This document shows, piece after piece, positions 1 to 48,430 of a stretch of 48,430 bases of DNA. Under the pieces are notes generated by a model. That model worked only from the letters and a program-made list of their open reading frames with translations. It made no database searches and was not told where the DNA came from. Each line of letters begins with the position of its first letter. Within the stretch, counting starts at the first letter, position 1. Source of the stretch: Deltaproteobacteria bacterium (GTDB lineage: Bacteria; Desulfobacterota; Syntrophobacteria; Syntrophobacterales; Syntrophobacteraceae). Position numbers and translations under genes: made by a program. The DNA is taken from contig JAJYDE010000030.1 of NCBI GenBank assembly GCA_021777755.1, positions 1-48,430 on the forward strand, given 5' to 3'.

Positions 1-2462
1 CAGCTCCAGCTCCATGGTCCCGTGCCCGAAATCGTCGAGGCCGTGCCGGAGTTGCAAAGGTTGGTTGTCGGAGCCGAAGTGAAATCTCCTCCGTTGCTGC
101 TTCCGCACACGCCGGTGACGATAAGATTTGCCGAGCAGCTTGCATTCGAGCCGCCGCTTGTTCCCCTGCAGGTCCAGCTCCAGGGCCCCGTGCCCGAAAC
201 GGTCGAGGCCGTACCGCTGCCGCAAAGGTTGGAGGTGGGAGCCGAAGTGAAGTCTCCCCCGTTGCTGCTTCCGCAGGAGGCGTTCACCATGAGGTTTGCC
301 GAACAGTTTGCGGTGGAGCCGCCGTTCGACCCCGAACAGCTCCAGCTCCAGGGTCCGGAGCCCGAAACAGTGGAAGCCGTGCCGCTGCCGCAAAGGTTGG
401 AGGTGGGAGCCGAAGTGAAATTTTGGCCGTTACTGCTTCCGCACACGCCGTTAACAATCGGGGGATCGGCCGTGCAGTTCGCAGTCGCCCCGCCATAGCG
501 TCCCTCGCATGTCCAGCTCCACGGTCCCGAGCCGGAGACCGCGGAAGCCGTGCCGATGCTGCAAAGATCCGTTGAGGGAGCCGAAGTGAATGTTCCGCCA
601 TTGCTGCTTCCGCACTCTCCATTTATTATCGCGTAGACTTCCCTGATCCTGCTGTTGGCGCTGTCGGCCATGTAAAAATTGCCGGAGGTATCAACAGCCA
701 CGCCGGCGGGCAGGTTCAACTCCGCCAAGACTGCGGCTCCCCCGTCGCCCGAATACCCCGCGGTACCGTTACCCGCAACCGTACTGATGATGCCCGATGC
801 ATTCACCTTCCTGATACGGTCGTTTTGATGATCCGCGATGTAGATATTGCCCGAAGAATCGACCGCGACCTCGGCCGGCTGGTTCAATTGCGCCGAGACG
901 GCAGTTCCCCTGTCGCCCGAATACCCCGGGGTACCGTTGCCCGCAACCGTGCTGATCGCCCCAGTCGATGCGGCCACCTCCCTGATGCGGTTGTTGCCAT
1001 AATCGGCAATGTAGATGTTGCCGGAAGCATCCACCGCGACTCCGGAAGGCTGGTTGAGCTCCGCCGAGATCGCCGGCCCCCCGTCGCCCGAATATCCCGC
1101 CGTGGCGTTACCCGCAACCGTGCTGATCGCTCCCGTCGATGCGTCCACCCTGCGGATGCAATTATTGTTGAAATCGGCAATGTAGATGTTGCCGGAAGCA
1201 TCCACCGCCACCCCGGAAGGCTGGTTGAGTTCCGCCGAGGTCGCAGCCCCCCCGTCGCCCGAATACCCCGCAGTACCGCTACCCGCAACCGTGCTGATCA
1301 TTCCGGTCGATGCGGCCACCCTGCGGATGCAATTGTTATTGTAATCGGCTATGTAGATATTGCCGGAAAGATCGACCGCAACACCCGCGGGCTGGTTCAA
1401 CTCCGCGGAAACCGCAGCCCCTCCGTCGCCCGAGTATCCCGCCGTCCCGTCGCCGGCGACCGTGCTGATAGCACCCGTCGATGCGTCCACCCTGCGGATG
1501 GAGTTATTGCTGGAATCGGCTATGAAGACATTGCCCGGAAGATCGACAGCCACACCCCCGGGCAGGTTCAACTGCGCTGAAACCGCCGCCCCCCCGTCGC
1601 CCGAATATCCCGCCGTGCCGTTGCCCGCAAAGGTGTCGATGATACCTCCCGGCGAGAGCGAAGCCGAAAGGGTCACCGGGTTTCCAGCCGCGCCGGCCCC
1701 GAAGCTGCCGTCCAGATTCCCCAGCGAACCCGTTTGGCCATAGTTGGTGTAGGAGGTCACTATGCCGGTCGGAGAGTTCTGGCCCCCGAGGGTCGTAATG
1801 CCCGAAAGCGCCACAACCAGTTGGTAGGAGTTGCCGCCTACCAGATTGACCCCGACCGTTTGCGGAGTTGCGGCAAGGCTTGAGATGCTGAACTTTGCCG
1901 AATTGAGCAGCGTGGAGGTGTTGGCGCTTTTGTCGGTTTGGAAGATCTGGACCTCTCCGGTCAGTTGGACCGGCGAGACGAAGCCGGCCCCGGCCGTAAT
2001 GGCGGAGTAAAGAGGCGCGAGGGCCGAGGCGGACAGAAGGTATTGGCCGGTCGAGCTGACCGTGAAGCTCCTGTCTATGTAGGAGGTGACGTTCTGGCCG
2101 GCCCCGAGAACCCCCGCCGGGTTGTCCAGTGCGAGATTGTTGTTGGCGGCATAGGCGTATACCGTAGCCCCCCCGGAATCCGCACTCGAATCCTGGACGG
2201 CGTTGCCCCAGGCGGCCGCCGCCATGCTCAACCCCGACTGAGATTCGTTTGCCTTTGCAACGGCCGTGTTTTCCGTATCACCGTCGGCACTCGACATGGT
2301 CTGGCCATTCGAAAGGGCCAGCATCCCCGGGAAATAGAACCCGCCGGTGTCTGTGGCGAGGTAGATGAAATTGTCCCCTGTCCACGTGATGCTTGCCTTT
2401 GCCTGCGACAAGGCAAAAAGTAAAATCCCCGAAATCACCAACAGACAGATTCTGCTCCTCAT
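1..2462 (-). CDS. Secreted NHL-repeat protein with C-terminal Cys-rich tandem repeats (3' end beyond window)
   Basis: The minus-strand frame from the ATG at 2462 stays open to the window edge (about 820 codons), so the C-terminus is missing. Residues 1-23 form a signal peptide (basic MRSR, hydrophobic core, AKA cleavage region). A beta-rich domain follows to about residue 270. Then come about six repeats of roughly 58 residues with the core GNIYIAD-NN-IRRV and AGYSGDGG (about 1640-640), which are NHL beta-propeller units. From about 640 to 1 at least four copies of a 56-57-residue repeat follow (CGSSNG, FTSAPT, GTAS, GPWSW). The pattern fits a secreted or surface beta-propeller protein; the ligand is unknown. 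The signal peptide and repeats are seen directly and the family is recognised; the function is not. Confidence 0.85.
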   Translation of the reverse strand, partial: MRSRICLLVISGILLFALSQAKASITWTGDNFIYLATDTGGFYFPGMLALSNGQTMSSADGDTENTAVAKANESQSGLSMAAAAWGNAVQDSSADSGGATVYAYAANNNLALDNPAGVLGAGQNVTSYIDRSFTVSSTGQYLLSASALAPLYSAITAGAGFVSPVQLTGEVQIFQTDKSANTSTLLNSAKFSISSLAATPQTVGVNLVGGNSYQLVVALSGITTLGGQNSPTGIVTSYTNYGQTGSLGNLDGSFGAGAAGNPVTLSASLSPGGIIDTFAGNGTAGYSGDGGAAVSAQLNLPGGVAVDLPGNVFIADSSNNSIRRVDASTGAISTVAGDGTAGYSGDGGAAVSAELNQPAGVAVDLSGNIYIADYNNNCIRRVAASTGMISTVAGSGTAGYSGDGGAATSAELNQPSGVAVDASGNIYIADFNNNCIRRVDASTGAISTVAGNATAGYSGDGGPAISAELNQPSGVAVDASGNIYIADYGNNRIREVAASTGAISTVAGNGTPGYSGDRGTAVSAQLNQPAEVAVDSSGNIYIADHQNDRIRKVNASGIISTVAGNGTAGYSGDGGAAVLAELNLPAGVAVDTSGNFYMADSANSRIREVYAIINGECGSSNGGTFTSAPSTDLCSIGTASAVSGSGPWSWTCEGRYGGATANCTADPPIVNGVCGSSNGQNFTSAPTSNLCGSGTASTVSGSGPWSWSCSGSNGGSTANCSANLMVNASCGSSNGGDFTSAPTSNLCGSGTASTVSGTGPWSWTCRGTSGGSNASCSANLIVTGVCGSSNGGDFTSAPTTNLCNSGTASTISGTGPWSWS

Positions 2463-2844
2463 GCACTTCCTCCTCTCATCAAGGTCCGGCGGGCATTCTG
2501 GCCCCTTTGTTCGAGCACCTTAACACAGCCCGCCCCGCCGGTTGGCGGAAGCGGGAAAAAGGTTGGTTCAAGGGAAATTTTCCGCAAGGGATTTTGCGAC
2601 CGATACTTCCGGGCAGGAAGATCACGAGAGGTTCTCAAGCCGATTGGCAGAGCAATTGCCGAAAAGGTCCCCGGGTCGGCTGCGATTTTCTTCGGTTTGG
2701 CCCGGGACTTGCTAATTACAGATCATGATTGTATAGTTTTTCTCCCCTGGAGTTGCGCCCGCGAACTTGAGGACGATGAACTCCAAAATCCGGATGGCGG
2801 ATTCGGCTGTCGAAGTTGACCGATTGTGCCTGGAAGGAAAGCCT
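2463..2844. other. Intergenic region between divergent genes
   Basis: No convincing gene. It holds the 5' flank of the NHL-repeat gene and, near 2709-2737, a good sigma70-type promoter for the histidine kinase. ATG codons at 2776 and 2803 are in frame with the kinase but have worse ribosome-binding sites than the one used at 2845. Confidence 0.5.
2709..2737 (+). promoter_or_regulatory. Putative sigma70 promoter of the histidine kinase gene
   Basis: TTGCTA (2709-2714) and TATAGT (2732-2737) are separated by exactly 17 bases. A start near 2744 would leave a leader of about 100 bases before the ATG at 2845. Confidence 0.55.
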
Positions 2845-3981
2845 ATGGATACTTATTATGCCCCGGCTGAGCGGGCAAATGATGAAGAACTTGCCCATCA
2901 AATTGATTTCATAAGCAATAATGCCATAATTGACGGGCTTCTCCATTCAGTTAGCGGGATGCTCGCGGTTTTGAACGAAAATCGTCAGATTCTGGCCGTA
3001 AACACCGTGCTGATGAAAATGTTGGGGATCGACAAGGTCGAAGACGTCTTCGGCTTTCGTCCGGGAGAAGCGATGCAATGCGTCCATGCTCATGAAATGG
3101 AAGGAGGATGTGGAACAGGTCCGTTTTGTTCAACCTGCGGAGCGGCTATCAGTATTGTCACCAGCCTGGCGACCGATGTCCCGGTGGAAAAAAAGTGCGC
3201 GGTGAGGGTTCAAAAGCAAAACGGGCAACATGATCTTTTTTTCAATGTACGCTGTGTTCCGGTGGCATACAACTCAAAGCGAATGCTATTACTTTTTCTG
3301 CAGGATATTACGCATAATCAATCCTTGGAAGCAATGGAAAGGGTATTTTTTCATGATATAAACAATCTTTTGAATGCTCTTGTTACTGCAAGTGAACTTT
3401 TGACACTCACCACCGATAATAATAGGCGAGATACTCTATCGCAAACTTTATATCGTCTTTCACTGCGTATTTCCAATGAAATATCCGCTCAGCGCTGCCT
3501 GTCTCAATCCGATGCATTGCATTATCGTCCTAAATTAATTATGATTCGTTCGAAGGATATAATTGTCGAACTTGATGATATATTTTCCAGACCTGTAGCC
3601 AAGGCTAAAAAGAAATTGATATTTGCTTCCGATATTCATGATGTCCCTCTGATTACCGAGCCATCACTTGTAATACGAGTTCTTAGCAATATGATTGTCA
3701 ACGCTCTTGAAGGGACCGAAGAAGACGAGCAGGCCAGAATGTGGACGGAGCTTTGCGATAACACGATAGCCTTCGCGGTATGGAACAGAAAGGCAATTCC
3801 CCCCGATATCGCCATGAGGATCTTTCAGCGGAACTTTTCCACAAAATCAGGACCGGGAAGAGGCTTGGGAACCTATTCAATGAGGTTGTTCGGAGAGGAG
3901 GTTCTGGGGGGGAAAGTCTATTTTACAAGTTCAAAAGAAGACGGCACGGTCTTTCGCTTCAGCCTGAACAGAGATATCTAG
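2845..3981 (+). CDS. Soluble PAS-domain sensor histidine kinase with Cys cluster
   Basis: A 378-residue protein with no membrane segment. An N-terminal PAS-type domain (about 30-155) carries C79, C89, C95 and C98 in a CVHAHE...GCG...FCSTCG arrangement that could bind metal or sense redox. The dimerisation helix has a candidate phosphoacceptor in FFHDINNLL (H170). The C-terminal HATPase domain has an N-box (NMIVNALEG) and a G-box (GRGLGTYS). This ATG was chosen because AAGGAAAG lies seven bases upstream; the frame extends back to 2767 with weaker signals. No response regulator is adjacent, so the partner is encoded elsewhere. The central part (about 3240-3720) is clearly more AT-rich than its neighbours. 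The kinase call is secure; the stimulus is unknown. Confidence 0.85.
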   Translation: MDTYYAPAERANDEELAHQIDFISNNAIIDGLLHSVSGMLAVLNENRQILAVNTVLMKMLGIDKVEDVFGFRPGEAMQCVHAHEMEGGCGTGPFCSTCGAAISIVTSLATDVPVEKKCAVRVQKQNGQHDLFFNVRCVPVAYNSKRMLLLFLQDITHNQSLEAMERVFFHDINNLLNALVTASELLTLTTDNNRRDTLSQTLYRLSLRISNEISAQRCLSQSDALHYRPKLIMIRSKDIIVELDDIFSRPVAKAKKKLIFASDIHDVPLITEPSLVIRVLSNMIVNALEGTEEDEQARMWTELCDNTIAFAVWNRKAIPPDIAMRIFQRNFSTKSGPGRGLGTYSMRLFGEEVLGGKVYFTSSKEDGTVFRFSLNRDI

Positions 3982-4225
3982 CCCCCCATTATCGGCCCGT
4001 CATGGAGCCGGCCCCCGAAAGGCATTGTCGCTCAAAAGCGGTTGGAAAGTTGCCCGCAAGGGTTTGATGGCCGCGCGAAACGAAGGGGGGGCGAAAAACC
4101 CCGCGCCCCCCCCCTCTTCTCGTTCACATTTCAGTAAGAGCAATGCCGTTTTGGGAACTGATTAAAAATAGGAATAAAGCCATAATTCTTTCCAAAAGAG
4201 GAAATTCGGCCGTTTGATAAATCTT

Positions 4226-4867
4226 TCAGCCTTTGGCCACTCCGACTCCGGCCGCGGAAGGCAGCGCCTCACTCCCGGCGAGGGGACTGCCAACGGGCAG
4301 GACCGTTCGGCCGAAGGTCGCATTCATGGCTATAGCACCCGAGAGATAGACCGCAAGGAGTCCTGAAATGAGCGAGCAATAAACCGCCACCTTGATGAAA
4401 AAGGCTGGAGCGATTTTAAAATTGAGGGCTATCAAGGCAACGACTATCAATTCCACAAACACGCCCAGAACAAAAAGCACACTCGGGCTCTTTAGGAAAC
4501 AGGGCAGCATGATCCCGAGCCACAGGCCCGCGGGCAGCCACATCCATGCATCGACTCCGAGGTCCAAAGGCATCTTGAAAGCCAGGAGAAAATACTTGGC
4601 GGTCAGACTTACCGCCCCGCTCAGCATGAAAAAGCAGGCGAAGACGAGAAACACGTTTCCACCGGCCACACTCTGGTCCCTGAATTCGATGATGGCCGTA
4701 ACGAGCTGAACGACGAAGCCGCCCAGAAACCAGGCGGCCAAAATCGGGCTCGCCTCGTGGGAAATCCTGCCTGAAAACAAGGCAAAAAGCCCGAAGCATG
4801 CGATTCCCAAAGCGCCCAACCCGGCGGGCAACGGGGTTGCGAACAGATGCTGATGGCTGTCGGACAT
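4226..4867 (-). CDS. GPR1/FUN34/YaaH (SatP) family acetate/succinate permease
   Basis: A 213-residue, six-helix membrane protein. The N-terminus has the family-type segment TPLPAGLGALGIACFGLFAL. A membrane segment followed by FRDQSVAGGNVF matches the second conserved stretch of the AceTr family, and a later helix has VYLSGAIAMNATFGRTVLPVG. Known members take up acetate or succinate in symport with protons; the substrate here is inferred. The ATG at 4867 is preceded by GGAGGAGA. The gene stands alone, convergent with the kinase gene. A promoter about 390 bases upstream would give it an unusually long leader. Confidence 0.85.
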   Translation of the reverse strand: MSDSHQHLFATPLPAGLGALGIACFGLFALFSGRISHEASPILAAWFLGGFVVQLVTAIIEFRDQSVAGGNVFLVFACFFMLSGAVSLTAKYFLLAFKMPLDLGVDAWMWLPAGLWLGIMLPCFLKSPSVLFVLGVFVELIVVALIALNFKIAPAFFIKVAVYCSLISGLLAVYLSGAIAMNATFGRTVLPVGSPLAGSEALPSAAGVGVAKG

Positions 4868-5630
4868 AATGGTCTCCTCCATGGACGTCGAATTGTAAGG
4901 ATCATTTTTGCGTCGGATCGAAATGGGAAATTGCACGCCTTGCACCATCTCGACCCCGCATCTCCATCGCCCCCGGCAAATTTCGGCTCGCCCGCAAAAC
5001 GCCACGGACATCCCCTCGTCCGGAGGAAATCACCTCTTGGACCTCCTTTCCGCAAAAGAATCGTTTCAGACCCTTCCGCTTCTTGATACCCGCGGTTACT
5101 GGCACCGCCGCCAATGCCTGCCGGATGATCGACGCCGCAAGGTGAACTGGAGGAGGAAGAACACGAACTGGAGAGAGGACTTTTTGTGCACATCGTCACC
5201 GGTTGGAACCCGATACCAATGCTCACCGAAGTGGCAAATGGCTTCAATGTGGATACAATATAGCTAAAAAACCCGTTTTGGCAAACAGGAAAGATGGCGC
5301 GGACCTCCGTTTTGTTTTTCCGGTCCGCGGCGGTGACCACCGCTCGGGCCTACCCGAAACCAAACCCGATCATCTCCACCCCTGTATGAGGCCCCCAATT
5401 TCATGACCGCAGCCATTTTCACCCCCGGGGCCGCGCAAGAAGCGCGTCTAGAGCCCTGACGCCCGCGGCTTTTACCCTCGCAATGAGTCCTTGCAATGAA
5501 TTTTATCTTCAGAAAGCCCTTTCCTTTGTTGCTTCCTTTAAAATTTGATATTAAAGTCGTGTTGCGTGCAAAATAGATGTTTGCCTGCGAATCGACAAAA
5601 AACAATTAAAGCGGAAGGATTCTAAAAGTT
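4868..5630. other. Long intergenic region
   Basis: There is no intact gene. It contains a candidate minus-strand promoter (5257-5284), a GC-rich hairpin (CGCGGACC 5298-5305 with GGTCCGCG 5322-5329) and the AT-rich upstream region of the cold-shock gene. On the plus strand, 5025-5263 can be read across one frameshift as a protein-like C-terminus ending FNVDTI and a stop, perhaps a decayed gene. Confidence 0.4.
5257..5284 (-). promoter_or_regulatory. Putative promoter upstream of the SatP-like permease
   Basis: On the minus strand TTGCCA (5284-5279) and TATATT (5262-5257) are separated by 16 bases. The site points to the permease, with its predicted start about 380 bases before the ATG at 4867. 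Confidence 0.4.
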
Positions 5631-5834
5631 ATGCCTCAAGGTACCGTAAAGTGGTTCAACGATCAGAAGGGTTTCGGATTCATCACGGTCGAAGGCGGCG
5701 GCAAGGACGTCTTCGTTCATCACAGCGCTATAGAGGGCGAAGGTTTCAAGACTTTGGCGGAAGGTGATCGAGTCAGCTTCGAAATCGAGCAGGGCGCAAA
5801 GGGACCGGCGGCGGTCAGGGTGAAAAAACTCTAG
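5631..5834 (+). CDS. Cold-shock domain protein (CspA family)
   Basis: A single cold-shock OB-fold domain of 67 residues, the usual family length. RNP1 (KGFGFI) and RNP2 (VFVHH) are intact and the N-terminus [15 protein letters not shown] is canonical. Family members bind single-stranded RNA or DNA and melt RNA structure. GGAAGGA lies about 13 bases before the ATG. An AT-rich upstream stretch and a possible long leader are typical of cold-shock genes, but no specific leader element could be identified. Confidence 0.96.
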
Positions 5835-5856
5835 GCGATCGCTCAAAACCGCAAGC

Positions 5857-5887
5857 AAAAAGGGCTGGAGGAAAATCTCCGGCCCTT
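5857..5887 (-). terminator. Intrinsic terminator, minus direction (possibly bidirectional)
   Basis: An 11-base-pair stem (one G-U pair) joins AAGGGCTGGAG to CTCCGGCCCTT across a GAAAAT loop. On the minus strand it is followed by a T-run, so it suits the minus-strand zinc-ribbon gene. It could also stop cold-shock transcripts. Confidence 0.6.
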
Positions 5888-6038
5888 CCACCACACACCT
5901 TGAAACTCGCTCAAGCATGGGTTTGCCGCCCGGATTTCCGGTTGGCTCCCGGTCGGCGTGCGTCGCCGTTTTCCTCTGCGCTTGAGGTGTGGCAGGTTTG
6001 GCGCGCCCTTTGGCCGCCCTCGCCTCGCCAAGGTCAAC

Positions 6039-6353
6039 CTACTGAAACAATTGGCAATATTCCTTCAGAAGCTTTAAAAAATGCATCGTTGCCAGGTAGG
6101 TCATCCAGGTGAGAACAAGGATTGCGACGCTCAGACCGATCTTCCACGCCCGGCTGGTCCGGGGGCGAAACCAGATCAGTGGCAGCGCCAGAGGACCGAC
6201 GCTCAAAACCGCAAGAACAATGAAGAACTTTCCGAAATACCATCGGGTGCCGTCTTCCGCAATACGGCCGAAGTCTTTTAAAAATTCGCCGCAGTGCTTG
6301 CATTTTATCGCCTCGTCCTGAATGTCTTCGGCGCAAAAAGGGCATTTTTTCAT
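6039..6353 (-). CDS. Small zinc-ribbon membrane protein
   Basis: A 104-residue protein opening with a double-zinc-ribbon-like motif (KKCPFCAEDIQDEAIKCKHCGEFL: CPFC and CKHC pairs), followed by two hydrophobic segments (about 42-60 and 73-95). Such zinc_ribbon_2 membrane proteins are common and lack an assigned function. The ATG at 6353 has GGGAGGGAG upstream; the longer frame lacks a better start. It stands between a terminator and the divergent acyl-CoA synthetase gene. Confidence 0.75.
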   Translation of the reverse strand: MKKCPFCAEDIQDEAIKCKHCGEFLKDFGRIAEDGTRWYFGKFFIVLAVLSVGPLALPLIWFRPRTSRAWKIGLSVAILVLTWMTYLATMHFLKLLKEYCQLFQ

Positions 6354-6612
6354 CAACTTACTCCCTCCCGGTTGCTTCGCGCAATCATAGGGACTCAAGG
6401 CGAAAGCGGCAAGAAAAAATGGTGGCCCCGGATTTCGCCTAAAATGCCGGTCCAACACCAAAATCGGCTATTGTTCCGGAAGACCCCGGACACCGGCCGG
6501 TCTCGCTCACAGTCCCCCCTTGCGAAAACCCGCGGACCGAGATAGTCTTTAAGGCCCGCAGTCGGGCCGCTCCGTCCGGCCTTTAATTCTTCCAGCGAAA
6601 AGGAAACCGCGG

Positions 6613-8133
6613 ATGGGAACGCATGATTTCACTCTCCATGACCTGATCGTTAGAAACGCGCTTTGTTTCGGGGATCGTCCCGCCTGGTTTGAAGCCGATG
6701 AAAACAAGACGTTGAGTTTTGCCCGATACAGGGAAAGTATCGATCGCCTTGCCTCGGGTCTGCAAAAATCCGGAATTGTCAAGGGAGACCGCATAGGCGT
6801 TCTTGGCAAAAACAGCCTGGAGTATTTTTTGCTCTACGGCGCCGCGGCAGCCGTGGGAGCGATAATGCTGCCCGTCAACTGGAGGCTTTCGGCCGATGAG
6901 ATCAGTTTCAACCTGAGTGATTGCATGCCTGCAATAATCTTCGCCGACGGCGAGTATCAGGAGTTGATCGAAACGATAAGGCCCGGGCTTGCCTCGGTAA
7001 AAGCTTTTTACAATTTGAAAGCCGATGAGGGCCGCTTCGCCTCCTTTGCTTCCCTCATGGAAGAGGGAGGCGGCTTGTCCGACTTCGATGTCGGCGAAGA
7101 GGACGGCTTTGTTATCATCCACACCGCCGCAGTCGCTGGAAGACCCAGGGGGGCATTGCTGAGTCATCGCAACATAAGCTGTTCGAGCCTGCATTTTCAT
7201 ACGGCCTTGAAGATGACGCCCGAAGATGTTCACTTGAACCTTCTACCCATGTTCCATATTGCCGGGCTCGCGATGATGTTTCAAAGCTTTCACGCCGGAG
7301 CGCTCAATGTCAATATGAGTAAATTCGACGCCGTAAAAGCCGTTGAGTTGATTGTTGAAAAGAAATGTTCGGTAATGTTTGATTTTGCCCCCATTCTCTC
7401 GCTGATACTCGATCAGCAGGAAAAGAGCGCCAAATCGATCGAATCTCTCCGAGCGGTGGTGGGAATCGAATCCCTGGAGACAATGGAAAGATACCGGAAG
7501 GTTTCCGGAGGCACCTTTCACGTCATGTATGGACAGACCGAAACATCCTGCCTGGCAACCCTCGGACGCTTCGATGAAAGGCCCGGTTCGGCCGGAAGGC
7601 CCATTTTGCTAGGAAGAATCGAACTTTTCGACGAATACGACCGGCCGGTGCCGGTCGGCCGGACCGGCGAGATCGCTCTCAAAGGGCCGATGGTTTTCAA
7701 AGGCTATTGGAACCTGCCCGAGGACAATGCCCATACCTTCCGGGATGGCTGGCATCACACGGGAGATCTCGGACGCTTCGATGAAGAGGGCTTCCTTTGG
7801 TACGCCGGACGCAAGGCAGAAAAGGAACTCATCAAGCCGGGAGGCGAAAACGTCTATCCCGCGGAGGTGGAAAAAGTGATCCTTCAGCACCCCGCGGTGG
7901 AAGCGACCGTGGTTTTTGGCGTTCCGGATCCCAAATGGAAAGAGGGCATCAAGGCTGTTTGCAAGTTGAAAAAGGGGGCGTCGCTCGAACCCGGCGAACT
8001 CGTAAAATTCGTGGGCGAGCGCATCGCGGGCTACAAAAAACCCCGGTACGTCGAAGTGGTGGAGGAGTTTCCGCTCCTGGCCGACGGTTCCGCGGACCGG
8101 GCGGAAATAAAAAGGAGGCACGGAGGGGCCTGA
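6613..8133 (+). CDS. AMP-binding acyl-CoA synthetase-like protein with degenerate catalytic motifs
   Basis: The 506 residues cover the whole ANL fold: LLPMFHIAGL, VMYGQTET (about 301-308), HTGDLGRFDEEGFLWYAGR and PGGENVYPAEVE. Two catalytic sites are abnormal. The phosphate loop, normally YTSGTTGxPKG, reads HTAAVAGRPRG (170-180). The C-terminal loop, normally containing the catalytic Lys of SGK, reads DGSADRAEIK, with Ser about 493 at the Lys position. The protein may be a thioesterification-only or regulatory paralogue, or use another lysine. AAGGAAA precedes the ATG. The GalT-like gene follows 42 bases downstream, probably in one operon. Family is certain; activity is doubtful. Confidence 0.85.
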   Translation: MGTHDFTLHDLIVRNALCFGDRPAWFEADENKTLSFARYRESIDRLASGLQKSGIVKGDRIGVLGKNSLEYFLLYGAAAAVGAIMLPVNWRLSADEISFNLSDCMPAIIFADGEYQELIETIRPGLASVKAFYNLKADEGRFASFASLMEEGGGLSDFDVGEEDGFVIIHTAAVAGRPRGALLSHRNISCSSLHFHTALKMTPEDVHLNLLPMFHIAGLAMMFQSFHAGALNVNMSKFDAVKAVELIVEKKCSVMFDFAPILSLILDQQEKSAKSIESLRAVVGIESLETMERYRKVSGGTFHVMYGQTETSCLATLGRFDERPGSAGRPILLGRIELFDEYDRPVPVGRTGEIALKGPMVFKGYWNLPEDNAHTFRDGWHHTGDLGRFDEEGFLWYAGRKAEKELIKPGGENVYPAEVEKVILQHPAVEATVVFGVPDPKWKEGIKAVCKLKKGASLEPGELVKFVGERIAGYKKPRYVEVVEEFPLLADGSADRAEIKRRHGGA

Positions 8134-8175
8134 AAAGGCCCCCGGCCTGCCGGAAACATTTTCTTTGAAACCAGG

Positions 8176-9249
8176 ATGAACGATATGCCGAAAATTTCCT
8201 TCACAACGTGGCAACAGCTTTCGCAATTTCACAACCCCCTGAAGAACGGCGAACTGGACACCCAGGCCATAGAAATCCGCCAGGACCCGCTAACCGGTTG
8301 CCAGAGCATACTAAATGAGGCCTTCAGGGGAAAAATTTCCTTTGCTTTCCCGCAAACCGACTACGACTACCTGCACCGGCGCATGAACGAGACCGGGGAT
8401 CAGTGCTTCATGTGCGAGGGCAAGTGGCGCTTGACTTCCCCCCGATATCCCGAAGACCTTCTGCCGGGAGGCCGGCTGGAAAGGGGCGAAACGGTTTTGT
8501 TTCCCAACCTGTTTCCCTTCGCCCCCTATCATGCCGTGGTAATGGTCGGGGAAAAGCACGGGCGCACACTCGACCAGTTTTCTCCCTCTCTTCTTTTCGA
8601 CGCCTTTTCGGTCTGCCTCGAATTTATCAAAAGGTGCTTCGACGCCGATCCCAAGACCCCCTATTTCACCATCAACGCCAACTTCATGCCCCCCGCGGGA
8701 AGCAGCATTATGCACCCCCATTTGCAGGTCATCGGTTCGCCGATACCCTCCACCCATCTGCGGGTGCTTTTGGAAAAAAGCCTGGCCTATCAAAGGGACA
8801 AGGGTTCGTGCTACTGGACGGATCTGATCGAGACCGAAAAGGAATCGGGGCAAAGATGGGTGGCGCAATTTGGCGCAAGCAGCTGGTTTACCGCCTTCTC
8901 CCCCGTCGGGGTAAACGAAGTCGACGCGGTTTGGCCGGACAAATCCAACTTCACCCAATGGGGCGAAGACGACGTAAGGGCCCTGGCCGAGGGGATAAGC
9001 CTCACACTTTCAGCCTATCATGAGCTCAAGTTTTCCACCTTCAACCTTACATGTTTCAGCGGACCGCTTGGAAAATCCCTCCCCGAATTTCGCTCTTTTC
9101 TAAGGCTTATAAATCGTCAAAATATGCACCCGCATTACCGCACGGACGATTTCTATCTGCAAAAACTTCATGAAGACGAAATAATTGTCACCCCGCCCGA
9201 ACAGTTGGCATCCTTTATCAAGGGGGTTCAGGCTTCCCACAGCCGGTAG
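8176..9249 (+). CDS. GalT/HIT-like nucleotidyltransferase family protein
   Basis: A 357-residue protein with the galactose-1-phosphate uridylyltransferase signature: INANFMPPAGSSIMHPHLQVIG, where H180-P-H182 would hold the nucleotidylated histidine. C77/C80 (CFMC) resemble the GalT zinc site, and NLFPFAPYHAVVMVGEKHGR matches the N-terminal half of the fold. It diverges from true GalT, so the substrate (sugar-1-phosphate or another nucleotide) is open. A second in-frame ATG at 8185 is preceded by AGGA and may be the true start. It follows the acyl-CoA synthetase-like gene closely. Its last 22 bases overlap the convergent MFS gene. Confidence 0.75.
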   Translation: MNDMPKISFTTWQQLSQFHNPLKNGELDTQAIEIRQDPLTGCQSILNEAFRGKISFAFPQTDYDYLHRRMNETGDQCFMCEGKWRLTSPRYPEDLLPGGRLERGETVLFPNLFPFAPYHAVVMVGEKHGRTLDQFSPSLLFDAFSVCLEFIKRCFDADPKTPYFTINANFMPPAGSSIMHPHLQVIGSPIPSTHLRVLLEKSLAYQRDKGSCYWTDLIETEKESGQRWVAQFGASSWFTAFSPVGVNEVDAVWPDKSNFTQWGEDDVRALAEGISLTLSAYHELKFSTFNLTCFSGPLGKSLPEFRSFLRLINRQNMHPHYRTDDFYLQKLHEDEIIVTPPEQLASFIKGVQASHSR

Positions 9250-10424
9250 GCGATAAGGGCGATGGTGGCCTGGGCGCACAGGATCACCGCCACAAGGGCC
9301 GGCCAGCCGAATTCGACCCAGAAAATGCCCGGTACTATGGAACCGGCGAAGCCGCCCATGTAATAAGCGCAGACATAAAGCCCGGCGGCAGAGGAGCGCG
9401 ACCCTTTCGCCGCCTTGCCCACGTTGCTTTTGGCCGAAGCCTGGGAGATGAACACGCTGGCCGCGACCAGGAGGAGCCCCAAAATGATGACCGGCAGATA
9501 GTGGACAAGAGTAAGGCAAATGCCTGCGGCCCCCGAAAGAATCGCTCCGAGCACCGCGCGCCGATAGCCTATCCGGTCCATGAGTCCGCCGACCAGTGTT
9601 GTGATCGCGGCGCCGGCCAGGTAGACGATAAAGATCCGGCCAAGCTCCCCCGGGCCAAGAGAAAAAGGCTTGTCGGCAAGGTAGAAGTTGACGTAGGTGA
9701 AGACCCCCACCATGCAAAACAAGATGTTGAAGCCCGCCGCACAAGTGGCCAGGAGCTGCGGATTTCGAAGATGGCTCACCAGGGGCTGAAAAGATAAGGA
9801 AATTCTTTTTCCCCGAACGAATGTTCTTTCGCGGGGAAGAATCCACAGGGTCGCCAGGGCTCCGGCCAGAGTGATAATGCCCAGAGCTGCAAAACAGGGC
9901 CGCCATCCCCAGCGGGCCGTGCCAACGCCCGCCAGGAGTCGCCCGGCAAACCCGCCGGCGACCGTCCCCGTAACATAGACGGCCATCGTTTGGCCCACCG
10001 TCTCGATCGCGGATTCCTCGCTGATATAGGCCATCACCACCGCGATCATGCCCGGAATGAACAGCCCCTGGACAAATCGCCAGAAGATCAACTGCAAAAG
10101 ATTCGCGGAGCTTGCCGCAAGCATGGTGGCAAAGGACAGGCAGGCAATCGCGGCCACAATCATCTGTTTTCGGCCAACCGAATCGGCCGCAAGGCCCAAC
10201 AGCGGCGCGGCCAACGCCACCCCGAGCACCGGCGCGCTCACGGTAAGGCTCACCATGAGTTCCGAGGCGCCAAAAAGATGCCTGAAATAGGGCAACAGCG
10301 GCTGGGTGGCGTAAAGGTTCATGAAGGTGGCAAAACCGGCCACGAACACTCCCGTTACCATTGCGGCCCTGCCCGGCAGGGCCCGCTCAACCGGTTGCTC
10401 CAAAGTCCTGGAAAATACCGCCAT
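9228..10424 (-). CDS. MFS transporter, YnfM-like
   Basis: A 398-residue, 12-helix major facilitator. LGLAADSVGRKQMIVAAI is the loop 2-3 MFS signature, and NLYATQPLLPYFRHLFGAS near the N-terminus is typical of the YnfM/drug:H+ antiporter-1 group. These are mostly exporters; the substrate here is unknown. The gene is divergent from a LysR regulator, as in the E. coli ynfM/ynfL pair, which suggests local control. Its 3' end overlaps the GalT-like gene by 22 bases. Confidence 0.85.
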   Translation of the reverse strand: MAVFSRTLEQPVERALPGRAAMVTGVFVAGFATFMNLYATQPLLPYFRHLFGASELMVSLTVSAPVLGVALAAPLLGLAADSVGRKQMIVAAIACLSFATMLAASSANLLQLIFWRFVQGLFIPGMIAVVMAYISEESAIETVGQTMAVYVTGTVAGGFAGRLLAGVGTARWGWRPCFAALGIITLAGALATLWILPRERTFVRGKRISLSFQPLVSHLRNPQLLATCAAGFNILFCMVGVFTYVNFYLADKPFSLGPGELGRIFIVYLAGAAITTLVGGLMDRIGYRRAVLGAILSGAAGICLTLVHYLPVIILGLLLVAASVFISQASAKSNVGKAAKGSRSSAAGLYVCAYYMGGFAGSIVPGIFWVEFGWPALVAVILCAQATIALIAYRLWEA

Positions 10425-10498
10425 CTCAAAAATCCTGCTCGAAAGAGTCGATGGGTTTGAATTCGAATTTCACCGAGACGTGTTAAAGAATTTAGTCC

Positions 10499-10518
10499 TT
10501 GGAATTTAAGATTTCCAA
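10499..10518. promoter_or_regulatory. Inverted repeat, candidate LysR-type operator
   Basis: TTGGAA-N8-TTCCAA lies in the 148-base AT-rich gap between the divergent MFS and LysR genes. Location and symmetry suit a LysR binding site; binding is inferred. Confidence 0.45.
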
Positions 10519-10572
10519 TATATATTTCATTGACTTTTGATATTTTATTCATATCGAACTTGGAGTCCTCCT

Positions 10573-11475
10573 ATGGAATTAAGGCATCTGAGATATTTTG
10601 TGGCCGTTGCTGAAGAACTCCACTTCGGACGGGCCGCGGAACGGCTCGGACTGGCCCAGCCCCCCTTGAGTCAGCAGATAAAGGCCCTCGAACTCGAAAC
10701 CGGGGTGAGGCTGCTCGATCGGACAAAAAGGCGGGTGAGCCTCACGGCGGCGGGAGAGATATTTTTGCAGGAAGCGCGCAGAATTCTGGCTTTGAGCGAT
10801 CAGGCCGTGCTGGCGGCGCGCCGGGCCGCGCGCGGTGAAATCGGCAGGTTGGTGGTGGGTTTCGTAAGCTCGGCGGTCTACGGCAAGGTGACCTCGATTT
10901 TCAGACTCATGCGGGCCGAATACCCGGATATTTCCCTGCTCTTGCAGGATTTAAGCAGCGTCGAACAGGTCGAGGCGATGAAGGCATTGCGGCTGGATGT
11001 GGGGCTGGTGCGCCCGCCGGTTAAAATTGACGCTTCGCTGGCAATGCGGGTCATCTGGCGTGAACCGCTGGTCGTTGTGCTTCCCCGCAACCACCGCCTG
11101 GCGGGCAGAAAAAGAATCGCCCCGGAAGAACTTGCCGAGGAAGATTTTCTCCTGGTGGACGCTCCCGGATTTCTCGAACAGCTCGTCCAGTTATGCGCCA
11201 TGGCCGGGTTTTCACCCCGGATAGTCCAGCAGGCCCGATCGACGCCGACTATCGTCAACCTGATAGCCGGAGGCATGGGCATTTCGATCGTTCCGGCTTC
11301 TCTTCGCAATCTCCACCGCCAGGGGGTGACATACCGCTCAATCGAGGCTCCCGCGCCAACGATCGAGCTGGCCGTCATGTGGCGGGAAAACGACCGCTCG
11401 CCGGCCCTGCGTTCGTTTCTGGACATCGTCTGGAGGGTTGCCGGAGCTTCTGGCGGAGTTTCATCCGGGGGGTAG
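10573..11475 (+). CDS. LysR-family transcriptional regulator
   Basis: A 300-residue protein starting MELRHLRYFVAVAEELHFG. The winged helix-turn-helix (RAAERLGLAQPPLSQQIKAL) is followed by the linker helix and an effector domain (about 90-295). The start at 10573 is the standard family start with TCCTCC-flanked spacing; the open frame extends to 10537 but adds no conserved sequence. It is divergent from the MFS transporter and probably controls it in response to that carrier's substrate. Confidence 0.92.
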   Translation: MELRHLRYFVAVAEELHFGRAAERLGLAQPPLSQQIKALELETGVRLLDRTKRRVSLTAAGEIFLQEARRILALSDQAVLAARRAARGEIGRLVVGFVSSAVYGKVTSIFRLMRAEYPDISLLLQDLSSVEQVEAMKALRLDVGLVRPPVKIDASLAMRVIWREPLVVVLPRNHRLAGRKRIAPEELAEEDFLLVDAPGFLEQLVQLCAMAGFSPRIVQQARSTPTIVNLIAGGMGISIVPASLRNLHRQGVTYRSIEAPAPTIELAVMWRENDRSPALRSFLDIVWRVAGASGGVSSGG

Positions 11476-11504
11476 AGGTCGTTTTCGTTTCGCGTTGGGT
11501 CGGC

Positions 11505-12137
11505 TTACCCCTTCACACCGCTTATCAAAAAGATGCTGAACCGCCGCAGGCCTCCCTCGGCAAGAGGTCTTTCCACCATGGCCGCAGTTTTGTCCCGTAC
11601 CTGGCCAAAGCCGGCATCCGTCAAGATTTCCTTTAGCCACGCGCGGTCGATTCCATCGTGGAACACGGTGGGATTTTCCCCGTGAAATTGGCCTTCATCC
11701 GGGTCGAGGTCGGCGAGAAATATGTGTCCCCCCGGCTTGGTAACTTTGTAGAACCGGGCTGCGAGGGGAGCGATCTCTTTGACATGATGCAGGGTCATGC
11801 TGCTCACCACGGCGTCGTAGGAGCCTTCGAGAAGCTCCCCCGCGGCGGGATCAAGCAGTCGGGTACTGATGTTGGCAAGGCCCTTGCTCTTGATTTTACC
11901 CTCGAGCACACTCAGCATCCCCCTTGAAGTGTCAACACCGGTAACAGATTTTACCACCGGACTCAGCCTCAGGGTGAGAAGACCGGTCCCGCAGCCGTAT
12001 TCGAGCAGCTCCATTCCGGAGGCAAGTATATTTTCACCCAGCAGCGCCCCGGCGATATCGCTTGCCAATCCCACACGTGCCGGGTTTTCGTCCCAGGAAG
12101 CAGCCTTTTTGTCGAAATCGAAATCTTCATTCGCCAC
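11505..12137 (-). CDS. Class I SAM-dependent methyltransferase
   Basis: A 210-residue Rossmann methyltransferase with motif I ELLEYGCGTGLLTLRL, acidic VTGVDTS at the end of strand 2, SYDAVVSSMTLHHV (motif IV) and KPGGHIFLADLDPDEG. This UbiE/Methyltransf_11-like type acts on small molecules or lipids; the acceptor cannot be deduced. A GTG start at 12137 was chosen because AAGGAGAG lies eight bases upstream. It is divergent from the 85-residue gene at 12241. Confidence 0.85.
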   Translation of the reverse strand: MANEDFDFDKKAASWDENPARVGLASDIAGALLGENILASGMELLEYGCGTGLLTLRLSPVVKSVTGVDTSRGMLSVLEGKIKSKGLANISTRLLDPAAGELLEGSYDAVVSSMTLHHVKEIAPLAARFYKVTKPGGHIFLADLDPDEGQFHGENPTVFHDGIDRAWLKEILTDAGFGQVRDKTAAMVERPLAEGGLRRFSIFLISGVKG

Positions 12138-12240
12138 TTTTGTCTCTCCTTCACACAGCCATTGAGTTAAACCGGCTTCAAGTGATAAAAGCACCATTGT
12201 CAGTCCACGCACGACACTTTTTTGAAGAAAGGAACTACTG

Positions 12241-12498
12241 ATGCCCCAGCACAAACATTCCTTTGTCGAAGAATACGACGGGATGGTGGCCTTCGGCCTT
12301 TCCAGGGAAGTCGATGAAAATTCACTGATGTACTACCTGCAGAAGTTTTCGGACGACGATCTTTTAAAGGTCCTTGTTCCCCGCATGAGCGACGAGGAAA
12401 TAAACCGCCTGTTCGAACTCATATCAGATACGATGCGAAACCACCTGAACGACAACGAATACCATGGTTTGTTCCTCAAAGACGACCATGAGCACTGA
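12241..12498 (+). CDS. Small conserved-looking acidic protein
   Basis: An 85-residue protein not assigned to a named family. It has no signal peptide or membrane segment, is acidic and helix-rich (SLMYYLQKFSDDDLLKVLVPRMSDEEINRLFELI), and has a His-rich start and end. AAAGGA stands nine bases before the ATG and the codon use matches the neighbours, so it is probably real. It is divergent from the methyltransferase and convergent with the CobD-like gene. Function unknown. Confidence 0.65.
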   Translation: MPQHKHSFVEEYDGMVAFGLSREVDENSLMYYLQKFSDDDLLKVLVPRMSDEEINRLFELISDTMRNHLNDNEYHGLFLKDDHEH

Positions 12499-12515
12499 AT
12501 GGTGCAAAAATCTTC

Positions 12516-13604
12516 TCACCCGGTTGCGCCGAGCACCTCTTTTAAGGCCGCGACAAGCCTGTCGTTTTGGTGCGGCAAGCGGACCGCGACTCGAAAATAG
12601 CGATCCCCCAGCCCTTCGAAAGAGCCGCAGTCGCGGATGAGAATCCGGAAGCGGTTGAAGAGGTCCCATTTAAGGGTCGAGGCCGCGGGGAGCGGGGGCG
12701 CAAGGCGGACGAGCAGGAAATTGGCCGCACTCGGAAAAACCTCGAGGCCCGCGATGGACGAAAGCTTCCGGGCGAGCCCGGCCCTCTGCTTTTCGATCAG
12801 CTCCAGGGTCCTCAGCCTGTAGTCCTCACTGGCAAGACAAAAAGCGCCGGCCGCCTGGGCATGGGTGCTCACCGACCAGGGGGGCAGTACTTCCCCCACT
12901 TTTCGGGCAATTCCGGGCGGGGCCAGCAGGTAGCCTATTCGCAAGCCTGGAAGGCCGTAGAACTTCGTAAAGGACCTTATGAGCGCGAGTTGGCCCGCCC
13001 TTTCCACAAAGCGGCCGAGGGAGGCCTGTTGGCAAAAATCGACGAACACCTCGTCAACCAGGAAGAATGGACCCGCGGCGGAGCTTCTTCCAATAATCCA
13101 TTCGATTGTCTCGGCACCCAGCAAGGAACCGGCGGGGCTAGACGGGTTGGTAAGAAGCACCGCGTCGGGCGAAGCCTTTCGGAGTGCGGTCTCAAGCTGG
13201 GAGGCTGAGGGCTGGAAGCGCTCCTCGGGGGTCGGGAACAACTTTTCCACCCGGGCTCCGTGCAACTCGAAAGCCTTCACGTACTCGCCGAAGGCGGGCA
13301 GAACCGCCAGGGCGGCTCCCACCCCGAGCGCCCGGGGCAGCCAATAGATAAGCTCTGTTGAACCGTTTGTTACGGCGACGCACGCCGGATCGACATCGTG
13401 GAATTTGGAAATTGCCTCGATGAGGCTCCGGCAGTGGATATCGGGGTAGCTTTCGAGGAGTCCGAAGCAGCGGGAAAGCTCTTTATCCAGGCCTGGAGGA
13501 GGCCCCAACGGGTTGATGCTTGCACTGAAATCCAGAATTTCTTCAGGCGCGCAACCCGCAAGGGCCGCAAGCTCATAGACATTTCCGCCGTGAACGATAG
13601 ACAT
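12516..13604 (-). CDS. cobD: CobD-like PLP-dependent aminotransferase (threonine-phosphate decarboxylase family)
   Basis: A 362-residue fold-type I PLP enzyme. HGGNVYELAALAG and LDFSASINPLGPP at the N-terminus are typical of L-threonine-O-3-phosphate decarboxylase (CobD), which makes the aminopropanol phosphate of the cobalamin nucleotide loop. LTNPSSPAGSLL, FFLVDEVFVDF and SFTKFYGLPGLRIGY (PLP lysine in SFTK) follow. The ATG at 13604 was preferred to an upstream TTG. No other cobalamin genes are in the window and no B12 riboswitch was recognised, so a related HisC-like role remains possible. Confidence 0.75.
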   Translation of the reverse strand: MSIVHGGNVYELAALAGCAPEEILDFSASINPLGPPPGLDKELSRCFGLLESYPDIHCRSLIEAISKFHDVDPACVAVTNGSTELIYWLPRALGVGAALAVLPAFGEYVKAFELHGARVEKLFPTPEERFQPSASQLETALRKASPDAVLLTNPSSPAGSLLGAETIEWIIGRSSAAGPFFLVDEVFVDFCQQASLGRFVERAGQLALIRSFTKFYGLPGLRIGYLLAPPGIARKVGEVLPPWSVSTHAQAAGAFCLASEDYRLRTLELIEKQRAGLARKLSSIAGLEVFPSAANFLLVRLAPPLPAASTLKWDLFNRFRILIRDCGSFEGLGDRYFRVAVRLPHQNDRLVAALKEVLGATG

Positions 13605-13789
13605 GAATGAGTTCCAAGGGAGCAATCAGCAAATAAGTGCCTGCGAATTTTCATATCGGCGCCGTAGGTCGAACCCCGCATAAGCAGGAGCCCCCCGGAG
13701 CCGGTAAGTCCTCCGAAAGAGCAGAGCTTTTCCCGTGTTGCCAGCCTGCGCGTCTCGGCCCTTTACAGGTTGGGGCTCTCCTCGGCAGT

Positions 13790-14335
13790 TCAACCCTGCT
13801 GGGCGGAGTTGGTCAGCACGAATCCTTTCGAATAGCCCCCGGTGCTCGCGGGCGTTCCCGCTATACGGGCCAGATAGGCGGCCCCGAGTTCTTTGATATG
13901 GTCTGCGACATTATCGAAATAATTCAGGTGTTCCTGCTCTTCGTCAATGATTTGCTCAAAGAGTTTCTGTGTTGTGCTGTCGCCGTTTTTTCCGCACACG
14001 AGCACAAATTGATTGTATTTTGCAATCGTGTCGTCTTCCAGACCCGAATCGTGAGCAAACAGCTGCGGAGGTTTCTGCCCCTTCACCACCTTGTCGGCCG
14101 GCTCGGAGGTCGGCTCCCCGCCAAGTTCCTTGATTCGCTCGGCGAACATCTCCGCATGGCGCATTTCGTCGATTGCGATCAATTTGACGTTTTTGGCCAA
14201 TTCGCCGTAATCCATATCATCGAGGCCGTAATGCTGATTCATATACTGGGAAATGGCATGCAATTCCATCGATCTGGCCTGGTTCAGCACGGCGACCACT
14301 TCCATTTTGCCTTTTTCGCGAGAGTTCCGGTCCAT
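13790..14335 (-). CDS. bfr: Bacterioferritin
   Basis: A 181-residue ferritin-like four-helix protein. Ferroxidase ligands are visible: E24 (RSMELHAISQYM), E57 and H60 (AIDEMRHAE) and a second EEQEH pair. M58 in DEMRHAE sits where bacterioferritin binds heme. The C-terminal tail after the last helix is longer than in most bacterioferritins. AAGGAGAT lies nine bases before the chosen ATG. The protein stores iron and lowers peroxide stress, in line with the bd oxidase elsewhere in the window. Confidence 0.88.
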   Translation of the reverse strand: MDRNSREKGKMEVVAVLNQARSMELHAISQYMNQHYGLDDMDYGELAKNVKLIAIDEMRHAEMFAERIKELGGEPTSEPADKVVKGQKPPQLFAHDSGLEDDTIAKYNQFVLVCGKNGDSTTQKLFEQIIDEEQEHLNYFDNVADHIKELGAAYLARIAGTPASTGGYSKGFVLTNSAQQG

Positions 14336-14571
14336 AAGTTGATAATCTCCTTCTTTTGTACCGTCGTTAAAGAGATAATTGACAAGGATCATTCGCGGCC
14401 GGCGACGCATTTGGCCAATCAGGCCCGCCCCGCCAACATGCATCAATACAATTCACAGCCGGGTTATCAGGATTTTTTTGAATTACGCACTACGATAAGA
14501 CTCGCAGGCCCGCCATGCAAGAACATTTGTCCATCGTGAAAACCATTCCCGCCAATAGGGGACATAAAAAC

Positions 14572-15078
14572 CTATCTTTCGGTCTCGGAGGCCGGAATGC
14601 GCTTGAGCAGCTTTTCGCCCAATTTTCTAAGCTCCGGGTCGGGCAGGTTTTTCAGGAGCAATTGCTCTTCCGGGCTCAGTTTCACGACGGGCGCCTTCGG
14701 CTTTCGGCGAAGGGCCAATCGTTTCGCCTTGAGTTTTTCCAGGTTCTTGTGGGCCGGGTTAAGGACCGCATCGGCCCCATGAACTTCGCCCACCCTTATA
14801 ATAGCCTTATCAACAATGGGTTCGTGCCTGCCGGCATTGATCTTTTCAACCAGGATTTCCTTGCACTGCTCCAGGTGATGCCTCCAGACGGAATCGTGGG
14901 CGATGACGACCAAAACCTTGTTTTTCAGAGAACCCGGACAGGAGTAGCGCGCCACCTGTTCGCCGACAAGGTCCTTCCAGTCACCTATGGGATTGGCCAC
15001 AAAGGCGGGGTGTTTTTCGAGGAAACCCTTCAGAAGCTGTCCGACCCTTATACGGCCCCCGCGATTGGAACGGTTCAT
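14572..15078 (-). CDS. DUF721 (DciA-like) protein
   Basis: A 168-residue protein with an N-terminal DUF721 domain (about 10-95: VGQLLKGFLEKHPAF, IGDWKDLVGEQVARYS, LVVIAHDSVWRHHLEQCKEILVEKIN) and a basic, Leu-rich tail with LSPEEQLLLKNLPDPELR. DciA, the ancestral replicative-helicase loader, belongs here, but many DUF721 proteins lack a proven role. Its ATG overlaps the stop of the upstream membrane-protein gene (ATGA), so translation is probably coupled. Confidence 0.75.
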   Translation of the reverse strand: MNRSNRGGRIRVGQLLKGFLEKHPAFVANPIGDWKDLVGEQVARYSCPGSLKNKVLVVIAHDSVWRHHLEQCKEILVEKINAGRHEPIVDKAIIRVGEVHGADAVLNPAHKNLEKLKAKRLALRRKPKAPVVKLSPEEQLLLKNLPDPELRKLGEKLLKRIPASETER

Positions 15079-16172
15079 CTCGACCTGTCGCCTCCCGTCG
15101 GCGCAAGGACCTTTTTTTCCATTCTGGAAACCGCGGCGCCAAGGTCTCTAATCTGCCGCTGAAGCGTCTCCAGGACAAATCCCACATCACTTCCCCCAAG
15201 GGGCAACCGGGAGAGCAATTTATCGTAAATGAACGCATCGAGGCTCGAAAGATAAAGCTCTTCGAAGTTCCTGAGCACAGCCGCGGCCAACTGGAAAAAG
15301 AAAACCAGGCCAACGGCTTGCAAAAGAGGCAGCAGCAGGCTCAAAACAGGCCTCAGAGTGTCCATGACGTGATTTTGAATATTGGGATCGAGTAGAGGCT
15401 TTACGGCACCAAGAGCCTCTTTTTGCGACAGTAAACCCAGTCCGTTGAACTGGGCCACCAGGAGCAACACTGTTTGAGCCAGGCCCAAGATCGGGATTAT
15501 CCAGAGCATCCACCGGTAAGGCCCCCAGGAGCCATAAAGGATTCGCCAGTCGGCTTCGACGGCCCTTCGCTCTTTTTCCAGCACGTTTTCGGGGGAAGCG
15601 TGGCCGTGAATTCCGGAAAGCGTCAGGCGCAGCCGAATGAAGGGGTGGAGGAAAAAGCTGAAGACGCTGCGCCTGATTCTGGCGTCCAATGCCTGAACCG
15701 ACAAAAGAGAATCGGCGCCCGTCCCGGTCCCTCCCCGATCGGAGGGCTCAAGGCCCCGGATCTCGGACATCACCAACTGGAGCATGTATCTGCCCGTCCA
15801 TTGAACGACGAGCCAGACCAGGCGGAGTATGAGGAAAAGCACTCCCACCCTGGTAAAAAAGAGAAGCGCGCCGCCGACCAGGGCGATATTTTCCGCCAAA
15901 CCGCTTGGGGCCGGCGAGTCTTGCCCCGCCCGAGCAGGTTCCTTCACGCCGTCCTGTTTTCCACCGGCAAGCACAGAGACGGCCGAAGTTATCCCGATCC
16001 CTTCGAGGCCTGTCCAAAAGTCGAGCTTTCCAAGATCGGAAAGCGTCGCCATCGGCTGGCTCGGGGCGCTGGAAAAGCCCGGCAAAAGGCTTGCCCAAAA
16101 CAGGCACAGAAGGAAAAAAACCAGCCACCACAGCCTGTGAAGCGTTTCATACCGCCTTAATCCGTAAGACAT
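15075..16172 (-). CDS. Membrane protein, distant MotA/TolQ/ExbB-like
   Basis: A 365-residue protein with about four to five hydrophobic segments: near 12-33, 95-125, 218-245 (MLWIIPILGLAQTVLLLV) and 280-305 (LLLPLLQAVGLVFFFQLAAA). A short periplasmic loop, a long cytoplasmic middle and two late helices resemble the TolQ/MotA order, but no signature is strong. No ExbD/TolR partner follows; a DUF721 gene overlaps its end by four bases. GAGGT precedes the ATG. The family placement is tentative. Confidence 0.6.
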   Translation of the reverse strand: MSYGLRRYETLHRLWWLVFFLLCLFWASLLPGFSSAPSQPMATLSDLGKLDFWTGLEGIGITSAVSVLAGGKQDGVKEPARAGQDSPAPSGLAENIALVGGALLFFTRVGVLFLILRLVWLVVQWTGRYMLQLVMSEIRGLEPSDRGGTGTGADSLLSVQALDARIRRSVFSFFLHPFIRLRLTLSGIHGHASPENVLEKERRAVEADWRILYGSWGPYRWMLWIIPILGLAQTVLLLVAQFNGLGLLSQKEALGAVKPLLDPNIQNHVMDTLRPVLSLLLPLLQAVGLVFFFQLAAAVLRNFEELYLSSLDAFIYDKLLSRLPLGGSDVGFVLETLQRQIRDLGAAVSRMEKKVLAPTGGDRSR

Positions 16173-16294
16173 CGGGTTACCTCATGTGGCTTTATTCACA
16201 GCCCCCAACCTGACAGAAACGGCCCTTGCAGCCAAACTCGGAGGACCAATCGCTACGTTTTGCCCGAGCAATGTACATTCTCGACTCGTTTAAT

Positions 16295-17434
16295 TCAACA
16301 GGCTTTACACCCCGATGCGGGCTGATCAGCCTCAGCCGGCGAGGCAATCGACGGGACAATCCCCATCCTTTGCTCCACCGCCCGGTCTAGCATTCCGCTC
16401 AGCCCTCCGCGCCGCCCGGGAGAAAAACCGAATGAATCCAGCCAGACGTCATCGCTTTCCATGCACAGGTAGACGCACAGGCCGGGATCGACCTTCCGGA
16501 TCCTCTCGACGATAAATGAGTAGAACTCGGCCCTTATATCCCTGAAGTATCGCATCTTGCCGTCCAGTCCCCGGATGAATTCGCCGTAGACGATCCGACT
16601 GGCGGGATGGCGGGCCTTGACGATCGTCTTCAGTTCGGGCATGAAGCGCAGGGCGCCGAGGCTGATCCAGACGATCCGGGCAGGATCGACGGTGTCGAAA
16701 AGCCGGTCCAGAGTTTGCGCATATCCCGATTTCCACCGGGGATAATCGATGATCGGGTCGAAGTGAAAGGCCAGAAAATAGCCTTCCCCGGAACAGGCAC
16801 GGGCCGCCTCGAGCCTTTCGGAAATCGTGGCCGAAAGAGGCTCTTCCCGCCTTTGAACTTCTTCGGGGTTTAGCGACCAGGCAACGATGGTATGGCCCCC
16901 GTGATCGAGACCGATGAGATTGCCGACGGAATCGGTTTTCGTCTTGAGTTCGAGCACGCCATTGGGGGTTGAGGCGAAGAAGGGCACAATCGACCGGGTG
17001 ATCCCGGTAAAGGGATCGAGGAGCAGCGAATCGGTGAACTCACCGGTTCCGATCCGGTGGAGGCAGCCGCGGTTTTGATCGAAAAAGTCCGAAAGCTCGC
17101 GAAACATTCCGTCCAGGTTTCCAAACAGCCTCAGGTTGGGCTGATTGAGGTAGACCTGCAGAATGCAGTAGGTGCAGTTTATGGAGCACTGGGTCCCCAG
17201 GTTGAGGATCCTGTAGCCGCAGCAGTTGTAATGTCGAGTTCCGGGACAGGATTTAAGAAACCTCCCATGGAAGTCCACGACTTCGAGCAGATCGGGGGAG
17301 CGGGCCGAAACATCCCGGACCCTGTCCACGATTTCAAAGGAGGCGGCGGGCAGGTTTTTGCGCAGAGTCTCGGAAAGCGGGCTCTTGGCAACCGCCGACT
17401 CTAAGACGACCTTTCGGGGCGGGCGGATTTTCAT
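16295..17434 (-). CDS. SPL-family radical SAM protein (spore photoproduct lyase-like)
   Basis: A 379-residue radical SAM enzyme. The cluster motif is C83-x3-C87-x2-C90 (GTQCSINCTYCILQVYLNQP), the spacing and downstream sequence of the spore photoproduct lyase family. It also has a family-like FLAFHFDPIIDYPRWKSGY. The organism need not sporulate: SPL-like DNA-repair photolyase proteins occur in many non-spore-formers and their substrate is mostly unknown. C72 and a C-terminal CKAC are additional cysteines. The ATG overlaps the stop of the ParB-like gene (ATGA), so this is the last gene of purC / parB-like / spl. Confidence 0.8.
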   Translation of the reverse strand: MKIRPPRKVVLESAVAKSPLSETLRKNLPAASFEIVDRVRDVSARSPDLLEVVDFHGRFLKSCPGTRHYNCCGYRILNLGTQCSINCTYCILQVYLNQPNLRLFGNLDGMFRELSDFFDQNRGCLHRIGTGEFTDSLLLDPFTGITRSIVPFFASTPNGVLELKTKTDSVGNLIGLDHGGHTIVAWSLNPEEVQRREEPLSATISERLEAARACSGEGYFLAFHFDPIIDYPRWKSGYAQTLDRLFDTVDPARIVWISLGALRFMPELKTIVKARHPASRIVYGEFIRGLDGKMRYFRDIRAEFYSFIVERIRKVDPGLCVYLCMESDDVWLDSFGFSPGRRGGLSGMLDRAVEQRMGIVPSIASPAEADQPASGCKAC

Positions 17435-18387
17435 TTTTCAAAAACTTTATCCAGCCGGTTCGACGCGACCACGGGCTCGGCCAGACGGAAAATTTTTCGA
17501 AGTTCTTCAGGTCGGGTAAAACTTAATTGCATCGACCACTCCCCGCCCTCGAAAGCCTCGGGTGGAACAACCCTGGCTCCGAGGGGCAACCCCAGGGCTT
17601 CGAGCTCCCGCTGAAAGCGTTTTCGCCTCAAACTGAGGCGCGGATTTCTCACCTCGGCCAAATATTGTCTCAGGGCCGCCGTTTTTTCCCGGTGGTTCAT
17701 TTCGCGGGAAAGTATTTCCCGCACGGGTGCAAGCTCCAGCACCGCGGCCCGGGACGACTCCTGCCGGATGGCTATTTCGCTTATCCGCTCGACGATTTCC
17801 ACCTGGATGCTCGCGCTGCACTTAAGCGCCCGCAAGAGCGCCAAAACCGAGTCGAAACCGGGGTCGTCCCAGTCGGAAATCTCCATTGCCGCACGCTCGC
17901 AAACTTCGCCCGAGGCAAGCGCTTCGAGCATCCGCGGCCCCTTGCCCGCAAGCAGCAACCATTTGCGGATCGCCTCCGGCCGGTTGGCCGCTTTCAAACC
18001 GGATAGAAAAAACCCCGGGATTTCACCGGGGCCGAAAAGCTCTGCGAGAACGGCTATGATTTGAGCTTTTTCCGCCAGGTTTATTTCGCCTTCGCAAAGC
18101 CTTTTTTCCAGCTTTTCGACCCAAACCCGGCGCAGATCGCAACCTTCTTTGAAAATGCGGCAAAAAAGACAATCGCTCCCCTTGTCTTTTGCCCAGCGAA
18201 GCCGCTTGAAACCATCGACGACGAAAAACTTCCCCGATTTTTCCCCAAGCCACACAGGATCGAGAATACCCGCACGGGCGAGCGAATCGGCGAGCCGGTT
18301 TGAATCGGAAAAGCTTCGAAGCTCGAAAGTGCAGTCGCCAAGATCGATTTGCGACAAGCCGACATGACACAGGTCCACTTCAGTCAA
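17431..18387 (-). CDS. ParB/Srx-fold N-terminal domain protein
   Basis: A 318-residue protein. Residues about 10-85 resemble the ParB/sulfiredoxin-like fold: LADSLARAGILDPVWL, then FFVVDGFKRLRWAKDKG, where GFKRL takes the place of the ParB GxRR box. A long helical middle (90-260) follows, unlike the HTH domain of chromosomal ParB. No ParA is adjacent. The start is TTG with GGAG eight bases upstream and it overlaps purC by eight bases; the 3' end overlaps the SPL-like gene. Coupling with a radical SAM protein suggests a joint nucleic-acid role, but this is inference. Confidence 0.65.
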   Translation of the reverse strand: MTEVDLCHVGLSQIDLGDCTFELRSFSDSNRLADSLARAGILDPVWLGEKSGKFFVVDGFKRLRWAKDKGSDCLFCRIFKEGCDLRRVWVEKLEKRLCEGEINLAEKAQIIAVLAELFGPGEIPGFFLSGLKAANRPEAIRKWLLLAGKGPRMLEALASGEVCERAAMEISDWDDPGFDSVLALLRALKCSASIQVEIVERISEIAIRQESSRAAVLELAPVREILSREMNHREKTAALRQYLAEVRNPRLSLRRKRFQRELEALGLPLGARVVPPEAFEGGEWSMQLSFTRPEELRKIFRLAEPVVASNRLDKVFEK

Positions 18388-19276
18388 TGTCTTCTCCGCA
18401 AAGGCGCTTCAGGGCCTCAAGATAGCGGGCACGCGTGTTGACAATGACCTCACGGGGCAGCCGGGGCGCGGGATCGGACTTTTTCCATCCGCTCGATTTC
18501 AGGTAATCGCGAAGAAACTGCTTATCGAAACTCTCGGGGCTCCCGCCCGGCCGGTAGCGGTCCGCAGGCCAGAAACGGCTCGAATCGGGGGTGAGCACTT
18601 CGTCTATAAGCATAAGCTTGTCGTCAACCATGCCGAACTCGAATTTGGTGTCGGCAAGAATTATTCCGCGCTCGCGCGCGTATTCCCTCGCCTTGCGGTA
18701 AAGGGAGATGGCCGAATCCTTGACGTTCCGCGCATTCTCGGGACCAACCAGTTGGCCCATCTTCTCGAATGTGATGTTTTCGTCATGTTCACCCAGGGCC
18801 GCTTTTGTCGAAGGGGTAAACAGCGGCTCGGGCAACTCCTGGGCCTCCAGAAGTCCTTCGGGCAGGCCAATTCCGCACACCCGCCCGCCGCTTTGGTAGT
18901 CCTCCCACCCGGAGCCCGCAAGATAGCCTCTCACAATGCATTCCACCGGCAGCGCGGCCGCCTTCTTCACCCACATGGTCCTGCCCGCGAGCATGGCGCT
19001 GTAAGGGCCGCAGACCCGCGGAAAGGCGGCGCAATCCGTACTTATGAGGTGGTTTTCAATAATGCCGCCAAGGTGTCGGAGCCAAAACTCCGAAAGCTTG
19101 GTCAAAATAACACCCTTGTCGGGAATGGGGTCGGGCATCACCACATCGAAAGCCGATATCCGGTCGGTGGCCACGATGAGCAAAGAATCCCCCAGATCAT
19201 AGATGTCTCTAACCTTGCCGCGCGATACGAGATTCAATCCGGGAAAATTGGTTTCAAAAATCGGTGTTCCGGCCAT
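18380..19276 (-). CDS. purC: Phosphoribosylaminoimidazole-succinocarboxamide synthase
   Basis: A 298-residue PurC that joins CAIR and aspartate with ATP to give SAICAR in purine synthesis. Seen: SRGKVRDIYDLGDSLLIVATDRISAFDVVMPDPIPDKG, VECIVRGYLAGSGWEDYQ, ILADTKFEFG and LIDEVLTPDSSRFWP, all PurC signatures. Length fits the longer PurC type. AAGGAGAA precedes the ATG. It heads an overlapping operon with the ParB-like and SPL-like genes and is divergent from the stress-protein gene. Confidence 0.97.
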   Translation of the reverse strand: MAGTPIFETNFPGLNLVSRGKVRDIYDLGDSLLIVATDRISAFDVVMPDPIPDKGVILTKLSEFWLRHLGGIIENHLISTDCAAFPRVCGPYSAMLAGRTMWVKKAAALPVECIVRGYLAGSGWEDYQSGGRVCGIGLPEGLLEAQELPEPLFTPSTKAALGEHDENITFEKMGQLVGPENARNVKDSAISLYRKAREYARERGIILADTKFEFGMVDDKLMLIDEVLTPDSSRFWPADRYRPGGSPESFDKQFLRDYLKSSGWKKSDPAPRLPREVIVNTRARYLEALKRLCGEDID

Positions 19277-19343
19277 CTTTTCTCCTTGAAAGGACCAAAT
19301 AGAGTCAAAAAAGGATATACTATTATTCTAAAGGGGTTGCCAG

Positions 19344-20267
19344 ATGCAAACAATTCCAAAATGTTTTCTTCTTCCGATGGACGGGACCGGTGAAGCTCTT
19401 CGACCGGCCAAATTTCTCGGCAGCCTCTATGAGCCTTCCCGAGTAAGGCTCATCCTCAGCTATTTCTCCACGCCGCCTCCGTTTGCCTTTTCGGGCGCAC
19501 TCGCCCGGTCGAGCGAACTGCGGGAAAAAAAAAGGCGTTTTTTCGAACAGGTGAAGGCGGATGAGCGCCGGGTGTTCGAAACGGCCCTGGAGACATTGGC
19601 TGGCGAGGGTTTTTCAAAAGACTTCATCCAGGAACATGTCGAACCCAGGCAAATGAGCGTGGCCAAGCAGACATGCCTTCTGGGCGACATCAGAAAGGTC
19701 GATGCCATAGTGATCTCCAAGCATGTCAATACCAACCTGGAGGATTTGATGAAGTCGGATCCCTCTTCCGCCCTTGCTCGGTATTGCATAGAGTGTCCCG
19801 TCTGGCTGGTCCGAGGGAAAATCGATCCCGGCAGAGCGGCCATATGCGTTAAAGATGAGAAATCCTCCATGCGCATCGCCGATCACGCCGCATACATGCT
19901 CTACGAGACCGACACGCAAATCGACCTGCTGGCCATTGCCGGCAAAAACACCCGCCCCGTTTCATGCCGCCCCGCGGAGGCCGCTCAAAAGCTTACCGGG
20001 TCCGCAGAGGCCCAGGGCATAGCCGGCCTTGTGAGCGCCTTCGAAATACTTTCGGAAAACGGAATCGCCGAAGAGCGCATTCGTATGACGCTCCTTGCGG
20101 ACAGGGGCGACAGGGCGGATGAAATCCTTTCCTGGTGCGTCGCAAATGGAATTGGTATTCTCGGGCTCGGCCGTCCCCGAACCGAGGGAATCTTGAGTTA
20201 TCTGAAAAACTCGGCAACCGCGAAAATCGCTTCGGATTTTAAAAACATGGCGATCTGGATAGCCTGA
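19344..20267 (+). CDS. Tandem universal stress protein (UspA) domains
   Basis: A 307-residue protein built of two UspA-like alpha/beta domains (about 1-160 and 165-307). The first starts KCFLLPMDGTGEALRPAKFL and ends near VDAIVISKHVNTN...SSALARYCIECPVWLV; the second starts RAAICVKDEKSSMRIADHA and ends IGILGLGRPRTEGILSYLKNSATAKIA. The second domain has a partial G-2x-G-9x-G[S/T]-like ATP site; the first is less clear. It is probably a soluble stress or adenine-nucleotide-binding protein. Divergent from purC with only 67 bases between. Confidence 0.75.
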   Translation: MQTIPKCFLLPMDGTGEALRPAKFLGSLYEPSRVRLILSYFSTPPPFAFSGALARSSELREKKRRFFEQVKADERRVFETALETLAGEGFSKDFIQEHVEPRQMSVAKQTCLLGDIRKVDAIVISKHVNTNLEDLMKSDPSSALARYCIECPVWLVRGKIDPGRAAICVKDEKSSMRIADHAAYMLYETDTQIDLLAIAGKNTRPVSCRPAEAAQKLTGSAEAQGIAGLVSAFEILSENGIAEERIRMTLLADRGDRADEILSWCVANGIGILGLGRPRTEGILSYLKNSATAKIASDFKNMAIWIA

Positions 20268-20275
20268 AGCGAAAA

Positions 20276-20308
20276 GCGGGTAGGGGCTCTCTTTTACCCG
20301 CTACCCGC
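20276..20308 (+). terminator. Hairpin after the stress-protein gene
   Basis: GCGGGTAG (20276-20283) pairs with CTACCCGC (20301-20308), eight base pairs, nine bases after the stop codon. No strong T-run follows, so termination is plausible but not certain. Confidence 0.4.
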
Positions 20309-20551
20309 CACTTGTCTTTGCTACTAGCCAGTGTCCGCCCGGAAACCGCGGGATTCGGAGGGAGATTTGAGTTCGAGGCGTCCTTAACCAAGGTGGGATT
20401 CAGGGGTTTTTTGCTAATAAATCGGGTGCATACCTGAGCAAATCTCCCTGCCCCCCTTTTCCAAAGGAGGGAAAAACAAAACCCGGTCTCCGACTTGAAC
20501 GGGTTGCCGGATGGAGACTAGCTACCAGCCATTGCTCCCCGCTACAAGCTT

Positions 20552-21847
20552 TCACTCCCCGCCCTTGCCGGCACCAGCGGACCGGGGCTGTTGCTTTTTC
20601 GGTTTTTGGGATTTCCTGGCCGATTTTACCACGGTCTGCCGCAGCGTTGTCGCGCCACCCGCCTCGGAGTTCCGCCCTTCGGAAGGCCCTGCCGGATTAT
20701 CCGTCAGGGAAGCCACGGTAGTTTCCCGGTCCCCTTCCCGCGAGCGTTTGGGCCCCGCGCGCCTTACGGGTGCGGTCGGGTTATCGGCCCGCCTTGCGGG
20801 AGCTACGGCCATCCTGGGTCGCCTGAGGTCTTCGTAGGCGATCAGGATAGGGCTTGCCACGAACACGGAGGAGTAACTGCCGGTTATGACCCCGATCAGC
20901 ATGGCAAAGCAGAAATCATGGATCACGGTGCCCCCGAACAGGAAAAGCATGAGGATGACGAAAAACACGGTCATCGAGGTGAGCACGGTCCGGCTGAGCG
21001 TCTGGTTGATGGCGCTGTTGATCATCTCGCCGAAGCTCAGTTTTTTGTCCTTGTTTCGGTTTTCGCGGATTCTATCGTAGACGATGATGGTGTCGTTAAG
21101 CGAATAGCCCGAAAGAGTGAGCAGGGCCGCAAAGACCTCCAGGGTAAATTCCTTGTTGAAAAGGGCAAAGATTCCAACCGTGATAAGAATGTCGTGGACA
21201 AGCGACAGAAGCGCCCCCAACGCATATGGCAGCCTCAAAAACCAGCAGAGGGCAAGGGTTACGGCCAGCGCCCCCCCGATCAGGTAGACCGCGTTCAGGT
21301 CGAGTTCATTCAAAAGATAGATGCCGATGCCCATAACGAGCAGCATCGTAAGCCCCGATGACACCTTGGGCTCGAAACGCCAGGAGATGTAGAGGGCGAT
21401 GAAAAGAAAGGCGTAAAATATGGCCTGGAGGGCTTTCTGCCGCAGATCGTGGCCCACCTTGGGGCCGACCATCTCGACGCGCAACACCTTCTGCCCCGGC
21501 CCGTAAGCCTTGGTGAGCGCCTTGCCGATCACGGCCGAAAGGCTTTGCAACTCTTCGTGAATCGTATTGGCCCGGATCAAGTACTCATGGTCTTTTGGCG
21601 AACCAATCCGCTGGATGAACGCGTCGCTCACGATTCCATCGAGCGCCTTGCGAATATGGGTCGAGTCGGTGGGCTTGTCGAATTTGACCTGGATGAGCAT
21701 GCCGCCGGCAAAATCGACCCCCATCCTGAGCCCGCCCCTGGCATACAGGGTCAGCAGCCCGGCCAGAATGATGGCGCCGGAAAGCAGGAAGGCCTTGTTG
21801 CGCCAACCGACGAAGTTGATGTTGATATCGGGTTTTATCAGTTGCAT
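20552..21847 (-). CDS. secF: Protein translocase subunit SecF
   Basis: A 431-residue SecF. The N-terminal helix is followed by GVDFAGGMLIQVKF and the P-domain, then five helices with the conserved GYSLNDTIIVYDRIRENRNK and SRTVLTSMTVFFVILMLFLFGG. With SecD it forms the RND-type, proton-driven motor that aids Sec export. About 80 C-terminal residues after the last helix are Arg, Ala and Pro-rich and Lys-rich (ending GAGKGGE), a cytoplasmic extension longer than in standard SecF. Last gene of yajC-secD-secF. Confidence 0.96.
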   Translation of the reverse strand: MQLIKPDININFVGWRNKAFLLSGAIILAGLLTLYARGGLRMGVDFAGGMLIQVKFDKPTDSTHIRKALDGIVSDAFIQRIGSPKDHEYLIRANTIHEELQSLSAVIGKALTKAYGPGQKVLRVEMVGPKVGHDLRQKALQAIFYAFLFIALYISWRFEPKVSSGLTMLLVMGIGIYLLNELDLNAVYLIGGALAVTLALCWFLRLPYALGALLSLVHDILITVGIFALFNKEFTLEVFAALLTLSGYSLNDTIIVYDRIRENRNKDKKLSFGEMINSAINQTLSRTVLTSMTVFFVILMLFLFGGTVIHDFCFAMLIGVITGSYSSVFVASPILIAYEDLRRPRMAVAPARRADNPTAPVRRAGPKRSREGDRETTVASLTDNPAGPSEGRNSEAGGATTLRQTVVKSARKSQKPKKQQPRSAGAGKGGE

Positions 21848-21872
21848 TGGCTTTCCTTATTTATTCCCGCGA

Positions 21873-23468
21873 CTAAATGCTAAGCTCTTTTATCCGCCGC
21901 TCGTTGAGGAGATAGTCGAAAATCACCCTGGTAACGAAGATCGCGGTGAACATGTTTGCAACCAAGCCGAAAAACAGGGTTACCGCGAATCCTTTTACCG
22001 CGCCCGTCCCGAACTCGTAGAGAACCAGGGCGGCGATCGAACTGGTGACGTTGGCGTCCAGGATGGTTATCGTGGCACGCTCATAGCCGGTATCCACAGC
22101 GGCGCGGGGGGTTTTGCCAAGGCGCTGCTCCTCGCGTATCCGCTCATAGATCAAAACGTTTGCGTCAACGGCTATGCCTATGGTAAGGGCGATGCCCGCA
22201 ATGCCGGGAAGCGTCAGCGTTGCCCCGAAGCCCGCCATGACCGCCAGGATGAGTATGAGGTTCATCGCCAGCGCAATGTCGGCAACCACCCCCGAGAATT
22301 TGTAGTAGACCAACATGAACAAGATGATGCCAAGCCCGCCTATGGCCGAGGCCAGAACCCCGGCCCGGATCGAATCCCGCCCGAGCGAGGGGCCGACAGT
22401 GCTTTGCTCGAGGATTTTAACGGGTGCGGGCAGACTGCCCGAGTTCAACGCAACCGCAAGCACGTGGGCCTCCTCGTCGGTGAAGGCTCCCGTGATCTGC
22501 CCTTGGCTCGATATGCTCGACTTTATCACCGGCGCCGAATACACCACGCCGTCAAGAACTATTGCAAGCCTGCGGCCGATGTTTTGGCTGGTGACCTGCT
22601 GAAATATCTTGGCGCCCTGAGAATCGAACGTGAACCCGATCGCCGCCTGGCCAAAAGAACTTCCTCCCCCGCCTATCTCCACCCTGGCGTTTGTAAGATA
22701 CTGCCCGGTGAGCAAGGTCTTGTCTTCCAGAGCGATCCGGGTTTCAGGCGCCCCCGCGCCTTCCTCGGACCTCATGGGATAGACTTTGACGCCAGGGGGC
22801 GGATTGTGGCTGTCGATTTGCTGCTGCGTAACGTTTTGCGCCACAAGCTTGAACTCGAGCACGGCCGTTTTCCCGATAAGGCTTATCGCCTGCTGCGAGT
22901 CTTTCACCCCGGGGAGTTCAACCATTATTCGGTCGGTGCCCGCAAGCCGAATGTCGGGCTCTTTCATCCCGATGTGATCGATCCTGTTGCGGATGATCTC
23001 GATGGCCTGCTGCACCGCCCGGGTCCGCAGTTTGTTCTGCTCCACCGCGTTCATGCCGAGAAGTATCTTTGTGCCCTCCGAAGTGGTCTGCTGACCGAGC
23101 GAGGTAAGAGTGGGAAACCCGCTTCTCACCGCGTTGTTGAAATCATCGACTTTGGCATTGGCCGGAAGCTCGACGTCTATGTTCCACTTTCCGGTCCGGG
23201 CGACCCGGGTAAAACCGATTTTTTTGTCGCGCAAGGTGTTTTTGATTTCCTCGGCAAGATTATTTGCCGCATTTTCAATCGCCTTGTTGGTCTCGACTTC
23301 GAGCATCAGGTGCATGCCACCCTGAAGGTCGAGCCCCAGATGGATCTTGCCCGGCAGGATGCTTGACAACCCCGGCAGGGGGGAAGAGACGAAAGTGGGT
23401 AGAATGCAAAATACTCCGGCAATCAAGACCGCCGCGACTATCAGCGCGCGAACCGCTAAGCTTTTCAA
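21873..23468 (-). CDS. secD: Protein translocase subunit SecD
   Basis: A 531-residue SecD with an N-terminal helix, LGLDLQGGMHLMLEVE, the large periplasmic P1 domain (RNRIDHIGMKEPDI, RIMVELPGV), and six helices with AVDANVLIYERIREE and TSSIAALVLYEFGTGAVKGFAVTL. It works with SecF and YajC at the SecYEG channel. The start is TTG with GGAGG seven bases upstream. The gap to secF is 25 bases. Confidence 0.97.
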   Translation of the reverse strand: MKSLAVRALIVAAVLIAGVFCILPTFVSSPLPGLSSILPGKIHLGLDLQGGMHLMLEVETNKAIENAANNLAEEIKNTLRDKKIGFTRVARTGKWNIDVELPANAKVDDFNNAVRSGFPTLTSLGQQTTSEGTKILLGMNAVEQNKLRTRAVQQAIEIIRNRIDHIGMKEPDIRLAGTDRIMVELPGVKDSQQAISLIGKTAVLEFKLVAQNVTQQQIDSHNPPPGVKVYPMRSEEGAGAPETRIALEDKTLLTGQYLTNARVEIGGGGSSFGQAAIGFTFDSQGAKIFQQVTSQNIGRRLAIVLDGVVYSAPVIKSSISSQGQITGAFTDEEAHVLAVALNSGSLPAPVKILEQSTVGPSLGRDSIRAGVLASAIGGLGIILFMLVYYKFSGVVADIALAMNLILILAVMAGFGATLTLPGIAGIALTIGIAVDANVLIYERIREEQRLGKTPRAAVDTGYERATITILDANVTSSIAALVLYEFGTGAVKGFAVTLFFGLVANMFTAIFVTRVIFDYLLNERRIKELSI

Positions 23469-23568
23469 TTAAGCCTCCAACCGGCCGCAAGACTTTCGTT
23501 CACCCCGCGGCCACACTCACGCTCTCCGGCCGGCAAATCCGCCCGGAAGGACATTTCCAGTTTATTTC

Positions 23569-23958
23569 TCACGATTCTTTGTTCGAATCCTTGCCCGCTT
23601 CCTTTTCCGGCGCGGAGTCGCCCTTGGAGACCAGCCCTCCGACCGCCGTGCGGTTGACCTTCACACGAACTTTATCCGCCACTTCCATTGTGACCACGGT
23701 TTCATCGAGGTTGGTCACTCTTCCGCGAAGCCCCCCCACGGTGAAAATTGTATCACCCTTCTGAAGATCTGCCAGCATGCGGTTGTGCTCTTTTTGCCGC
23801 TTTTGCTGCGGACGAATGAGAAGGAAGTAAAAGATTGCAAGCATTGCGACAAGAAGAACCATGGGACTGCCGAGAAGTTGCTCGAAACCTCCGCGGGTCG
23901 CGGCTGCGGGGGTCTGTGCAAACGCTTCGGCAGCATTGGCCGCCACACTGAACATCAT
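23569..23958 (-). CDS. yajC: Preprotein translocase accessory protein YajC
   Basis: A 129-residue YajC. One membrane helix (MVLLVAMLAIFYFLLIRPQQKRQKEH) is followed by the cytoplasmic domain LQKGDTIFTVGGLRGRVTNLDE and VKVNRTAVGGL. The N-terminal extension before the helix is Ala-rich and the C-terminus is charged. GGGAGGA lies before a double ATG. First gene of the SecDF operon. Confidence 0.95.
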   Translation of the reverse strand: MMFSVAANAAEAFAQTPAAATRGGFEQLLGSPMVLLVAMLAIFYFLLIRPQQKRQKEHNRMLADLQKGDTIFTVGGLRGRVTNLDETVVTMEVADKVRVKVNRTAVGGLVSKGDSAPEKEAGKDSNKES

Positions 23959-24029
23959 GAGTATCCTCCCAAAATTTGATCCGGATTTTCCATACCATAC
24001 AAAGCATTGACTGGTGATCGAAGCGGTAT

Positions 24030-24058
24030 ATATAATGACGTTTAAACAAAAAAGTCAA
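24030..24058 (-). promoter_or_regulatory. Putative promoter of yajC-secD-secF
   Basis: On the minus strand TTGACT (24058-24053) and TTATAT (24035-24030) are separated by 17 bases in an AT-rich patch. The predicted leader to yajC is about 65 bases. Confidence 0.5.
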
Positions 24059-24206
24059 TAAGGAGCATTTCACACATCCCGCCCGCCGGATTGACGCCGG
24101 CCCCCCGATACCTGTATCCCGGGGTGGAAAAACTTCGGGGAGGCGCAAACAAGGCCGATTTCCCCGATTCATAAAAAATCTCACGCGGGTTCAGAGCGGA
24201 CATATC

Positions 24207-24722
24207 ATGGACGAAGCATTCAGGGAATTGAAAAGGGAAATCGAGCGGGCCTTGCTGCTGATGGAGCGCCTCGGGGCGGCCTGCGCCGGGGCTCCGGAAC
24301 TCCAAGGGCTTGTCCGAAAACTCGTGCGTCAGACGGAAAGGACCGACTCGCTCATGGCCGGTTCCGGTGTGGCGGAGGCCTGCGCCAAGTGCGCCAGGGC
24401 CACGGGCAGTTGCTGTTTCAGGGAAATGGGGGAAAGCTACGGGGCGATGCAACTTTTTGCCAACCTGCTTCTGGGCGCCGAGATCCCCCGAAGTTGGGAT
24501 TTTCCGAAAAGCTGTTATTTTGTCGGAAAAAACGGGTGCGAGCTCAAATCCCGGCACTCTTTCTGCCTGAACTATTTTTGCCCGCAACTAATCGATATTC
24601 TCGGAGAGGAAAAGATCCTCGAAATTCAACGCCAGGTGGGCGAACAGCTTCTCGCCGGATGGGAACTGGAGCGGACACTCACAAGGTTTATCACCTCGCG
24701 CGCCACTCCAGAGCATCCATGA
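24207..24722 (+). CDS. Cys-rich protein, possibly YkgJ-type metal-binding
   Basis: A 171-residue soluble protein. An N-terminal helical region (1-70) is followed by clustered cysteines: ACAKCARATGSCCF, KSCYFVGKNGCEL and SFCLNYFCPQ. The CxxC, CC and C-rich pattern resembles YkgJ/UPF0153-type proteins that may bind Zn or Fe-S, but the match is not strong. It is not a recognised enzyme. Its 3' end overlaps the convergent gene by 32 bases. Ribosome-binding site weak. Confidence 0.6.
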   Translation: MDEAFRELKREIERALLLMERLGAACAGAPELQGLVRKLVRQTERTDSLMAGSGVAEACAKCARATGSCCFREMGESYGAMQLFANLLLGAEIPRSWDFPKSCYFVGKNGCELKSRHSFCLNYFCPQLIDILGEEKILEIQRQVGEQLLAGWELERTLTRFITSRATPEHP

Positions 24723-25389
24723 CCGCGTGGCAGCGGCAACTGGTCGCAACCAGCCAGCCTCCCGGTTTGGCCCCGATTCGCGCAGCCAGTTCACGGAGGC
24801 TGCGGCCCGGGTATCCGCCAACCCCCGGGGCAAGCTGCACGCTCCGGAGCACAACGACTTCGAACCCCGGGACATCGACCGCGCCAAGGAGTTCATAGAG
24901 GTTTCCGCGCCGCTGTTTTCCGGTGTGGGTGCAGATCTGGTCCGGCTCGTTGCAGTTGTCGGGGCACCTGAAGTCGGCAAAGCTGGCATAAAGGGTTCCC
25001 GAAGGGACGCGAAAGGGATTGGGAACCTGCAAATCCACCGCTTCGGGCACCGCAAGCCTTCCGCGGTCGCAGGCAAGGCCGGGCTGGCTCAAAACCCACT
25101 CGAATCCCACATGCACGGGCACCGAGGGGATGATCCACAAGTCATCCTCGGGAGGGGCGCAGCTCATTTGCGCAATGCAATCCCCCACCTCGCCCGCAAT
25201 CCCCGGGCCCGTGATTTGAGCGACCCTTTCGCCATCGCGGTCGATGACCGAGAACAGGGCATCCGGAAAGCGGCTTTTCAGCCTTTTGGCTGCAAGCCTT
25301 CCGAAATGACCGGCCCCCAGTATCCTTATGCGCCGGGGAGGGTAAATATCGGGGAAAAACTCGGAGGTCGAGTTCTCGGCCTTGGCCAT
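24691..25389 (-). CDS. Rossmann-fold (TrkA-N-like) protein of unknown function
   Basis: A 232-residue protein with an N-terminal nucleotide-binding fold: IRILGAGHFGRLAAKRLKSRFPDALFSVIDRDGE (GxGxxG at about 25-30, acidic end of strand 2). Later it has FRCPDNCNEPDQICTHTG, a Cys-containing segment, and PGGWLVATSCRCHAVMDAL near the C-terminus, also Cys-rich. A redox or metal role is possible but unproven. Convergent overlap with the Cys-rich gene at 24207 is an odd pairing of two Cys-rich unknowns. Confidence 0.6.
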   Translation of the reverse strand: MAKAENSTSEFFPDIYPPRRIRILGAGHFGRLAAKRLKSRFPDALFSVIDRDGERVAQITGPGIAGEVGDCIAQMSCAPPEDDLWIIPSVPVHVGFEWVLSQPGLACDRGRLAVPEAVDLQVPNPFRVPSGTLYASFADFRCPDNCNEPDQICTHTGKQRRGNLYELLGAVDVPGFEVVVLRSVQLAPGVGGYPGRSLRELAARIGAKPGGWLVATSCRCHAVMDALEWRAR

Positions 25390-25451
25390 CTTTTGTTTCC
25401 CTCGCGACTGAGATATATTATTTTGAGAAAAAGCATCGATTGGATAAAATT

Positions 25452-25841
25452 ATGAGCAATATATTCGAAGCATTCAATAAGATAGCGGAAAAAAAAATCC
25501 TCGAAGCGATGCGCGAGGGCCAATTCGACGATCTGCCGGGCAAAGGCAAGCCGCTGGACCTCGAAGAAGACAGGCATCTTCCGCAGGACATCCGCATGGC
25601 CCACAAAATCTTGAAAAACGCCGACTGCCTGCCGCCCGAGTTGGAAATCCGAAAAGAAATCCTGACCATCGAAGAACTGCTCGCCGGGGAAAAGGACACG
25701 AAGGCAAAGTACAGGCAGATCAAGAAGCTCAACTACCTGATCATGAAGCTCAACATGTCTCGCCGCAGTTCCCTTTCACTGGAAAAAAACCAGGTGTATT
25801 ACGACAAACTGGTCGAAAGGGTGGGGAAAAAGGCGGATTGA
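25452..25841 (+). CDS. DUF1992 (DnaJ homologue C28-type) protein
   Basis: A 129-residue protein with the DUF1992 signature: KIAEKKILEAMREGQFDDLPGKGKPL and PQDIRMAHKILKNADCLPPELE, followed by a helical tail. The family is linked by name to DNAJC28 but its bacterial role is unknown. The ATG at 25452 is preferred over an upstream in-frame TTG because the protein then begins like family members (MSNIFEAF). Confidence 0.85.
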   Translation: MSNIFEAFNKIAEKKILEAMREGQFDDLPGKGKPLDLEEDRHLPQDIRMAHKILKNADCLPPELEIRKEILTIEELLAGEKDTKAKYRQIKKLNYLIMKLNMSRRSSLSLEKNQVYYDKLVERVGKKAD

Positions 25842-25848
25842 GGCCCGC

Positions 25849-26100
25849 CTATTTCGTGTGGCCCGGCAGTTCGATGGAGGTGCAGGATTGCCCGGGGCCG
25901 CAGGTGCGCGTGGTGGCCGAAGGGCCGGCCGGGCCGGGCGATGCGGACGTCGAGCCCATGACGTAATTGGTCCTGCTGATAATCCTCTCCAGTTCCTCGG
26001 AGCCGCAGGCGCCGCACTTCATTTCGATTTCCCGGCTCCCCGAAAGGATGAATTCTTCAACATTACCGCATTTTGCACACCGAAATTCGTAAATTGGCAA
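25849..26100 (-). CDS. FmdB-type zinc-ribbon protein
   Basis: An 83-residue protein starting PIYEFRCAKCGNVEEF with a second pair MKCGACGS; the two CxxC knuckles and the MPIYEF start identify the FmdB/CxxC_CXXC_SSSS zinc-ribbon family. The tail is low-complexity (Gly, Pro, Ser, Thr). The start codon is TTG with GAGGG upstream, chosen from the family N-terminus. Convergent with the DUF1992 gene, only seven bases apart. Confidence 0.88.
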   Translation of the reverse strand: MPIYEFRCAKCGNVEEFILSGSREIEMKCGACGSEELERIISRTNYVMGSTSASPGPAGPSATTRTCGPGQSCTSIELPGHTK

Positions 26101-26252
26101 GTTACTACCCTCGACTGGATTTTAATGTGTGGATCAAAACGATCGTGGATCTTAACAAAGGGAAGCAACCCCTGTCAACCTCCGCCCCGGGGCAAGCCGT
26201 GAAATCCGCAAGGCTCCGGGGCGGCCAAGGGGTGAACCGCGGTCAAAAAGAG

Positions 26253-26277
26253 GCGGGGGCGCTTGGGGCGCCCCCGC
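26253..26277 (-). terminator. Intrinsic terminator of the MFS gene
   Basis: A perfect 10-base-pair stem (GCGGGGGCGC with GCGCCCCCGC) around a five-base loop, followed on the minus strand by CCTCTTTTT. It lies 65 bases after the MFS stop codon. Confidence 0.8.
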
Positions 26278-26341
26278 GTGGTTGCTTTCGATACGACTGT
26301 TCGAATCCGGACGCTTACGCGGCCACGGACTTTGCCTTGAC

Positions 26342-27598
26342 CTAGGAGGCCGCTTTTTCCCTCACCGCCAGCATTGCTATCAAACCGATTCCGTAGCCGA
26401 TGAGAATGGTCCACATGCCGGCCCAGTTGCCCCCGGGCTTGAAGGGTCCGCCGAAGGCGTCCATTATGGCGCCCATCACGAGGGGAAGACCGAACACCCC
26501 GATATTGGTCGCCATGGTGTAGACGCCTGAGGCAAGCCCCACGTTTACCGGCGTGACCCCCGGCATGGTTGTCATAAGCGCCATTCCCGTGGCCCACGGA
26601 GCTTCGAAGAAAAACCCGAAAACCACCGCGAAAAGAAGCAGTTCAGGTATGGTCATGCTTTTGGTGACCATGTAGAAAATCCACACCGCCGTCGTAATGG
26701 CGCACAGAATCACGGTGAGCCTCTTTTTGCCCACAGCGCTGGCAAACGAGGGCAGGATGGCCATGCCAACGCCCATTGCAATCGAATAAATGCCCACCAC
26801 GGTGCCTGCCAACTGCGGTTTCAGTCCATGCAGGACGATCATCTGTCCGGGCAGCAGCCCCATCGCGCACACCGTGATGCCGGCGATGAAGATGGCGTAG
26901 AAGGCCACCAGCCAGGCCGAACCGGTTTGCATGACGTTTTTGAACTCCTCGCCGAAGGCCGCCCTTTTTTGGGCTCCCGCCACCACTTTGTCCTTCGCAA
27001 GAAAAATCCAGACAAGGGTAACGGCCACCATGACGACGCTCCAGACGGTCAGCGCGTGTTTTGCCGCCGACACCGCCGCGGCCACATTGTCCACGGGCGG
27101 ACCGTAGAGTAACGCCGTCCCCAGTATGCCCAAACCGCCGCCCACGAAAAAGGAGCCCGCGCCAATACCGATGAAGGTATGGGCCTTTTCACCGCCAAAC
27201 CACTGGATCATCATGACGGGCAGGCTGGCGGTCAGGATGCACACGCCCGCTCCGGCAATCACGGTCAAAAGGGCCTGGCCCACAAAACTGCCTGCGATAA
27301 AAGGGCGAGGCACGAAGGCGATGCATGCCAGGACGCCCGAGAGGATCATCATTTTCCTGACCCCGTACATGTCGATCCAGCGTCCTTTGATAAGAGAAAC
27401 AAATATGGCCACCAGCCCTGGCAGAGACAAAAGCAACTCGGCCTTCCACTCCGGGAGATGAAAAACCTTTTCCCAATACACATGCTTTAGCGGCGCCTGG
27501 GCGAACCAACTGGTCCAGATCCCCAGGGACATGAGCACATAGGCCAACAGCATGACCCATTTGTAACTGTCGGACTGCCCGGCTTGTTGATTTGACAT
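26342..27598 (-). CDS. MFS transporter, candidate aromatic-acid carrier
   Basis: A 418-residue, 12-helix major facilitator; KGRWIDMYGVRKMMILSGVLA is the loop 2-3 signature. The strong ribosome-binding site AAGGAGG precedes the ATG. It is the last gene of a probable operon starting with the PaaK-like ligase, divergent from had-oah, so uptake of benzoate or a similar acid is a reasonable inference. Sequence alone does not set the substrate; OFA-like or related anion-carrier groups are alternatives. Confidence 0.8.
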   Translation of the reverse strand: MSNQQAGQSDSYKWVMLLAYVLMSLGIWTSWFAQAPLKHVYWEKVFHLPEWKAELLLSLPGLVAIFVSLIKGRWIDMYGVRKMMILSGVLACIAFVPRPFIAGSFVGQALLTVIAGAGVCILTASLPVMMIQWFGGEKAHTFIGIGAGSFFVGGGLGILGTALLYGPPVDNVAAAVSAAKHALTVWSVVMVAVTLVWIFLAKDKVVAGAQKRAAFGEEFKNVMQTGSAWLVAFYAIFIAGITVCAMGLLPGQMIVLHGLKPQLAGTVVGIYSIAMGVGMAILPSFASAVGKKRLTVILCAITTAVWIFYMVTKSMTIPELLLFAVVFGFFFEAPWATGMALMTTMPGVTPVNVGLASGVYTMATNIGVFGLPLVMGAIMDAFGGPFKPGGNWAGMWTILIGYGIGLIAMLAVREKAAS

Positions 27599-27748
27599 CG
27601 TCTACGCCTCCTTGGTAGTGCGTTGAGGAATGATGAAAAGAAAAAATAAAGAAAAATGAAACTTCACCTATAAACACATGCCGTACAAGAAATGCCGGCA
27701 GGCACCCCCAGGATAATAAAGTTTCCCGGCAAATGGGAAAAAGATTTT

Positions 27749-27931
27749 TCAGTCCGGAAACCCCACGACATCGCAAACATTCAACTCCAACATCTTGATG
27801 CTTGCAAGCACGCGGGCGACATTTCTTTTTACCGCCGGAAATTCATTCGCCATCGCGCTAAGGTCGAGAGCCGACTCTTTGAGCTGCCGGATTTTTTCGT
27901 CCATTTTTTCGATATCGACCGGAGCGGTCAT
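27749..27931 (-). CDS. Small protein between aryl-CoA ligase and MFS genes
   Basis: A 60-residue, probably helical protein (KMDEKIRQLKESALDLSAMANEFPAVKRNVARVLASIKMLELNVCDVV). It matches no family known to me. The ribosome-binding site GAGAGGAGATG is strong, the ligase stop is 25 bases upstream, and the frame is free of rare features, so it is probably translated. The heptad-like spacing suggests a short coiled coil. It may be a partner of the ligase, but no evidence fixes that. Confidence 0.7.
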   Translation of the reverse strand: MTAPVDIEKMDEKIRQLKESALDLSAMANEFPAVKRNVARVLASIKMLELNVCDVVGFPD

Positions 27932-27956
27932 GAATCATCTCCTCTCATTTTTCAGG

Positions 27957-29291
27957 CTATGCGGTTTTTCTCAGGTCCTTGAATCTCCTTGCCTTCACTT
28001 CGTATCTTGGCAAACTGCCGTAGTCGTAGAACTCGATCTCATAGCCGAGGTTGGTTTTGAGCCTCAGCTGATGTCTCAACTCGGACTCGATCTCTTTGAC
28101 CCTGCCTTCAGCGCCGGGGGAGACTTCCACTTTCAGCTTGATGGTCTCCGAATCCCCCTGCTTTTCCACGACCACTTCATACTCGCTGCCAAGGCCCTCG
28201 ATCCCGCGCACCACCTCTTCTATGGCCACCGGGGCGAGCAGAACCCCTTTTACTTTCGTTATGTCGTCAACCCGGCCAACCACTCCTCCCTTGATCAACC
28301 GGAATGTGCGGCCGCACGAACAGGGCGCTCCATCCCACTCGATGACATCCTTGGAGTCGAATCTCACACAGGGCATGGCCATCCGGTCCAGAGCCGTAAT
28401 GACCATCTTGCCCCTTCGCCCCGGTTCTTCGATGATTTCCCCGGTCTCGACGTCTTCTATTTCCACCAGGAACATCGCCTCGTTGACATGAAGCCCGCCC
28501 GGCTGATCGAGGCATTCGAAAGACCAGGCGCCGATTTCGGTCGCGCCCGCATGGTCGAAGACCTTTGCGTTCCAAGCCTCTTCGATTCTTTTCTTCGTGG
28601 CCGGAACGCTTGCCCCTGGCTCCCCGGCGCAAGTTATTCTTTTTATTCCAAGCGTCCCTGGCGCTATGCCCAGCTTGCTTCTAGCCGCATCGGCCATTCC
28701 CAGCATATAGGTCGGTGTGCCCATCATCGCGGTGGCCCTCAGTTCCCGGATCTTCAGAATCCTCGCCTGGGTATCGAGTACTCCGCCGGGCGCCACTTCA
28801 CATCCCAGCTTCTCCGCGGCGTAATGGCCCGCCCAGAAGGCCACGAAAATGTTATACCCGAAGGGAATGAAAACGCGGTCGGACGGCCTGTAGCCCTGCG
28901 CCCACAGGATCGCGGCCCAGCACTCCGCCCACCACTCCCAGTCCTGCCAGGTATCGGCCTGGTAGACCGGCTGGCCGGTGGTGCCGCTGGTCTGACGAAA
29001 ATTGCTCACCTCTTCGAGCGGAACGCAAAGGGCATCCCCGTAAGGAAAGGGGTCTTTGCACTGAATCCCCCGCATCATCGATTTCTCCACCTTGGGAACC
29101 TGCCGTATATCCCGGAATGTCCTGATATCTGAGGGGGTAAGGCCAGCCTTATCATAGAGAGCGCGATGAAACCTGGATTTTTCATAGGCCCAGGTGAAAA
29201 TGGCCTTGAATTTTCTCAACTGCAACGCACGCAATCTTTCCAGGGGCATGGTTTCCAGTACGGGGTTCCAGTAGAGCTGTTCGGATATCAT
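27957..29291 (-). CDS. PaaK-type aryl-CoA ligase (phenylacetate-CoA ligase family)
   Basis: A 444-residue adenylate-forming ligase. The phosphate loop SNFRQTSGTTGQPVYQADT is intact. GHYAAEKLGCEV, MMGTPTYMLGMADAA, CAGEPGASVPATKKRIEEAWNAKVFDHAGATEIG and PCVRFDSKDVI...CSCGRTFRLIKGGVVGRVDD are PaaK-like, and the C-terminal domain ends LPRYEVKARRF. It should form the CoA thioester of an aromatic or similar acid with ATP. Next to had-oah, benzoate or another ring acid is likely, but the substrate is inferred. Confidence 0.9.
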   Translation of the reverse strand: MISEQLYWNPVLETMPLERLRALQLRKFKAIFTWAYEKSRFHRALYDKAGLTPSDIRTFRDIRQVPKVEKSMMRGIQCKDPFPYGDALCVPLEEVSNFRQTSGTTGQPVYQADTWQDWEWWAECWAAILWAQGYRPSDRVFIPFGYNIFVAFWAGHYAAEKLGCEVAPGGVLDTQARILKIRELRATAMMGTPTYMLGMADAARSKLGIAPGTLGIKRITCAGEPGASVPATKKRIEEAWNAKVFDHAGATEIGAWSFECLDQPGGLHVNEAMFLVEIEDVETGEIIEEPGRRGKMVITALDRMAMPCVRFDSKDVIEWDGAPCSCGRTFRLIKGGVVGRVDDITKVKGVLLAPVAIEEVVRGIEGLGSEYEVVVEKQGDSETIKLKVEVSPGAEGRVKEIESELRHQLRLKTNLGYEIEFYDYGSLPRYEVKARRFKDLRKTA

Positions 29292-29878
29292 GGACTCGTC
29301 TCCTTTGTTCTCCCCGGCCGATCCTTCAGCCTTTGCCCGAAAACGAACGGCAATGCACAGAGATGAAAACGCGGGGGCAAGTCCGTACGAGAAAGCATTG
29401 CAATCGGAATCCGCTACGATAAACTCTCCGATACCGCGTCTTCTCTTCCATTTTACGGCTCAACTGTTGAAAAGGCGTCAGCCGCCGGTGCCCCCTTCGG
29501 GGCGATCATTTCGCGCGAGGATTTGAGTGCGATGAGGAAAATTTTGAATCTGAAACGAATTCCAACCGGAATTTCCGGATGAGCGGGAGCTTGAATTTAA
29601 CGCCAAAATAATCAAAATAACGCGTGAAAGCAACAGGATCTTGGAGGCCACAAGCTCCCGATCCCGCTCCACAAAGCAGGCTAAAAATATATTGACACAT
29701 CATTTTTGTCAAGCTATTTTGTAGCCGGATTGTAGCTTCTATCCGAGAGGCGCTTTCTTCGCCTCCACCCGCCGCCTTCTCTTTTATGGATAAAAAGAGG
29801 GGTCCTCGGCTTTCTCAATCCATATCTTCACGCTCAGTGCGGCGGGCCGAGCCGCGGAGCTTTTCAAGAAGGAGAAAA
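29292..29878. other. Divergent regulatory region between ligase and had operons
   Basis: There is no convincing gene in this 587-base stretch. The right part is AT-rich and holds a consensus promoter with an overlapping inverted repeat for the had operon (29692-29720). The leader of about 150 bases before had also contains an in-frame upstream extension that lacks its own ribosome-binding site. No clear minus-strand promoter for the ligase was seen. Confidence 0.5.
29692..29720 (+). promoter_or_regulatory. Promoter with overlapping operator-like palindrome upstream of had
   Basis: TTGACA (29692-29697) and TATTTT (29715-29720) are separated by 17 bases. The -35 box is also the left arm of TTGACA-N9-TGTCAA (29692-29712), so a bound regulator would cover the RNA polymerase site. 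The promoter match and symmetry are seen; repression, for instance by an aromatic-sensing regulator, is inferred. Confidence 0.65.
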
Positions 29879-30982
29879 ATGCCAATGGTGCCCGACAAAA
29901 TCAAAGCCTGGCAGATGGTTCAGCCGACCGCCAGGAACAAGGAGACCGGAGAAACGATTCCGGGCAGGCTCGAACTGGTCGAGATCGCGGTTCCGGAGCT
30001 AAAAGAGGGCGAAGTTCTCGTCGAGGTTGCGGGCTGCGGAGTATGCCACACCGACCTTGGCTACTTCTACGACGGGGTGCCCACGGTATGCAAGCCTCCC
30101 CTCATCCTGGGCCACGAGATTTCCGGGACGGTGGTGGCGGGCGACAAGAAGTGGGTGGGCAAGGAAGTTTTGGTTCCCGCGGTGATGCCCTGCCGCAGTT
30201 GCGAGCTGTGCAAGACCCGGCGGGGCAACAGGTGCCTCAATCAGAAGATGCCTGGAAACAGCACGGGGATCTACGGCGGATTTGCAAGCCATATACCGGT
30301 TCCGTCCCTGGATCTTTGCGAGATAAAAAAGCGGGGGCACATTGCGCTCGAAGAACTTGCGGTCGTGGCCGACGCGGTGACCACTCCCTTTCAGGCGGCC
30401 AAAAGAGCGGGGCTCGAAGTGGGAGACAACGTCATTGTCATAGGCGTTGGCGGAGTCGGGCAGTACATGGTTCAAACGGCCAAGGGTCTGGGGGCGGGAA
30501 CGGTCATCGCGGTCGATATCGTCGAGGAGCGGCTGCAAAAGATGCTCGGATACGGGGCTGATTTCGTTGTAAACTCCACCGGCAAAGGACCGGCCGAGGT
30601 GGCCGGGGAAGTGAAGAAAATCCGCGAACAGCAGGGTCTTCCCGGCCACGGCTGGAAGATCTTCGAAGCCACCGGGAGCAAGCCCGGCCAGGAAACCGCC
30701 CTGGGTCTTCTAAGCTTTACGGGCAAACTGATTATCATAGGCTTCGGGATGGCGAAGGTGGAATACATGCTGAGCCGGCTCATGGCCTTCGACGCCGAGA
30801 TCATCGGGACATGGGGATGTTTGCCCGAGTACTATCCGCAGGTGCTGGAGATGGTGACGAGCGGAAAGATTTCGGTTGGTCCCTTCGTGGAGACCCGGCC
30901 GATGAGCGGGATACGGGAAGCTTTCGCGGAAGCCCACCAAAGGCCTCCCGACCGCCGGATCGTACTGGTTCCCGATTTTTAG
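29879..30982 (+). CDS. had: 6-hydroxycyclohex-1-ene-1-carbonyl-CoA dehydrogenase
   Basis: A 367-residue zinc-dependent medium-chain alcohol dehydrogenase. Catalytic zinc ligands C53 (CGVCHTDLGYF) and H79-E80, structural cysteines C105, C108, C111 and C119 (PCRSCELCKTRRGNRC), and the NAD site VIGVGGVGQY are present. Had oxidises 6-hydroxycyclohex-1-ene-1-carbonyl-CoA to the 6-oxo compound with NAD in benzoyl-CoA degradation (bamQ in obligate anaerobes). The ATG at 29879 has AAGGAG seven to eight bases upstream. The hydrolase gene follows directly, which supports the assignment. Confidence 0.92.
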   Translation: MPMVPDKIKAWQMVQPTARNKETGETIPGRLELVEIAVPELKEGEVLVEVAGCGVCHTDLGYFYDGVPTVCKPPLILGHEISGTVVAGDKKWVGKEVLVPAVMPCRSCELCKTRRGNRCLNQKMPGNSTGIYGGFASHIPVPSLDLCEIKKRGHIALEELAVVADAVTTPFQAAKRAGLEVGDNVIVIGVGGVGQYMVQTAKGLGAGTVIAVDIVEERLQKMLGYGADFVVNSTGKGPAEVAGEVKKIREQQGLPGHGWKIFEATGSKPGQETALGLLSFTGKLIIIGFGMAKVEYMLSRLMAFDAEIIGTWGCLPEYYPQVLEMVTSGKISVGPFVETRPMSGIREAFAEAHQRPPDRRIVLVPDF

Positions 30983-31030
30983 AGGTTTTTTGCGACTGGA
31001 CAATCCTTCGGGTATCAAGGAGAAATTGCA

Positions 31031-32167
31031 ATGGCGCTTGAATGGATGCCAAGGGATAACGGGAATAAGGACCACATGCTGCATTCGGATATCCACTTCG
31101 GGACGGAGGCCCCTTGTGTGGTATACGAGAAGCGGCCTCTAACCGACCCTTCGGGAAAACTGATCGAAGGGCTTTATACGGCCTGGATCAGGCTGAACAA
31201 CCCATCCCAGTACAACTCCTACACCACCGAGATGGTCAAGGGGGTCATCGCGGGCTTCGAAAACGCTTCCCTTGACAGAAGTGTTGTATGCGTAGTTTTT
31301 ACCGGCACCGGTCCGTACGCCTTCTGCACGGGCGGCAACACAAGGGAGTACAGTGAATACTACAGCATGCGATGTGACGAATACGGCCAGTACATGGAAC
31401 TTTTCAACCACATGGTCGATGCGATCCTGGCCTGCAAAAAGCCCACGATCTGCAGGGTAAACGGCATGCGGGTGGCCGGAGGCCAGGAAATCGGCATGGC
31501 ATGCGATCTGGCCGTAGCTTCGGACCTTGCCATATTCGGCCAGGCCGGCCCACGCCACGGTTCGGCCCCGGCGGGCGGTTCCTCGGACTTTCTGCCCTGG
31601 TTTCTTTCGGCCGAAGACGCCATGTGGAACTGCATCTCGTGCGAGATGTGGTCCGCCTACAAGATGAAGGCGAAAAACCTGGTGTCCAAAGTCGTTCCGG
31701 TGCTCAAAGTCGAGGGCAAGTGGGTGAGAAACCCGACGGTGGTCTGGGACAAATGGGTGGACGATGGAGAGATCGTCTACGGTGAGATGAAGAGCGGAAA
31801 GGAGTTGGCCGAAGGGCGCGATTTTGTCAAAAAACACCAGGCGGGCGCCGACTTCGAACTGCTCGATAAAGAGGTCCAGGCAATCGTGTGGAAGTTTGCC
31901 AACCTCTTCCCCGGCTGCCTCATCAAGTCCATCGACGGCATCCGGCAGAAGAAGAAATTTTTCTGGGATACGACAAAAAACGAGCACCGCCATTGGCTTG
32001 CCGCCAACATGAGCGGGGAAGCGTTCCTGGGCTTCGGGGCCTTCAACACCAAAAAGATTACAGGCACGGATGTGGTCGATTTTCTCAAGTTCCGGCAAAA
32101 CGTTGCGGAGTGCAAGACGTGGGATTACGACATGTTCGCCGAAGTACTCGGAAAACCTAAAGAATAA
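31031..32167 (+). CDS. oah: 6-oxocyclohex-1-ene-1-carbonyl-CoA hydrolase (ring-opening)
   Basis: A 378-residue crotonase-fold enzyme of the BamA/Oah type, longer than ordinary enoyl-CoA hydratases. FTGTGPYAFCTGGNTREYSEYY, CRVNGMRVAGGQEIGMACDLAVASDLAIFGQAGPRHGSAP and the C-terminal NEHRHWLAANMSGEAFLGFGAFN are characteristic. It adds water and opens the ring to give 3-hydroxypimeloyl-CoA, the marker reaction of anaerobic aromatic degradation. AAGGAGAAATTGCA precedes the ATG. It lies 48 bases after had. Confidence 0.95.
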   Translation: MALEWMPRDNGNKDHMLHSDIHFGTEAPCVVYEKRPLTDPSGKLIEGLYTAWIRLNNPSQYNSYTTEMVKGVIAGFENASLDRSVVCVVFTGTGPYAFCTGGNTREYSEYYSMRCDEYGQYMELFNHMVDAILACKKPTICRVNGMRVAGGQEIGMACDLAVASDLAIFGQAGPRHGSAPAGGSSDFLPWFLSAEDAMWNCISCEMWSAYKMKAKNLVSKVVPVLKVEGKWVRNPTVVWDKWVDDGEIVYGEMKSGKELAEGRDFVKKHQAGADFELLDKEVQAIVWKFANLFPGCLIKSIDGIRQKKKFFWDTTKNEHRHWLAANMSGEAFLGFGAFNTKKITGTDVVDFLKFRQNVAECKTWDYDMFAEVLGKPKE

Positions 32168-32199
32168 ATATTCCGGCGAAAATCTCCGGGAGGACGGGT

Positions 32200-33372
32200 A
32201 TGAATAAAAAAATTGGAATTATCGGCGTCGGCCAGAGTGCTTTTGTCCGCACATATCCGGGGTCGATTCGCGAGTTGGTGTTTGAAAGTTTCCGGGAGGC
32301 GATGCAAGACGCCGGGCTCGCAAGGACGGATATCGGCGCAACGGTGGTCTGTTCGGCACCCGAATACGACAAGCAGCGGTCGCCCGCGGGAGTGATCGCC
32401 GAATACCTGGGGCTTAACCCTCAGCCCACCTTCTATGCGGAAACCCTGTGTTCGTCGAGCAGTACCGGCCTCAAACTGGCCTACTCCCTGGTGGCCTCGG
32501 GGCTCCACGACGTGGTGATGGTGATCGGCTTTCAGATCATGTCGCAGCTCACTTCGGCCGAGTCTCAGGAGCGCATGGGCCGGGGGGCGGACATCCTGTG
32601 GGAGTCTCCTTTCGGCACCATGATGCCGGCCTATTACGCCATGCACGCCCGGGCGCACATGGCAAAATACGGCACGACCCCTGAAGACCTGGCGCTCATC
32701 CGGGTCAAAGCCGCCACCTACGGACAGCTCAACCCGCTTGCGGTCTACCGCAAACCGGTGACGCTCGAACAGTTTAGCGACCCGGCAAGTATTCTTGGCG
32801 GCCCGGTGGCCATTCCGCTTCGGACCGGGGACTGCTGCGCCAATGCGGACGGAAGCTCGTGTCTGATTGTGGCCTGTGAGGAAAAAGCGCGCGCTTTTTC
32901 CAAAAAGCCCGTGTGGATAAAAGGGGTGGGGGCCGCTTCGGCCCCGGTCAACATGGCCGGTCGAGACCGGCTGACCGGCCTGGATGTTGCCGAGCAAGCC
33001 GCCGCGCAGGCCTACAGGATGGCAGGCATCACCGCGGCCGATATCGACGTGGCCGAGGTCCACGACTGCTTTACGATCGCCGAACTCATGGCCTACGAAA
33101 ATCTGGGTTTCGCAAAGCCGGGCGAAGGCAGGGACCTTATCGGGTCCAAGGCCACCTACAAGGAGGGGAGCATTCCGGTAAACATCGACGGAGGGCTGCT
33201 TTCCAAGGGGCATCCGATCGGGGCCACCGGAGGCTCGCAGGTGCGCACCATTGTCCTGCAGCTCCGGGGGGAGGCCGGCCCAATACAGGTCAAAGCCCCC
33301 GTCTTCGGGCTGATTCACAATATCGGCGGCGTGGGGCTCTACGGCAACGTGACAATCCTCGGCGTCGATTGA
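32200..33372 (+). CDS. Thiolase family protein
   Basis: A 390-residue thiolase of the SCP-x-like type. The nucleophile is C84 in AETLCSSSSTGL; DVAEVHDCFTIAELMAYENLG and SKGHPIGATGGSQV carry the other active-site residues. This subgroup typically works with a DUF35 OB-fold partner, encoded here directly downstream, as in the BbsA/BbsB thiolase of toluene degradation. In this operon it may cleave a 3-oxoacyl-CoA from ring opening, such as 3-oxopimeloyl-CoA; substrate inferred. GGGAGG is upstream of the ATG. Confidence 0.88.
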   Translation: MNKKIGIIGVGQSAFVRTYPGSIRELVFESFREAMQDAGLARTDIGATVVCSAPEYDKQRSPAGVIAEYLGLNPQPTFYAETLCSSSSTGLKLAYSLVASGLHDVVMVIGFQIMSQLTSAESQERMGRGADILWESPFGTMMPAYYAMHARAHMAKYGTTPEDLALIRVKAATYGQLNPLAVYRKPVTLEQFSDPASILGGPVAIPLRTGDCCANADGSSCLIVACEEKARAFSKKPVWIKGVGAASAPVNMAGRDRLTGLDVAEQAAAQAYRMAGITAADIDVAEVHDCFTIAELMAYENLGFAKPGEGRDLIGSKATYKEGSIPVNIDGGLLSKGHPIGATGGSQVRTIVLQLRGEAGPIQVKAPVFGLIHNIGGVGLYGNVTILGVD

Positions 33373-33392
33373 GATATTTCGGAGCACACACC

Positions 33393-33833
33393 ATGGCAAA
33401 AAACGAACTTGATACGAGATTTTCTGAATTCGGCACAGTCAGCTTCGCCTCCGTGACACGGGTAAACGACTTCATCGGCCACCTGGAAGCGGGCAAATTG
33501 ACGGGAACCCGGTGCGCGAAGTGCGCCAAGATATTCTTTCCACCCCGAGCCCAATGCTGCGAGTGTTTCTCCTCCGAGATGGAATGGTTCGAGGTTTGCG
33601 GGGAGGGCGAGCTTGTGAGCTTTTCCACCTTGCAGTACGCGCCTACCGGTTTTACCGAGGAAACGCCCTACACGATCGCCCTGGTCGATTACAAAGACTA
33701 CAAGGTCTTTGGACGCATCGACGGCTCGATCCCGCCGGAGGAACTCTCGGTCGGAATGAAATTGAAGGCCGTGCCTTCCAGGACCTCCAACGGCCACTTG
33801 ACATACCTCTTTGAAAGGAGCCCGGCTCGATGA
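33393..33833 (+). CDS. DUF35 OB-fold / zinc-ribbon thiolase partner
   Basis: A 146-residue protein with a rubredoxin-like zinc ribbon (GTRCAKCAKIFFPPRAQCCEC) and a C-terminal OB-fold (GELVSFSTLQYAPTGFTEETPYTIALVDYKDYKVFGRI). It starts at the ATG at 33393, 20 bases after the thiolase stop. Proteins of this family (BbsA, archaeal HMG-CoA-pathway partner) form complexes with the adjacent thiolase, bridging CoA intermediates. Its end overlaps the acyl-CoA dehydrogenase start (ATGA). Confidence 0.9.
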   Translation: MAKNELDTRFSEFGTVSFASVTRVNDFIGHLEAGKLTGTRCAKCAKIFFPPRAQCCECFSSEMEWFEVCGEGELVSFSTLQYAPTGFTEETPYTIALVDYKDYKVFGRIDGSIPPEELSVGMKLKAVPSRTSNGHLTYLFERSPAR

Positions 33834-35008
33834 GCAGTGACCGCTACGATGTTGAACTTTCCGAGGAACTGATAATCCTTCGGGATACGGTACGCAAATT
33901 CGCCGACAAGGAAATCGCCCCCCATGTCGATGAAGATGAAAACGCCCATCGCTGGCAAAGGGATCTGGTCGACAAGATGGCCGAACTGGGCCTTTTCGGC
34001 TGCCCGGTCCCCGAGGAGTACGGCGGAAACAACATGGGTTATCTTGCTCACGCCATTGTGACCGAAGAAATCGGAAGAGTCTCCGGGTCCTTGCGCGTGG
34101 GTTTCAATATGCAGACCATGGGCACCTCGATGTCAATTCTCAAATGGGGCGGCGAGGAACTTAAGAAAAAATACATTCCCGCTCTGGTTTCAGCCAAAAT
34201 GATCGGCTGCTTCGGCATTACCGAACCCGATACCGGCTCGGATACCGCCTCCATGTCCTCGACCGCGGTGCGCGATGGCAACCGCTATATTCTGAACGGT
34301 CGCAAGATGTGGATCACCTGGTCGCCGGTGGCCGATGTGTGCGTGGTTTTCGCCATGACCGACAAGGCGGCAAAACACAGGGGAATGAGCGCTTTTGTTA
34401 TGGATATGAATTCGCCCGGGGTTTCCACAGTTCAAATCAAGGACAAACTTGGACTATGGGCCTGCCCCACGGGGGAAGTCATAATGGAGGACGTGGCGGT
34501 TCCCGCCGAGAACCGTCTGGGGGAAGAAGGCCAGGGCTTTGAACACCTCATGAAGGAGTTGATCAGCACCCGGCTCTCGGCCGCCGCCGGAGCGGTGGGG
34601 ACCTGCCAGGCGGCCCTGGACGAGGCGATAAAGTACGCAAACGAACGAAAGCAGTTCGGCCGCCCCATCGCCCAATACCAGATGGTGCAGGAAACCATCG
34701 CCAGGATGGTGGCCGAAACCGAGGCGGCAAGAGCGCTCACCTGGCGATGCGCAATCCAGAAAGACCGCGGGATGATCAATAATATGCGCGAGACGTGCCT
34801 CGCCAAATTCTACGCCTCCCGGGCCGCCGATGAGGTTCCAAACCTCGGGCTGGATGTCCTTAGCGCCTACGGATACTCCAACGAATATCCCATGGCGCGA
34901 ATCCTTCGAGACGGCAAGGTATACAAGATACTGGAGGGAGCGACCAACATCATGAAAATGATCCTGGCCGCCGATGCCCTGGGCATAAAGAAGGCCAATC
35001 GAGATTGA
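33830..35008 (+). CDS. Acyl-CoA dehydrogenase, probably glutaryl-CoA dehydrogenase type
   Basis: A 392-residue flavoenzyme. FGITEPDTGSDTASMSSTAVRDGNRYILNG and KLGLWACPTGEVIMEDVAVPAENRLG are acyl-CoA dehydrogenase signatures, YANERKQFGRPIAQYQMVQ is the FAD-binding helix, and YKILEGATNIMKMI puts the presumed catalytic base at E369, the position used in glutaryl-CoA dehydrogenase. The residue before it is Leu rather than the Tyr of the decarboxylating human enzyme. Role after pimeloyl-CoA degradation is likely; whether it decarboxylates is open. It overlaps the DUF35 gene by four bases. Confidence 0.88.
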   Translation: MSSDRYDVELSEELIILRDTVRKFADKEIAPHVDEDENAHRWQRDLVDKMAELGLFGCPVPEEYGGNNMGYLAHAIVTEEIGRVSGSLRVGFNMQTMGTSMSILKWGGEELKKKYIPALVSAKMIGCFGITEPDTGSDTASMSSTAVRDGNRYILNGRKMWITWSPVADVCVVFAMTDKAAKHRGMSAFVMDMNSPGVSTVQIKDKLGLWACPTGEVIMEDVAVPAENRLGEEGQGFEHLMKELISTRLSAAAGAVGTCQAALDEAIKYANERKQFGRPIAQYQMVQETIARMVAETEAARALTWRCAIQKDRGMINNMRETCLAKFYASRAADEVPNLGLDVLSAYGYSNEYPMARILRDGKVYKILEGATNIMKMILAADALGIKKANRD

Positions 35009-35012
35009 AAAG

Positions 35013-35044
35013 GCGGGGGGTATGCGGACAGCCGCGCCCCCCGC
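35013..35044. terminator. GC-rich hairpin after the had operon
   Basis: GCGGGGGG (35013-35020) can pair with CCCCCCGC (35037-35044), with an inner GCGG/CCGC stem. It starts five bases after the last stop codon of the operon. No T-run follows, so it may only stabilise the 3' end. Confidence 0.4.
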
Positions 35045-35096
35045 ACCCCCGAGGGTCCCGGAAGATGGGCGCGGGTTGCGCAAAATCCCCCTCCAC

Positions 35097-35672
35097 TTAC
35101 CTCTGCAATAAATTAAGCCACAAATCTGCGAGATTGATTTCGATTTCCGTAAAAGGCTCCAATCGGGCTTTTTCTTCTCCCCCGTAGACCCCTGAGGGAT
35201 GGAAGGCGCGAGCGCCGAGCCGATAGAGCTCCACGGTCATGTTGTGAGGATCGACCAGCCAAAGATGCCCGACTTCAGCCTGTGCATAGATTTCTCTTTT
35301 CTCCGTTCTATCCAGCAAGGCAGTCCTCGGGGAGAGGATTTCACACACCCAGTCGGGAGCAACCGAGAGCCAGTTGCTCTTTTCCGCGAATGGAAATCTT
35401 TCCCTCTTCCATCCGGCCAGGTCGGGAACCAAGGTGTGTTCTCCCAGTTGGCTCTCCGGTTCCAGAAGGATAATCCAGCCACCGGGCCCGCCACCCTCCG
35501 CGAATTGATATGGCGTCCCTATTCGCTTGTCCAAAGCGGAAGCGGCATAAGTATGCTCCATGGACGGCCTTGGCAGCGCAACCAGTTTTCCGTTAACGAC
35601 CTCTCCGATCATGTTTTCAGGAATTTCGTAAAGATCTTCGTAAGTCGCTTTCTTGTTCGCCGGTTCGCTCAT
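35097..35672 (-). CDS. Uma2 family (DUF820) restriction-endonuclease-fold protein
   Basis: A 191-residue protein: TYEDLYEIPENMIGEVVNGKLVALPRPSMEHTYAASAL, LLEPESQLGEHTLVPDLAGWKRE, and DWVCEILSPRTALLDRTEKREIYAQAEVGHLWLVDPHNMTVELYRL follow the Uma2/DUF820 order with a PD-(D/E)xK-like core (D in VPDLAGW, E in VCEILSP). The family is common, often multicopy, and its role is unknown. It stands alone between the had operon and pxpBCA. Confidence 0.9.
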   Translation of the reverse strand: MSEPANKKATYEDLYEIPENMIGEVVNGKLVALPRPSMEHTYAASALDKRIGTPYQFAEGGGPGGWIILLEPESQLGEHTLVPDLAGWKRERFPFAEKSNWLSVAPDWVCEILSPRTALLDRTEKREIYAQAEVGHLWLVDPHNMTVELYRLGARAFHPSGVYGGEEKARLEPFTEIEINLADLWLNLLQR

Positions 35673-35698
35673 GGCTTTGCTTCTCCCTGTCGGCCTAT

Positions 35699-36466
35699 TT
35701 AAGAATCCCCGGATCCCATGGCAACCACTTCCACCCCGGCTTCCTCAAGGGTCTTTCGGACGGTGCGCGCAAGGCGCCAGGCGCCGGGCGTATCGCCGTG
35801 GATGCAGACGGTGCCGGCCTCGAGTTCGAGGCTTGCACCCTCCATGGCTGCAATCCGTCCCGTTCGGGCAAGGGTCAGGACCCTTTGGCCGACTGCAACC
35901 GGGTCGTGGATCACCGAACCCTCCATATCCCGGGGAGCCAGGCCCCCGCCGGCAAGGTATGCTCGGTCGGCGAAGGCCTCTCCGACTACCCTCAAGCCCT
36001 CAGAAACCGCCATTTCGGCGCAAAGAGAGCCGGCCGCAATCACCAGAATAAGCTCCGGATCGAAGGCCTTTATTGCGGCAATGACCTCGCCAGCCGCCCT
36101 TTCGTCGCTTGCCGCCAGGTTGTAGAGCGCCCCGTGGGGCTTGACATGCTGGAGCCGCAGCCGGTGTTCGCGCAAAAAGCCGCACAGCGCGCCCACCTGG
36201 TAAATGATGTAGTTTTTGATCTCGCCGGGGAGTGTTTCCATCTTGCGCCGGCCAAAGCCCAAAAGATCGGGATAGCCCGGATGAGCGCCCACGGCGACCC
36301 CGTATCGGGCGGCGAGGCGCACGGTGTTCGCCATCACCGCCGGGTCTCCCGCATGCCAGCCGCAGGCGAGGTTAACCGAGGTCACAAATCCCATGATCTT
36401 TTCGTCATCGCCCATGGAATAGGCCCCGAAGCTTTCTCCCATATCGCAGTTCATGTCCATTCTCAT
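35699..36466 (-). CDS. pxpA: 5-oxoprolinase subunit PxpA (LamB/YcsF family)
   Basis: A 255-residue PxpA: MDMNCDMGESFGAY, VTSVNLACGWHAGDPAVMANTVRLAARYGVAVGAHPGYPD, LQHVKPHGALYNLAA and GEAFADRAYLAGGGLAPR are family signatures. With PxpB and PxpC it splits ATP to open 5-oxoproline to glutamate. Its start overlaps the pxpC stop by four bases. Last gene of pxpB-pxpC-pxpA. Confidence 0.95.
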   Translation of the reverse strand: MRMDMNCDMGESFGAYSMGDDEKIMGFVTSVNLACGWHAGDPAVMANTVRLAARYGVAVGAHPGYPDLLGFGRRKMETLPGEIKNYIIYQVGALCGFLREHRLRLQHVKPHGALYNLAASDERAAGEVIAAIKAFDPELILVIAAGSLCAEMAVSEGLRVVGEAFADRAYLAGGGLAPRDMEGSVIHDPVAVGQRVLTLARTGRIAAMEGASLELEAGTVCIHGDTPGAWRLARTVRKTLEEAGVEVVAMGSGDS

Positions 36467-37422
36467 CGGCCGCCTCCGGCTTCATGGCTCTTTTCGAAAA
36501 GTCGTCCAAGCAGGTACTCGTTTTTCAAATAGGCGAGGCGCGCTTCGTCGAGGCCCACCCGGGCAAACCGCACGGTAGCCCCCGGGCCGAGTTGCCCGAG
36601 CCCGGGCAGATCCACGGCGATAACGCTTGCGGCCTTCACATAGCCTCCGGTGGTCTGGCAGTCACAGCCAAGGACTACCGGCTGCCCGTTTCCCGGTATT
36701 TGGACCGCACCGGGAAAGGCGCCATCGGAAATAATGTCGGCTCCGCATTCGAGTTCCACCGCTGGTCCGCAAAGCAGCGACCCCATCCTGTCGGACCTGC
36801 TTGAAACCACGTATTCGGAACCCCAAAAGGTCTGCATCCCGCAGGGGGAAAGCCGGTCGATCTGCGGCCCGGCAAGCGCTCTAAGGACTGTTTTATCCGA
36901 GCAGGCCGGGATCAGTTCCGCCGGGATCTCGGAAATCGCCCCCCCGGATACCGCCGGGCCAAGAAAAAGAACGTCCTCTTTTCTTAACGCCCGGCCTTCC
37001 AGTCCGCCAAGGCCGCCCTTCAAAAAAGTCGAGCGGCTCCCCATGACGGGAGAAACGTCCAAGCCGCCCTCGACGGCCAGATAGGTTCTAAATCCGTTAA
37101 GAGGAAGCCCTATTTCGATCATCTCGCCTTTTCGGGCAAAGCAGCGGCGCCAGGAGGAAACCGCCCCGCCGTTCAACCGCGCGGGGCTCCGCGCCCCGGC
37201 GAGGGCGAAATGGGCGTCCACCTGGAACCGGGCGCTGAATCCGCCCATGGTGATCTCAATGCAGGCCGCATCCGCGCGGTTTCCGGCCAGCAGGTTTGCC
37301 AGCCGGAGCGCCTGAGGGTCCATGGCGCCACACACCGGGACCCCGCAATGGCGAAAGCCGAAGCGCCCCTTATCCTGCACCGTGGCAAGCGGCCCTGGCT
37401 CAATGATCGTTATAGCTCTCAA
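36463..37422 (-). CDS. pxpC: 5-oxoprolinase subunit PxpC (KipA family)
   Basis: A 319-residue PxpC: ITIIEPGPLATVQDKGRFGFRHCGVPVCGAMDPQALRLANLLAGN is the family start and QIPGNGQPVVLGCDCQTTGGYVKAASVIAVDLPGLGQLGPG the conserved C-terminal part. The start is TTG. The gene overlaps pxpB by 23 bases and pxpA by four, so the three are translated together. Confidence 0.95.
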   Translation of the reverse strand: MRAITIIEPGPLATVQDKGRFGFRHCGVPVCGAMDPQALRLANLLAGNRADAACIEITMGGFSARFQVDAHFALAGARSPARLNGGAVSSWRRCFARKGEMIEIGLPLNGFRTYLAVEGGLDVSPVMGSRSTFLKGGLGGLEGRALRKEDVLFLGPAVSGGAISEIPAELIPACSDKTVLRALAGPQIDRLSPCGMQTFWGSEYVVSSRSDRMGSLLCGPAVELECGADIISDGAFPGAVQIPGNGQPVVLGCDCQTTGGYVKAASVIAVDLPGLGQLGPGATVRFARVGLDEARLAYLKNEYLLGRLFEKSHEAGGGR

Positions 37423-38128
37423 ATTCTTCTCTTGTTATCTGTCGAAAGCGCACCGCATCTCCCGCTTCGAATAGAAAAGGCCTCTTTCTTTGAAGGTCGA
37501 ACACCTTGAGGGGCGTTCTCCCGATGATCCACCAGCCCGCCGGACTGGCCACCGGGTAAATGCCGCTCTGGCGGTCGGCAACCCCGACGCTGCCGGGGGC
37601 AACGATCGGGCCGGGACTCTTTTTCCTCGGGGTCTTAAGTCTTTCATCCAATCCCCCCAGGTAGGGAAATCCGAGGATGAATCCGATCATGTAGACCCGG
37701 TAGAGGGGCGCCGCGTGGAGCGCCGCCACTTGAGGCGCGCCGAGCGAGTGAAACCCGGCCACCTCGCCCGTATCGGGTCCGAATTCGCCTCCGTAGCAAA
37801 CCGGGACTTCAATGATCCGTGGGGTGTCTTCCACGGCCCCGCCTGGAGCTTCCAGGTTATCCTCTATTATGCACAGAAGCTTTTCAAGCGAGCAGATAAA
37901 GGGATCGTAGCGGATAAAAAGCGAGCAGTATGCCGGACCCAAGTCGATTATGCCGGGATGAGCGCCGGTTTTGAGCCTTTTATAGAGGCGGCGGACCCTC
38001 CGGTTTATGTCCGGGTCGATAATCTTTGCGAACTCGACGCTCACCCCCGTATCTCCGCACAGAAGGACCTGCGGCTCGCTATTGGCGCCCCGATTGCGCG
38101 GACTTCCAAAATCGGTCTCGATCCTCAA
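37400..38128 (-). CDS. pxpB: 5-oxoprolinase subunit PxpB (KipI family)
   Basis: A 242-residue PxpB: LLCGDTGVSVEFAKIIDPDINRRVRRLYKRL, VPVCYGGEFGPDTGEVA, IGFILGFPYLGGLDERLKTPRKKSPGPIVAPGSVGVADRQSGIYPVASPAGWWIIGRTPLKVF. A TTG at 38128 was chosen because GGGAGGA lies eight bases upstream; the frame extends five codons further to another TTG. First gene of the operon, divergent from cydAB. Confidence 0.93.
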   Translation of the reverse strand: MRIETDFGSPRNRGANSEPQVLLCGDTGVSVEFAKIIDPDINRRVRRLYKRLKTGAHPGIIDLGPAYCSLFIRYDPFICSLEKLLCIIEDNLEAPGGAVEDTPRIIEVPVCYGGEFGPDTGEVAGFHSLGAPQVAALHAAPLYRVYMIGFILGFPYLGGLDERLKTPRKKSPGPIVAPGSVGVADRQSGIYPVASPAGWWIIGRTPLKVFDLQRKRPFLFEAGDAVRFRQITREEFESYNDH

Positions 38129-38304
38129 AACGATTCCTCCCAACGAAAATTTGCAATGGGGGTTGAAATAACTTATTTTACTCTAACTCATCGCCGGAGG
38201 CGAAGGCCTCCAAGATCCCGGTGGGTTGTGAGGCCCCGCGCGGGCATCTTGACTCAACCGGCTTGAAGAGTTCCTTTCCAATACCGTGTGGGGAGTAGCG
38301 GCCT

Positions 38305-39693
38305 ATGTTCGCACATCTGGACCCGGTGGTGCTTTCACGCATCCAGTTCGCTTTCATTATAGCCTTCCACATCCTTTTCCCGTCTTTTACGATCGGCCTT
38401 GCAAGCTGGCTGGCCGTCTTGCAGTGGCGATGGCTCAAAACGGGAAACAATGTCTATGGCGACGTATACCACATGTGGGTCAAAATATTCGCCGTCACCT
38501 TCGGCATGGGGGTGGTATCGGGCGTCGTCATGTCCTTTCAGTTCGGGACCAACTGGGCTGGCTTTTCGGACAAGGCGGGAAACATCCTCGGGCCGCTGCT
38601 GGGCTACGAGGTCCTGACCGCCTTTTTCCTCGAAGCCTCCTTTCTTGGCGTCATGCTGTTCGGCCTCAACCGGGTGGGGCGAAAAACTTATTTTGCATCC
38701 AATATCATCGTGGCCGCCGGAACTCTCATCTCGGCCTTCTGGATCCTTGCCGCAAACAGTTGGATGCAAACCCCCGCGGGATTCAGGATCGGTCGAAACG
38801 GCCTGCTCTTTCCCGTAGACTGGAAGAAGATCATCTTCAACCCCTCCTTTCCCTACAGGTTCCCCCACATGGTCACGGCCGCCTACCTGACCACCGCCTT
38901 CGTGGTGGGAGGAACGGGCGCATGGTACCTTTTAAAAAACCGCCATGTGAGCCAGGCGCGTATCATGTTCGGGATGGCCATGATCATGGCGGTCCTGGTC
39001 GCCCCCTTGCAACTGCTCTTTGGCGATGCCCACGGCCGCAACACTTTCCGGTACCAACCCGAGAAGGTGGCGGCGATGGAAGGGCTGTGGAAAAGCGAGC
39101 GGGGCGCGCCTTCGATTCTTTTCGGGTGGCCGGATCAAAAAGAGGAAGTTACAAAATACGCAATCGAAATACCAAAGCTTTCCAGTCTCATCCTGACCCA
39201 TGATCCAAACGGCCTGGTAAGAGGCCTCAAGGAATGGCCCAAAGGCGAGCGCCCCCCGGTCCCGGTGGTTTTCTTCGCCTTCCGCGTCATGGTCGCCCTG
39301 GGGGTCCTGATGATCCTGACAGGTTTAACAGCCCTTGTTCTTTTTCTTAAAAAGCGGTTGTTCGATACTAAGTGGTTTTTGCGATGGTGCGTGGCCATGA
39401 GCCCCGCGGGCTTTCTCGCCGTGCTGGCGGGATGGTGCGTAACCGAAACCGGCAGGCAACCCTGGGTGATCGAAGGCATTCTTCGCACCTCCGATGCGGT
39501 ATCGCCGGTAATGGGTTTTTCGGTGGCCTTGTCCTTTTGCGCCTTCGTCTTAACCTATGCGGTGGTCTTCGGCGCCGGGACCTATTTCATTTTGAAGCTG
39601 ATAAGAAAGGGCCCCGCGCAGGTGGAAACCTACGGATCCCACGGCCTTGCCCAACCGCCCCTCTTCACCGACCCCGCTTCTAAAAAGGACTGA
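38305..39693 (+). CDS. cydA: Cytochrome bd oxidase subunit I
   Basis: A 462-residue CydA. The heme b595 ligand (H22, FHILFP), FPHMVTAAYLTTAF (heme b558 His) and GWCVTETGRQPWVIEGILRT (conserved GRQPW) are present, and the Q-loop between helices 6 and 7 is short, as in CIO-type enzymes. It reduces oxygen to water with quinol at high affinity. In an anaerobe this is oxygen removal rather than main respiration (inference). GGGGAG precedes the ATG. Confidence 0.96.
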   Translation: MFAHLDPVVLSRIQFAFIIAFHILFPSFTIGLASWLAVLQWRWLKTGNNVYGDVYHMWVKIFAVTFGMGVVSGVVMSFQFGTNWAGFSDKAGNILGPLLGYEVLTAFFLEASFLGVMLFGLNRVGRKTYFASNIIVAAGTLISAFWILAANSWMQTPAGFRIGRNGLLFPVDWKKIIFNPSFPYRFPHMVTAAYLTTAFVVGGTGAWYLLKNRHVSQARIMFGMAMIMAVLVAPLQLLFGDAHGRNTFRYQPEKVAAMEGLWKSERGAPSILFGWPDQKEEVTKYAIEIPKLSSLILTHDPNGLVRGLKEWPKGERPPVPVVFFAFRVMVALGVLMILTGLTALVLFLKKRLFDTKWFLRWCVAMSPAGFLAVLAGWCVTETGRQPWVIEGILRTSDAVSPVMGFSVALSFCAFVLTYAVVFGAGTYFILKLIRKGPAQVETYGSHGLAQPPLFTDPASKKD

Positions 39694-39697
39694 GAAA

Positions 39698-40696
39698 ATG
39701 TCGCTGCTGCCCCTTGTATGGTACTGTCTGCTCATTACAGCCCTTTTCCTCTATGTTTTTCTAGACGGGTTCGACCTGGGAGTGGGGATCCTGTTTCCTT
39801 TCGCCCCCTCGGAAGAATCAAGGGATGTGATGATGAATTCCATCGCCCCCTTTTGGGACGGGAATGAAACCTGGCTGGTACTGAGCGGCGGAGGGCTTCT
39901 TGCGGCTTTTCCACTCGCTTACGCGATTCTCATGCCCGCCTTCTACATGCCGGTGATCCTGATGCTTTTGGGCCTTATCTTTCGCGGGGTGGCCTTCGAA
40001 TTTCGCTTCAAAGCCGTGAGGTCCCGCCGAGTCTGGGACTACGCCTTCCATTTCGGCTCTCTTCTGGCCGCCTTCATGCAGGGGATGATCCTGGGGTCCT
40101 ATGTGACGGGCGTGCAGGTGGTGGGGCGAAGCTTTGCGGGTCGGCCTTTCGACTGGGTGAGCGCTTACAGCGTCATGACCGGCATGGCCCTGGTGTTCGG
40201 CTACGCTCTTCTGGGCTCCACCTGGCTGGTTATGAAAACCGAGGAACCCACCCAAGCGTGGGCTCGAAAGTGTGCTTCCTACGTTCTGGCCTACGTTGCC
40301 CTTTTCCTGGTGATCGTAAGCATCAGCGTGCCGCTCATGAACAGCGCCATACGGCATCTGTGGTTCACCTCACCCCATTTTTACTATCTTCTCCCCCTGC
40401 CCCTTGCCACTGCGGTCCTCGTTGCGGCCATCTGGGGAAAGCTCCACCGCGGTTCCCAGACCAGCCCCTTTTTCATGGCCGTCGGAATCTTCCTTTTTGC
40501 CTATATCGGATGGGGAATAAGCCTGTGGCCCTGGCTGGTCCCCTTTGCGGTGACCTTTCCCCAGGCCGCCGCCGCGCCTTCCTCCCAGGCATTCCTGCTG
40601 GCCGGAACCGTTTTCGTTCTTCCGCTCATCCTGGCCTATGTCGCTTATTGCTATTACGTTTTCAGGGGCAAGACCTCCCGGGAAGGCTATTACTGA
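39698..40696 (+). CDS. cydB: Cytochrome bd oxidase subunit II
   Basis: A 332-residue CydB: LFLDGFDLGVGILFPF-type start, PFWDGNETWLVLSGGGLLAAFPLAYA and LMLLGLIFRGVAFEFRFK are family signatures, with about eight helices. It pairs with CydA. The ATG at 39698 follows cydA by four bases and AAGGA stands upstream; the longer frame to 39647 lies in the end of cydA. No CydX-like small gene is seen next to it. Confidence 0.96.
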   Translation: MSLLPLVWYCLLITALFLYVFLDGFDLGVGILFPFAPSEESRDVMMNSIAPFWDGNETWLVLSGGGLLAAFPLAYAILMPAFYMPVILMLLGLIFRGVAFEFRFKAVRSRRVWDYAFHFGSLLAAFMQGMILGSYVTGVQVVGRSFAGRPFDWVSAYSVMTGMALVFGYALLGSTWLVMKTEEPTQAWARKCASYVLAYVALFLVIVSISVPLMNSAIRHLWFTSPHFYYLLPLPLATAVLVAAIWGKLHRGSQTSPFFMAVGIFLFAYIGWGISLWPWLVPFAVTFPQAAAAPSSQAFLLAGTVFVLPLILAYVAYCYYVFRGKTSREGYY

Positions 40697-40906
40697 TTGC
40701 AGGCTCATTGTTAGCCGCTGTCTATTTCGTAATTCGCGGCCATAACGCCCCGCGTTATCAGTCCCTCATCCCTGCGGCCTTTTTTCCAAAAGGGACGCCG
40801 GTCCGCACGGAGGACCCCAATAGAATCCGCCCGGCTGGCACGTCGGATGCATAAGGAATTCGCACAGTCTGTTTGCGGAAGGGTTCGAAAAAGGAGAGAG
40901 GGCAAA

Positions 40907-41191
40907 ATGAAACCGGTTCATCCAGGCAAGATCCTGCTAAAGGAATTCATCAAGCCCATGGGGATAAGCCAAACCCAGTTGGCGCTTTTCATAAACGTTC
41001 CTCCGCGACGCATAAACGAGATCGTACTCGGCAAACGCAGAATCAGCGCGGACACGGCCATTCGACTAGGACGCTACTTCAATACCTCCCCGCACTTCTG
41101 GCTGGGTCTGCAGATGGACTACGACGTCTGCATCGCCAGCATCAGGCTCGGCGACAGCCTGAAACACGACATATTGGCTTACGCCGTGTGA
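40907..41191 (+). CDS. HigA-family antitoxin (addiction module XRE regulator)
   Basis: A 94-residue XRE-type helix-turn-helix protein: HPGKILLKEFIKPMGISQTQLALFINVPPRRINEIVLGKRRISADTAIRLGRYFNTSPHFWLGLQMDYD is the HigA/VapI antidote pattern. AAGGAGAGAGG precedes the ATG at 40907. A HigB toxin should lie just upstream (about 280 bases), but the 210 bases to cydB contain none, nor is one downstream. It is a lone antitoxin or repressor. Confidence 0.9.
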   Translation: MKPVHPGKILLKEFIKPMGISQTQLALFINVPPRRINEIVLGKRRISADTAIRLGRYFNTSPHFWLGLQMDYDVCIASIRLGDSLKHDILAYAV

Positions 41192-41200
41192 GGCGCCGGG

Positions 41201-42397
41201 CTATTTTTTCTTTTTCCCCTCGAGCTTTGCCTTCATAAGATCGGCCAGGGTCCCCATGGCGAGGCTCCTGTTGCCGTACTGCGAATAATCTTCGCCGGTT
41301 GGCTCCCCGGCCTGTTCGCTCCCTGCCGTGGCAAGCGAAATGCGCTTGTTTTCCCGGTCGATGGCCTCGATCTTAACTTCGATGACCTGCCCCTTGTTCA
41401 CCGCTTCGTGGGGATGACGGATTTTTTTTCCCGCGCCAAGCTTTGAGATGTGCAAAAGACCGTCGACGCCCGGCGCAAGAGAGACGAAGGCGCCAAAATT
41501 TGTCAGCCGGACCACCGTGCCGCTGTGGCGCGACCCGGGCGGGAACTCCTTTTCGATGCTCTCCCAGGGGTCGGGCAGCGCCCGCTTCAAGCTGAAGGAG
41601 AGGCGATCGTTTTCCCAGTCGAGCTTCATGGCGACGACCTCGACTTCCTGGCCGACCTTCAGCACTTCATTGATGTCTTCCGTTCGATCCCAGCCGATTT
41701 CCGAAATCGGAATCAGTCCGTCCACACTGCCGACTCTTACAAATGCGCCGAAGTTATGGATGGAGCTGATCGTTCCAAGGACCCTGGCTCCTTCGAGCAA
41801 AAGACTCTTTTGTTCCTCTCTTTGCCTGCGCCGTTCTTCCTCCATCACAGCGCGGTTTGACAGTACGATGTTTCGCCCGTTTTCCCCGTATTGAGTGATG
41901 CGGAAATCGAGATGGCGGCCGGTGAACTCTTTAAGGTTCTCCCTTTGCAGACCCATTTGCGAAAAGGGGCAAAAACCGCGAAGTCCTCCGGCTATTTTTA
42001 TCTCGAAGCCGCCCTTGATCTCTTTTTCCACCAGGCCTTCCACGGGGATTTCATTCCGCCATGCGTCCTCGAGATGGTATCGGGCCGCTTCGCCTCCGGA
42101 AATCCGGGTGGTAAAACGCATCTGGTTGTCCTCGGACGAAAGAAAGTAGGCTTCGATGAGTTCGCCTTCGGTAACCGAAAGCTTGCCTTCCTCGTCCAAA
42201 AACTCCTTCGAGTCGAGATAGCCCTCGCTTTTTGCTCCCAGATCAATGAAAACCGACTCGGAGGAAATGCCCACCACTTTGGCTTTAACCTTCTGACCGG
42301 GATTAAAGCGCACGACCTTCAGCTCGCTTTCCCGCAAAAGATCGGCAAAACTTTCCTCTTCGGCCAATTCGTCCCTGATATCTTCCTTTTCGTTCAT
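41201..42397 (-). CDS. Multi-S1-domain RNA-binding protein (RpsA-like)
   Basis: A 398-residue protein with four S1 OB domains at about 32-103, 115-185, 203-273 and 290-360; the third and fourth are the most typical (SSIHNFGAFVRVGSVDGLIPISEIGW and VRLTNFGAFVSLAPGVDGLLHISKLG). It is shorter than canonical ribosomal S1 (usually six domains), so it is probably an accessory RNA-binding or translation-related S1 protein. The ATG at 42397 (MNEKEDIRDEL) was chosen over an upstream extension. The tail is Lys-rich. Convergent with the HigA gene, nine bases apart. Confidence 0.87.
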   Translation of the reverse strand: MNEKEDIRDELAEEESFADLLRESELKVVRFNPGQKVKAKVVGISSESVFIDLGAKSEGYLDSKEFLDEEGKLSVTEGELIEAYFLSSEDNQMRFTTRISGGEAARYHLEDAWRNEIPVEGLVEKEIKGGFEIKIAGGLRGFCPFSQMGLQRENLKEFTGRHLDFRITQYGENGRNIVLSNRAVMEEERRRQREEQKSLLLEGARVLGTISSIHNFGAFVRVGSVDGLIPISEIGWDRTEDINEVLKVGQEVEVVAMKLDWENDRLSFSLKRALPDPWESIEKEFPPGSRHSGTVVRLTNFGAFVSLAPGVDGLLHISKLGAGKKIRHPHEAVNKGQVIEVKIEAIDRENKRISLATAGSEQAGEPTGEDYSQYGNRSLAMGTLADLMKAKLEGKKKK

Positions 42398-42838
42398 ACC
42401 GGCAATCGACCTCTTTTTCTGAAAAATTCGGGGAAGCGGGAAAAAACCTGCTCCCGGCTTCCGGATGCGCAAAACCAAACCGCCATATGATACTCTTTAT
42501 TGCGGTTCATAAAAAGAGCGCGGAGCCGAGTTTCCCCGTCCCGTGAAAATTCCTTTTCGGACGGTTGCAAGTTTGCTTCCCCTTGCAGGCAACTTCTCCA
42601 AAGTCCCGGATAATAGTATAAAAGATCGGTTGCTTCAGGCAGTTACAAAACAGCACGGCGGGGCCGATCGCCAATTGCGGCTGCGATCATCAGCTCGCCG
42701 CCGCTTAGAACGATGTGCGGATATTTGCTGAGATGGAAGAGTATTGGCTGCCTGAGTAAAGCCGTTTGCGAACCTTAATTTCGGGCTTGGTGTTCATCCG
42801 GTGTAAACGGGACATCCTTCGGCTGCGCCGCTGCCTGC
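42398..42838. other. Intergenic region with repeat copy A
   Basis: Apart from repeat copy A (42516-42660) there is no confident gene. Downstream of the repeat, 42709-42756 reads NDVRIFAEMEEYWLPE and a stop, which looks like a protein C-terminus without a body and may be a gene remnant. Confidence 0.4.
42516..42660 (+). repeat. Dispersed repeat, copy A
   Basis: It aligns with copy B (45947-46092) over about 145 bases starting GAGCGCGG, with one three-base indel and scattered substitutions. Both contain a GTG-started frame (VKIPF...) with mostly conservative protein changes: GNF, VPDN, KD-L-QAV. No Shine-Dalgarno sequence precedes the GTG. In copy A similarity and frame content end near 42660. 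Confidence 0.75.
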
Positions 42839-44029
42839 TTAAGACCTCTGCCCTTCCTTCCCCCTCGCCTCCAGGAGCAGGGCGTAGACACAGTCGGCGA
42901 GGCGGGCCGCCAGCAGGGGCGGTACGGCATTGCCTATCTGTTTGGCAACTTCAATTTTAGACCCGACAAAATGGAACCCGTCGGGAAACGACTGTAATCG
43001 GGCGGCCTCCCGGTGCGTAATCGGGCGATGTTGCTCGGGGTGGAGGTATCTGCCCTTTTCCGGCTTGAAGAACTCGGTCCGAATTGTGACTCCGGGTCTG
43101 TTCCACCAGAGCCGTCCGAACAGGTCGGTGCCCCCGGACGTCTTTCGTATCCAACATCCGGGCGTCAGGTCCGGCGCACGTTTTTGAAGGTCGAAACGAT
43201 TCATGCCTTCCTCGGCCACAGCCATGTAGCGCTTCAAGCTTTTTTGCGTGGGACAACGCCCGAAGTGCAAGTCGTAGGGAGGAGCATCATCCCTGATTTC
43301 CGTACCCCTCGGCGGTTCAAGATCGCCGATGGCGTCCCGCACCGTTCGATAAGGTTGCGGGCGCGCTATGAAGGGTATCTCTCCTTCGGCAAAACCGCGT
43401 CTCTGCTTCAGATCGGGTGAATAATGGGTTCTCTTCGGCGGGAAGACCGCTCGCGGATCGCACAATCTGCTGCCGATGATAAACGCCCGCCAGCGAATTT
43501 GAGGTACTCCGTGGTCGGCTGCGCAGAGTCGCGCGGATACCGTCTTGAACCCCATCTCCGAGGCCTTGTCGAGAATCATTTGATGTTCGGCGGACCCGAT
43601 CAGTTGGGGGACGTTTTCCATAAGAAAAACGTCTGCGCCAGCCCTCTTGACGACAGCCATAAAGGGGCGCCAGAGCTGCTTGCGTTCGTCTCCGTCGCGC
43701 AGCTTATTCAAAAGGCTGAACCCTTGGCACGGCGGACCTCCGATGACTGCCTCGGCATGGGGAATCGCGACGGATCGGTCCTGAAGAAGATCGACGATAT
43801 CGCCGGGCGTGCAGTGTGCACCAAAATTCGCATTGTAGGTTTGCACCGCGCAAGCGTTGAAGTCGTTAGCCCATACCGGTTCAAAGAAGTGTCCCATGAG
43901 GGCGGTGAAGCCAACCGTCATGCCCCCGGCGCCTGAGAACAGGTCAATCAAGCGAGGTCGGAAGGAGTGGCTGAGGCTCCCGCCCACCCTCGCATTGAAA
44001 ACCTCCTCGTCGCGGCTGAGGTTGCTCAT
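42839..44029 (-). CDS. DNA (cytosine-5) methyltransferase
   Basis: A 396-residue m5C methyltransferase with motifs in order: I LIDLFSGAGGMTVGF, IV GGPPCQGFS (catalytic C101), VI FLMENVP (E138), VIII QIRWRAFIIG, IX near RPITHREAARLQSFPDGF, X QIGNAVPPLLAARL. The target-recognition region lies between about 230 and 330. The ATG at 44029 is used; a GTG at 44062 with AAAGGG upstream is an alternative. No restriction endonuclease or vsr gene is adjacent, so it is solitary here. Upstream lies a decayed transposase gene. Confidence 0.92.
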   Translation of the reverse strand: MSNLSRDEEVFNARVGGSLSHSFRPRLIDLFSGAGGMTVGFTALMGHFFEPVWANDFNACAVQTYNANFGAHCTPGDIVDLLQDRSVAIPHAEAVIGGPPCQGFSLLNKLRDGDERKQLWRPFMAVVKRAGADVFLMENVPQLIGSAEHQMILDKASEMGFKTVSARLCAADHGVPQIRWRAFIIGSRLCDPRAVFPPKRTHYSPDLKQRRGFAEGEIPFIARPQPYRTVRDAIGDLEPPRGTEIRDDAPPYDLHFGRCPTQKSLKRYMAVAEEGMNRFDLQKRAPDLTPGCWIRKTSGGTDLFGRLWWNRPGVTIRTEFFKPEKGRYLHPEQHRPITHREAARLQSFPDGFHFVGSKIEVAKQIGNAVPPLLAARLADCVYALLLEARGKEGQRS

Positions 44030-44250
44030 TGATGGTTGTGGTTCTTGGGCGTTATATGACACGCGCAACCCTTTCAGAGGTCATTGACGTTTAGGTGGAG
44101 GACCGGAATTAGTCAAGACAGAAACAACAGGGTGAATTGATTCATCCAAAATCAACAAAGTAAATCATCGGTTTAAATTCCTGTCTGATCAACTCTTTCC
44201 CGTTGGTGTATAAGGAGTGCCTCTCATACTCATTCGGGAGGTGATCCCCG

Positions 44251-45977
44251 TTGGACATTCGGCAGATCCAAGTCAGGCCCGCAGAGCGATCCGAAGAAAG
44301 TCGCCACCAGGAACTGATGGGTGAGCATCATTACCTGGGACGTTTGCCCAAGATAGGCGAAACCCTTTGGTATGTCGCAATGTGGCATAACCAATGGGTG
44401 GCACTCCCGAGCTTTTCGGCCGCTGCATTGAAGTGCGCGGCACGTGATCAATGGATTGGCTGGAGTTCACGTCATAAGTTTGATCGCCTTAAACTGATAG
44501 CGAACAACAGCCGCTTCCCGATCCTTACTGACTGGCACGTTCCGAATCTGGGGTCTCGCATTTTGTCTCTGTGCCAGAAGAGGCTACCCTCCGATTGGCA
44601 AAACACCTTCGGCCCCCCCCTGGTATTGCTTGAGACCTTTGTGGATCCTCAACGTTTCCACGGCACCGTCTACAGAGCGGCAAATTGGATATTAGCGGGT
44701 CGCACGAAAGGTTTCCGTCGTTCTGGCAAGGGTTATGGCGCTAAAACCCCTTCACACAAAATGATCTTCCTAAAACCACTGCAACCCGATGCACAAGAAT
44801 TACTGTCCCGTCCCATCCTCGAACCCAACCTGTACACCGGAGCAGCAAAAATGACGATAACCGCTGATAAGATGCGGACTTTGCCCCAATTTTTCGCCGA
44901 TATTCCCGATCCTCGCCGCATTCAAGGACGCCGTCACAGGCTTGCAACCGTGCTTGCCATATCCGCCGGCGCGGTTTTGTGCGGAATGCGAGGTTATAAG
45001 GCCATCGCAGACTGGGCAAACAGTCTTGGGCAAAAAGCGCGTGAACGCTTTAGGTGCCGGAAGGATGAAAGCCTTGCGATCGACGGCAAGACTATGTGCA
45101 ATGCTCTCGATGAGAAGGGGTATCAAACTCATATTATGAGTGCCATCGGCCATCAGACCAAAAGTTGCCACACCCGAAAAAAGTAGGCTTCCTTCCGCGA
45201 CGGGAAAATGAGGAGGCCAAGCGCACAAACGAGATCAAAACAGCTATTCCCCTTCTTGATTCGCTCGACATCCAGGGCAAGATTATCACTGCCGACGCTC
45301 TTCTCACCCGGCGCGGCTTCGCCGATTACCTGGTCCTGAAGCGCAAGGCCCACTATCACTTCACCGTTAAAGCAAACCAACCCGCGCTCCTTAAAGACAT
45401 CGCATTGTTTTTCCTCGACCGGAAAGAACCCGACCACATCGACAATTCTGCCGATCACGGTCGCATCGAAACCCGAAAAAGCTGGATCACCTCAGAGCTA
45501 AACGACTGTCTGGACTTTCCTCACGTGGGGCAGCCATTCATGATCGAGCGCCACTGCATCGATAAAAAGTCAGGAAAAACCTCTCGCGAAACCTGTTAGG
45601 GCGTTACCAGCCAATCGCCAAGGGAGGCAGACCCGCAAAGCGTTCTTGCCACCAATCGGGGGCACTGGGGGATCGAGAACAGTTGCCACTATATCCTCGA
45701 CCGGGTTTACGACGAGGATCGAGTCCGCATCGGCAAGGGGTTTGGCCCTGAGAACATTTCCCGGCTAAGACGCTTTGCCATCGGAGTTATAAAGTACAAA
45801 AGAGTGTCGTGTGTAGCCCAGAAAATGCGCCAACTTGCATGCAACGTCCGCATGGTTTTCGACTACCTCCGCAGACTGGGAACTCATGCCCCCGTTCTAA
45901 CTGCTGATTGGAAAAGAGAACAAATCGCACCTGAGAGAAACAATGAGAGCGCGGCCCCGAGTTCCCCCATCCCGTGA
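44251..45977 (+). pseudogene. Disrupted DUF4338 (DruA-like)-ISAs1 family transposase fusion
   Basis: An opening TTG with GGGAGG upstream starts a DUF4338 domain (about 1-190: ELMGEHHYLGRLPKIGETLWYV, WIGWSSRHKFDRLKLIANNSRF, LETFVDPQRFHGTVYRAANW), as in DruA. An ISAs1 transposase then follows in the same frame (DIPDPRRIQGRRHRLATVLAISAGAVL, LAIDGKT). It is broken three times: sequence between RFRCR and KDESLAIDGKT looks deleted, a frameshift and stop lie near 45183, and TAG at 45597 interrupts SRETC/GVTSQSP. The rest (ITADALLTRRGF, HWGIENSCHYILD, ending 45977) carries the remaining catalytic D and E. Confidence 0.85.
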
Positions 45978-46092
45978 AAATTCCTTTTCAGGCGGTTGCA
46001 AGTTTCTTTAATTTCCTTATGGGCAACTTCCCCAGAGTCCCGGATAATACTAACAAAGATCAGCTAATTCAAGCGGTTGTAAAAAAGCAGGG
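45947..46092 (+). repeat. Dispersed repeat, copy B
   Basis: The partner of copy A (42516-42660), same orientation, roughly three quarters identical by eye. It begins inside the last codons of the transposase remnant. Together the two copies bracket the methyltransferase and the transposase. Confidence 0.75.
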
Positions 46093-46219
46093 AATTCTTT
46101 TCGCCGGCCCGGTTCTTGGATTATCAATTGGCGAACAGAGTGGGCAGTGTATGGTCGAGGCGGGTGACCAGCCCGATTTTAAAATTGATTGTATTGTCAA
46201 GGAAAGGAACCTCCCATGA
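45974..46219 (+). CDS. Possible small protein encoded partly by repeat copy B
   Basis: A GTG-started 81-codon frame (VKIPFQAVASFFNFLMGNFPRV..., ending VKERNLP). The first 40 codons are the repeated part shared with copy A; the rest is unique. It ends in ATGA with the secreted-protein gene, consistent with translational coupling. It lacks a Shine-Dalgarno sequence and resembles no family known to me. It may be real or chance. Confidence 0.3.
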   Translation: MKIPFQAVASFFNFLMGNFPRVPDNTNKDQLIQAVVKKQGILFAGPVLGLSIGEQSGQCMVEAGDQPDFKIDCIVKERNLP

Positions 46220-46473
46220 AAAAGCTATTCTATCTGCTTTCAGTTTTAGCGCTAAGCGTTTTTGCATCTTCCGGAACGCTTCGGGCCGGGCCAGCGGCCC
46301 CGCTGTGTCCGAGGCATCAAACTCAATGCGCTCAAAAGGCCAAGGTCATGTACTGCAGCGTTACCGAAGAGGTCATGAAAAACAAATTTCTCCCCGGAAG
46401 AGCCGGACTGTGGGGATGGGAGCGAGTGCCGGAATTCGAAAAGTTATCGGAAAAGTGCCCGACGATGAAGTAG
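46216..46473 (+). CDS. Small secreted Cys-containing protein
   Basis: An 85-residue protein with a clear signal peptide (MKKLFYLLSVLALSVFASSGTLRAG, cleavage near residue 25) and a short mature part with four Cys (PLCPRHQTQC, VMYCS, EKCPTMK). AAGGAAC lies seven bases before the ATG. No family recognised. The Cys pairs could form disulfides or bind metal. It is followed by a hairpin. Confidence 0.7.
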   Translation: MKKLFYLLSVLALSVFASSGTLRAGPAAPLCPRHQTQCAQKAKVMYCSVTEEVMKNKFLPGRAGLWGWERVPEFEKLSEKCPTMK

Positions 46474-46474
46474 T

Positions 46475-46530
46475 TTCGCGACGTTTTACAATTCGAAGAC
46501 ACGGCTAAAAAGGGGGCAATCAGACCGAAG
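46475..46530 (+). repeat. Direct repeat C (with 47489-47545)
   Basis: About 56 bases (core CGAAGACACGG and GGGCAATCAGACC) recur 1.0 kb downstream in the same orientation with few differences. Both copies enter the left arm of a terminator hairpin. The pair frames the AT-rich segment with the HNH-like gene. Confidence 0.75.
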
Positions 46531-46540
46531 TTTGCCCCCT
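46511..46540 (-). terminator. Terminator after the HNH-like gene (minus) and the secreted protein (plus)
   Basis: AGGGGGCAA pairs with TTGCCCCCT (nine base pairs, loop of twelve). On the minus strand it is followed by TTTTT, fitting termination of the HNH-like gene. It also lies 38 bases after the plus-strand secreted protein. Confidence 0.65.
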
Positions 46541-46599
46541 GCATGCGAACGAAGGAAAACGCCAGCAGTGTCTCAATTCCGAGCACGTCGAAATTAATT

Positions 46600-46905
46600 T
46601 CAGCCCGGCATCTTCCCCGTGAATGCCCTTGCCTTTGCTGATGCCTCTGCTGCCTGATCATAAATGGACTTTCTCCATGATTCTGGCATACCCTCGACAC
46701 CTGCATCTATCATTGCCATGAACACCTTTGGTTTAACGTGTGTATCAAACATTATATGGGAAGTTGGACAAAGCATTAGAAGGTTATTCTCGGTCTTTTT
46801 CCCTTCCGTCATAATATGTGCCTTCTGTCTTACTCCAACATAGTTACCACACATTTCACATATACCGGCTGATTTCAGCATCATTACCTCGTCATTTCTG
46901 GACAT
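46600..46905 (-). CDS. HNH-endonuclease-like protein
   Basis: A 101-residue protein with CEMCGNYVGVRQKAHIMTEGKKTENNLLMLCPTSHIMFDTHV: CxxC, the A-H segment, NLLMLC and SH-x3-D-x-H match an HNH/His-Me finger with two zinc knuckles. A role as mobile-element or defence nuclease is possible; no partner is present. The gene is AT-rich compared with the rest of the window. No clear ribosome-binding site; an internal start at MMLKSAGICEMCG is possible. Confidence 0.7.
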   Translation of the reverse strand: MSRNDEVMMLKSAGICEMCGNYVGVRQKAHIMTEGKKTENNLLMLCPTSHIMFDTHVKPKVFMAMIDAGVEGMPESWRKSIYDQAAEASAKARAFTGKMPG

Positions 46906-47488
46906 CGCGCATATTTTACTGTGCAGTTCTTATATTATTGTGCTTTTGGTCCATGCCAAACCCATTTACCAGCATAGTATGCCAAAATAATAACAATAGG
47001 TAATGTTGAAATAACTTCTAGTGATGTTTATAGCATCGCCGTAATAACTATAATTGAAATCGTTCAAACAGGTCAAACCGAAATACAATGTCCATGGCAC
47101 ATAAACTACAATCATAATCTAATAATATCCCTGCGTGAAAAGCGCGGCCACCCTTTGACTTTATCCATCCTTTATGAGGCCACTACACAACACAGCATGG
47201 TAAGGTGTCAACTTACAACATCTCGACCAGTTATGGAAAGGGGGACTTGCCGCTGGCAAGCAGGGCAACATCTCACACTAATTTGGTAGAAAATGGAGCG
47301 CGTCCCTAAGAGCGCACAAACAGCCGATCGGACAAGTGCCAAGGGATGAAACAGAGCAGGGAAGATACGGGTTTAGGCAAATAATTCTAGCGGAACCGCG
47401 GCACAGGGAAGGCCGGCAATGAGTCGGCGGGATGATTTTCTTCTCAAGACCGGCGGGGTAATCAACGGGAAATGGGTCATACTGGAAT

Positions 47489-47545
47489 TTCTCGACGTTT
47501 GACAACTCGAAGACACGGCAAAAAAAGAGGGCAATCAGACCAGAG
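47489..47545 (+). repeat. Direct repeat D (with 46475-46530)
   Basis: This is the second copy of the roughly 56-base direct repeat described at 46475. It sits 83 bases from the 3' end of tRNA-Pro and contains the left arm of its terminator. Confidence 0.75.
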
Positions 47546-47581
47546 CATGACCTCCACCCCCGATTGCCCTCGCAAACCGAA
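47527..47581 (-). terminator. Terminator of the tRNA-Pro transcript
   Basis: GAGGGCAATC (47527-47536) pairs with GATTGCCCTC (47572-47581), ten base pairs with a long loop. On the minus strand it is followed by a run of T. It lies 47 bases beyond the tRNA 3' end. Confidence 0.65.
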
Positions 47582-47627
47582 CCTGCCTCAAGTAACTTAA
47601 CTTACCGAAATTGTGAGGCAAGTTGAG

Positions 47628-47701
47628 TCGGGACGACTGGATTCGAACCAGCGACCTCTGCGTCCCGAACGCAGCGCTCTACCAGGCTGAGCCACGTCCC
47701 G
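47628..47701 (-). tRNA. tRNA-Pro (anticodon CGG)
   Basis: A complete cloverleaf on the minus strand: acceptor CGGGACG/CGTCCCG with discriminator A, D-arm TGGCTCAGCCTGGTAGAGC, anticodon stem CTGCG/CGCAG around loop TTCGGGA, and T-arm CTGGTTCGAATCCAG. Anticodon CGG reads CCG. CCA is not encoded (CTC follows). It marks the right edge of the accessory segment. Confidence 0.96.
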
Positions 47702-47802
47702 ATCCAACAATGAGCGCATATGTAGCAAAATTTACCCATGCTGTCCATATGCTTTTGTGATTTAATCCTTCCACGCCTCGGCCGTTGTCGATCCGGCATG
47801 GC

Positions 47803-48204
47803 TCACGGCCCGGGAGGCGGGGAAGTTTCAGTGGGGGAAACCCTTTTTTCCGCATTATCCCTTTCCCGGACGAGGTGATCGAGGAGTTCGGCAAAAGGCC
47901 ATTGAATGGAATGTTCGGTCACAACGGCATAAATGGGGCGAGGAAGGTCTTCTTTTTTGAAAACATTCATCAGCAGAAATACCCCCTTTTGAGGGATATT
48001 GTAGAAAAGCAGGACCTTTTCATCCGATTCCAGAGGGTCCGAACCATGTGCTCCCGTGTGGATGATCTCTTTGAGGGTGAGATACCCCTGGTCGCCATCG
48101 ATGCTCGATGCCCCGGGGGCGCCTATTTGCTTTAGCACGGCGTCCAGTTTTCCCTTTTCTTCCAACGTGAAGTTCCAAACCAGCAGTCCGGGTTTTTTGT
48201 CCAT
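47803..48204 (-). CDS. DUF3783 domain protein
   Basis: A 133-residue soluble protein: LLVWNFTLEEKGKLDAVLKQIG and the C-terminal KVLLFYNIPQKGVFLLMNVFKKEDLPRPIYAVVTEHSIQWPFAELLDHLVRERD fit DUF3783, an uncharacterised domain common in clostridia and anaerobic proteobacteria. The ATG at 48204 follows AGGGGGTGA; the frame extends further upstream without a better start. It has a separate transcription unit upstream of tRNA-Pro on the same strand. Confidence 0.75.
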   Translation of the reverse strand: MDKKPGLLVWNFTLEEKGKLDAVLKQIGAPGASSIDGDQGYLTLKEIIHTGAHGSDPLESDEKVLLFYNIPQKGVFLLMNVFKKEDLPRPIYAVVTEHSIQWPFAELLDHLVRERDNAEKRVSPTETSPPPGP

Positions 48205-48430
48205 GAGGTTGTCACCCCCTTTCGTAGAGCAGTGTTTGATGCCTTTCGATCCGATGGCTCCAGTATACCCCGAATGGAGGCGGTTTTCCACCAGCGGGAT
48301 TGCCGGATCACGGTGGATCTGTTCTCGTATAATATACTTTTAAAATCCCGATGTTAGTGAATTTTCTGGTCAAAAGCCTCTCTCTCGTGTATAACGACAT
48401 CCGAAGTCATTTCATCGGGAGGGGAAATCT
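48205..48430. other. Upstream region of the DUF3783 gene
   Basis: I see no gene here. The stretch up to the window edge is moderately AT-rich and could hold the promoter of the DUF3783 gene and of a gene beyond the window. Confidence 0.4.

Follow-up and report, generated by a model that had tools for sequence, protein, structure and literature searches.

Direct repeats beside a tRNA-Pro gene resemble eroded right ends of genomic islands that integrated in succession

Is a 1-kb, A+T-rich segment that lies next to a tRNA-Pro gene and is framed by direct repeats a small mobile element, or is it a remnant of larger ones? The segment is in a 48,430-nucleotide stretch of DNA from a Deltaproteobacteria bacterium (Syntrophobacteraceae; contig JAJYDE010000030.1), the whole of which we refer to as the window. 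The initial annotation proposed that the segment inserted at a tRNA terminator with duplication of the target and that it might be a small mobile unit lacking an integrase. We compared the locus to the corresponding tRNA-Pro region of each of the ten other genomes in the genus (Syntrophobacteraceae MAGs). We think it probable that the repeats are two eroded right ends, left by successive integrations at tRNA-Pro(CGG), with cargo trapped between them.

The window contains two direct copies of a repeat, and each copy enters a hairpin, as originally described. The copies are at 46474-46526 and 47488-47541 (one base to the left of the coordinates first given), with a spacing of 1,014 bases. Their alignment spans 54 columns, contains a single 1-base gap, and shows 89% identity; it had an E value of ~8e-12 when the 48-kb window was compared with itself. 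A genome-wide search for a third copy in the window's own genome (G000) found none. The features of the locus are:

46189-46473, plus strand: 94-aa ORF with, from our reading of the sequence, a signal-peptide-like start; its stop codon directly precedes the left repeat
46474-46541: left repeat, an apparent relic of an integrase 3' tail (plus frame ...YNSKTRLKRGQSDR) and a hairpin
46512-46539, minus strand: left terminator-like hairpin, from sequence and fold, with arms 46512-46521 (GGGGGCAATC) and 46530-46539 (GTTTGCCCCC)
46600-46905, minus strand: HNH-like ORF, 101 aa, CxxC ... CPTS
46906-47382: A+T-rich stretch with no recognisable gene
47383-47494, plus strand: 5' part of a gene resembling Ser/Thr kinases, with its ATG at 47419, severed at approximately codon 25, where the right repeat begins
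47488-47571: right repeat, an apparent relic of an integrase 3' tail with a complete hairpin (47527-47536/47562-47571), at the tRNA-Pro terminator
47548-47561, plus strand: degenerate end motif TGACCTCCACCCCC, with 4 mismatches to the TGACCCCTGACCCC of intact relatives
47627-47701, minus strand: tRNA-Pro(CGG), whose T-loop region (~47629-47650) is the likely attachment core of related elements

The two hairpins have properties of terminators. On the minus strand a T run follows each hairpin, and the minus-strand folds had z values of -2.0 and -2.6. Each hairpin is self-complementary (the right arms are GAGGGCAATC at 47527-47536 and GATTGCCCTC at 47562-47571), and one compensatory pair differs between them, G-C in the left and A-T in the right. 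A simple terminator scan, which considered only loops of 3-8 bases, listed neither. The right hairpin ends ~56 bases beyond the 3' end of tRNA-Pro(CGG), the position of a terminator, in agreement with the original assignment of the distal hairpin as the tRNA-Pro terminator, and the right repeat probably still acts as one.

The DNA between the repeats contains one small gene and the start of another. Its G+C content is 43% (46541-47383) versus 56% in the window, and the HNH-like ORF matched PHROG 7370 ('HNH endonuclease') with an E value of 0.001, both consistent with the initial description; there was no match to Pfam or NCBIfam at 0.001. A counterpart in G008 has 76% amino acid identity. Over 90 shared codons there were 15, 8, and 48 differences at first, second, and third positions, respectively, and because the differences are biased to third positions, it appears that the gene was once under purifying selection. 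The window copy has CPTS versus CPTC in the G008 copy, a change that possibly removed a metal ligand. The gene was found in three of 55 genomes of the class, including that of the window, and one copy is broken by stops; this rarity fits with a role as cargo. We rejected the HNH gene as a marker for a mobile unit, as the stretches fetched from the other two genomes had no tRNA. The relative of the kinase-like gene in G001 carries on into GKGGMGEVY.... Relatives of the 94-aa ORF are on another contig of the window's own genome (C91, the 3' half, 77%) and in G001 (C246, most of the ORF, 74%), and on both contigs the ORF and the kinase start are neighbours. The only genes between the repeats are the HNH-like ORF and the kinase 5' fragment, and none is for integration or transfer; a search of 42400-47720 for inverted repeats of at least 20 bases found none.

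The repeats are collinear with the right ends of islands at tRNA-Pro in other genomes of the genus. We found tRNA-Pro(CGG) in nine of the 11 genomes, including that of the window; G002 and G007 had weaker matches only. In G003 and G001, the window repeat and terminator match the 3' end of a tyrosine-recombinase-like gene encoding 436/437 amino acids (PHROG 'integrase', E values of 2e-14 and 7e-15; no Pfam match), which is preceded by a serine recombinase of ~226 amino acids. The tRNA-Pro terminator in both genomes overlaps the 3' end of the integrase gene. G009 has this right end too, with a 298-aa gene ahead of it and no integrase. In the window, YNSKTRLKRGQSDR in the plus frame of the left repeat aligns with YEHTRKKKGQPDQR at the C-terminal end of the G003/G001-type integrase, and the start points of the two repeats on the integrase coincide within ~7 bases. 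From the right repeat through the tRNA, the window is 78-81% identical to G003, G009, and G001 in alignments of 149-245 bases that take in the tRNA. This stretch has every component of a right end: integrase tail, hairpin, motif (in degenerate form), spacer, and tRNA 3' end. The left repeat is collinear with the right ends of the related elements to the first TGACCCC-type motif and is then broken off.

Fragments of the tRNA 3' end mark the far ends of these islands. They were present downstream of tRNA-Pro in five of the nine genomes:

G001: L011:1189 and 6275
G003: L010:4116
G008: L069:3808
G009: L009:5987 and 8799
G010: L065:3365-3418

There were none in G004 and G005 (~8 kb read on that side in each) or in G006 (<0.8 kb read). 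AGTCG(T/C)CC comes after the left tRNA fragment in the G001, G003, and G009 elements, where it forms a palindrome around the T-loop (fullest form GGACGACTGG-ATTCGAA-CCAGTCGTCC), and next comes TGACCCCTGACCCC. This last sequence recurs inside the right-end terminator (pairs L009:8866/9947, L010:4179/9840, and L011:1256/6194, the last with one mismatch), and the pairs are the two ends of each element. From this arrangement, we infer that the related elements cross over within the T-loop of the tRNA, ~100 bases from the repeat.

The repeat belongs to the elements and is not a duplicated host target. In G001 (right copy), G004, G005, G006, G008, and G010, the 3' flank nearest the tRNA does not have this terminator. 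None of these six tRNA-Pro sites holds such an element, and we conclude that element DNA brought the terminator. The proposal of insertion at the tRNA is thus upheld in that tRNA-Pro is a hotspot for integration, and we rejected its other part, host target-site duplication: the repeat consists of an integrase 3' tail and terminator, and the six flanks without an element of this kind do not have it. No relative compared has preserved an empty site with a single repeat.

A position next to an RNA gene is common in the wider integrase family. We found 15 loci with integrases of this family in seven of 59 genomes. A tRNA or tmRNA adjoins the integrase in 10 of 12 loci scanned with ARAGORN, and the two genes are convergent each time; of the other two loci, one is that of G001, with a tRNA fragment, and one is at a contig end. 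Three loci (L040, L047, and L048) were outside the ARAGORN scan, and L040 has a tRNA-like stretch downstream. At this locus (G052:C15), the tRNA-like sequence resembles tRNA-Leu, and the last integrase codons are an A-tract and a long hairpin in the position of the tRNA terminator. A pattern search of viral_contigs for a viral origin of the integrase gave no match.

Tandem and integrase-free arrangements are present at the same tRNA in the genus. In G001, the right end and tRNA fragment have been pushed off the tRNA by a second island of ~38 kb. G008 (contig C2) has a 66-base direct repeat (L069:3768-3833 and 5520-5585, 92% identical, 1,752 bases apart) that consists of another integrase tail, a spacer, and the tRNA-Pro 3' end and frames 1.75 kb with a ParA-like gene; we assigned the ParA and integrase-tail labels by reading the sequence. 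In G009, three copies or fragments of the tRNA follow one another. Because of these parallels, a worn-down tandem in the window is an expected state. Also in G009 is a 1.2-kb element without an integrase (L009:8799-10101, G009:C22:21798-23100) that has both ends intact (a tRNA fragment, the end motif at each end, and an integrase-tail-like right end) and one cargo gene of 298 amino acids.

The window lacks several parts of the related elements. The left end (tRNA 3' fragment followed by TGACCCCTGACCCC) is absent from the window. Apart from the tRNA itself, there was no tRNA core in the 48 kb (up to 4 mismatches to a 21-base core), and there was no end motif between the repeats (up to 2 mismatches). 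The absence of an integrase, noted from the start, extends to the whole genome: G000 had no integrase matching the island type at E<=1e-20. A right-end search pattern (up to 1 mismatch) matched three of the 11 genomes, and missed G000 because the window copy is too degenerate. Since there is neither a left attachment fragment nor a left end motif, the small mobile unit proposed at the outset is not supported, and the 1-kb segment has probably lost any mobility.

Similarity of the left repeat to right ends appears to extend a short distance beyond the identity block. Past 46526, the number of shuffles that scored as high was 2/200 in comparison to G009, 11/200 to G003, 28/200 to G001, and 93/200 to the right repeat. 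Based on these alignments, the left repeat would be a second right end, collinear with relatives to ~46541, with modest support for the last 15 bases. We also looked for a continuation of the left repeat into a decayed tRNA fragment and rejected it: in the extension anchored on the right repeat, 93 of 200 shuffles did equally well, and in an unanchored comparison of the two repeat tails 708 of 1000 shuffles were as good. The best match to a decayed tRNA core in 46541-46600 was no better than shuffles (107/200).

These findings lead to the following model. Elements would integrate one after another into the 3' end of tRNA-Pro(CGG), the tyrosine recombinase gene of each pointing toward the tRNA. 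The last codons of the integrase would hold an A-tract and a hairpin that, read from the tRNA, serve as its new terminator. Recombination in the T-loop would rebuild the tRNA, and a fragment of the tRNA 3' end would remain on the far side of the element. The window would once have held two such elements in tandem, and deletions, by a route that we can only guess at and that might involve the TGACCCC motifs at both ends, would have taken the two recombinases along with the intervening tRNA fragment. What is left of the cargo would be the HNH-like gene and the kinase fragment. Two points are direct observations: how the islands are built in relatives, and that both window repeats are collinear with the right ends of those islands.

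Several other repeats and gene fragments are present in the window. A second, imperfect direct repeat (42515-42658 and 45946-46092, 79% over 147 bases) has one copy upstream of rpsA and one upstream of the 94-aa ORF, and frames a cytosine-5 methyltransferase, an ORF that is a DruA-domain/transposase fusion, and remains of an ISAs1 transposase. The fusion ORF (44251-45186) combines a DruA-like domain with the N-terminal domain of a DDE_Tnp_1-associated (ISAs1-like) transposase, and is perhaps the result of a transposon cutting into a defence-type gene. The last 125 bases of the contig (48306-48430) are also on contigs C100 (98%) and C75 (100% over 99 bases) of the same genome, and more weakly in G008; this repeat probably ended the assembly. 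The left end of the window (1-1655) contains diverged tandem repeats, 74-80% identical between copies.

We considered whether a single event might account for the locus. An integrase-free circle carrying the kinase fragment, a repeat, and the HNH gene could have entered a right end already in place (94-aa ORF, repeat, tRNA), either with the 54-base block as the substrate of an integrase or through homologous recombination. This is the initial reading shifted from a host target to the end of a resident element, and we regard it as unlikely. It accounts for the same start of both copies despite different left flanks and for the sharp bounds of the identity block, and segments of similar size without integrases are at the same tRNA in G009 and G008. 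However, the related elements probably cross over in the T-loop and not in the 54-base block, and the paired change in the two hairpins speaks against a crossover between the arms. Further, the 94-aa ORF and the kinase start here flank the 'insert' on opposite sides; their adjacency elsewhere (C91 and G001:C246) suggests a shared origin rather than a foreign circle. The common start (within ~7 bases) is better explained by a single recombination event, as two independent truncations would not predict it, whereas the self-matched hairpins with their one compensatory difference are expected of, and better explained by, a tandem of two whole right ends. Also counting against the tandem are the lack of a tRNA fragment or end motif between the repeats and the weak similarity of the left repeat past 46526.

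Rearrangement of the chromosome has a bearing on the locus as well. Window positions 39.0-42.4 kb are the rpsA region common to the genus, the genus-wide gene order on the rpsA side stops near 42.4-42.5 kb, the rpsA-adjacent genes of G010 are on C91 in the window's genome, and DNA downstream of the G010 and G003 tRNA-Pro islands is on its contig C16. Based on this break and these placements, the locus probably also marks a rearrangement. That a rearrangement was itself the source of the repeats seems quite unlikely to us. In that case, short homologies would have been the points at which an rpsA side with several 94-aa ORF/kinase units was joined to the tRNA-Pro side, and a local duplication at that time or later would have produced the left repeat. 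The joint between kinase and right repeat does have a 7-base near-match (TTTCTCG/TTTCGCG), but rearrangement alone does not put an integrase tail and terminator in place twice, and there was no tRNA core, end motif, or repeat in 19 kb of C16, 15 kb of C91, or 8 kb of C59. Misassembly of the metagenome contig or chance resemblance is very improbable: although the genome is a 103-contig draft, the E value is ~8e-12, the copies differ at several positions and in their flanks, and both align with element ends in other assemblies. Two eroded right ends in tandem are our preferred explanation. The observation is real and is explained in kind.

The locus illustrates how an integrase-free segment framed by repeats beside a tRNA can look once it has decayed. 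It also shows that repeats with a terminator at their end may come from the element and need not be a host target. In the related intact elements, the last integrase codons can double as the terminator of the invaded tRNA gene. It is also conceivable, and in our opinion unlikely, that the genus carries non-autonomous satellites of the tRNA-Pro islands, 1-2 kb long with one cargo gene and moved in trans by complete elements. Such satellites would have no integrase and would keep its last codons because those codons are both end site and tRNA terminator; the 1.2-kb unit in G009 would then represent the intact form, and the window a degraded form. Literature searches on islands, tRNA terminators, and integrase ends yielded nothing direct on integrase tails as tRNA terminators, which does not by itself prove novelty.

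Hotspots for genomic islands of this type are well known, and the window is an eroded one. In tRNA genes, tyrosine recombinases preferentially use sites in the T-loop and the anticodon loop. As in the islands and phages that use the T-loop, such as mycobacteriophage Ms6 in the part of the published account available (PMC1762012), the tRNA is rebuilt and the far end keeps a tRNA fragment; unlike in that part of the Ms6 account, the last integrase codons here also carry the replacement tRNA terminator, and the integrase and far end are missing from the window. Similar to MITE-like and target-duplicating transposable elements, the segment is small, recombinase-free, and framed by direct repeats, but it has no terminal inverted repeats and no other genomic copy, and its repeat is far longer than the target duplications of transposons. 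In the ssrA islands of Dehalococcoides, as described in the available portion of the report (PMC3146451), 15 islands are without integration modules and the recombinase gene dsiB overlaps the attachment site at the 3' end, as the integrase gene does here, although DsiB is a serine recombinase and the enzyme here is a tyrosine recombinase. The accretion model for CIMEs and ICESt1-type elements, in the sections available (PMC5704250), likewise has tandem and integrase-free forms at the 3' end of an RNA gene. A CIME has no integration or transfer genes inside, which is true of the window segment, and it retains attL and attR, whereas the window retains right ends only, with the core in the tRNA itself. 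Because there is no attL/attR pair, the window falls outside the definition of a CIME; it is a decayed remnant of a system of the CIME/accretion type.
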